Positions 1 through 38,771 of a DNA stretch of 38,771 nucleotides are shown piece by piece (positions within the stretch are counted from its first letter, which is position 1; every line of letters begins with the position of its first letter). Origin of the DNA: an uncultured Bacilli bacterium (GTDB lineage Bacteria > Bacillota_I > Bacilli_A > RF39 > UBA660); assembly GCA_947627915.1 (NCBI GenBank), contig CANQXT010000007.1, forward strand, positions 1-38,771. The letters run 5' to 3'. The notes below the pieces were generated by a model. The model was not told the DNA's origin. It ran no database searches and worked only from the letters and a program-made list of their open reading frames with translations. Made by a program: the position numbers and the translations under genes.

Positions 1-2
1 AT

Positions 3-1289
3 TTATTTCTTTTCGATTTTTGTTTTTCCACCCATATATGGTTGTAATGCTTTAGGAATTAAAACACTACCATCTTCTTGTAAATTATTTTCTAAGAAGG
101 CAATTAACATTCTAGGTGGAGCAATAACAGTATTATTTAAAGTATGGGCAAATTCTTTTGTGCCATCTTCTTTTTTATAACGAATACCTAGTCTTCTCGC
201 TTGAGCATCAGTTAAGTTAGAACAAGAACAAACTTCAAAATATTTTTGTTGTCTTGGACTCCAAGCTTCAATATCACAAGAACGATATTTTAGATCTGCT
301 AAATCACCACTACAACAAACAAGTTTACGAACCGGAATATCTAATGTTCTAAATAATTCTACTGAATAATTCCACATTTTGTTATACCATTCTTCACTAT
401 CCTCTGGTTTACAAATAACAATCATTTCTTGTTTTTCAAATTGATGAATACGATATACTCCTCTTTCTTCTATACCATGAGCTCCAACTTCTTTTCGAAA
501 ACATGGTGAATAAGAAGTCATTGTAATTGGTAAATCACTTTCTTTTAACAATTGATCTTTAAATTTAGCAATCATTGAATGTTCACTTGTACCAATTAAA
601 TATAAATCTTCACCTTCAATTTTATACATCATAGCGTCTTTTTCTTCAAAAGACATAACGCCATTAACCGCATCACCATGAATCATATATGGTGGAATAC
701 AATAAGTAAAACCTTTATCAATCATAAAATCACGAGCATAAGCAAGAACAGCTGAATGAAGTCTGGCAATATCTCCCATTAAATAATAAAAACCATTACC
801 ACTTACTCTTCCCGCAGCATCTTTATCAAGACCATTAAAACTATTCATAATGTCGGCATGATAAGGAATTTCAAAACTAGGAACTTTTGCTTCCCCAAAA
901 CATTGTTCTTCAACATTTTTAGAATCATCTTCCCCAATTGGTACATCATCAGCAATAATATTAGGAATAACCATCATAATTTGTTTAATTTTATTTTCTA
1001 ATTCTATTTCTTTTTCTTCATATTCAGGTATTTCTTTATTTATATTATTAACTTTTTCTTTAACTTTATTAGCTTCTTCAATTTTTTTATCTTTCATAAG
1101 TGAACCAATTTCACTACTAAGTTTATTTCTTTCAGCTTTTAAATTATCAGCCTTTACTTTATATTCCCGATATTCTTTATCAAGTTCATATACTTCATCT
1201 ACTAAAGGTAATTTTTTATCTTGAAATTTTTTCTTAATATTTTCTTTAACTAATTCTCTATTTTCTCTTATTAATTTAATATCTATCAT
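3..1289 (-). CDS. serS: Seryl-tRNA synthetase
   Basis: Class II synthetase that charges tRNA-Ser. The 428-residue length is normal. The first ~110 residues form a charged helical region (the tRNA-binding coiled-coil arm). Motif 2 is visible in 'FRKEVGAHGIEERGVYRIHQ' and motif 3 near the C-terminus in 'RMLIAFLENN', followed by the usual 'QPYMGG' ending. Some core positions differ from the common bacterial form: 'GTSEHSM' where most bacteria have GTAEVPLT, and 'LNNTVIAPPR' where they have LNGSGLAVGR. These look closer to archaeal or eukaryotic SerRS. The ATG is preceded by a GGAAAGAGG-like ribosome site. A T-box leader lies directly upstream. The stop codon is at the left edge of the window. 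Confidence 0.96.
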   Translation of the reverse strand: MIDIKLIRENRELVKENIKKKFQDKKLPLVDEVYELDKEYREYKVKADNLKAERNKLSSEIGSLMKDKKIEEANKVKEKVNNINKEIPEYEEKEIELENKIKQIMMVIPNIIADDVPIGEDDSKNVEEQCFGEAKVPSFEIPYHADIMNSFNGLDKDAAGRVSGNGFYYLMGDIARLHSAVLAYARDFMIDKGFTYCIPPYMIHGDAVNGVMSFEEKDAMMYKIEGEDLYLIGTSEHSMIAKFKDQLLKESDLPITMTSYSPCFRKEVGAHGIEERGVYRIHQFEKQEMIVICKPEDSEEWYNKMWNYSVELFRTLDIPVRKLVCCSGDLADLKYRSCDIEAWSPRQQKYFEVCSCSNLTDAQARRLGIRYKKEDGTKEFAHTLNNTVIAPPRMLIAFLENNLQEDGSVLIPKALQPYMGGKTKIEKK

Positions 1290-1307
1290 TATTATTCCTC
1301 TTTCCTT

Positions 1308-1350
1308 AAAATAAAAACCACAAAACTACTCTTAAGGAGCAATTCTGCGG
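1308..1350 (-). terminator. T-box terminator hairpin of serS leader
   Basis: The arms 1337–1350 and 1318–1331 pair over 14 positions (including G·U pairs) around a five-base loop and are followed by a T-rich run (TTTTTATTTT). The 5' arm overlaps the T-box GGTACCGC element, as expected for mutually exclusive terminator and antiterminator structures. Confidence 0.85.
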
Positions 1351-1500
1351 TACCATCCTTTATATTACTTATTAGTTTATAACGCAACTAAACGATATTT
1401 TTTAAATATACTCCGAAAGGAGATTCTCAATAATTATTTTTTAGTTTCCACCAACCACTAATTCTCTATTAAAATAATTTATTGTTACTAATCTTTCATC
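1316..1500 (-). promoter_or_regulatory. T-box leader of serS
   Basis: On the minus strand the leader has the Stem I AGAGA motif, a 'GTGGTTGGTG' segment, and the T-box core 'AAGGATGGTACCGC' that pairs with the uncharged tRNA acceptor end. Aligned with the valS leader in this window, the specifier position reads TCT (serine) in 'GAATCTCCTTTCGG', matching the downstream gene. The specifier call is inferred by eye. A promoter is not clear: TTGATG near 1497–1502 is a weak -35 candidate, so read-through from yneF is possible. Confidence 0.9.
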
Positions 1501-1506
1501 AACATT

Positions 1507-1716
1507 TTATTTAAATTTATTCATTTGATTCATAACTTGTTTAATTTGTTTTTGACTAGGTTTTCTACCCATTCCACTCATCATTGCTTCAATCATTTTT
1601 TCATTGATGGGAGGATTTTTTTGCATATATTTTTTCGTAATTATTCGCGAAATTAAAAAGCCTAAAATAATACCTACTACTAAACCACCAATTAAGTATA
1701 AAATATTAGCTAGCAT
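1507..1716 (-). CDS. yneF: YneF/UPF0154 family small membrane protein
   Basis: A 69-residue protein with one N-terminal membrane helix (about residues 4–24) and a C-terminal '[18 protein letters not shown]' stretch. Both are typical of the UPF0154/YneF family of low-GC Gram-positives. Its biochemical function is not established. The ATG overlaps the mscL stop in the arrangement TAATG, so translation is probably coupled to mscL. Confidence 0.88.
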
Positions 1717-2132
1717 TATTTATTTCCTTTCTTTTCTTTCTTTAATAAATCTCTTATTTCTTCTAATAAAAGAACTTCTTCACTTTTTGGTTCTTCTTTA
1801 ACTTCTTCTTTTTCTTCTTTATCTTTCTTACCTAATTTATGAAGACCATTATTAAAATTATTAATTATTTTAACAACCACAAATAAACATATAGCGTTAA
1901 TTAAGAAATCAATAACTGATTGAATAAAAGCACCATACATAATATGAGCATCTCTAAAAGTAATTGATAAATTAGAAAAATCATGACCTCCTAAAACAAT
2001 ACCTATTATTGGAGTAAAAATATTATTAACTAAACTAGTTACAATATTTCCAAAAGCAGCACCGATTATAACACCTACTGCTAAGTCAACTACATTTCCT
2101 CTTGAAATAAACTCTTTAAATTCTTTTAACAT
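1716..2132 (-). CDS. mscL: Large-conductance mechanosensitive channel MscL
   Basis: Membrane channel that opens under tension to release solutes on osmotic downshock. The first helix carries the family signature '[20 protein letters not shown]', a second membrane helix lies near residues 70–95, and the tail is acidic and lysine-rich with 'EEIRDLLK'. I start the gene at the internal Met of the ORF-track entry (138 residues). This ATG has AGGTGATG just upstream and gives the canonical MLKEF N-terminus; the longer track start adds 16 residues with no family match. A TATAAT-like -10 at 2157–2162 suggests a local promoter, with only a weak -35. Confidence 0.95.
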
Positions 2133-2196
2133 TTCTTCATCACCTAAACATATTTTATTATAAGTTATCTTATTTTGCAAGAAATAAAAGCAATAA

Positions 2197-2811
2197 TTAC
2201 TTTAATAAACTTATTTGTTTATTATAATCATCATTTAAACAAATAAATGAACCACTTACAATTATATCTAAATTATATGGTTTAATTAAATTAATTACTT
2301 TATCATTAATACCACCATCTATCCCAATTAAAATATTTTTATCTTTTAATGGAGGTATTTTACTTAAAGTACTAGGTATAAATTCTTGACCACCTTTACC
2401 AGGATAAACACTCATAATTAAAACATAATCTATTAAATTAAAATAATTATCTAAAATATGAATATCATCTAAAGGATTAAGAGCAAGACCAATTTTAACA
2501 TTATGTTTATGAACAAAATTAATTACTTCTTCTATATTTGGAGTACCATCTAAATGAACAGTTATCATATATACATTTAAATTAATTAATTCTTTTATAT
2601 AGGGAAGTGGATCTTGAACCATTAGATGAATATCTAATTTTTTAGATGTATCTTTTAAATCATTTATAATATCTTTTAAAGTAAAATTATGTTCGGGAAC
2701 ATATTTACCATCCATTAAATCAACATGAATTAAATCAGCATTACTTTCACATATTAACTTAATGGTTTTATTGCGATCAAATTTACTTTTTAAAAAACTA
2801 ACGGATATCAT
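2197..2811 (-). CDS. rpe: Ribulose-phosphate 3-epimerase
   Basis: TIM-barrel enzyme interconverting ribulose 5-phosphate and xylulose 5-phosphate in the pentose phosphate pathway. Family motifs are present in order: '[10 protein letters not shown]' with metal-site residues, 'DIHLMVQDP', '[10 protein letters not shown]' and 'IGIDGGIN'. At 204 residues it is slightly short. Its AGGAG ribosome site lies inside the last codons of the upstream gene and the spacing is one base, so it is co-translated with the operon. rsgA–rpe proximity is a conserved Bacillota arrangement. Confidence 0.95.
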
Positions 2812-2812
2812 T

Positions 2813-3709
2813 TTAAACTCCTAAAGGGACATAACCAGTAGATTCAGCTATTTTTTGGCCTCTTTTACTTAATAATTCTTCTTTTAATTTTTTTAAAGTA
2901 GCACTTTCATTATCTTTTAAAGTAACCATATAATAGTTAGACTTTAAAGGATATTCCCCATTTTGAATTGTTTTATTTGTTGGTTTTACTCCATTTACTC
3001 CAAGTAATTTCATTTGCTCATTTTTATACATTGTATTAGCATAATAGTAATAAGAATAACCAATAGCGTCTATTCCATTTTCATAACTAGCTACATAATC
3101 AATAATTCCCATCATTGTTTCAATATATTCTTTTTCTGTCGGTTCTTTCATTTTCTTATCTTTCATAACTAGACTAAGCATTCCTGTTTGACTACCAGAA
3201 TTCTCTGGTCTTTGATATGCAATTATTTTAGCATCTCTTCCCCCTACTTCTCGCCAATTAGTTATTTCCCCAGTATATATTTTTTGAATTTGTTCTAAAT
3301 CTAAACTATCTACTTGATTCTTGATATTAGTAAAGAAAACAAATGCTTCATTGACTAAAGGAGTAACTTCTAATTCAACATTATTATCTTCTGCTCTTTC
3401 TAACTCTTCCTTACTTGGTTCAGTAACAATAATTATATCAACTTCTTTATTAATAAGTTTTGTATAAGCAGGATCTGTATTAGTATATTCATGAGTTATT
3501 TTAAATTCCTCTAAATTATCTATTAAAGCATCAGTTAAAGGTTGTGTAGCTAAAGAGGCATCAATTCTTATTTCCTCTTGGTATTGTTCTTTATTTAATA
3601 ATTCTTGCTTATTTTTTAATTTATTACTAAATATTAAATATAAACCAAAACTAACTGCTATAAGAATTAAGATGACAATTATTACTATACTTATATTATT
3701 TTTCTTCAT
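2813..3709 (-). CDS. PstS-like membrane-anchored substrate-binding protein
   Basis: A 298-residue protein with an N-terminal membrane helix (about residues 7–27) and no lipobox cysteine, so it appears anchored by that helix. The body resembles PstS-type phosphate-binding proteins: 'DIIIVTEPSKEE', 'IYTGEITNWREVGG', and 'RPENSGSQTGM', the loop that binds phosphate in that family. No pstC/A/B permease or ATPase genes are in the window, so it may be a sensor or an orphan binding protein rather than part of a local transporter. It sits in the rlmN–rpe operon between an unknown gene and rpe. Confidence 0.75.
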   Translation of the reverse strand: MKKNNISIVIIVILILIAVSFGLYLIFSNKLKNKQELLNKEQYQEEIRIDASLATQPLTDALIDNLEEFKITHEYTNTDPAYTKLINKEVDIIIVTEPSKEELERAEDNNVELEVTPLVNEAFVFFTNIKNQVDSLDLEQIQKIYTGEITNWREVGGRDAKIIAYQRPENSGSQTGMLSLVMKDKKMKEPTEKEYIETMMGIIDYVASYENGIDAIGYSYYYYANTMYKNEQMKLLGVNGVKPTNKTIQNGEYPLKSNYYMVTLKDNESATLKKLKEELLSKRGQKIAESTGYVPLGV

Positions 3710-3717
3710 AAACTCTC

Positions 3718-5373
3718 CTACTTAAATAAATCATTAATTATTATTTCTGAATTATTATAAAATTCATCATAATCTGAATCATTCTTAGATTCTGCTAACA
3801 TATATATATCATCATTATATTGCATATATATTTTACTTTCAAACATATTTATATGTAAACCTAAAGTATCTTTTTTATAATCATTATTATCCATATATAA
3901 TTCCATATTCTTAACTAAATTTTCTTTACTATCATATTTTAAATAATCATATGGAATATAATCATATATTGTATCTGTTAAGATATCTTGTAACTTAACT
4001 TCTTGATTATTATCTATTAATTTATAACTAAAAATATTAGTACTTAATTTATCATCTATAAAATCATAACCATAAAAATCTTTGATACTATAAGCTCCCA
4101 AAGATGTATTAAATCTAGTATAACTATTTAAATATACTAAAGAACGATATTTTTGATAATCTTTTTTTGTTAATTCATAATTATAATTAGAACAAGCAAA
4201 ATAATAATAATCTTTCGGATATAAATAATATGTATCACAACTTACTTTATAAATACTATTTTCTTTTCGCTTCTTTTTTAAATTATTTACTAAATCATCA
4301 GTATATTCTTTAGCATTATCATCGTATGTATTAACAGTTATATCATATATCGTATTATCTATCTCTTTAAAATATTGACAATTACCATATTCACATTCTG
4401 ATAAATAAGCATAATCATCAAATTCATTAAATTTTCTCTCTATTTTAATTCTATCTTTTGTAAATAAATTATTACCTTTAAATTTATCATATATAATAAG
4501 ATTATCTGTCATATCTAAATAAGATAAAGATATTCTAAAATCTTGATCATAATCATTTTTTAAATAATATTTTTCTTCTTGTCCTTTTATAAAAGTACAA
4601 CTACTATTATTTTGACATTCTTTATATAAATCATCTTCATATTCAGTAATCATTACAGGATTATAAACATAAACATTATGAAAATAGAAATTAAGTGTTG
4701 AATCTCTATAAGAAAATAAATAATTATTTTTATTAAAAGCATTAATTACTGATAAAGTACTATCTTCTACTTCCCTATAATCAGGTATAATATCACAATC
4801 ATAACAAGTATTATAAGCATCACCAATGGAAAAAGAAATACTCTTTTCTACATCTTTATATAATTGTTCTTTTAATTTAGATGAATCATTTATAACATCT
4901 AATAAAGTTAAATTATTACCTGTCTTTAAAGAGACATTTAAAGTATCTAATACTTCACCATCATAATAAGTAGCTTGTTCATCATAGTTAGTAATTATTT
5001 CCTCTGTTTTAATAAATTCAATTGATAAAGTATTTTCAAAACCTAAATAATTAGTTGTATATAAAGTATATTTATCTAAATCAACTTCTTTACTTAATTT
5101 AGTAATTTTCTTTTCTATCTCTTTATTTATTTTATCTTCTATTTTTTTATTTTTTAAACCTTTAATACTTATATAATATATTTTAGAATTATTATTTAAA
5201 TGATGAATATCATAAGATAAAGGATTGGCATAATAAGGGGTTGTTATATCTACTAAATATCTTTTATTAATAAACTTTATAAAATTAGAATTATTCTTTA
5301 AATAATAAAATAATTCTAATCCTATAATACTTAATAATATTAAAATAATTAATGTTTTAAATAGCCTCTTCAT
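3718..5373 (-). CDS. Membrane-anchored extracytoplasmic protein of unknown function
   Basis: A 551-residue protein not recognised with confidence. One N-terminal membrane helix (about residues 5–24) precedes a large Tyr/Asp/Asn-rich outer domain containing several cysteines. Two stretches ('LNVSLKTGNNLTLLDVIND' and 'NNQEVKLQDILTD') resemble each other and the RsiV/DUF3298-type β-α pattern, suggesting a duplicated domain; that reading is tentative. It lies four bases downstream of rsgA in the kinase operon and directly precedes the PstS-like gene. A role at the cell surface is inference from topology and context. Confidence 0.6.
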   Translation of the reverse strand: MKRLFKTLIILILLSIIGLELFYYLKNNSNFIKFINKRYLVDITTPYYANPLSYDIHHLNNNSKIYYISIKGLKNKKIEDKINKEIEKKITKLSKEVDLDKYTLYTTNYLGFENTLSIEFIKTEEIITNYDEQATYYDGEVLDTLNVSLKTGNNLTLLDVINDSSKLKEQLYKDVEKSISFSIGDAYNTCYDCDIIPDYREVEDSTLSVINAFNKNNYLFSYRDSTLNFYFHNVYVYNPVMITEYEDDLYKECQNNSSCTFIKGQEEKYYLKNDYDQDFRISLSYLDMTDNLIIYDKFKGNNLFTKDRIKIERKFNEFDDYAYLSECEYGNCQYFKEIDNTIYDITVNTYDDNAKEYTDDLVNNLKKKRKENSIYKVSCDTYYLYPKDYYYFACSNYNYELTKKDYQKYRSLVYLNSYTRFNTSLGAYSIKDFYGYDFIDDKLSTNIFSYKLIDNNQEVKLQDILTDTIYDYIPYDYLKYDSKENLVKNMELYMDNNDYKKDTLGLHINMFESKIYMQYNDDIYMLAESKNDSDYDEFYNNSEIIINDLFK

Positions 5374-5376
5374 AGT

Positions 5377-6201
5377 TTACTCCCTAATAAATTTTAAATA
5401 ATTTTCATATCTTGATAATAATATTTTTTTATTATTAACATCTTCAATTACTTGACAACCTTTTTCACAGATATGCTTACAATCATTAAATTTACATTCT
5501 TTATCTTTAAATTCTATAAAACTATTTTTAATATCTTCTTTACTATATATACTTATATCTATTGAGGAAAAACCAGGGGTATCAATTATATAAAAGTCAT
5601 CTATTTCATATAAGGATACTAATCTGGTTGTATGTTTTCCTCTTCCTAGACTTTTTGATATTTCATTTGTTTCCAAATTTAAATGATGATCTAATTTATT
5701 AATTAAAGTACTTTTACCAGCGCCAGTTTGACCACATACAGAAACAATTTTTCCTTTTAAATATTTTTTTATTTTCTTAATATCAGTATTTAAAAATACT
5801 TGGATACCTATTTTTTTATAATAATTCATTATTTCTTTAATATTTTGGAATTCTTCTTCTAAAGCTAAGTCTTTTTTAGTAAGAATAATTACTGGTTCTA
5901 TATGATTAATTGTAATTATACTGATTAATTTATCTAATAAAGTATAGCTAATATTAGGTTCTTTAATACTTGTGACAATTAAAGAGATATCAATATTAGC
6001 CACATTAGGTCTTAAGAGATAATTTTTTCTTTCTAATATACTTTCAATAGTTAAATTATTTAAGTCAACGAAAACTAAATCTCCTACTAAAGGTTTAGTT
6101 TTTTTAACTTTACCTCTTAACTTACAATTATATACTTGATCTTTTATTTTAACCGTAAATAGATCACTATTAATTTTAATTAATAAACCTTTTTCTAACA
6201 T
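5377..6201 (-). CDS. rsgA: Small ribosomal subunit biogenesis GTPase RsgA
   Basis: Circularly permuted GTPase that acts late in 30S subunit maturation. The motifs appear in the permuted order expected: G4 'TKKD' (108–111), G1 'GQTGAGKS' (157–164), then G3 'DTPG' (207–210). A C-terminal zinc site follows with C236, C241, H243 and C249. An OB-like domain occupies the first ~65 residues. Length (274) is slightly short of typical. The start overlaps the prkC stop (ATGTTAG), indicating translational coupling, and the prkC–rsgA order is conserved in Bacillota. Confidence 0.96.
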   Translation of the reverse strand: MLEKGLLIKINSDLFTVKIKDQVYNCKLRGKVKKTKPLVGDLVFVDLNNLTIESILERKNYLLRPNVANIDISLIVTSIKEPNISYTLLDKLISIITINHIEPVIILTKKDLALEEEFQNIKEIMNYYKKIGIQVFLNTDIKKIKKYLKGKIVSVCGQTGAGKSTLINKLDHHLNLETNEISKSLGRGKHTTRLVSLYEIDDFYIIDTPGFSSIDISIYSKEDIKNSFIEFKDKECKFNDCKHICEKGCQVIEDVNNKKILLSRYENYLKFIRE

Positions 6202-7955
6202 AAACCATCATCACAACTAGGTTCATCACTACTATTATCAGCTTTAGAAACCCATATTGTAAACGTTGTTCCTTCGATTACTGGTGAACCTGGTTCTCTA
6301 CTTTGACGATAAATATTATTTTCCGAATTAGTTTCATCAATAGTATATTTAACTTCTGGTGTAACATTATGAGTTCGACAGAAATCTTCAACATCGGTAA
6401 CTGTATATGTTCCATCCGTAAAATCAGGATAAGCTACACCAACCATTGCTTTATATAATGTTATACTTGTTCCTTTTTTAACACTTGTACCAGCTTCAAC
6501 TGATTGTTTAACTATTTCATCATTATTAATTTCGGAATCAACATCATCAATTACTTCATCTTCAACATTAACAATTATACCTCTTGCTTCTAGGGAACCT
6601 TTAATTTCTAGATAATTTTTACCTGTATAATCTTCAATTAAAACAGTTTCATCACCAGTGGAAATATATAATTTAATTTCTGAACCTTTCTTTCTTTCAG
6701 TTCCTTCAAGTGGTGAAGTTTTAACTACTTTACCAACTTCAATTTCTTTAGAAGCAATACTATCTTGTTCATCAGAAACTGTAAATCCTGCTTTTTGTAA
6801 TACTTTAACGGCATCACTTGGAGTCATATTAGCAACACTTGGAACAATTATAACTTTTCTTTGATTTAGAAAGATAAGTAACACAAAGGCCAAAGTTACA
6901 ACAATTATTAAGCCAACAAATATAGCTCCTAATTTAACTAATATTCCATTTTGTTTTTTCATATCATCACCCGTTATCTTTTTAACAATTATTTCATTAT
7001 CATCTTCATTTTTATTATGGTTATTATTTTTTTCTTGCATCTTTTTTGCTTCATTTTTAACTTGTTTTAAGACTTTAGTATCATCACTAACTTCTTGATA
7101 TTTTAATTTTATCTTTTCTTCATTAGCTCGCGTTGGATCTAAACAAGTTTTTAAATCTTCGTGCATTTCTCGAGCATCACTATAACGATTTTTAGGATTT
7201 TTAGCTGTTGCTTTAATTATAATATTTTCCACACTTTGAGGAATATTAGGAACTTCATCACGAATACTTGGAAGTGGTTCTTTTAAATGTTTCAATGCTA
7301 TTTCTACAGCATTTTCACCTTTAAATGGTAATTTACCAGTTAATAATTCATAAAATAAGATTCCAATTGAATAGATATCACTTTGTAAGGTTGCCCCTTT
7401 ACCGCTTGCTTGTTCCGGTGGTAAATAATGGACACTACCCATTACTGAATTCGTTTGCGTAAGTTGAGTAGAATTCATAGCCATAGCTATTCCAAAATCA
7501 GTTATTTTAACTAAGCCATTTTCTAAAATCATTATATTTTGAGGTTTAATATCTCGATGAATTATATAGGAATCATGCGCTACAGATAAACCATCAGTTA
7601 TTTGTAAAACAATATCTACTGCTTCCGTAACTGTTAATTTACCTCTTTTTTTCAACAATTGTTTTAAATGTTTACCTTCAATATATTCCATAACAATATA
7701 ATATTCACCGTTATCTTCACCAACATCATAGACTTCTACAATATTAGGATTTGATAAACTAGATGCTGCTAAAGCTTCTCTTTGAAAACGTCTAACAAAT
7801 TTTTCATCATTAGCTAAATCGCCTCTTAATATTTTAACAGCAACATTTCGATCTAAAATGGTATCATATGCTAAATAAACATTAGCCATACCACCTTCAC
7901 CAATATTTTTTATAAGTTGATAACGATCACTAATCTTTTGCCCTTTCATAATCAT
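6195..7955 (-). CDS. prkC: PASTA-domain serine/threonine kinase (PrkC/Stk1 type)
   Basis: Membrane Ser/Thr kinase that senses peptidoglycan fragments and controls cell-wall growth and stress responses. The N-terminal kinase domain has 'GEGGMANVY', the catalytic Lys in 'VAVKIL' (K41), HRD (133–135) and DFG (153–155). A single membrane helix lies near residues 340–362, then three extracellular PASTA repeats and a short Cys-containing tail. I use the ATG at 7955 (586 residues), one base after the stp stop, because GGTGA precedes it and it gives the usual MIxKGxxISDRY start. The track start at 7967 has an abutting ribosome site. It pairs with the phosphatase encoded upstream. Confidence 0.95.
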   Translation of the reverse strand: MIMKGQKISDRYQLIKNIGEGGMANVYLAYDTILDRNVAVKILRGDLANDEKFVRRFQREALAASSLSNPNIVEVYDVGEDNGEYYIVMEYIEGKHLKQLLKKRGKLTVTEAVDIVLQITDGLSVAHDSYIIHRDIKPQNIMILENGLVKITDFGIAMAMNSTQLTQTNSVMGSVHYLPPEQASGKGATLQSDIYSIGILFYELLTGKLPFKGENAVEIALKHLKEPLPSIRDEVPNIPQSVENIIIKATAKNPKNRYSDAREMHEDLKTCLDPTRANEEKIKLKYQEVSDDTKVLKQVKNEAKKMQEKNNNHNKNEDDNEIIVKKITGDDMKKQNGILVKLGAIFVGLIIVVTLAFVLLIFLNQRKVIIVPSVANMTPSDAVKVLQKAGFTVSDEQDSIASKEIEVGKVVKTSPLEGTERKKGSEIKLYISTGDETVLIEDYTGKNYLEIKGSLEARGIIVNVEDEVIDDVDSEINNDEIVKQSVEAGTSVKKGTSITLYKAMVGVAYPDFTDGTYTVTDVEDFCRTHNVTPEVKYTIDETNSENNIYRQSREPGSPVIEGTTFTIWVSKADNSSDEPSCDDGLC

Positions 7956-7956
7956 T

Positions 7957-8703
7957 CTATTCACCATTCCTTGTTAAATACGCCACCGAGATATTATCAT
8001 TACCACCACGGGCGTTACATTTTTTTATTAATTTTTCAACTTTTTCATTGATGTCTAATTCTTCATCAATTAAAACTTTTTCAATTTGTTCATCAGTTAA
8101 CATAGTAGTAAGTCCATCACTACATAACATTATATCTTCAATATCTTCCATATCCACTACTTCAAAGATATCTAAATCTACTTTTTCACTTGCTCCAAGT
8201 GCTTTCATTAAAACATTTCTCTTCGGATGATTTTTTGCTTCAGTTTCGGTTAAATTACCAACATCCACTAATAAATTAACAAGTGTATGATCTTTCGTAA
8301 CTTTATGTAATTTATGATTTTTATTTATAACATAACCTGATGAATCACCAATATTACCAAATATTAAAAAACTTTTTGTAAGTAGAGCTACTACAACTGT
8401 CGTACCTAATCCTTTCGAATCAATATTTTCTTCACCATAATTTAAAATATCTTGATTGATTTCATTAATACTATCATTTAACCAATTAATCGCATCTAAT
8501 TTACTACCTATACTAGGTATTTCATTAAATCTTTTACCAAGTTTAGTAACCACAATACTTGATGCTACCTCTCCTTTACGATGTCCACCCATACCATCAG
8601 CTACAACTAATAAATATTCGTCACTTTCATTTTTTAATATTGTAACACTATCTTCATTATGACTTCTAACTCGTCCTGAATCAGTCATATAACATACTTT
8701 CAT
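7957..8703 (-). CDS. stp: PP2C-family protein phosphatase Stp/PrpC
   Basis: Metal-dependent Ser/Thr phosphatase that reverses PrkC phosphorylation. PP2C motifs appear in order: 'RSHNEDS', 'VADGMGGHRKGE', 'GDSSGY', 'CSDGLT' and the C-terminal 'GGNDNIS'. The aspartates that hold the two Mn/Mg ions are all present. The 248-residue length is typical. The AGAGGTG ribosome site overlaps the rlmN stop codon. The cognate kinase gene follows immediately. Confidence 0.96.
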   Translation of the reverse strand: MKVCYMTDSGRVRSHNEDSVTILKNESDEYLLVVADGMGGHRKGEVASSIVVTKLGKRFNEIPSIGSKLDAINWLNDSINEINQDILNYGEENIDSKGLGTTVVVALLTKSFLIFGNIGDSSGYVINKNHKLHKVTKDHTLVNLLVDVGNLTETEAKNHPKRNVLMKALGASEKVDLDIFEVVDMEDIEDIMLCSDGLTTMLTDEQIEKVLIDEELDINEKVEKLIKKCNARGGNDNISVAYLTRNGE

Positions 8704-8705
8704 CT

Positions 8706-9716
8706 TTACACCTCTTTACTTCTAAGTTGTCCACAAGCAGCACTAATATTACCACCAAATTCTTTTCTAACAGTAACATTAAGACCATTTTTAATTAATA
8801 TATCTTTAAATTCTTTTATTCTTTTACTTTTGGTAAAATCAATATTTTTGGTTTCATTGTAAGGAATTAAATTAACATAAACATTCATTCCTTTTAATAA
8901 AAGAACTAATTTATTGGCATGTTCAATGCTATCATTTACCATATTAAGCATAACATATTCTATAGTAACTCGTCTATTAGTTTTTGAAATATATTTTTTT
9001 AAAGCACTCATTACTTTACTTATATTATACACTTTATTAATGGGCATAATTTTATCTCTAGTTTCATCATCGGGAGCGTGTAAACTAAGAGCTAAATTAA
9101 TTTGTAAATCTAAATTACTAAATTCTTCTATTTTAGGAACTATACCACAAGTAGATACTGTTATATGTCTAGCACCTATAGCTAAACCTTTAGGATGATT
9201 AATAATCTTCAAAAAATTAATTAAATTATCATAATTATCAAATGGTTCGCCAATACCCATTACTACTACATTATTAATTTTATCCTTAATATCATTTTCT
9301 ATTAATAAAATTTGTTCAACCATTTCATATGTTTCTAAATTACGAACTTTTTTAAGACGACCACTTTCACAAAATTTGCAACCCATATTACAACCAACTT
9401 GACTAGATATACAAACACTTAAACCATAATCGTGGTACATTAAAACTGCTTCAACATAATTATGATCTTCTAGTTCAAATAAATATTTCTTAACTAAATC
9501 TCCTACTTCTCTTCTTTTAATACTAATAAAATTAATTTTAAAATCATTTAATAATTTATTTCTTATATCTTTATTTATATTAGTAAAATTATTTATATCA
9601 TATTCTTTATGAATATATAACCATTCAAAAACTTGAAGAGCTTTATATTTCTTTTCTCCAATACTTATAAAATAATCTTCTAAATCTTCAATTTTTAAAT
9701 CTAATAAATTCTTCAT
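8706..9716 (-). CDS. rlmN: 23S rRNA/tRNA adenine C2-methyltransferase RlmN
   Basis: Radical-SAM enzyme that methylates A2503 of 23S rRNA (and often A37 of some tRNAs). The CxxxCxxC cluster motif is C109, C113 and C116 ('CNMGCKFC'), and the C-terminal 'AACGQL' has C328, the methyl-carrying cysteine of the family. 'STCGIVPKI' is also conserved. After the cluster the sequence reads ESGRLKKVR rather than the usual ATGxxGxxR, so it is a divergent member, but the second catalytic cysteine argues for RlmN/Cfr chemistry. First gene of the stp–prkC–rsgA operon. The ribosome site is weak and a structured leader precedes it. Confidence 0.9.
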   Translation of the reverse strand: MKNLLDLKIEDLEDYFISIGEKKYKALQVFEWLYIHKEYDINNFTNINKDIRNKLLNDFKINFISIKRREVGDLVKKYLFELEDHNYVEAVLMYHDYGLSVCISSQVGCNMGCKFCESGRLKKVRNLETYEMVEQILLIENDIKDKINNVVVMGIGEPFDNYDNLINFLKIINHPKGLAIGARHITVSTCGIVPKIEEFSNLDLQINLALSLHAPDDETRDKIMPINKVYNISKVMSALKKYISKTNRRVTIEYVMLNMVNDSIEHANKLVLLLKGMNVYVNLIPYNETKNIDFTKSKRIKEFKDILIKNGLNVTVRKEFGGNISAACGQLRSKEV

Positions 9717-9752
9717 AACTATATTTTACTATAAATAAGTAATTTTTTAAAT

Positions 9753-9782
9753 AAAAAAAGAAAGGATTTCCTCTCTCTTTTT
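9753..9782 (-). terminator. Terminator-like hairpin in the rlmN leader
   Basis: Arms 9769–9782 and 9753–9766 pair over up to 14 positions with a two-base loop. Read on the minus strand, the 3' arm is U-rich (TCCTTTCTTTTTTT). It lies inside the predicted rlmN 5' leader, 37 bases before the start codon, so it may attenuate the operon. On the plus strand it could also end transcription, but no plus-strand gene precedes it. Confidence 0.5.
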
Positions 9783-9853
9783 AGTACAATTAAGTACTAT
9801 ATTAAAAAATTGTGGTATTAGGTAATTAAAAATGCATTTTACCTAACAATTAA

Positions 9854-9881
9854 ATTATACCACTTTTTTTTAATAATGCAA
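9854..9881 (-). promoter_or_regulatory. Promoter of the rlmN operon
   Basis: Minus-strand TTGCAT (9876–9881), a 16-base spacer and a perfect TATAAT (9854–9859) place transcription start near 9847, giving a leader of about 130 nt. The -10 lies in a nested inverted repeat: GTGGTAT/ATACCAC (9812–9818/9857–9863) around TTAGGTAA/TTACCTAA (9818–9825/9839–9846). The inner repeat would form a hairpin at the 5' end of the mRNA, or could be an operator. Confidence 0.75.
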
Positions 9882-9908
9882 CATTTTTGTCCAAATTTAT
9901 CCACTTTT

Positions 9909-9938
9909 TTGTCTTCTAAAATAGATAACATATATAAT
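9909..9938 (+). promoter_or_regulatory. Promoter of the double-HTH gene
   Basis: TTGTCT (9909–9914), an 18-base spacer and TATAAT (9933–9938). Initiation near 9945 leaves a leader of about 15 nt before the ATG at 9960. It also lies downstream of the longer track start at 9876, which therefore cannot be used. Confidence 0.7.
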
Positions 9939-9959
9939 ATGCCTAGAAAGTGGTTATTT

Positions 9960-10388
9960 ATGGATAAATTAAAAAGCTTGAGAGAAGATGCTCAATTACG
10001 TCAAATTGACGTAGCAAATGTTTTGGGAATTGACAGAACTACTTATACTTCTTATGAAATTGATAGAGATACAATGCCTATTAATCATTTAAATACGTTA
10101 TGTAATTATTTTGATGTTTCAATTGATTATATTTTAGGATTAACTAAAATTAGAAAATATTCTAATTATCGCCAAGAAATAAATAAAGATTTAATGTTAG
10201 AAAGAATTAAAAAGATTAGAAAAGATAATAATTTAACTCAAATTAAAATAGCTAAACTTTTTAATATTTCAAGAAGCACTTGGACTGGTTATGAATATGG
10301 TTATTATCAAATGCCAACGCTTATTTTATATGATATTGCTTCTAAATTTCATATTAGTATAGATTATATTTTAGGTAAAATTGACTAA
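9960..10388 (+). CDS. Tandem XRE/Cro-CI-type helix-turn-helix regulator
   Basis: A 142-residue protein made of two successive HTH_3 domains, about residues 1–60 and 75–142. Each ends with the same motif ('SIDYILGL' and 'SIDYILGK'), so the gene looks like an internal duplication. DNA binding is likely but the target is unknown. The start at 9960 is chosen because it follows the predicted promoter and gives the typical XRE N-terminus MDKLKSLRE. The divergent promoter of the rlmN operon is adjacent, so autoregulation or control of that operon is possible. Confidence 0.85.
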   Translation: MDKLKSLREDAQLRQIDVANVLGIDRTTYTSYEIDRDTMPINHLNTLCNYFDVSIDYILGLTKIRKYSNYRQEINKDLMLERIKKIRKDNNLTQIKIAKLFNISRSTWTGYEYGYYQMPTLILYDIASKFHISIDYILGKID

Positions 10389-10412
10389 ATATGATTAGCA
10401 AAAAAACCTTTT

Positions 10413-10434
10413 TACTCATAAAATACTATGAGTA
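10413..10434 (+). promoter_or_regulatory. Perfect inverted repeat before the GerE-like gene
   Basis: TACTCATA and TATGAGTA (10413–10420 and 10427–10434) are separated by six bases and end just before the AAAGGATGG ribosome site of the next gene. With no T-run after it, this is more likely an operator or translation-control hairpin than a terminator. Confidence 0.5.
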
Positions 10435-10449
10435 TGAAAGGATGGTTTA

Positions 10450-10656
10450 ATGAGTAAAGGAATACTTACAGCAAGAGAACAAGAAGTTTTTAACTTACTA
10501 GTCCTAAATAAAACAACGAAAGAAATTGCTAAACATTTACAAATAAGTGAAAAAACAGTACGTAATCATATATCAAATACGATGCAAAAATTAGGTGTTA
10601 AAAGTCGTGCTCAAGCTGTCGTTGAATTACTTAAATTAGGAGAATTAACTATTTAA
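10450..10656 (+). CDS. GerE/LuxR-type single-domain HTH protein
   Basis: A 68-residue protein that is essentially one LuxR C-terminal HTH domain: 'LTAREQEVFNLL', 'TTKEIAKHLQISEKTVRNHI', 'LGVKSRAQAVVEL'. There is no receiver or ligand domain, as in the B. subtilis sporulation regulator GerE (74 residues). Nothing else in the window shows sporulation, so the symbol is not assigned. A clear ribosome site precedes the ATG, and an inverted repeat lies just upstream that could be its own operator. The following gene encodes a GerMN-domain protein. Confidence 0.85.
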   Translation: MSKGILTAREQEVFNLLVLNKTTKEIAKHLQISEKTVRNHISNTMQKLGVKSRAQAVVELLKLGELTI

Positions 10657-10677
10657 ATTATTTAATTCTCTTTTCTT
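10640..10677 (+). terminator. Terminator of the GerE-like gene
   Basis: GAGAATTAA (10640–10648) pairs with TTAATTCTC (10662–10670), followed by TTTTCTT. The stop codon lies in the loop, so the hairpin overlaps the gene end. Confidence 0.7.
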
Positions 10678-10725
10678 ATGTCTTAAAAAAATAATAAACT
10701 AATATAATTTAAATAGGTGATTAGA

Positions 10726-11658
10726 TTGTTAAAAAAAATAGCCTATAAAAAATTATTTATTATTTTTGTTTCTTTATTTATTCTGACTATTCTCTATTTT
10801 TTTCCTAATGCAAACGAAGATGAAATTAAAACCACTATTACCTATACTAATCCCACAACTATTCCTATATATTTAATAGATAATAATAATTTTGTTGCGC
10901 GTTTTCCCGTTATTAAAAATAGTGATGATACTTTAGATTTAATTGAAGAAATAATTACTAAATTAACATATAATAAAGAAAATACTAATTATCTACCCAA
11001 TAATTTTCAACCAATAATTCCCGAAAATACTAAAATCATTAATAAAAGTTTAGAAGATGGTTTATTAAAAATTAATTTCACTAAAGAATTATTAAATGTA
11101 ACAAGAGATAAAGAAGAGAAATTAATTGAAGCTTTAGTCTACTCTCTTACAGAAATAAAAGAAGTTAAACAAATAATGCTTTTTGTTGAAGGAGAACATT
11201 TATTAAAGTTACCTAATAGTAATATTACTTTACCTAATACATTAGATAGAAATTATGGAATTAATAAAATATATGATTTAACAAGTATGAAAAATATTAA
11301 TAAAATAACAACTTATTATATTAGTAAACTAGATAATATATCTTATTATATACCTATTACTACTTATACTAATACTAATAAGGAAAAAGTAGAAATAATT
11401 ATTGAAAAATTAAAAGCATCACCAACTTATGAAACTAATTTAATTAGTTATTTAAATGCTTCGGCAGAATTATTAAAATATGAAATATTAGAAAATAGTG
11501 TTAGTTTAAGTTTTAATAACGCTATATTAAGTTTAGATGATAACAAAATTATTGAAGAAGTAAAATATTCTATCGCTTTATCTATTCGAGATAATTATGA
11601 TATTTATGAAACTATTTTCTTTGTTGATGATGTTTTAATGGATGCAAACTTTATTTAA
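10726..11658 (+). CDS. GerMN-domain membrane-anchored protein
   Basis: A 310-residue protein with one N-terminal membrane helix (about residues 9–27) and two GerMN-like repeats outside the membrane, each containing a pattern like 'DGLLKINFTKELLN' or 'NSVSLSFNNAILSL'. This resembles B. subtilis GerM, a spore-envelope and germination protein, but GerMN domains also occur in non-sporulating bacteria. I start at TTG 10726: AGGTGA sits at the right distance, whereas the track's GTG at 10717 is part of that ribosome site. A TATAAT at 10703–10708 suggests a separate promoter. Confidence 0.8.
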   Translation: MLKKIAYKKLFIIFVSLFILTILYFFPNANEDEIKTTITYTNPTTIPIYLIDNNNFVARFPVIKNSDDTLDLIEEIITKLTYNKENTNYLPNNFQPIIPENTKIINKSLEDGLLKINFTKELLNVTRDKEEKLIEALVYSLTEIKEVKQIMLFVEGEHLLKLPNSNITLPNTLDRNYGINKIYDLTSMKNINKITTYYISKLDNISYYIPITTYTNTNKEKVEIIIEKLKASPTYETNLISYLNASAELLKYEILENSVSLSFNNAILSLDDNKIIEEVKYSIALSIRDNYDIYETIFFVDDVLMDANFI

Positions 11659-11729
11659 GAGATAAACTTCAGTCAAGAATTCGATTACTCTATTCCCTGA
11701 GCTAGCTAATAACTTATGTAACATTTTTG

Positions 11730-11758
11730 TTGAAATCTTACTTCTTTTGTTATATAAT
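11730..11758 (+). promoter_or_regulatory. Promoter of tRNA-Arg
   Basis: TTGAAA (11730–11735), a 17-base spacer and TATAAT (11753–11758), about 15 bases upstream of the mature tRNA 5' end. Confidence 0.8.
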
Positions 11759-11772
11759 TAGTTTGTTCAGTT

Positions 11773-11849
11773 GTCTCCGTAGCTCAGCTGGATAGAGCAA
11801 TCGCCTTCTAAGCGATCGGTCAGGTGTTCGAATCACCTCGGAGACACCA
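11773..11849 (+). tRNA. tRNA-Arg (anticodon UCU)
   Basis: Full cloverleaf: acceptor GTCTCCG/CGGAGAC, D arm GCTC…GAGC, anticodon stem ATCGC/GCGAT with loop CTTCTAA (anticodon TCT at 11807–11809), T arm AGGTG-TTCGAAT-CACCT, discriminator A and an encoded CCA end. It reads AGA/AGG arginine codons. The accessory island with repeated toxin–antitoxin-like modules begins directly downstream. I see no second copy of the tRNA 3' end in the window that would mark an attachment site. Confidence 0.97.
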
Positions 11850-11888
11850 TTGGCATTTCTGTTCGAATTTTTTCGAACTTCTATATAG

Positions 11889-11913
11889 AGAACTTGTAAA
11901 AAGTTCTTTTTTT
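11889..11913 (+). terminator. Terminator after tRNA-Arg
   Basis: AGAACTT (11889–11895) pairs with AAGTTCT (11901–11907), followed by six further T. The hairpin overlaps the -35 box of the next small RNA gene. Confidence 0.8.
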
Positions 11914-12045
11914 ATAGTATTATTAATATGTCAAAGAAATTTGCATAAAATAAAAAAAGGAACATTCAGTTTTAGCGAGTTGAATGCCTACCCAATTAAT
12001 ATTGTTTAGACATTTAATTCAATGAAAAATTAAGTGTCATTTTTT
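11894..12045 (+). ncRNA. Orphan antitoxin-like small RNA A
   Basis: Promoter TTGTAA (11894–11899), 18-base spacer, TATTAT (11918–11923); predicted RNA about 11930–12045. It shares the architecture of three RNAs farther right: a small hairpin CAAA-GAAA-TTTG, the linker GCATAAAATAAAA, a second hairpin (CATTCA/TGAATG), and a terminator pairing GACATTTAATT (12009–12019) with AATTAAGTGTC (12028–12038) before ATTTTTT. No small hydrophobic peptide ORF is found on the opposite strand. Instead a pyrophosphohydrolase-like pseudogene starts on the same strand 34 bases later. It may be a relic or an antidote acting in trans; function is inferred. Confidence 0.6.
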
Positions 12046-12078
12046 ATTACTACTATCATAACGATAAGGAGATAAATT

Positions 12079-12471
12079 ATGGAACAAATATATAATAAAT
12101 TAGTAAGAGATAAAATACCAGAAATAATTAAATCAAATGGAGAGGAACCAATTACTAGAATCCTAACAGATGACGAATATAAAATTGAATTAGAAAAAAA
12201 ATTAAATGAGGAATATCAAGAAGTTTTAAGTGCAACCGGAAAAGATAGAATATAAGAATTAGCTGATATGTTAGAAATTATAAAATACTTAGTTAAACTT
12301 GAAAATGTTACTTTAGACGATGTCATTGCTATTGCCAATACCAAAAGTTCAAAAAGAGGAGCATTTAACGAAAAAATATTTTTAGAAAAAGTATTAAAAA
12401 ATGATCAAATTTTATTAAGGCACTTTATAAATTATTACTCACACTTTTATGGTTCAAATAAGAAGACTTGA
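12079..12471 (+). pseudogene. PRA-PH/MazG-like nucleotide pyrophosphohydrolase, interrupted by an in-frame stop
   Basis: The reading frame begins with the family hallmark '[14 protein letters not shown]', continues to the metal-binding helix 'EEYQEVL', then has TAA at 12253–12255 and continues in the same frame with 'ELADMLEIIKYLVKLE' to 12471. Members of the family usually have Glu where the stop is (RIEELADML), so one G-to-T change (GAA to TAA) explains the break. The stop separates the two halves of the metal site, and the downstream ATG at 12268 has no ribosome site, so the gene is probably dead. AAGGAG precedes the start. The final TGA lies inside the -35 box of the next small RNA. The intact enzyme would hydrolyse a nucleotide; the substrate is unknown. 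Confidence 0.82.
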
Positions 12472-12614
12472 TAAAAGCACACTTTTATGTTATTATGAAT
12501 ATGCCAAGGAAACTTGCATAAAATAAAAAAGGGAGTACTTAACTTTTTGCTTGTTGAGTACTTACCTAATAAGGGTTTGTACTTAATCTATTGCAGATTG
12601 AGTACTATTTTTTT
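12468..12614 (+). ncRNA. Antitoxin-like small RNA B
   Basis: Promoter TTGATA (12468–12473), exact 17-base spacer, TATTAT (12491–12496); RNA about 12503–12614. It contains the CAAG-GAAA-CTTG hairpin, the linker GCATAAAATAAAA, a hairpin pairing GTACTTAAC with GTTGAGTAC, and a terminator with arms 12579–12589 and 12595–12605 followed by TATTTTTTT. The 3' end overlaps the last codons of peptide gene B on the opposite strand, and the whole body is complementary to that mRNA's 3' region. Antitoxin function is inferred from this geometry. Confidence 0.72.
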
Positions 12615-12694
12615 ATACATAGAATCATCAATGAGACTATTAATAAAATGATAATTAATATTAGAAATGAGATTAATAAATCTTTTTTCTTCAT
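12605..12694 (-). CDS. Small hydrophobic peptide B (candidate type I toxin)
   Basis: A 29-residue peptide starting MKKKDLLISF, followed by a nearly uninterrupted Ile/Leu/Val run and ending CIKK. One membrane helix with lysines at both ends is the usual look of type I toxins that insert in the inner membrane. A strong AGGAGG ribosome site sits nine bases before the ATG and is flanked by CTTTC/GAAAG arms that could fold around it. The gene is too short for the ORF track. I do not recognise it as Fst, TxpA, BsrG or Ldr. Peptide C is nearly identical. Confidence 0.78.
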   Translation of the reverse strand: MKKKDLLISFLILIIILLIVSLMILCIKK

Positions 12695-12758
12695 AATATC
12701 AAGCCTCCTTTCCAAAAGAAAGTTGGCAAGTACTCAACAGTTAAGTTTCCCTACTAAA

Positions 12759-12787
12759 AGTATAACAAACATTTGTGCGAAAAATAA
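12759..12787 (-). promoter_or_regulatory. Promoter of peptide B
   Basis: Extended -10 TGT-TATACT (TATACT at 12759–12764) with a weak -35 TTATTT (12782–12787), 17-base spacer. This is weaker than the promoters of peptides C and D, which both have near-consensus -35 boxes at the same position. Confidence 0.6.
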
Positions 12788-12932
12788 TATATTTTATTAA
12801 AAAAATTTGACAATTTAGAAAGTAAAAATTATATTAACTAACTTTTTCTGTTGCTTAAAAATTATTGGACGTTTTCCTTTAAAGAATCAGATTGATTGTT
12901 ACTCATACTTTTGTACTTTGAGTATAGAATAC

Positions 12933-13080
12933 TTGATAAGAGCACACTTTTATGTTATTATGTATTTGTCAAGGAAACTTGCATAAAATAAAATGGGAAG
13001 ACTTAACTTTGCCGAGTTGAGTACTTGCCCTTAAGTGGTAAGCACTTAATCTATGCTAGATTGAGTGCTATTTCTTTATA
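12933..13080 (+). ncRNA. Antitoxin-like small RNA C
   Basis: Promoter TTGATA (12933–12938), 17-base spacer, TATTAT (12956–12961); RNA about 12968–13080. It has the same CAAG-GAAA-CTTG hairpin and A-rich linker as RNA B, a second hairpin (ACTTAAC…GTTGAGT), and a terminator pairing 13041–13053 with 13057–13069 over 13 positions, followed by a poorer T-run (ATTTCTTTAT). It overlaps the end of peptide gene C. Compared with B, the terminator stem has GCAC/GTGC in place of GTAC/GTAC, and the toxin leader of module C carries the matching change. Confidence 0.7.
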
Positions 13081-13157
13081 CATAGAATCATTACAGAGAC
13101 TATTAATAAAATGATAATTAGTATTAGAAATGAGATTAATAAATCTTTTTTCTTCAT
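13068..13157 (-). CDS. Small hydrophobic peptide C (candidate type I toxin)
   Basis: A 29-residue peptide identical to peptide B except Leu22 to Val. The two genes differ at several further bases that do not change the protein, which suggests the sequence is kept under selection rather than being a fresh copy. GGGAGG is placed well before the ATG, and CTTC/GAAG arms flank it. Convergent with small RNA C. Confidence 0.78.
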   Translation of the reverse strand: MKKKDLLISFLILIIILLIVSVMILCIKK

Positions 13158-13223
13158 AATATCAAGCCTCCCTTCTTTTTATGAAGTTTGGCAAGCACTC
13201 AACAATTAAGTTTCCCTATAAAA

Positions 13224-13252
13224 ATTATACCAAACTTTTGTTCTTAATGCAA
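13224..13252 (-). promoter_or_regulatory. Promoter of peptide C
   Basis: TTGCAT (13247–13252), 17-base spacer, TATAAT (13224–13229) preceded by TGG (extended -10). The leader to the start codon is about 60 nt. Confidence 0.78.
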
Positions 13253-13319
13253 TCTGCTTTATAAAGAAATTAGGACTATTTAGAAAACACACTTTATCCT
13301 GAGTTTGAGTATAGAATAC

Positions 13320-13465
13320 TTGATAAAAGTACACTTTTATGTTATATTGAATATGTCAAGGAAACTTGCATAAAATAAAAAAGGATACATTTGATTACTG
13401 GAATCAGATGTTATCCCTTATTGGTTGCATCTGAAATCAACGATTGTTGAAATCAGATGTTTTTT
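13320..13465 (+). ncRNA. Antitoxin-like small RNA D
   Basis: Promoter TTGATA (13320–13325), 17-base spacer, TATATT (13343–13348); RNA about 13355–13465. The CAAG-GAAA-CTTG hairpin and linker are kept, but the specificity hairpin is entirely different from B and C: GGATACATTTGATT pairs with AATCAGATGTTATCC. The terminator pairs 13428–13440 with 13447–13459, with a two-base internal mismatch, then TTTTTT. It ends right against the stop codon of peptide gene D. Confidence 0.7.
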
Positions 13466-13543
13466 CTATTTTAGAAGTAAAATAATTACAACTAAGAATA
13501 GGAGTAATATTATAATAAATTGAGAAAATTCTCTTTTCGTCAT
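13466..13543 (-). CDS. Small hydrophobic peptide D (candidate type I toxin)
   Basis: A 25-residue peptide starting MTKREFSQF and ending in a long Ile/Leu/Val/Phe run with a final Lys. It has the same size class and topology as peptides B and C but little sequence identity, so it is a diverged or replaced toxin in the same module frame. AAAGGTGGTGAT is a strong ribosome site. A CCTTTC upstream can pair with the GAAAGG at that site. Convergent with small RNA D. Too short for the ORF track. Confidence 0.75.
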   Translation of the reverse strand: MTKREFSQFIIILLLFLVVIILLLK

Positions 13544-13620
13544 AAATATCACCACCTTTCTTTTATCTTATGATAATTGAAAGGGAAAACATCTGATATA
13601 TTCCAAATGTATCCATTAGT

Positions 13621-13649
13621 ATTATACCAAACATTTGTTCTTTATACAA
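13621..13649 (-). promoter_or_regulatory. Promoter of peptide D
   Basis: TTGTAT (13644–13649), 17-base spacer, TATAAT (13621–13626) with TGG before it. The segment AAGAACAAA(A/T)GTTTGG in the spacer is nearly the same as in promoter C. Confidence 0.78.
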
Positions 13650-13697
13650 TGTTTATTTATATTTTTATAATATTATTTAAATAAAAAAATAAGGTTT

Positions 13698-13726
13698 AAA
13701 AAAAGTATACTTATTTAAAAGTATAC
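13698..13726 (-). terminator. Terminator after the sortase-substrate gene
   Basis: GTATACTT pairs with AAGTATAC (13719–13726 and 13705–13712 on the plus strand), followed on the minus strand by seven T. It starts one base after the stop codon. Confidence 0.82.
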
Positions 13727-13727
13727 A

Positions 13728-14483
13728 TTAAGATAATTCTTTTTTTAAGGTAAATAAACCTAAAGTACTAATTCCTAATAAACCTATAAAGAAGAAAATG
13801 TTGATATCAGCCGTTTTGGGATTTTCTGCATCAGGTTTAGGTGGTAAAGTTGTATAAATATCTACACCATAATTTGCTTTAATATTACAGGCCCATAAAT
13901 ATCTTACATTACTAACATTTGAAGCATCTACATCTAATTCAACAAAATCTGTTGTACCAATTTCTTTACCATAATCAAGAACCGTAAACTTAACTAGTAC
14001 CTTATTATTACTTTTCTTATATTCCCATCTATAAGTATATACTCCATCAGTATCAATTGTAGCAATTGTTTTTTTATCTTTTGTCCAATTATTAGCGGTT
14101 ATAATAAATTTATCACCACTTTTTTGAGTCATAACAACTGCTTCTGTTAAATAAGCATTATTTTGTCCATTTATAGCAATTGATAATTCAAATAATTCTG
14201 AATTTTGATAATCATCTTTCTTTAATCCAACATATACATCTTCGGTAACTCCAGAACTTATAATACCTTTACTAGCTTTATTGTATGGTCCCCTTTTCAT
14301 TCCTTCTTTTTCTTCTTTTTCACCTTTAAGATTAGTTATATTAGAAGAAACCTTAGTTTTTGTTCCATAATCTTTACCATCTTGCCAATCTTCAAATTTC
14401 CAAGTTGTTAATGCTTTAACAGAATTGTTAGCCATAAAGAATAAGGTAACAAATATTAAACTTAAATAGAAAAATTTTTTCAT
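13728..14483 (-). CDS. Secreted protein with sortase-type C-terminal anchor (NPKTAD)
   Basis: A 251-residue protein with a signal peptide (about residues 1–24, cleavage near 'SVKA|LTTW'), a β-rich middle of unknown fold, and a C-terminal 'NPKTAD' followed by a hydrophobic segment and KKELS. That is the layout of a sortase substrate; NPKTxD-like motifs are known in Bacillota class B/D systems. I start at the second Met of the track ORF because AAGGAAG precedes it and the signal peptide begins there. A class B sortase gene lies 52 bases upstream in the same direction, so it is probably the dedicated enzyme. The middle domain is not recognised. Confidence 0.78.
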   Translation of the reverse strand: MKKFFYLSLIFVTLFFMANNSVKALTTWKFEDWQDGKDYGTKTKVSSNITNLKGEKEEKEGMKRGPYNKASKGIISSGVTEDVYVGLKKDDYQNSELFELSIAINGQNNAYLTEAVVMTQKSGDKFIITANNWTKDKKTIATIDTDGVYTYRWEYKKSNNKVLVKFTVLDYGKEIGTTDFVELDVDASNVSNVRYLWACNIKANYGVDIYTTLPPKPDAENPKTADINIFFFIGLLGISTLGLFTLKKELS

Positions 14484-14535
14484 AACTTCAACTTCCTTCA
14501 TTTTAACTATATGAAATATTTTTCTATTTATTCTA

Positions 14536-15387
14536 TTAATTAATAATTTGTTTTTTTATTAACTTTGCTTGAACTACAATACGCTCTCCCCTTCTATTTT
14601 TACAAGTAGATAATGTTAGAAATTTATCATTAACATTAACATCCGTAGTAATTTTTGCTATATTTCTTTTTTTCATTGTTTCAATCCATTCTTGTTTTTC
14701 TATGTTATTATTAAAATTAGTTTTAATATAATAACTCTCTTCTTTAATAGTATAAATAGAAAAAATTTGAAAAAGCATATTTTCTTTTAAAGTAGAAAAA
14801 TATATAACATAATTATCCTTATTATTTTGCCAAGTAGTATTTAAAACATTTTTAAGAGTTCCAAATATAGAACCATCTTTTCTTGAATGACCATAAATAA
14901 TAGTATTGTCATCTAATACATTATAATCATTACGATAGTCCATAAATACCCAACCAGCACTATTGGGAGTTTTATCAAATGAATGTTTTAAATAAAAATT
15001 ATTATCATTTGTTTTTACAACTGGATAACTAATAAGGGTATTTTTTAAATAAATAAAACCCACTAAATCATTATTTTTATTCAATAAATTAGAAAAATTA
15101 ACTTCATAAAAAGGAAAAGAACTATAATAATAATAATTACTATTTTTATTACTTGGTTCATTTACTAATATTCCTTCTCTATTATTACTATTTTTCATAA
15201 TATTGATTTCTTTATTTATCCTTTTTATTTTATAACTATCATATGTCCATTTAATTAATACTCCTAAAGATAAAATAAATAAAATTATACATAATATATA
15301 TAATAAATAAATATATCTTTTTCTTTTACCTTTTTGATCTTTAGTTTGATTTTGAAAATATTCTGTAATAGATATATATTTTTTCAA
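14536..15387 (-). CDS. Class B sortase
   Basis: Membrane transpeptidase that joins a surface protein to peptidoglycan. A membrane helix spans about residues 27–46. The extracytoplasmic domain has the catalytic His in 'YGHSRKDGSIFG' (H167), Cys in 'TLSTC' (C262) and a downstream Arg in 'RRGERIVVQ'. 'WVFMDYRND' and 'IFGTL' also match class B. The start is TTG, seven bases after AGGTGAT; the nearby ATG and GTG are out of frame. Its likely substrate is encoded next. Confidence 0.9.
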   Translation of the reverse strand: MKKYISITEYFQNQTKDQKGKRKRYIYLLYILCIILFILSLGVLIKWTYDSYKIKRINKEINIMKNSNNREGILVNEPSNKNSNYYYYSSFPFYEVNFSNLLNKNNDLVGFIYLKNTLISYPVVKTNDNNFYLKHSFDKTPNSAGWVFMDYRNDYNVLDDNTIIYGHSRKDGSIFGTLKNVLNTTWQNNKDNYVIYFSTLKENMLFQIFSIYTIKEESYYIKTNFNNNIEKQEWIETMKKRNIAKITTDVNVNDKFLTLSTCKNRRGERIVVQAKLIKKQIIN

Positions 15388-15459
15388 ATATCATCACCTA
15401 ACTAAAATATTTTTATGAAAATTATTATTAATATATGCTATATATCTTATTAATAATAG

Positions 15460-15488
15460 TTTCAAAAACATTCTTTTTCTGATACAAT
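15460..15488 (+). promoter_or_regulatory. Promoter of the LdcB-like gene, possibly shared -35 with sortase promoter
   Basis: TTTCAA (15460–15465), 17-base spacer, TACAAT (15483–15488). The same six bases read TTGAAA on the minus strand, with TATAGC 17 bases farther on, so the divergent sortase gene may use the same -35 block. The minus-strand assignment is weak. Confidence 0.55.
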
Positions 15489-15506
15489 ATTATTATAGGT
15501 GATGAT

Positions 15507-16478
15507 ATGTCTAAATTAAAATTAAAGAAAAGTGTCCAAAAAATAATAATCTTAGCAATTGTGATAATTATACTTGGAGGAATTGGGTTATATTCATATA
15601 ACAAAATAAAAAAACAAAAAGAATATGAACAAACTTATGAGTATAAATTAAAAACAGTTGGTTATAATGATGAAGATGTAGAATTTATTCAAAAGAAATT
15701 TAAAGATCAAGAAATTGAATATATCTTAGGTCAAGAAAAAAATGATACTTACATAGCAATTGCTAAAGAAGAATTCTTTATTTATGATAAGTTTTATAAC
15801 TATCTAGATTATTTTCAAAATAATCCTACTCTAACATTACGCGATGTTATTGAAAAAGTTAATACAAAAACAAATACACCATATTATGAGAATCCTCTAA
15901 AAACAGATATTACTAAAAAAGAATTAATGTTAGTTAACAAATATTATTATTTAGATGAAACATATACACCAGAAAATTTAGTAACTATTCCTTTAACTTA
16001 TGCTTATGGAGAATTAGGTAGTCAACAAGTTACGGAAGATACTTATAATGCTTTTTTAAATTTATGGAATGCTGCTAAAAGTGCTGGATATAGTTTAATA
16101 ATTAATTCATCTTATAGAACTTATGAAAGTCAAACTAATGTGTACAACGATTATAAAAAACAAGGCACAGAATATGCTGATAAAATTGCAGCTAGACCAG
16201 GTTTTTCCGAACATCAAACAGGTTATGCTTTTGATATGTTTGCAATAGGTACTAATAGTAAAAACTTTCACGAATCAGAAGCTTATCAATGGTTATTAGA
16301 TAATGCTTATAAATATGGTTTTATTTTAAGATATCCAGTTGATAAAGTTAATATTACTGGTTATGAATTTGAATCTTGGCATTATCGTTATGTGGGAATA
16401 GATGCTGCTACTTATATCCACGAACATAATATAACATTTGATGAATACTATGCTTATTTTATTGAAACACAATCTTAA
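15507..16478 (+). CDS. LdcB/VanY-family D,D- or L,D-carboxypeptidase
   Basis: Peptidase M15B-type zinc enzyme that trims peptidoglycan stem peptides. It has an N-terminal membrane helix (about residues 11–29), a ~120-residue linker region, then the catalytic domain: 'INSSYRTYESQ', the zinc motif SxHxxGxAxD in 'SEHQTGYAFD', and 'ESWHYRYVG' with catalytic Glu and third ligand His. AGGTGATG precedes the ATG. Whether it cuts tetra- or pentapeptides cannot be told from sequence. Confidence 0.9.
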   Translation: MSKLKLKKSVQKIIILAIVIIILGGIGLYSYNKIKKQKEYEQTYEYKLKTVGYNDEDVEFIQKKFKDQEIEYILGQEKNDTYIAIAKEEFFIYDKFYNYLDYFQNNPTLTLRDVIEKVNTKTNTPYYENPLKTDITKKELMLVNKYYYLDETYTPENLVTIPLTYAYGELGSQQVTEDTYNAFLNLWNAAKSAGYSLIINSSYRTYESQTNVYNDYKKQGTEYADKIAARPGFSEHQTGYAFDMFAIGTNSKNFHESEAYQWLLDNAYKYGFILRYPVDKVNITGYEFESWHYRYVGIDAATYIHEHNITFDEYYAYFIETQS

Positions 16479-16490
16479 TTGTGTTTTTTT
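16465..16490 (+). terminator. Terminator of the carboxypeptidase gene
   Basis: AAACACAA (16465–16472) pairs with TTGTGTTT (16479–16486), with the TAA stop in the loop and a T-run following. Confidence 0.8.
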
Positions 16491-16521
16491 CTTGACATTT
16501 AAATGAAAATTCTTTCGGAAG

Positions 16522-16552
16522 TTGTTTATAAATTATAAAAATATGGTATAAT
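16522..16552 (+). promoter_or_regulatory. Promoter of recU–PBP operon
   Basis: TATAAT at 16547–16552 with TGG before it (extended -10). The -35 is weak: TTGTTT at 16522–16527 is 19 bases away. Transcription would begin about 10 bases before the recU start. Confidence 0.6.
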
Positions 16553-16569
16553 CATTATAGGTGAAATAT

Positions 16570-17127
16570 GTGAATTATCCAAATAATTTAAAAAAAGAAT
16601 TTCATAAAACAATTAATTATGCTAATAGAGGAATGGATTTAGAAAATATTATTAATCAAACTAATGAATATTTATTAGAAAAAGATATTGCTCTAATATA
16701 TAAAAAACCTACTCCTATTGGAGTTGTTAAAGTAAGTTATAAAGATAATAAACAAATAATTGATAAAGCATATTTCGCATATCATTCAACATTAGATTAT
16801 AATGGACTTTATAAAGGAAAATATATTGAATTTGATGCTAAGAATACTAATTCCCATACATCATTTCCTTTAAATAATGTTCATCCCCATCAAATTCAAC
16901 ATATTAGAAATGTTATTAAACATAATGGGATAGTATTTTTAATAATAAGAATTAATGAAGAAATATATTTATTAAATGGTCCTGATTTTATTAATTATAT
17001 TGATAATAATAAGAGAAAAAGTATACCGTATGAATTTATTAAAAATAATGGTTATCTTTTAGAATATAATTATATTAAAGGATTAGATTATATAAAATAT
17101 GTAGATGTAATTGGAGGACTTTTATGA
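16570..17127 (+). CDS. recU: Holliday junction resolvase RecU
   Basis: Metal-dependent nuclease that cuts four-way DNA junctions during recombination and chromosome segregation. Family motifs: 'NRGMDLENIINQTN', 'KKPTPIGVVKV', 'STLDYNGLYKGKYIEFDAK' with the acidic catalytic residues and Lys, and 'FPLNNVHPHQIQH'. I start at GTG 16570 (185 residues): AGGTGA is five bases upstream and the N-terminus becomes MNYPNN, like other RecU. The track's GTG at 16561 is inside that ribosome site. The stop overlaps the PBP start as ATGA; the recU–PBP1 pair is conserved in Bacillota. Confidence 0.95.
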   Translation: MNYPNNLKKEFHKTINYANRGMDLENIINQTNEYLLEKDIALIYKKPTPIGVVKVSYKDNKQIIDKAYFAYHSTLDYNGLYKGKYIEFDAKNTNSHTSFPLNNVHPHQIQHIRNVIKHNGIVFLIIRINEEIYLLNGPDFINYIDNNKRKSIPYEFIKNNGYLLEYNYIKGLDYIKYVDVIGGLL

Positions 17128-19625
17128 ATAAAGAGTTAAAAGTAAAAGAAAAGAAAAAAAAGAAAATAAATATTTTTAGACTTTTATTAGGAATTATTTT
17201 AGTAGGAGCTATATTTGTCGTTAGTATTATATTAGCATTTGCGTTATATATTGTTATAATTTCTCCTAATTTTGAAAAAGAAGAATTATATCAAAAAGAA
17301 CCAACAATTTTCTTAGCTATAGATGGTAGTATTTTAGGAAAAGTTGGAGAAGCTAATACAACATTATTAACCTATGATGAAATACCAGATGTTGTTATTG
17401 ATGCTTTAATTGCTACAGAAGATTCAAGATTCTTTCAACATAAAGGTATTGACTTATTTCGTTTTTTAAAAGCTTCTATTTTACAAGTATTAGGTCAAAA
17501 TGCTGGTGGAGCTTCAACATTAGATATGCAACTTATTAAACAAACTTACACTGGAACAGTATCCCACGGTTTTGCTGGTATTGTTCGTAAATTTGAAGAT
17601 GTATATATGTCTATCTTTAAACTAGAAGCTAATTATACGAAAGATGAAATAATTGAATTTTATTTAAATAGTCAAGATTTTGCTTCTGCTAATAATATTA
17701 ATTTAAAAGATAATAGTATTCGAGGTATAGAACAAGCTAGTCAATATTTCTTTGGTAAATCTTGTAAAGATTTAAACTTAGCTGAAGCATCTTTATTAAT
17801 TGGTATGTTTAAAGCTCCAGATGGTTATAATCCATATAAAAATCCAATTAATAGTCGAGAAAGACAAAAAACAGTTTTAAATTTAATGGTTAGACACGGT
17901 TATATTACTGAAGAAGAAAGAGATATGGTACTTGCTATACCAATTCAAAATTTATTAAAGAAACAAGAAAAGAATAATAGTAATGTAAGTGAACTTCAAG
18001 TATTAATTGATTACACTGCTAAAGAAATATTAGATAAAGAAAACATAAATGTTAAACAAGGTGGTTATATTGTTCAAACAACATATGATTTAAAAGTTCA
18101 AGAAGAAGTGCAAAAAGTTGAAAATGGTGATGTTTATAAATTTCCTAATGATGTTATAACGGAAGGTATAGCTGTTACTAGTACAGTCGATGGTTCAATA
18201 GTAGCCCTATCTGGTGGTAGAGGTTATACTCCAGGTGGTTACATTATGTCAACAGATATCAAAAGACAACCAGGATCTACAGCTAAACCAATATTTGATT
18301 ATGCAATGTATATTGAAAATATTAGTAAAAGTAGTTATGCAATGTTCTTAGATGAAAGAACTACTTACTCAGATGGTACAAGTATTTCAAACTATGATAA
18401 TAGTTATAAACACTTAATAACAATGCGTTATGCTTTAGTTGATTCTCGTAACATTCCAGCTTTATTAGCATTTAAAGCAGTTATGAAATATGATAAAAAT
18501 TTAATTGGTAATTATGTTAATAGTGTTGGTATCGATTATGGAGAAGAATTATTTGAATCTTCTGCTATTGGTTCAATAAATTGTACTACTCCACTTGAAT
18601 TATCAGCAGCATATGGTGTTTTTGCAAGAGGTGGTTATTATATTGAACCTTATAGTTATACCAAAGTAACTAATACTGAAACGGGTAAAGAATATACAAA
18701 TAGTTACACTAAAGAAAAAGTTTTAAGTGAAGCTACATCATTTATGATTACTGATATTCTAAAAGATGTCTATAATGGTAAAAGTGTTTCAGGTACTGAT
18801 ATAGCTGCTAAGACAGGAACAACTAACCTTTCTTCAAAAGATAAAAGTGATCATAATTTACCATCAAATGCTATTCGTGAAGTTTGGATGGAAAGTTATT
18901 CTCCATCATACTCTATTGCTTTATGGTATGGATATGATCATATATATGATAATGCTAGTACTGATAAATTATATTTAACTAGTAGTGTTGGTTCTAAAGC
19001 AAGAAAAGAAATGATGAGTGCTTTAGCATCAAATATTCATAAGAAAAATGAAAGATTTACTAAGCCAAAAACTGTTACATCAGTTAAAGTTGAATTAGAA
19101 ACATTCCCTGCTCAATTATGTAGTGAATATACTCCATCAAGTAAATGTGTAAGCGAATATTTCTTAAAGGGATCTGAACCTACAGAAGTATCAGAAAGAT
19201 ATAGTAAATTAGAAAATCCTACTAATGGTAATTATACTTTTAGTGGTAATACAATAACTATTAAATGGGATCCTATTGCAACACCTAGTGCTATTGATCC
19301 AAATTATTTATCTAAACATTTTAATGAATATTATGATAAGTATGCTGATTCTTACTACGAAAAGAGAATTACATATAATAATACTTATATAGGTAGTTTA
19401 GGATATCAAGTTTATTTAAAGAATAGTGATGGTACGGAAACTTATATTGGTTATACAAATAGTAATAGTTTCAATTATATTGTTCCAAGTGGTGGTAATT
19501 ATACTTTTGTTGTTAGATCTGCTTATTCTATCTTTAAAGATAATATGAGTTCTGGTTTAACTATTAGTACTAAAACAATTGATACTAACGTAAGTGATAT
19601 GGTATCGCCAGAACCTACAGAATAA
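17124..19625 (+). CDS. pbpA1: Class A penicillin-binding protein (PBP1-type)
   Basis: Bifunctional peptidoglycan synthase of 833 residues. A membrane helix (about 19–45) is followed by a GT51 glycosyltransferase domain with 'EDSRFFQHKGID' (catalytic Glu ~97) and 'GGASTLDMQLIKQ'. The transpeptidase domain has 'PGSTAKPI' (active Ser ~385), 'SRN' (~441) and 'KTGTTN' (~560). A C-terminal fibronectin-III-like domain covers about residues 700–820. STLDMQL replaces the commoner STITQQL in the GT51 region. Co-transcribed with recU. The symbol is generic; it corresponds to the ponA position next to recU. Confidence 0.94.
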   Translation: MNKELKVKEKKKKKINIFRLLLGIILVGAIFVVSIILAFALYIVIISPNFEKEELYQKEPTIFLAIDGSILGKVGEANTTLLTYDEIPDVVIDALIATEDSRFFQHKGIDLFRFLKASILQVLGQNAGGASTLDMQLIKQTYTGTVSHGFAGIVRKFEDVYMSIFKLEANYTKDEIIEFYLNSQDFASANNINLKDNSIRGIEQASQYFFGKSCKDLNLAEASLLIGMFKAPDGYNPYKNPINSRERQKTVLNLMVRHGYITEEERDMVLAIPIQNLLKKQEKNNSNVSELQVLIDYTAKEILDKENINVKQGGYIVQTTYDLKVQEEVQKVENGDVYKFPNDVITEGIAVTSTVDGSIVALSGGRGYTPGGYIMSTDIKRQPGSTAKPIFDYAMYIENISKSSYAMFLDERTTYSDGTSISNYDNSYKHLITMRYALVDSRNIPALLAFKAVMKYDKNLIGNYVNSVGIDYGEELFESSAIGSINCTTPLELSAAYGVFARGGYYIEPYSYTKVTNTETGKEYTNSYTKEKVLSEATSFMITDILKDVYNGKSVSGTDIAAKTGTTNLSSKDKSDHNLPSNAIREVWMESYSPSYSIALWYGYDHIYDNASTDKLYLTSSVGSKARKEMMSALASNIHKKNERFTKPKTVTSVKVELETFPAQLCSEYTPSSKCVSEYFLKGSEPTEVSERYSKLENPTNGNYTFSGNTITIKWDPIATPSAIDPNYLSKHFNEYYDKYADSYYEKRITYNNTYIGSLGYQVYLKNSDGTETYIGYTNSNSFNYIVPSGGNYTFVVRSAYSIFKDNMSSGLTISTKTIDTNVSDMVSPEPTE

Positions 19626-19631
19626 TAGATA

Positions 19632-19672
19632 ATAAAAAAATACAGACTTGATTAATAATCTGTATTTTTTTA
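19632..19672. terminator. Bidirectional terminator between convergent genes
   Basis: TACAGA (19641–19646) pairs with TCTGTA (19659–19664), extended by A-runs on the left and T-runs on the right, so it can end both the PBP transcript and the facing flavin reductase–rubredoxin transcript. Confidence 0.85.
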
Positions 19673-20323
19673 TTGAATTCTTTCAAATTTATCTTTTCCT
19701 ACCCCACATACAGGACAAACCCAATCATCAGGTAAATCAGCAAATTTAACTTCATTTTCACTATCTTTATATAAGTGTCCACATATCATACAACGATATA
19801 CTTTATCATCACTTTCTACTTTTTCTTCTATGTATGTTGGAGCATTTTTAGGAGATTTTCCTTTCATAAATTTTCGATAATAATCATATGTTAAGTTATC
19901 ATTATCATTTACTTTTTTTAAATTAGTAACTTTAATCAAAAAGATATTATGGGTATTTACATCAATTACATCAATTATATCACCAATTATATAACCACAA
20001 ATGCCTTTCTTTAATATAGGCATCTCATCAATTAGACTATAAGATACATCTAAAAATTTATTAACATTTTTCGAAGATTGAAAACCAAATATTTTTATAA
20101 TATCAGGATCAATATCTGAAGATAAGATATTAATAGCTATTTTCTTTTGTTCTTTTAATACTTTATTAGTATAATTATTTTTATTGACACTTACACTTAA
20201 AATAGGATCTTCACTAGTAATTTGCACAACAGTATTAACAATACATCCCACTAATTTATTATGTTCATTACTACTTATTAAATATAATCCATAAGTAAGT
20301 CTTTGTAATATTTCTTTATCCAT
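19670..20323 (-). CDS. Flavin reductase–rubredoxin fusion (Hrb-like)
   Basis: A 217-residue protein with an N-terminal flavin-reductase-like FMN domain (about 1–155) and a C-terminal rubredoxin domain whose iron ligands are C178, C181, C203 and C206 ('CMICG' and 'CPVCG'). This matches high-molecular-weight rubredoxins, which pass electrons from NAD(P)H to flavodiiron proteins or rubrerythrins to remove oxygen, peroxide or NO. No partner flavodiiron gene is in the window. It is the last gene behind a phosphorelay cluster, nine bases after the receiver gene, so co-expression is likely. Confidence 0.87.
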   Translation of the reverse strand: MDKEILQRLTYGLYLISSNEHNKLVGCIVNTVVQITSEDPILSVSVNKNNYTNKVLKEQKKIAINILSSDIDPDIIKIFGFQSSKNVNKFLDVSYSLIDEMPILKKGICGYIIGDIIDVIDVNTHNIFLIKVTNLKKVNDNDNLTYDYYRKFMKGKSPKNAPTYIEEKVESDDKVYRCMICGHLYKDSENEVKFADLPDDWVCPVCGVGKDKFERIQ

Positions 20324-20331
20324 TTATAACC

Positions 20332-20712
20332 TTAAAAGCTATTCATATTAATAATTTTAGCTACTTCTTCCCTAACATTATCAAATGTAAATGGTTTAGC
20401 TAAAACATCCACAATAGGATAATTAAAAGCACGATCGACTCTTTCTTTTTGAACATCTCCTGTAATAATTATAACTGGTATTCTTTTAAATAAATTATTT
20501 TCTTTAAAATAATCTAATACAGCAAAACCATCAACATCAGGCATATTTAAATCAAGTAATAAAGCTATAATAGAATCATCAATATTATTTTTAATAATAT
20601 CTATCGCTTCTTTACCATTAACTGCTACCACAGTTTCATATTCATCTTTAAATGCTCGATCGACAATATTACTAATTATTTTTGAATCATCAGCAACTAA
20701 TATTTTTTTCAT
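20332..20712 (-). CDS. Single-domain response regulator (receiver only)
   Basis: A 126-residue CheY-like receiver: acidic pocket D8/D9 in 'VADDSK', phospho-acceptor D54 in 'LLLDLNMPDVDG', the Thr in 'IITGD' and the Lys in 'AKPF'. There is no output domain, so it signals through protein contact or acts as a phosphate carrier. It follows the HPt gene by 13 bases and probably receives phosphate from it. Confidence 0.92.
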   Translation of the reverse strand: MKKILVADDSKIISNIVDRAFKDEYETVVAVNGKEAIDIIKNNIDDSIIALLLDLNMPDVDGFAVLDYFKENNLFKRIPVIIITGDVQKERVDRAFNYPIVDVLAKPFTFDNVREEVAKIINMNSF

Positions 20713-20725
20713 TTTCTATCTTCTC

Positions 20726-21082
20726 CTATCCTAAATATTTTAAAGCAAGTTCGGTATATTTTTTAACTTCAGCCATTAATTCATCATATTTTGCGAGAAC
20801 TTCATCAACATTATTAGCTTTACTGGCAAGTTCGTGAACATAAGCTATATCAGCTAAACTTTTAAATCCTAAATATTTAGAATCACTTTTTAGAGCATGA
20901 ACTAAAATAGCATAATCATTCATATTTAATTCTTTTTTATATTTTTCAATATTAGGTATTCTTGTTTTATTTTCTTCTAAAAAACTAGTTAATGTTTCAT
21001 CATAGAATTCAAGATCTCCTAATAATTCTAACGCACTATCTAAATCTACCCCATTATCCGTTAATATACTTACATCTCTCAT
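20726..21082 (-). CDS. Histidine phosphotransfer (HPt) protein
   Basis: A 118-residue helical protein with the HPt signature 'LVHALKSDSKYLG', placing the phosphorylated residue at H62. It would pass phosphate from the hybrid kinase's receiver to the lone receiver downstream. A TATAAT (21105–21110) with TGA before it lies in the gap to the kinase gene, so the HPt–receiver–rubredoxin part may also have its own promoter. Confidence 0.88.
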   Translation of the reverse strand: MRDVSILTDNGVDLDSALELLGDLEFYDETLTSFLEENKTRIPNIEKYKKELNMNDYAILVHALKSDSKYLGFKSLADIAYVHELASKANNVDEVLAKYDELMAEVKKYTELALKYLG

Positions 21083-21122
21083 TTTATACCTTCTCTCTAT
21101 TATGATTATATCACAATCTTAT

Positions 21123-22943
21123 CTATTTTGCATTTAAATACAATTTAAGAACTCTTTCTAATTCATTTTTATCAATTGGTTTAGATATATAATCATTAAA
21201 TCCTTCTTTTAAATAATTTTCTTTCATACCGGCAATTGCATTTGCTGTTAAAGCTACCACTGGAGTATTAAATCCTTCTATTTCTTGTAATTTTTTAAAA
21301 GTTTCTACTCCACTCATCTTTGGCATCATATCATCAAGTAAAATTAAATCATATTTATTTCCTTCTTCAATTTTCTTTAAACAATCAAAACCACTAGATA
21401 CTTCTTCTGTTTGAACTTTATATGTTGATAATAATCTTGCTGCTACTTTTAAATTAATCATATTATCATCTACTATTAGAACTTTCTTATCTTTAACATT
21501 TAATTTCTTATTTTCTTTAACTACGGCATCAATTACTTTTACTTTATTAACTATTTTTTGATCTATAGCTACTGTAAATGTTGAACCTTTACCATATGTT
21601 GAATCTACAACTATTTTACCGTGCATTAAATCAACTAACTTTTTAGTGATAGCAAGTCCTAATCCTGTTCCTTCAATAGTCATATTTTTATCTAAATCTA
21701 ATCTTTCAAATTTACTAAATATTTTATCTAAATTCTCTTTCTTAATACCAATGCCACTATCTTTAACACTAACTATTAAACGACATACATTATCTTTTTT
21801 AACGGTAGAGACATTAAATTCAACAAAACCTTCTTTAGTATATTTAACGGCATTTGTAAGTAAATTTAGAATAACTTGTTTAACTCTTACATAATCACCA
21901 TTTAAATAATCAGGTAAATCAGAAGCAATATTAACTCTAAATTCAAGAGGTTTATCACCAATTCTAGCTTTAGTTAATTTAACTAGTTCATCAAATATTT
22001 TCTTTGGTTCATATTCAACTTTAACTATTTCTAATTTATTAGCTTCTATTTTAGAAATATCTAAAATACCATTAACTATTTCTAATAAATTTTGAGATGC
22101 CATCATAATATCTCTAGCTTCATCTTTAATAGAATCGATATTATCTTCTTCTAAGATTAATTGACTAAAACCATCAATCGCATTAAGTGGTGTTCTTATT
22201 TCGTGAGACATACTTGATAAAAATTCTGTTTTAGCGTGATTAGCTCTTTCTGCTTGTTCTTTAGCTAAATTTAATTGTTCAATCATTTTTACATCGGGAT
22301 TTTCAATTGTAAAGTACATAATTAAACAAGTTATAACTGCAGAAGGATTAATAAAATAATTTAAGTTTGGATAGATCATTTGAATAACTGTTGTAAATAT
22401 ACTTTCAATTAATAATATATACATTGGTATATATTTTTTATTATAAAAATTTTTACGTTCAATAAATAGTAATATAAATAATACTATATATAGCAAAACA
22501 GAAATTATAGAAGTAAAATCAAGTGCTAAACCAGATGTAACAGCAACCCCATTAATTTCATTAACATCAATTGGAAGAATTATAGTAAGTACCATAGAAA
22601 ATGTTAAAAAAGAAAAATATACAATTTTATGAGTATTATTCTTTGGATTATAAAGATGAGAAATACAATAAGTATAATAAGCAAATACAGAACTAGAAAT
22701 AATTAAACCAATTAAATATAGTTTATTTAATACAGCAATTATAAAAAGTTTATTAGCAAAATTAACAGTTAATATTCCTCCTAGTACAATTCCAATAGAA
22801 ATCGTTACAGATTCCATAACTAACAAAAATGCATATAAATTATCCTCTATTTTATGTAATCTTTTTTTTGAAAAAAATACAATATCTAAAATTATTAATA
22901 TTAATAGAGAAAAAATATTTAAAAACATTGGCGTTTGATTCAT
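21123..22943 (-). CDS. Hybrid sensor histidine kinase
   Basis: A 606-residue membrane kinase. About seven N-terminal membrane helices (residues 5–210) form the sensor. A short coiled linker leads to the dimerisation domain with '[12 protein letters not shown]' (H247), then the ATPase domain with '[11 protein letters not shown]' and 'GTGLGLAI', and a C-terminal receiver with acidic 'VDDN' and phospho-acceptor D537 in '[11 protein letters not shown]'. There is no recognisable periplasmic ligand domain, so the signal may be sensed in the membrane. AAAGGTGG precedes the ATG. With the HPt and receiver genes it makes a full His-Asp-His-Asp relay. Confidence 0.93.
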
Positions 22944-23019
22944 TTTTAACCACCTTTACTTTACATAATAAGTTTATCAAAAAAATAATAAAATGTCATT
23001 AAATATGTGCAGTATATGT

Positions 23020-23046
23020 AAAAAAAAATTCAAAATTATTTTTGAA
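23020..23046 (-). terminator. Terminator of the acyl-CoA ligase-like gene
   Basis: TTCAAAA (23040–23046 side) pairs with TTTTGAA (23029–23035 side) on the minus strand, followed by nine T. The hairpin overlaps the stop codon. Confidence 0.8.
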
Positions 23047-25078
23047 TTTTTCTTTGATAACCTTTTTTAGGTGGTAATACTTTTAATGAATCAACTGAAA
23101 TATTTGTTTCTTCAATTTCAATAGTAAATTCATCACCATTTAATCCTTCTTTAGATAAAGCTAAATAATCATTTTTACTATTTGAAGAATATATTAATGA
23201 ATTTCTAAATCTAATTTTGTAAGGAATTTGTCTTGAAGAAACTTCTGAATTTTGAATAAAGTATTTATTAATAATATTTTGAACAAAAATTAATTTTTCA
23301 TCATCTGATAATTCAACATTATCTTCTAATACAATTGTTGCCATAACTATATTACCAAAACGTTGTTCATCATATATTGGAGATATAACACAATATTTAA
23401 TATTTTCATCTTGTTTTAACAAATTTTCTATTACGTGTGGCTTTATTTTAAATCCATCATATCTAGTAAATGATCTATCACTTCTAGATAAGAAATTCAT
23501 AATTCCATCTCTATCCATTTGGGCTATATCTTTAGTACGAATAAAATCTATTCCATCATAATTTACATGATTAATATATTCTTTATCATCCAATACACCT
23601 GATGATATAGTACGTCCATGGATTATTAATTCACCTTCTAGTTTTTCTGTTTGATCATCGAATCTTAATAATTCTTCTGTTTCGGGATTTATTAACCCAT
23701 AAACAACACGTGGCATAGGTATTCCCATACTTCCTAATTTATTATAATTGCCAATGGCATTAGATCCACAACCTGCTGTTTCAGACATGCCATGGCCTTT
23801 AGACATTTTTATATTACAATTATGAGATGCTAAAAAATCATTTAATTTTATTTCATCTTCAATTTCTAAAACATCTCCTCCACAACTAACCATCTTTAAA
23901 AATGATAAATCTTTATTTTTTAAAGATGTATCTTTTAATAATCCTAAGAACCATGAAGGTGGGCCCATTATTATTTGTGGTTTATATTTCATAATTAATT
24001 TTCCTAAATTTGCTGGAGCAAATTCTGGAATTTGAATTAAGTCACAACCGTGAAATAATCCAGCATGAGTAACATCTACAACACCATAAGCTGCAAAATA
24101 AGGTAACATATGAAGAACTTTATCACCAGGACCCATTGGCATATTAGCTCCAATTGTTTGTTCAGCATAAGAATTTAAGTTATCGGTAGTTAAAGTTATT
24201 GGCTTAGGCATTGAACTTGTTGTACCTGAGGTATGTACTATTAAATCCAATTGATTAGGATTATATTCTGCTTTTTTAAATTGAGTATATTCACTTCCAG
24301 CCACTAATTGTTTATAATCTAAAGTAGGAATAATAGAATTTTGACGAGCATTAGCTACTAATTCATTTATTTTTTTCATTTTAGCTAGTTTTTGCTTTAA
24401 TGCTTTTAAACCTTCGAAATTGGCAGTTTCGCTTAAATAATTCATTGTAGTTTTAACATCCATTGAATCACTTGCTGAAACTATAACTATTTCACCAATA
24501 CCTAAATCCCGTAATTCTTTTTCTATAGGTTTTAACATAGCTAAATAACATTGATCTAATGCTACAATGTATTTACTTTTTTCATTTTGAATTAATTGTA
24601 ATACTTTACTAGAACTAATTTTAGGATTTATGCTATCAGGACGAGGGTCAACATAATCTGATGCAACACCAATTTGTGAACCACCATAAAATAAATATGC
24701 TGTCTCTGGAATATTGGCCATTAGATACATTACTCTTTCATCTTTTTGACATCCTAAATTTGTAAGAACTTTTGAAGCTTCATCAATATGATTATATAAT
24801 TCGCCATATTTAATATGTTTGCCAAAATAACTTATAGCGTTCAAATCTTCTTTTTGAGGATTATGACTTTTCATATAATCTGTTATTGTCATATTTGGAA
24901 CTGAACCTACTAAAAATTGTTTATCATAGTTTTTTAACCATACTCTATCTAAGTGGGGATAACCAGTATATGGGGCTTTTATTTCTCCAGTAGATATTTT
25001 TTTAAAGTATTCTTCTCTTTCTATATCTGACATATTTTTTATAAAGTTTCTATAATTTTCTATTTCTTCTATTGTCAT
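23036..25078 (-). CDS. AMP-forming acyl-CoA ligase-like adenylating enzyme
   Basis: A 680-residue member of the ANL superfamily, which activates a carboxylate as an acyl-AMP. Visible motifs are the P-loop 'HTSGTTSSMPKPI', the 'GHGMSETAG' A5-type motif, and a hinge 'SRSDRSFTRYDGFKIKP' in place of the usual GRxDDxIKxxGxRI. A lysine near the C-terminus ('SNSKNDYLAL') may correspond to the catalytic A10 Lys. The substrate is not evident and no carrier protein is nearby, so the name stays general. AAGGAG precedes the ATG, and it is a single-gene unit with its own promoter and terminator. Confidence 0.8.
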   Translation of the reverse strand: MTIEEIENYRNFIKNMSDIEREEYFKKISTGEIKAPYTGYPHLDRVWLKNYDKQFLVGSVPNMTITDYMKSHNPQKEDLNAISYFGKHIKYGELYNHIDEASKVLTNLGCQKDERVMYLMANIPETAYLFYGGSQIGVASDYVDPRPDSINPKISSSKVLQLIQNEKSKYIVALDQCYLAMLKPIEKELRDLGIGEIVIVSASDSMDVKTTMNYLSETANFEGLKALKQKLAKMKKINELVANARQNSIIPTLDYKQLVAGSEYTQFKKAEYNPNQLDLIVHTSGTTSSMPKPITLTTDNLNSYAEQTIGANMPMGPGDKVLHMLPYFAAYGVVDVTHAGLFHGCDLIQIPEFAPANLGKLIMKYKPQIIMGPPSWFLGLLKDTSLKNKDLSFLKMVSCGGDVLEIEDEIKLNDFLASHNCNIKMSKGHGMSETAGCGSNAIGNYNKLGSMGIPMPRVVYGLINPETEELLRFDDQTEKLEGELIIHGRTISSGVLDDKEYINHVNYDGIDFIRTKDIAQMDRDGIMNFLSRSDRSFTRYDGFKIKPHVIENLLKQDENIKYCVISPIYDEQRFGNIVMATIVLEDNVELSDDEKLIFVQNIINKYFIQNSEVSSRQIPYKIRFRNSLIYSSNSKNDYLALSKEGLNGDEFTIEIEETNISVDSLKVLPPKKGYQRKIQK

Positions 25079-25100
25079 TATAATCTCCTTCTATTTAGAT

Positions 25101-25129
25101 ATATTAAAACATAGAACAACATATTGCAA
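25101..25129 (-). promoter_or_regulatory. Promoter of the acyl-CoA ligase-like gene
   Basis: TTGCAA (25124–25129), 17-base spacer, TAATAT (25101–25106) on the minus strand. Confidence 0.6.
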
Positions 25130-25144
25130 GAAACTTTACACAAA

Positions 25145-27262
25145 TTAGACGTTTAATTCTTTTACCAAATCATTATCTTCATTATAAAGAATAATTAATT
25201 CGTGTAATGCTCTAGTCATTGATACATATAATAATTTCATATCTAAAGTATTATTAATATCATACTTATTTAAATCATTAATAATTACGGCATCAAATTC
25301 TAATCCTTTAGCTAAGTAATTTGTTAAGATACATACTCCTCCATTATATTTAGTATTCTTATTAGTTATTAAATCTATCTTTATTTTATCTTTTAACATC
25401 TTATAAACAAGATTACTTTCTTTTTCACATTTACATATAATAGCAATACTTTGATAACCTTTATTTTGAAAATAATTTATTTTTTCTAAATAATAATTTT
25501 CTTTAACCATATTCTTATCTAATAAAACTTTATTACCGTGTCTTAAAACCGATATAGCATTTCCATAACCAAAATGTTTAGCTACAATATTAGCACTACT
25601 CATTATTTCACAAGTTGTTCGATAACTTTTTTCTAATTTTTCTAAAGAACAATCATTATGAAAGATATCATTAATAACACTTTCCCAATCACTAATACTT
25701 TGATAAGAATAAATTGATTGAGCTAAATCACCAAAGATAGAAAAAGTACTATTTTTAAATAATTCTTTAATAACATAAAAATGATATAAACCAAAATCTT
25801 GAGCTTCATCAATAACGATATGTGCATATTTATCATAATTTTTATATCCCTTAAAAATAATATTTAAATGTATTAAAGCAGGTAAATCTTCATAACCAAA
25901 GGTTTTAGTTTTAATATAATCTAAAGTATTTTCTTGAAGGGTATTTATTATACAATCATCTTCATTAAGATATTTATCACAATTAAGAATAAAGTTTTTA
26001 TATAATTCACTAGTTTTTAAATTATAATTATGAAAATAATTATTAATAATTTTATCAATATGCATTATATCTTGATTAAATTTTTCTGTTATATTTAGTA
26101 TTTCTTTTTTTCTTATTTCATCTTGACTATTTAAATATTCATTTTTATATTTTAACCAATATTTATATTTAATATCATCACCATATTTTTTCAAATAATC
26201 TTTACCATATTTAATTAATAATTTAATTTTTTCTTCTATACCTAAATTATTTTTATTCATAAAATTACTAATTGTTTTTTGATCAATTAAAGTTACACCT
26301 TCATAACTTATATCACCATGAACAATATTATTTAATAAATCTTTTATATACTTATCTAATGAATCTTTATATTTTAAAGAAGATTTATATTTAATATTTT
26401 TAATTAATAAATTATTTTGCATTAACATTTCTAAACGCATATTTTGATCAATTATTTTAATTTTTTCACCTAAAAAATTATTAACAATATCTAAGAATGT
26501 TTTTTGTCCTACAGCATTAACTTCTAAGTCAGGTAATACTTTTGAAATATAATCCATAAAATAAGCATTAGGACCAATAACTAAAAAAGAACTTTCTTGA
26601 TAATTTTTTTGTTCATTATAAACAAGATAAGCAATACGATGGAGAGCTACCGTAGTTTTACCAGAACCAGCAGTTCCTTGAATAATAATATTTTCTTTTA
26701 GATCTTCTCTAATAATATGGTTCTGTTCACTTTGAATAGTAGCAACAATATTTTTTAAACGATTATCAGCAGAAACACTTAAATAGGGTTTTAATAATTC
26801 ATCATTTGCTACAGCAGTTAAATCTTGATAACTTTTTAAAATACCATTAGCTATATCAAATTGTCTTTTTAATTCGAGATTGCCTTCAATTAAACCATTG
26901 GGAGATAAATACTTCGCACTTCCTAAAGAAGAATCATAATAAAGACTGGAAATAGGAGCACGCCAGTCAACAGTTATAGGGTTTTCATCATTATCTAGAA
27001 TACCAACTTTCCCTATATAACATATTTCTTTTTTGCCACTTGAATCGACAAAATCAATCCGCCCAAAATAAGGATTATTAATATACTTATTTAATAATCT
27101 TATCTGGGTTCCATAATAACTTAGTAGATTTTCCTGTAAAATGGGATCATTTTTGTAAGTTTTACTTACACTTTGCATCTTCTTATCATAAAGAAATATT
27201 AAGTCACGATATTCCTTTATAACATCATGCAACTTCTTGTCTTCAATTTCTAGGTTGGTCAT
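25145..27262 (-). CDS. helD: HelD-type superfamily I ATPase (RNA polymerase recycling)
   Basis: UvrD/Rep-like motor. Walker A is 'GTAGSGKT' (196–203), helicase motif Ia/Q-like sequence precedes it, and Walker B is 'VIDEAQDFG'. The N-terminal ~190 residues start with a helical hairpin-like region and contain 'VDWRAPISSLYY', typical of HelD, which inserts into RNA polymerase and releases stalled complexes. At 705 residues it is a little shorter than B. subtilis HelD (774). The start is ATG 27262, eight bases after AAGGAGG; the track's GTG at 27271 is part of the ribosome site. Confidence 0.85.
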   Translation of the reverse strand: MTNLEIEDKKLHDVIKEYRDLIFLYDKKMQSVSKTYKNDPILQENLLSYYGTQIRLLNKYINNPYFGRIDFVDSSGKKEICYIGKVGILDNDENPITVDWRAPISSLYYDSSLGSAKYLSPNGLIEGNLELKRQFDIANGILKSYQDLTAVANDELLKPYLSVSADNRLKNIVATIQSEQNHIIREDLKENIIIQGTAGSGKTTVALHRIAYLVYNEQKNYQESSFLVIGPNAYFMDYISKVLPDLEVNAVGQKTFLDIVNNFLGEKIKIIDQNMRLEMLMQNNLLIKNIKYKSSLKYKDSLDKYIKDLLNNIVHGDISYEGVTLIDQKTISNFMNKNNLGIEEKIKLLIKYGKDYLKKYGDDIKYKYWLKYKNEYLNSQDEIRKKEILNITEKFNQDIMHIDKIINNYFHNYNLKTSELYKNFILNCDKYLNEDDCIINTLQENTLDYIKTKTFGYEDLPALIHLNIIFKGYKNYDKYAHIVIDEAQDFGLYHFYVIKELFKNSTFSIFGDLAQSIYSYQSISDWESVINDIFHNDCSLEKLEKSYRTTCEIMSSANIVAKHFGYGNAISVLRHGNKVLLDKNMVKENYYLEKINYFQNKGYQSIAIICKCEKESNLVYKMLKDKIKIDLITNKNTKYNGGVCILTNYLAKGLEFDAVIINDLNKYDINNTLDMKLLYVSMTRALHELIILYNEDNDLVKELNV

Positions 27263-27321
27263 AAATAACACCTCCTTAGAAATGATCTTTAAAAACTAAA
27301 TATAAGTTTAACACATTTTTT

Positions 27322-27358
27322 AAAAAAAAGAAATATTATTTAAACATTTCAATATTTC
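27322..27358 (-). terminator. Terminator of the RSH gene
   Basis: GAAATATT (27351–27358 side) pairs with AATATTTC (27330–27337 side) on the minus strand, then eight T. The 5' arm is within the last codons of the gene. Confidence 0.82.
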
Positions 27359-28772
27359 TTATTCTTCTTCTTGAGTAATTAGTTTTCGCATCTTTTAAAA
27401 GTTCTTGTTTATCTATATAAGCATTAACACTTGTAAGAATTCGAACTCGATCATTATTTTGCAAAACATAATCATTTTTTACGGGTTCATCATTAACAAT
27501 AGCTCCGATCATTGTATTACCTACTTCGGAATGAATACGATAAGCAAAATCAACAACAGTAGCACCTTTAGGTAATTCCATTATTTCTCCTTTAGGAGTA
27601 TAAACATAAACTTTTTCTGTAAATAATTCTTTTTCTACTTCTCTAATAAATTCGGCATTATTACTAAATTTATTATCAATATCAACTAATGATTTATAAA
27701 ATTGAAATTTTTCTTTTAATTCTTCTTGCATTATAACTCGGGTATTACCATTTTTTATTTTAAAATAACTAGGTAATCCAAAACTAGCAACTTGATCCAT
27801 TTCATAAGTTCTAATTTGCGTTTGAACTAATAAATTATTGGGACCAAAAACAGTGGTATGTAAACTTTGATATAAGTTAGTTTTAGGACTAGCAATATAA
27901 TCTTTAAATCTCTTAGGAACAGGATGATAAACATTATGAATAAGTCCTAAAGCTTTATAACAATCTAATTCTTCATTAACCATAATTTTTAAAGAAAATA
28001 AATCGTGGATATTATTTAATTTTTGATGTTGTTCATATAAATATTTATATATACCATAAATATTTTTAGTTCTTATTTTAATATCATTATTTAAATCATA
28101 AGTTAATAATTTATGATGAATTACATCTTGCATTTCTTCTAGAATAGGTTGTTTTTCTTTTTCTAATTCTTTTTGAATAGTTAAAGTATCACAATATTCG
28201 TGTGGTTTTAAATATTGTAAAGATAAATCTTCTAATTCACTTTTTATTCGGTAGGCACCAATATAATATGCAAGAGGAACAAATAAATGCATCGTTTCTA
28301 AAGAATTTTCTCTTTGTTTATATTCTGATTTATATTGTAAAGTACGCATATTATGTAATCTATCAGCTAGTTTAATAATAATAATTCGAACATCATCTCT
28401 AATACTAGTAATTATTTTGCGATTATTAGCATTATTTAATTCTTCTTTAGAATTAAAATTCATTTTAGCAAGTTTAGTAACTCCATCAACTAAATTGGCT
28501 ATATCATCGTTAAAGTGATAAGCAATATATTTTTTTGTAGCTTCTGTATCTTCGATTACATCGTGTAAAAGTCCTGCACAAATAGTATCTCTATCAGCAT
28601 GTAACTCAGCAAGAATAATAGCTACATTTAAAGGATGAATTATGTACTCTTCCCCACTTTGACGATATTGTCCTTCGTGTAAAAGACGAGCACACTTATA
28701 AGCTTCATAAATCATTTTTTTATCTCTTTCACTATAATCTGTTAATAATTTTTCTAAATCTTTATACTCCAT
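27336..28772 (-). CDS. Truncated RelA/SpoT homologue, probably (p)ppGpp hydrolase
   Basis: A 478-residue RSH protein. The hydrolase domain looks intact: 'IIHPLNVA', HD at 70–71 in 'LLHDVIEDT', and 'KLADRLHNMRTL'. In the synthetase domain R234 and D291 ('RFKDYIASPK') are kept. The catalytic Glu of the EIQIRT motif is Gln317 ('VQTQIRT'), and the following 'MHxxAExGxAAHW' has become 'MDQVASFGLPSYF'. A TGS domain ends the protein near residue 440; the helical, zinc-finger and ACT domains of full-length Rel (~730 residues) are absent. Hydrolase-only activity is inferred. The start is the second Met (GGAGG five bases upstream). A leader peptide and hairpin precede it. Confidence 0.87.
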   Translation of the reverse strand: MEYKDLEKLLTDYSERDKKMIYEAYKCARLLHEGQYRQSGEEYIIHPLNVAIILAELHADRDTICAGLLHDVIEDTEATKKYIAYHFNDDIANLVDGVTKLAKMNFNSKEELNNANNRKIITSIRDDVRIIIIKLADRLHNMRTLQYKSEYKQRENSLETMHLFVPLAYYIGAYRIKSELEDLSLQYLKPHEYCDTLTIQKELEKEKQPILEEMQDVIHHKLLTYDLNNDIKIRTKNIYGIYKYLYEQHQKLNNIHDLFSLKIMVNEELDCYKALGLIHNVYHPVPKRFKDYIASPKTNLYQSLHTTVFGPNNLLVQTQIRTYEMDQVASFGLPSYFKIKNGNTRVIMQEELKEKFQFYKSLVDIDNKFSNNAEFIREVEKELFTEKVYVYTPKGEIMELPKGATVVDFAYRIHSEVGNTMIGAIVNDEPVKNDYVLQNNDRVRILTSVNAYIDKQELLKDAKTNYSRRRIRNIEMFK

Positions 28773-28786
28773 ATAAACCTCCATAA

Positions 28787-28823
28787 GAAAACAGCAACCA
28801 AAATCATATTAGTTGCTGTTTTC
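28787..28823 (-). promoter_or_regulatory. Perfect 12-bp hairpin in the RSH leader (candidate attenuator)
   Basis: GAAAACAGCAAC and GTTGCTGTTTTC are perfectly complementary with a 13-base loop. The 5' arm is the last four codons of the leader ORF and the 3' arm ends in TTTTCTTA a few bases before the RSH ribosome site. It could act as a weak terminator or as a translation-control hairpin sensitive to ribosomes on the leader ORF. Confidence 0.65.
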
Positions 28824-28895
28824 AGAAATTGCCCATAAAAATAGATTATTATAACTATTAAAGAGAAAATAATGTTTTAATAAAATATTTTTCAT
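28809..28895 (-). CDS. Leader peptide upstream of the RSH gene
   Basis: A 28-codon ORF beginning MKNILLKHYF and ending in WAISENSN, with AGAGAGG five bases before its ATG. It is downstream of a good promoter and its final codons form one arm of the RSH leader hairpin. A ribosome finishing the ORF would cover that arm. This layout is known for ribosome-controlled attenuators, including those of antibiotic-resistance genes. Too short for the ORF track; translation is not proven. Confidence 0.6.
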   Translation of the reverse strand: MKNILLKHYFLFNSYNNLFLWAISENSN

Positions 28896-28921
28896 ATGAA
28901 CCTCTCTATAAATTTCTTATA

Positions 28922-28950
28922 ACTCTATCGCATTTTTGAATTATTGTCAA
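28922..28950 (-). promoter_or_regulatory. Promoter of the leader peptide–RSH unit
   Basis: A perfect TTGACA (28945–28950), 17-base spacer and TAGAGT (28922–28927) lie just after the valS stop. The leader before the small ORF is about 20 nt. Confidence 0.7.
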
Positions 28951-28956
28951 GACTTT

Positions 28957-31380
28957 TTAATTATTTTCTTCTTCTTTCTTTAAAACAATAGCATTTATTT
29001 GATATTTATTTTCTAAAGCATTTATTTTTAAATCTTCAATAAATAATGTTGCTTTAAAATCTTTTATAGAACTTTCAATGGCATTTTTTAATTTATCTTC
29101 AACAGAGATATCTAATGATTCAACAACTGTTTTTAAAGATAAATTATTATTAGATTTTTCTCCTCTTACAAGACTAATTATTTCACACATTAAATCACCA
29201 TATTTTTGTTCTTCCTTAAAATCATATTTTAATTCTTCTATTTCAGTTAAATGAATAGATTTCTTTGTATGATATATTACAGAGAATATTTCTTCAGTAA
29301 TAAATGGGAAGAAAATACTAAAGTCTTGTAATAATTTATATAACAACATATAAACAGTTTTTTGACCACTATAACGAGGTATTACCCCAAATTCTTCAGG
29401 TCTATATAAACGATGTTTAACTATTTCAATATAATTATCACAGAAATTCCAGAAGAATTTTTCTAAAGTATTTAAAGCTAAACCTATTTCATATTTTTCT
29501 AAATAATTAATAAATTCTTTTTCCATATTTTGGAAAGAACCTATTATCCATTTATCCACATATTCAAAATCATTAAATTCTTTATCTTCATAATCTTCTA
29601 AATGCATTTCAATAAATTTAGCGACATTCCAAATCTTATTAATTAATTTTTTACCTCTTAATAAAGTTTCTTCACTAAAAGTAATATCTGTACCTAATCT
29701 ACCTGATGCTGCCCAATAACGAATAACATCAGCAGAATATTCTTTAATAATATCAATTGGTTCTACTTTACTATTACCTTTACTTTTACTTATTTTTTCA
29801 CCCTTACTGGCCATAACAAAACCAGAAATCATCACATTATCCCAAGGTTTAATACCAAAATGATAAAAACTTTTAACAATAGTATAGAAATCCCAAGTTC
29901 TAATTATTTCAGAAGCATTAGTTCTTAAACTCATTGGTTTTAATATATCTTCATAATTATCTTTTTCTCCATAACGCATATTAATAAGTGGCGTTACAGA
30001 AGAAGTTGCCCAAGTATCCATTACATCAGTTTCTGGAATAAAGGAAGTACAACCACATTTTGGACATTTACTTTCTCTTGGTTTATCAATTAAAGGATTA
30101 ACTGGTAAATCTTCTTTGTGAGCAAATATTGGTTCTTGACATTTTTCACAATACCATACTGGGAAGGGAACACCAAAATATCTTTGTCTTGAGATACACC
30201 AATCCCAAGCAATATTATTAACCCATTCTTCATATCTGGTATACATATATTTTGGATACCAATTAATTTCTTTACCTATCTTTAAGAAATCTTCTTTATG
30301 ATTCATTATATCAATAAACCATTGTTTCATAACGGCATATTCGACTTCTTTACCACATCTTTCGTGGGTTTGAACTTCGTGTTCTAATTCTTCTATTTTT
30401 AAAACATAACCTTGTTCTTGTAAATCCTCAATGATTTGTTTTCTTGCTTCTTTGATTTTTAATCCCCCATAGTTAGGAACAGAATCAATAATTTTACCAT
30501 CATCAGTAAATATATATTTAAGAGGTAAATTATATTTTTTCCACCATTCTATATCGGTTTGATCTCCAAAAGTACAGCACATAACAACACCAGTACCTTT
30601 ATCAATAGCTACTTTTTCATCACCCATTATTGGAACATCTACATTAATAACTGGAATATGGGCTTTCTTACCAATTAAATGTTTATGTTCTTCATCTAAA
30701 GGATTAACAAAAACACATACGATAGCAGGTAATAATTCTGGTCTTGTAGTAGCAATAATAAATTCTTCATTATCTTCAACAGTTTTAAATTTAAGATAAT
30801 TAAAAGTTGTTTTAATAGTCTTAGTTTCTAATTCGGCTTGAGCAATAGAAGTTAAACATTCATTACACCAAAGAGCAGGACTTTCTTTATGATAACAATG
30901 ATTCTTACTAATTAAATCTAAAAAAGAAGTTTGACTTATTTTAATTGTTTCTGGACTAACTGTTTTATAATGAATATTCCAGTCAGTACTTACACCAAGT
31001 TTACTAAATAAATCTTGAAATTCAGCTTCATATTTATCAGTTGTTGCATAACATAATTTAGAAAATTCTTCTCTACCTATTTCGTGGGCTTTTTTACCTT
31101 GTTCTTTTTCAACTAATCTTTCACTAGGTAAACCGTTATCATCAAAACCAAAGGGATAAAAAACATTATAACCCATCATTCTTTTATATCTAGCAATCAT
31201 TTCCGCTTGACTATAAGAGAATATATGACCAATATGAATTTTACCATTAACAGTTGGAGGAGGTGTATCAATAGAATATACCTTTCTCTTATCTACTTTA
31301 AATTCATATATTTTATTTTCTTGCCAGTAATTTAACCATTTTTCTTCTTTTTCTAAAGCATTATATTTCTTATCTAACAT
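28957..31380 (-). CDS. valS: Valyl-tRNA synthetase, archaeal-like type
   Basis: Class I synthetase of 807 residues that charges tRNA-Val. It has HIGH in 'GKIHIGH' (49–52), the editing-domain motif 'IATTRPELLP', the Val-specific 'WCISRQRYFGVPFPVWYC', and the KMSKS loop as 'KISKS'. A zinc-binding insert 'CEKC…CPKCGC' and the short C-terminus without a long coiled coil resemble archaeal ValRS (also known in Rickettsia) rather than the usual ~880-residue Bacillota enzyme. AAGGAAG precedes the ATG. Controlled by a T-box leader. Confidence 0.94.
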   Translation of the reverse strand: MLDKKYNALEKEEKWLNYWQENKIYEFKVDKRKVYSIDTPPPTVNGKIHIGHIFSYSQAEMIARYKRMMGYNVFYPFGFDDNGLPSERLVEKEQGKKAHEIGREEFSKLCYATTDKYEAEFQDLFSKLGVSTDWNIHYKTVSPETIKISQTSFLDLISKNHCYHKESPALWCNECLTSIAQAELETKTIKTTFNYLKFKTVEDNEEFIIATTRPELLPAIVCVFVNPLDEEHKHLIGKKAHIPVINVDVPIMGDEKVAIDKGTGVVMCCTFGDQTDIEWWKKYNLPLKYIFTDDGKIIDSVPNYGGLKIKEARKQIIEDLQEQGYVLKIEELEHEVQTHERCGKEVEYAVMKQWFIDIMNHKEDFLKIGKEINWYPKYMYTRYEEWVNNIAWDWCISRQRYFGVPFPVWYCEKCQEPIFAHKEDLPVNPLIDKPRESKCPKCGCTSFIPETDVMDTWATSSVTPLINMRYGEKDNYEDILKPMSLRTNASEIIRTWDFYTIVKSFYHFGIKPWDNVMISGFVMASKGEKISKSKGNSKVEPIDIIKEYSADVIRYWAASGRLGTDITFSEETLLRGKKLINKIWNVAKFIEMHLEDYEDKEFNDFEYVDKWIIGSFQNMEKEFINYLEKYEIGLALNTLEKFFWNFCDNYIEIVKHRLYRPEEFGVIPRYSGQKTVYMLLYKLLQDFSIFFPFITEEIFSVIYHTKKSIHLTEIEELKYDFKEEQKYGDLMCEIISLVRGEKSNNNLSLKTVVESLDISVEDKLKNAIESSIKDFKATLFIEDLKINALENKYQINAIVLKKEEENN

Positions 31381-31396
31381 TTTCTTCCTTCTTTCT

Positions 31397-31427
31397 AAAA
31401 AAAATTCACCCTTATCTAAAGGATGAA
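31397..31427 (-). terminator. T-box terminator hairpin of valS leader
   Basis: TTCATCCTT (31419–31427 side) pairs with AAGGGTGAA (31405–31413 side) on the minus strand, nine pairs with one G·U, followed by eight T. Confidence 0.87.
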
Positions 31428-31605
31428 CTTAAGTCCATGGTACCACCTTAATTTATACTTTTAAGTATACACTTTGAAACTTTAACGCAGTTATACGTAT
31501 TTTCTAAAATTAGAAAACAAGCTCATAAGCTACCTTCAATAACCTTTAATACAAATTTTCACCAACCATTTGCTCTCTAAAATTAAATAGTTATTTACTC
31601 CTCTT
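31397..31605 (-). promoter_or_regulatory. T-box leader of valS
   Basis: On the minus strand: 'TAGAGAGCAAATGGTTGGTG' at the base and top of Stem I, specifier region 'GAAGGTAGCTTATGAGC' with GTA (valine codon), and the T-box core 'AAGGTGGTACCATGG'. The specifier agrees with the gene downstream. It should be read through when uncharged tRNA-Val accumulates. Confidence 0.92.
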
Positions 31606-31622
31606 CTTCACAGCTTTTCCTT

Positions 31623-31651
31623 ATTATAACATATGTCTTTTTATTGCACAA
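31623..31651 (-). promoter_or_regulatory. Promoter of the valS T-box transcript
   Basis: TTGTGC (31646–31651), 17-base spacer, TATAAT (31623–31628) on the minus strand, between lysS and the T-box. Confidence 0.75.
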
Positions 31652-31659
31652 TTAACTTT

Positions 31660-33129
31660 TTAATCTAATGGTTTCATAAGTGGGAACATAACAACATCTT
31701 TAATATTTTCACTATTAGTTAAAAGTTGAATAATTCGATCAATTCCCATTCCCCATCCACTTATTGGTGGCATACCATATTCCATTGCTTCAATATAATC
31801 ATAATCCATTGGCATTGCTTCTTCATCGCCATTATCTTTTAATCTTGCTTGTTCAAGTAATCTTTTTTCTTGTTCTTGTGGATCAACTAATTCCGAATAA
31901 GCATTAATTATTTCTGCTCCATTTATAACTAATTGGAAACGATCAGTTAATTCTTTATTATCATCATTAGCTCTAGCAAGTGGTGATAAACTAATTGGAT
32001 GTTCCGTTAAAAAGATTGGTTCCACAATATTAGGACGAGCTACTTTCTTATATAGTTGATCTACTAAATTACCATAACCTAAATCTTCAAGTGGTGTTTC
32101 ACTTTCAATAGTAATATTTTTATTTTTAATTTCAGAAAGTAAACTTTCTTTAGTTGTAAACTTCTTAATATCTATATCACTATATTTTAAAATTAAATCT
32201 CTAAATGATACACTAGGCCATTCTCCAGATAAATCAATAACTTTATCTCCCATATTTATTTGTAATGTACCAAAAACATTTTGAATAACAGTTTGTAACA
32301 TTTTTCTTAATAAAAGCATATTATCTTTATAATTTAAATAAGCGCCATATCCTTCAATCATTGTAAAGTCTTGTAAGTGTGATGTATCCATTCCTTCATT
32401 TCGAAAACATCTAGCTATTTCAAATACTTTTGTAAAACCACCAACAACAGCTCTTTTTAAATATGTTTCTGGAGCTATTCTTAAATAAACATCCATATCT
32501 AAAGCATTATGATGCGCAATAAATGGTTTAGCAGTTGCTCCACTAGCTTTCATATTTAAAATTGGTGTTTCAATCTCAATATAACCTAAATCATTTAAAT
32601 ATTTTCTTAATTCTTGAATAAATTTACTCCGAAGTAAAAATACTTCTCTACTTCTTTCATTAGTAATTAAATCGACGTGACGATTACGATATATTAACTC
32701 TTGATCAGTTAAACCATGGAATTTTTCTGGTAGAACTTTTAAAGCTTTACCTAAAAAAGTTATCTCTTCTGCTCTAATCGTTTTTTCTCCTGTATGAGTT
32801 GTAAATACTTCACCACATACACCCATAAAATCGCCTAGATCATAATCTTTTTTAAAATGTTCATAAGCTTCTTCTCCAACTAAATCAAGTTTAACAGATA
32901 CTTGTATTTTACCTTCAATATCTTGTAAAACTAAGAATGACATTTTACCCATTTTACGCATTGAAACAATACGACCAGCAACTTTAACCCCTTTTGTTTC
33001 ATCAGGTAAATTCATTGCGTCTTTTAGTTCATAATTTCTTTCAAATCTTTCAGGATAAGGATTAGTATATTCTTTGATACTATCTAATTTTCCTCTTCTT
33101 ACTAATTCTTGTTCACTAAACTCTCTCAT
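31660..33129 (-). CDS. lysS: Lysyl-tRNA synthetase (class II)
   Basis: 489 residues, normal length. N-terminal OB-fold anticodon domain ('VAGRIVSMRKMGKMSFLVLQD'), then the class II core: 'RIAPETYLKRAVVGGFTKVF', motif 2 'FRNEGMDTSHLQDFTMIE', and motif 3 'GMGIDRIIQLLT'. The GGGAG ribosome site precedes the ATG. It is expressed separately from the SUF operon, whose terminator lies just upstream. Confidence 0.97.
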   Translation of the reverse strand: MREFSEQELVRRGKLDSIKEYTNPYPERFERNYELKDAMNLPDETKGVKVAGRIVSMRKMGKMSFLVLQDIEGKIQVSVKLDLVGEEAYEHFKKDYDLGDFMGVCGEVFTTHTGEKTIRAEEITFLGKALKVLPEKFHGLTDQELIYRNRHVDLITNERSREVFLLRSKFIQELRKYLNDLGYIEIETPILNMKASGATAKPFIAHHNALDMDVYLRIAPETYLKRAVVGGFTKVFEIARCFRNEGMDTSHLQDFTMIEGYGAYLNYKDNMLLLRKMLQTVIQNVFGTLQINMGDKVIDLSGEWPSVSFRDLILKYSDIDIKKFTTKESLLSEIKNKNITIESETPLEDLGYGNLVDQLYKKVARPNIVEPIFLTEHPISLSPLARANDDNKELTDRFQLVINGAEIINAYSELVDPQEQEKRLLEQARLKDNGDEEAMPMDYDYIEAMEYGMPPISGWGMGIDRIIQLLTNSENIKDVVMFPLMKPLD

Positions 33130-33161
33130 AACTTTATACTCCCTTGCTTTTTTACTTGCTT

Positions 33162-33190
33162 ATTATAACATAAACATTAAAAAAAAGATA
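33162..33190 (-). promoter_or_regulatory. Promoter of lysS
   Basis: Extended -10 TGT-TATAAT (33162–33167) with a weak -35 (TATCTT, 33185–33190). The -35 overlaps the terminator of the preceding operon. Confidence 0.55.
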
Positions 33191-33218
33191 GATTTCTCAA
33201 ATAATTAGAGAAATCTAT
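33179..33218 (-). terminator. Terminator of the SUF operon
   Basis: ATAGATTTCTC pairs perfectly with GAGAAATCTAT (33208–33218 and 33188–33198 on the plus strand), followed on the minus strand by C and eight T. Confidence 0.92.
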
Positions 33219-33220
33219 TG

Positions 33221-33655
33221 TCAATCACTTTTCTTTTCATATTCTTCTAAAGCTTTTAATATACCTTTATAAGGAAGTAATGCACAATTTTTACGATTAC
33301 TTTGTTTATATATATCTTGAAATGCTAAACCTTCATTAAGTATATCTTCATCATACTCTTCTTCATTACACATATGATTAAAATTATTTATATATTCTTT
33401 AGCATCTTCTATTTTCTTACCAATTAAATTTTTAATCATAATTGAGGTAGATGATGTTGAAATAGCACAAGCTTCACCCATAAATTTTATATCTTTAATT
33501 ATATTATCTTCAATTAAAAGATATATATTTAAATTATCTATACAATTAGGATTATTACTATTTACTTTTAGATATTTAGAATCATTTACTTCTTCTTTAT
33601 TAAGAGGATGACTAAAATGTTCTAATATTATTTCTCTACCTAATTCTTTATCCAT
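33221..33655 (-). CDS. sufU: SufU-type Fe–S assembly protein
   Basis: A 144-residue SufU-like protein that takes sulfur from SufS and passes it on. The three zinc-ligand cysteines are C38 ('NPNCID'), C63 ('GEACAIS') and C124 ('RKNCALLPY'), with D40 also kept. The usual CGD is CID and the usual RxxCAxLxW ends in Tyr-Lys, so it is slightly divergent. Last gene of the operon, 17 bases after sufS. Confidence 0.92.
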   Translation of the reverse strand: MDKELGREIILEHFSHPLNKEEVNDSKYLKVNSNNPNCIDNLNIYLLIEDNIIKDIKFMGEACAISTSSTSIMIKNLIGKKIEDAKEYINNFNHMCNEEEYDEDILNEGLAFQDIYKQSNRKNCALLPYKGILKALEEYEKKSD

Positions 33656-33672
33656 TATTTTCCTCTTTTCTT

Positions 33673-34869
33673 TTATAACATTTCTTTTAATATTTTATCT
33701 TTATCTTTTAATAAGTCAACTAAATTATCTATTTCAGCTTCCGTATTATAAAAATATAAACTTACTCTAATTGAGTTTACAACTCCTAAAACATCTTTTG
33801 TAAGTTTAGCACAATGACTACCAGCTCTTACACAAATACCATATTTATTTAAATAATAAGCTACATCTTCTGAGAATATACCTTCGACATTAAAAGCAAC
33901 TATACCCGAATCAGCTTCTAAATTTAAAATATCTATATGGGGAATATTTATTAATTTTTCAATTAAATATTTACGTAAATCTTTTTCATATTTAAAAATA
34001 TTATCCATACCTATTTTATTTAAATATTTAATGGCTTCTCCTAAAGCTATAACTCCAGCAATATTAGGAGTACCAGCTTCAAAACGCATTGGCACTTCTT
34101 TTAAAACCATTTTCGAAGGACTTTCAAATGATTCATTCATTCCTCCCCCTAAATTAACTGGTTCAATATTTTGCATAAGTTCATATTTAGCATACATTAT
34201 TCCAACCCCAGTTGGTCCTAACATTTTATGAGCTGAGAAGGCTAAAAAATCGATATCACTATCACTAACATCTACTTTAATATGAGGAACACTTTGTGCT
34301 CCATCAACGACAACAAAAATATCATGTTCGTGAGCAAATTTAGTTATTTCTTTTATTGGTCTTTTATCTCCAACTACATTAGTAATTTCAGCTAAACTGA
34401 TAACTTTCGTATTAGGAGTAACTATTTTTTGTAAATTTTCTAAAGTAACAAAATGATTATCATCTAAAGGAATATATTTAATTATTGCTCCTGTTAAACC
34501 TGCAATCCGAAACCACGGCATAATATTAGATGCATGTTCTGTTTTAGTTAAAATTATCTCATCACCTTTTTCAAGATAATTTTTAAAAAAACCATTAACA
34601 ATTAAATTTAAACTATCAGTTGTTCCACTAGTAAAAACAATTTCTTCTTTTCTTTTAGCATTAATAAAATCTTTAACTAAATCTCTAGTATTTTCATACT
34701 CTAAATCTACTTTATAAGAAATATCATAATCTCCTCTATGAGCATTAGCACTATAATTTTCATAATAATCAATTGTTTTATCAATAACTGATTGAGGTTT
34801 TAAACTAGTAGCACCATTATCTAAATAAATTAAATCTTGTTTTAATAAAGGAAAATCTTCTCTATGCAT
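33673..34869 (-). CDS. sufS: Cysteine desulfurase SufS
   Basis: PLP enzyme (398 residues) that removes sulfur from cysteine for Fe–S cluster synthesis. PLP-Lys is K215 in 'FSAHKMLGPTG', with H112 and D189 at the cofactor pocket. The catalytic Cys is C353 in 'RAGSHCAKL', on the short loop typical of group II desulfurases that need SufU. The start overlaps the preceding stop as TAATG, with GGAGGTGA inside the end of that gene. Confidence 0.95.
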   Translation of the reverse strand: MHREDFPLLKQDLIYLDNGATSLKPQSVIDKTIDYYENYSANAHRGDYDISYKVDLEYENTRDLVKDFINAKRKEEIVFTSGTTDSLNLIVNGFFKNYLEKGDEIILTKTEHASNIMPWFRIAGLTGAIIKYIPLDDNHFVTLENLQKIVTPNTKVISLAEITNVVGDKRPIKEITKFAHEHDIFVVVDGAQSVPHIKVDVSDSDIDFLAFSAHKMLGPTGVGIMYAKYELMQNIEPVNLGGGMNESFESPSKMVLKEVPMRFEAGTPNIAGVIALGEAIKYLNKIGMDNIFKYEKDLRKYLIEKLINIPHIDILNLEADSGIVAFNVEGIFSEDVAYYLNKYGICVRAGSHCAKLTKDVLGVVNSIRVSLYFYNTEAEIDNLVDLLKDKDKILKEML

Positions 34870-35525
34870 TAAATCACCTCCACACTTTTTATATAATCAT
34901 CCATATTACTATATAGAAATCCTTTTAATAATAAATCTTTAGTTAATTCCTCTTTTATTCCTTTACTCATTAAATAATTAATAATATCTTTATTAAAACT
35001 ACCTATAGTAGTTAAATGATTAGCAGATACTTCATTACTATTACAAATAATATTAGGTTCAATATGGATTAAACCACCATTATTAATTCCTTTTAAATCT
35101 TCTAAGGCGATATTATTTGTTGTTCTTTCTTCTATATAAGCATTAATAATTACTTTACTTAAACCATTATTACTTATATTTCTTATATTTATATTAGAAT
35201 TATTATTATGACCTTTAATATTATTATTAATTACACATTCATAATCATTATTATTTATAAAAGCATATCTTAAATCTATTTTAGTATTATTATCTTCTAG
35301 AATGTTAATAACTAACTTATTATTAACATTTTTATTAAAAATATACATATTTACATAACTATTATCATTTATTAAAAGATCTAAATTATTTATTAAAGTA
35401 TTAATTAAATAAATAGTTATATTACCATTTGTTATTATTTTTAATTTATTACTTTTAACTTCTAATAAATAAATTCCTTCTTTTAATTCAATAATATCAC
35501 TCACTAATAATTTATTCATTTTCAT
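34869..35525 (-). CDS. Short SufB/SufD-family protein
   Basis: About 218 residues, roughly half of a normal SufD (~430). The N-terminal part is Asn-rich and β-like. The C-terminal part keeps the SufB/D core pattern: 'HIEPNIICNSNEVSANHLTTI' followed by 'INYLMSKGIKEELTKDLLLKGF'. It lies between sufC and sufS where SufD is expected, and no sufB follows in this operon. It may be the only SufC-binding scaffold partner, or SufB may be elsewhere in the genome. The start is uncertain: the track GTG (35534), ATG 35525 and ATG 35519 are all near the sufC stop; 35525 has AAGTGAG five bases upstream. Confidence 0.8.
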   Translation of the reverse strand: MKMNKLLVSDIIELKEGIYLLEVKSNKLKIITNGNITIYLINTLINNLDLLINDNSYVNMYIFNKNVNNKLVINILEDNNTKIDLRYAFINNNDYECVINNNIKGHNNNSNINIRNISNNGLSKVIINAYIEERTTNNIALEDLKGINNGGLIHIEPNIICNSNEVSANHLTTIGSFNKDIINYLMSKGIKEELTKDLLLKGFLYSNMDDYIKSVEVI

Positions 35526-36273
35526 TATTCTCACTTATAACAAATGTATTAGATAATTCTTTATAACCTTTATTTAAGATATCTAACGCTAATAATTTAT
35601 CCCCTGATTTTACTATTTTTTGATTATCTAAAATATGAACATAATAATTATCAAAAATATTTAATAAAGCATTTGAATGAGTAATTATTATGATACTAGG
35701 TTTATATAATTCATAGTATTTTTTTAAAGAATTACCAACTATTTTAATGGCATCAACATCTAATCCTGAATCTATTTCATCTAAAATAATTAATGATGGT
35801 TTAAGTATCCACATATGTAATAGTTCAATCTTTTTTCTTTCTCCTCCAGAACAACCAACATTAATTTCACGATGAATAAAACTTTTATCTAACTCTAAAC
35901 TTTGACAAATATTTTCTAATTCTTGATTAAATTTAAAAATATTTAAAGGTTCATTAGTTTTTTCTGTTACCGCTAAACGTAACATTTCCGCATTAGTAAC
36001 TCCTTCAATTGCAATGGGTGATTGATTAAGTAAATAAATACCTCTTTTACTTCTTTCATATATATTTAAATTAGTTATATCTTCATCATTATAATAAATA
36101 TGGCCTTTAACTTGATAATTATTATCACCCATAATAGCTTTCGCAATACTACTTTTACCAACTCCATTATGCCCCATTAAAATATGAATTTCGCCATCAT
36201 TTATATTTAAATTTAAATTAGTAAATAATATATTATCATTTACACTTAAACTAAAGCCTTGTAATTTTAACAT
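35512..36273 (-). CDS. sufC: Fe–S assembly ATPase SufC
   Basis: ABC-type soluble ATPase (253 residues) that powers the SufB/D scaffold. Walker A 'GHNGVGKSS', signature 'GCSGGERKK', Walker B 'LIILDEIDSGLD' and the H-loop His in 'IIITHS' are all present. I start at ATG 36273, four bases after GGGTGA; the track's TTG at 36285 lies upstream of that site. First gene of the SUF operon; it overlaps the next gene. Confidence 0.95.
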   Translation of the reverse strand: MLKLQGFSLSVNDNILFTNLNLNINDGEIHILMGHNGVGKSSIAKAIMGDNNYQVKGHIYYNDEDITNLNIYERSKRGIYLLNQSPIAIEGVTNAEMLRLAVTEKTNEPLNIFKFNQELENICQSLELDKSFIHREINVGCSGGERKKIELLHMWILKPSLIILDEIDSGLDVDAIKIVGNSLKKYYELYKPSIIIITHSNALLNIFDNYYVHILDNQKIVKSGDKLLALDILNKGYKELSNTFVISENNENE

Positions 36274-36290
36274 AAAATCACCCAAGTAAA

Positions 36291-36319
36291 ATTATAACAC
36301 TTATCCCTAATTATGTAAA
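36291..36319 (-). promoter_or_regulatory. Promoter of the SUF operon
   Basis: TTTACA (36314–36319), 17-base spacer, TATAAT (36291–36296) with TGT before the -10, on the minus strand. The leader is short (about 10 nt). No binding site for an iron–sulfur regulator is obvious. Confidence 0.75.
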
Positions 36320-36338
36320 TTTATGTTAATTAAAGTTA

Positions 36339-36367
36339 TTTACAAATAAAGAAAAAGATACTATAAT
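36339..36367 (+). promoter_or_regulatory. Promoter of the AAA+ gene
   Basis: TTTACA (36339–36344), 17-base spacer, TATAAT (36362–36367) on the plus strand, divergent from the SUF promoter. Confidence 0.78.
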
Positions 36368-36390
36368 ATTTTTTACTAAAGGAGAAAAAT

Positions 36391-37782
36391 ATGACGGATA
36401 TAAAATTAGTACCTATATTTAAAGTTCATAAAGTTCCTTACAGATATAAAAAATTAGAAGTATTAGAATTTAAAGAAATGGTTTTTGGTATTACAGTGGG
36501 TTCTCAACTTTTTACAACAAGTCAAAAGTATTCTTTTGCTGATTTAATGAATAAAAAGAATTCTAAAAATATGATTGTATGGTTAGATGATAGTTCAATA
36601 AATAATAAAATAAAAGAATGTCAAACATATGATTTAAATGATATTATTAAATATTATAATAATAAATATAAAAATAATTATTGGACTTATGATGGTAATT
36701 TAAATAGTATCAAAGATCAAAATATAATAGATATTATTAAAGATTATTTAGATAATTATAAAGAAGATAATAATATTAATTTAAGTAAAGAAGATTTAAA
36801 TACTTTAGAAGAAGTAATAGAAGAAGAAACTAAAGAAGAATTATTTTTTGCTACTCTTTCAGATAGAGATATTGCTTTATTAGAAGAATATGGTGAAGTT
36901 ATTAATTTTCGTAATTATAATGTTGAACCAGTTATAGGTAGAGATAAAGAAATAAAACAAATTGAATTAGCTTTTATTTCTAATATGAATCCTCTTTTAG
37001 TAGGATTATCTGGTGTCGGAAAAACAGTTTTAGTTGATGAACTCAATTATCGCATTAAACATAATTTATTAAAAAATAATTTTTTAGATAATCGTTTAAT
37101 ATATGCCGTTGATCCTCAAATATTAATCGCTGATACAATGTATTCCGGTACTTTTGAAAAAAGAATTAGTGATATAATTAGTGTTTTAAAAAAATATAAT
37201 GGTATTTTATTTATTGATGAAATTCATAAAATATTTGGTACTGGTACAGTTAGAGGTAATGATAATGATTTAGCTAAAATGTTACAGGGATATATTGATC
37301 GAAAAGAAATTAAAATAATTGGAACAACTACTGAAGAAGAATACCAAAAATATTTTGCTAATAAAGCTATTAATCGACGTTTTGAAACAATTAAAATTAA
37401 TGAACCAAATAAAACAGAATTATATAATATCTTAAATAAAGTTTTAAATGATAAATTAGGGGAATTTGAATTAGAATTTCCTGATACAGATTTAAAAGAT
37501 AAAATTATAAATATTATTATTAAAGCTACTTCAAAGTCAGCAGGGACTTATTATGATAATTATCATAATCCTTTTTTAGCTATTGAAATAATTAATAAAG
37601 CTTGTGCTTTAGCTAAATATAGTAATGATAATTTAAATGTATCTTATTTTATAGAAAGTTTTACAAGTAATAATCGCTTATATGAATCCATTAAAAATAA
37701 TGCTATTAAAGAATTAGATGCTATTGATATTAAACAAAATGTAGAAGTAAATCGTCGAACACTAATTAAAGTATTAAAATAA
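36391..37782 (+). CDS. Orphan AAA+ ATPase with a ClpB/ClpA D1-like module
   Basis: 463 residues. The C-terminal two-thirds resembles the first AAA+ domain of ClpA/B/C: 'PVIGRDKEIKQIE', Walker A 'GLSGVGKT' (205–212), a pore-loop-like 'MYSGTFEKRI' with Tyr251, Walker B 'ILFIDE' (272–277), sensor 1 'GTTT' and arginine fingers 'NRRFE' (329–330). There is no second AAA+ ring and no ClpP-binding tripeptide seen. The N-terminal ~150 residues, with an acidic stretch near 130–150, match no family I know. Single gene with its own promoter and terminator; AAAGGAG precedes the ATG. The substrate is unknown. Confidence 0.78.
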   Translation: MTDIKLVPIFKVHKVPYRYKKLEVLEFKEMVFGITVGSQLFTTSQKYSFADLMNKKNSKNMIVWLDDSSINNKIKECQTYDLNDIIKYYNNKYKNNYWTYDGNLNSIKDQNIIDIIKDYLDNYKEDNNINLSKEDLNTLEEVIEEETKEELFFATLSDRDIALLEEYGEVINFRNYNVEPVIGRDKEIKQIELAFISNMNPLLVGLSGVGKTVLVDELNYRIKHNLLKNNFLDNRLIYAVDPQILIADTMYSGTFEKRISDIISVLKKYNGILFIDEIHKIFGTGTVRGNDNDLAKMLQGYIDRKEIKIIGTTTEEEYQKYFANKAINRRFETIKINEPNKTELYNILNKVLNDKLGEFELEFPDTDLKDKIINIIIKATSKSAGTYYDNYHNPFLAIEIINKACALAKYSNDNLNVSYFIESFTSNNRLYESIKNNAIKELDAIDIKQNVEVNRRTLIKVLK

Positions 37783-37808
37783 AGAAGTAATTTTGCTTAC
37801 TTCTTTTC
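37781..37808. terminator. Bidirectional terminator between AAA+ gene and ttcA
   Basis: AAAGAAGTAA (37781–37790) pairs with TTACTTCTTT (37797–37806), with T-runs on both strands. It overlaps both stop codons. Confidence 0.82.
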
Positions 37809-38630
37809 ATATTCATCTAAAAAACTAGTATACTTGCCATCTTTTTTATAACCTAAGATACAATTCATATTAATATTATTTAGGGCCGTAAAAATATTAT
37901 TATCTATGCCCTTTTTTTCTTGTCTTAATTTTTGAATTAATTCTTTCATTTCTTTTCTTTTTCCCATCTTACCCATCTCTTGATCATCTTTTTTACTAGT
38001 TAAAGGACAAGCACAATTAATAAAAGTTAAATTATTACTTTTTTGCCAAGCGATAATATCATTTTCTTTAATTAAATACATTGGTCTAATTAACTCTAAA
38101 CCTGGAAAATTATCACTATGAAGTTTAGGAAGCATCGTTTTAATTTCCGCACCATAAAACATTGATAAAAGTGTTGTCTCAATAACATCATCAAAATGAT
38201 GACCTAAAGCAATTTTGTTACAACCAAGTTCTTGAGCTTTACTATATAAATATCCTCTTCGCATTCTAGCACATAAATAACAAGGATTAACAGGATTAAG
38301 TTTACTTGCTACTGCAAATATATCACTATCAAATACTTCTAAGGGAATGTTTAAAGTTTGAGCATTCTCTATTATTTTATTATAATTTTCTGTATTGTAT
38401 CCTGGATTCATTGTCACAAAGTAAGCTTTAAATTTAATTTTACCGTGTCTTTCTAATTCTTGAATACATTTAGCAAGTAAAAAGGAATCTTTACCACCAC
38501 TTATACAAACCATAATCTTATCATTTTCTTTTATTAGTTCATAATCTTTAATAGCTTTTGTAAATTCTCGCCATATACCTTTGCGAAATTTTTTAATAAT
38601 ACTTCTTTCTATTTCTTGATATTTTTCCAT
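37797..38630 (-). CDS. ttcA: tRNA 2-thiocytidine synthetase TtcA family
   Basis: PP-loop ATPase of 277 residues that thiolates C32 in some tRNAs using a [4Fe–4S] cluster. The PP-loop is 'SGGKDS' (44–49). Cluster cysteines are C117 and C120 ('PCYLCARMRRG') with C206/C208 near 'INCACPL'. 'ALGHHFDDVIETTLL' is the expected family stretch. GGTGA precedes the ATG. A requirement for Fe–S clusters fits the SUF operon close by, though the two are separate units. Confidence 0.88.
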   Translation of the reverse strand: MEKYQEIERSIIKKFRKGIWREFTKAIKDYELIKENDKIMVCISGGKDSFLLAKCIQELERHGKIKFKAYFVTMNPGYNTENYNKIIENAQTLNIPLEVFDSDIFAVASKLNPVNPCYLCARMRRGYLYSKAQELGCNKIALGHHFDDVIETTLLSMFYGAEIKTMLPKLHSDNFPGLELIRPMYLIKENDIIAWQKSNNLTFINCACPLTSKKDDQEMGKMGKRKEMKELIQKLRQEKKGIDNNIFTALNNINMNCILGYKKDGKYTSFLDEYEKK

Positions 38631-38649
38631 AATTTCACCAACTTAGTAA

Positions 38650-38678
38650 ATTATATCACAAAGAGTATATTTTGAAAA
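38650..38678 (-). promoter_or_regulatory. Promoter of ttcA
   Basis: TTTTCA (38673–38678), 17-base spacer, TATAAT (38650–38655) with TGTGA before the -10, on the minus strand. Confidence 0.6.
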
Positions 38679-38756
38679 AAGATAATATATATTAACAGGA
38701 TAAAATCATAAAATCGAAGAATGTGATAAAATATCTACGGAAGTAGGTATTTTAAA

Positions 38757-38771
38757 ATGGCAAAAAAATCA
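38757..38771 (+). CDS. Start of a gene cut by the window edge
   Basis: ATG at 38757 begins MAKKS before the sequence ends. GGAAGTAGG lies upstream as a possible ribosome site. Five codons are too few to identify the product. Confidence 0.5.

Follow-up and report, generated by a model that had tools for sequence, protein, structure and literature searches.

A candidate ribosome-operated transcription attenuator before a predicted (p)ppGpp hydrolase gene in uncultured Bacilli

The pyrBI operon of Escherichia coli senses UTP through pausing of RNA polymerase. A single intrinsic terminator lies in or at its leader ORF, pyrL, and a ribosome trailing closely blocks the hairpin (PMC5021804). The trp, his and ilv leader attenuators depend on codon-specific stalling of the ribosome within a short leader ORF that precedes the terminator, and use a mutually exclusive antiterminator; in most classical codon-sensing attenuators, a stall turns expression on. 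VmlR and BmrB of Bacillus subtilis also combine an upstream ORF with an intrinsic terminator, with the ribosome as sensor, but are induced by antibiotics, work through antiterminators and serve resistance genes. As cited in PMC9094748, short Cys-rich ORFs lie upstream of mycobacterial genes and respond to cysteine availability (Canestrari et al. 2020); these polycysteine ORFs are leaderless, and PMC13236596 presents them as mediating translation attenuation of cysteine biosynthetic genes. With regard to the enzyme, the closest counterpart is the hydrolase-only SpoT of Acinetobacter baumannii, an RSH that combines a functional HD domain with a pseudo-synthetase domain; it is full-length and carries C-terminal regulatory domains (PMC9974481).

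A locus that shares features with each of these systems precedes an RSH gene in the window, i.e., the whole 38,771-nt stretch of DNA analysed here, which belongs to a 1.29-Mb genome assembly whose near relatives are MAGs of uncultured Bacilli. A preliminary description had proposed that a TTGACA promoter leads into a 28-codon ORF with a ribosome site, and that the last four codons form one arm of a perfect 12-bp hairpin, the other arm of which abuts the RSH ribosome site. All of these elements are present on the minus strand (window 28960 to 28700), in the order ValRS stop, promoter, GAGAGG, leader ATG, hairpin, GGAGG and RSH ATG:

28922..28950, minus strand: SigA/sigma-70-type promoter, TTGACA-N17-TAGAGT, with a consensus score of 10/12, just past the ValRS stop codon (28957)
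28901..28906, minus strand: Shine-Dalgarno (SD) sequence of the leader ORF, GAGAGG, from the sequence
28809..28895, minus strand: leader ORF of 28 codons, peptide MKNILLKHYFLFNSYNNLFLWAISENSN, with its TAA stop within the extended stem, from reading of the ORF
28787..28823, minus strand: hairpin of intrinsic-terminator type, GAAAACAGCAACTAA / loop TATGATT / TTGGTTGCTGTTTTC, then TT, from the fold and from relatives
28778..28782, minus strand: RSH ribosome site GGAGG, downstream of the hairpin and unpaired in it, from sequence and fold
27336..28772, minus strand: short RSH of 478 aa with HD domain, degenerate synthetase domain, TGS domain and no ACT domain, a predicted (p)ppGpp hydrolase, from domain and residue comparison

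The best start codon for the RSH is the ATG at 28772. Two properties were not visible to the earlier reader, namely the terminator form of the hairpin and the usual richness of the leaders in cysteine. The attenuator locus gives no covariance match to a known Rfam riboswitch or T-box, the window yielding only a tRNA and a T-box at 31416–31620 (minus strand, 134.7 bits), which lies upstream of the same ValRS gene that ends just before the attenuator. The gene immediately following the RSH, at 25145–27271 on the minus strand, encodes the RNA polymerase recycling motor HelD (above the NCBIfam cut-off); among 40 loci checked, the two genes are neighbours in the three closest relatives only.

The hairpin is formed by the leader codons GAA AAC AGC AAC (28823–28812) paired perfectly over 12 bp with 28798–28787. 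On the minus strand G-U pairs extend the stem to 15 bp with a 7-nt loop, so that the leader stop codon is included, as compared with 12 bp on the plus strand. The folded leader has a z-score of −4.58, and none of 200 shuffles was equally stable. The T-run that follows in the window is modest (TTTTCTT), but longer in most relatives, whose hairpins have terminator form (e.g., stems CAGCAACTAGCC..GGGCTGTTGCTG followed by TTTTTTAT), with T-runs of up to 8 and a stem end situated ~16–30 nt upstream of the RSH start. The hairpin is best read as an intrinsic terminator and not as a stem that blocks the SD sequence. Sequestration of the RSH SD by the hairpin was considered and rejected, since the GGAGG lies outside the stem, 4 nt past it; and because the terminator hairpin is upstream of this site without covering it, transcription attenuation is likelier than SD control. 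A mechanism in which the hairpin or alternative structures gate access of the ribosome to the RSH start, with no termination of transcription, could draw on the 4-nt spacing and on the modest T-run in the window, but the unpaired SD and the position and T-runs of the stems in relatives make it very improbable.

To evaluate the generality of the layout, upstream DNA was compared for 108 short RSH genes and 12 long RSH genes, with the 70 best-matching short RSHs (~56% identity or more) as the core set. A terminator-like hairpin with a T-run is found at most 45 nt upstream of the start in 68 of these 70, and an ORF led by an SD sequence runs into the hairpin in 64; several of the six that fail display the layout by eye, with a weak SD or an unusual start. 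The same arrangement occurs in 8 of the 38 more distant short RSHs and in none of the 12 long paralogues. As background, ~313 genes were examined with a slightly stricter filter (the window plus 320 kb and 80 kb from two relatives). Five matches were obtained, three of which are this RSH, leaving two unrelated genes in the ~310 others, and one of these two matches lies before a ValRS-like synthetase gene; a terminator alone lies upstream of ~10% of other genes under this slightly stricter filter. The enrichment at the RSH gene gives a Fisher P of 7e-63, a value that overstates independence because the sequences are related by descent.

Stems and leader peptides have diverged almost completely among the relatives, and the short RSH orthologues are spread across the bacterial family, alongside a separate long RSH of ~710 aa. 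In 63 orthologue leaders, promoters matching at least 10 of 12 consensus positions number 37 against 4.2 expected, and the distance from the −10 element to the AUG is mostly 26–35 nt. The stop codon falls inside the hairpin at 51 of 72 loci, at most 20 nt before it at 14 and beyond it at 7, where the search itself demanded that the ORF reach within 20 nt of the hairpin. Leader ORFs that read through the whole terminator, as in pyrBI, are seen at L060, L062–L065, L092 and L104. In the window, promoter and hairpin come directly after the ValRS gene, as would be the case for an ordinary terminator of that gene accompanied by an incidental ORF. This is extremely improbable given that promoter, ORF and terminator persist while the DNA upstream of them changes among relatives, that 25 open codons would arise by chance with a frequency of ~8% at this composition, and that the background holds only the two unrelated cases. 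The comparison strongly supports that the layout is no accident and that the RSH gene is under control of a leader ORF. Loss of the ORF with retention of the hairpin, which the preliminary description had named as evidence against its proposal, was looked for in the relatives and is not what they display. The earlier idea of control by the leader ORF is well supported (64 of 70 orthologues, none of 12 long RSHs, 2 of ~310 background genes); its mechanism and sign are refined here.

Based on this architecture, we favour with moderate confidence a cis-acting, ribosome-operated transcription attenuator before a (p)ppGpp hydrolase gene, in which a finished leader would turn the RSH on, and a stalled or absent ribosome would turn it off. 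RNA polymerase would start at the TTGACA promoter and produce a leader RNA carrying an ORF of ~25–40 codons followed by the intrinsic terminator, with the ORF ending inside the 5′ arm of this terminator, next to it or past it. A closely trailing ribosome that finishes the ORF would cover the 5′ arm, so that the terminator does not form and the RSH is transcribed, whereas stalling upstream, or failure to initiate, would leave the arm free, allow the terminator to form and stop hydrolase synthesis. In most lineages the predicted stall site is provided by Cys codons 9–16 codons before the stop, under shortage of Cys-tRNA, and shut-off of the hydrolase would help (p)ppGpp to rise. The polarity, cysteine as the signal, the timing of coupling and the effect on (p)ppGpp are what we infer from sequence. 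That translation turns the RSH on is suggested by the overlap of the ORF end with the terminator arm. With the leading edge of the ribosome set 13 nt downstream of the A site, occupation of the stop codon usually brings the ribosome ~20 nt into the hairpin, with most of the 5′ arm covered, while at the last Cys codon it typically ends ~13 nt short of the hairpin. The proposed direction is based on this overlap and geometry, and on E. coli, where terminators are repressed by a ribosome positioned at a stop codon no more than ~27 nt away (PMC4824070) and where ribosome stalling upstream of the pyrL terminator increases termination (PMC5021804).

The opposite direction, in the style of trp/his, VmlR or BmrB, would have a leader ribosome stalled by amino-acid shortage or by an antibiotic promote an antiterminator and turn the RSH on. 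Attenuators with leader ORFs of this type are frequent in Firmicutes (PMC9226507, PMC4191407), and Cys codons upstream of the terminator would suit a stall site. However, pairing of the terminator 5′ arm with an upstream partner is at chance level (mean z +0.24, none below −2 in 63 leaders), there is no clear signal of an antiterminator partner for the 3′ arm (mean z −0.13), and with the ORF end overlapping the terminator, completed translation would antagonise termination, which makes the classical polarity unlikely. For the attenuator with finished translation as the on state, the chief doubt concerns transcription–translation coupling. In E. coli, a terminator located within the initial 100 bp of an ORF undergoes little repression, as coupling is not yet established at that stage (PMC4824070), and the RNA polymerase of B. 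subtilis is stated to outrun the ribosome (PMC9226507); a polymerase pause may therefore be needed.

The leader ORFs are mostly 23–40 codons long. Conservation of the small ORF in relatives, which the preliminary description had made a check of its proposal, holds for the open frame (64 of 70 orthologues) and not for the peptide. In nine close pairs, differences are distributed as 22/18/19 over the three codon positions, and 37 changed codons are non-synonymous against 10 synonymous, from which the peptide appears to drift nearly neutrally while the frame stays open. Cysteine constitutes 6.1% of leader codons, compared with 0.9% in the RSHs and 0.7–1.1% in genomes. This enrichment is frame-specific: TGY accounts for 119 of the 1948 in-frame codons, whereas the two remaining frames have 44 and 46 among 1885 (Fisher P about 6e-12, not corrected for phylogeny). 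RNA structure was for this reason rejected as the cause of the enrichment, although pairing is slightly more frequent for leader Cys codons than for the other codons. A set of 48 non-redundant leaders holds 88 Cys codons, as compared with 50.7 ± 6.0 in stop-free dinucleotide shuffles (maximum 72 in 300 shuffles), and 22 CC or CxC motifs versus 3.5 ± 2.0 (maximum 10), and the frequency of Cys peaks at 12%, 9–16 codons before the stop. Of the leader Cys codons (leaders of L004–L121), 46% are UGC, compared with 2–24% in genomes, a preference for which we have no explanation.

Recurrent hydrophobic Cys motifs (FLCLFCFLIK, CLCFLMNN) could indicate an arrest peptide or a functional Cys-rich micropeptide, where the amino-acid sequence rather than the codon supply is the sensor, but the even spread of changes over codon positions and the lack of any motif common to different genera render this quite improbable. 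The leader in the window contains no Cys and has LWA where its nearest relatives have LCG or SCG, a Trp codon replacing Cys. Cys sensing is for this reason a family-level claim. Of 63 parsed leaders, ten are free of Cys. The genomes of the genus hold no cysK (0 of 23) and only sub-cut-off cysE-like matches, in line with a predicted cysteine auxotrophy. We tentatively propose, as a possibility falling somewhat short of probable, that stalling at Cys codons turns off a dedicated (p)ppGpp hydrolase in cysteine-auxotrophic gut Bacilli, with reversed polarity, as a transcriptional arm of the stringent response beside ribosome-bound Rel.

The physiological sense of such control depends on the enzyme. 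HD_4, RelA_SpoT and TGS domains are found in the short RSH, which scores 504.9 bits with TIGR00691 (cut-off 499.2), and the 40 orthologues checked are 476–484 aa long. All 40 have intact hydrolase positions (R44, H53, HD77–78, ED81–82, D144 and N148), while the position aligned with E324 of B. subtilis Rel, which we take to be the catalytic Glu of the synthetase, carries Gln in 39 of them and His in the remaining one. The short RSH thus lacks the synthetase residue expected of a bifunctional Rel and, judged by these residues, looks hydrolase-only. It resembles the A. baumannii SpoT in this respect, but the inactivating residues differ (here E324 to Q) and the protein of the window ends after the TGS domain at 478 aa. 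The long RSH of the genus is its mirror image, with an altered HD motif (HE..NN-type or similar) and an intact synthetase motif in 23 of 23 cases (G000:C19:14712-16082, L137, and 22 genus relatives). Because of these reciprocal defects, synthesis and hydrolysis appear to be split between two genes in the genus, an apparent RelA/SpoT-like division that would have arisen within Bacilli; in other genera of the family, the long RSHs retain an intact motif, HD..ED (HD..EN in one). Of the two RSH genes, the attenuator sits on the predicted hydrolase. Two further HD_4 proteins are encoded in the genome, L199 (G000:C18; 446 aa, with a P-loop-like region) and L200 (G000:C48; 235 aa), the latter similar to small alarmone hydrolases and located near a collagen-repeat-like ORF; since their motifs are intact, the short RSH is not the sole possible hydrolase. 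The hydrolase-only appearance of the RSH fixes the likely physiological sense: if a stall turns the gene off, an alarmone hydrolase would be shut off when amino acids run short, and a halt of hydrolase synthesis upon starvation would be a sensible direction for the stringent response.

Compared with pyrBI, the leader ORF here also overlaps a single terminator that a ribosome could mask, but what varies is probably the progress of the ribosome, with Cys codons lying ahead of the terminator; in addition, an alarmone hydrolase is the target and the phylum is different. The codon-specific stalling predicted here would be shared with the trp, his and ilv leaders; unlike in these, no antiterminator was found in the leaders compared, and the predicted polarity is opposite. 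Relative to the mycobacterial polycysteine ORFs, compared here through the second-hand accounts cited above, the ORF is led by an SD sequence, and the terminator is intrinsic, the gene encodes a hydrolase and the predicted sign is opposite. The preliminary description knew of no such control in the RSH family, and the open literature, in which coverage is incomplete, likewise yielded no described RSH attenuator; this is a weak absence, as most subscription papers lie outside that scope.

Alarmone hydrolases are usually viewed as controlled by protein conformation. Here, expression of the hydrolase gene itself seems to be gated by translation of a leader, in a family from which over 100 genera have been sampled, and with Cys codons in the leaders of most lineages. 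If this is true, (p)ppGpp would rise by two routes under amino-acid limitation, through more synthesis and through loss of hydrolase supply, and an attenuator free of antiterminators would extend a pyrBI-like logic to amino-acid sensing.
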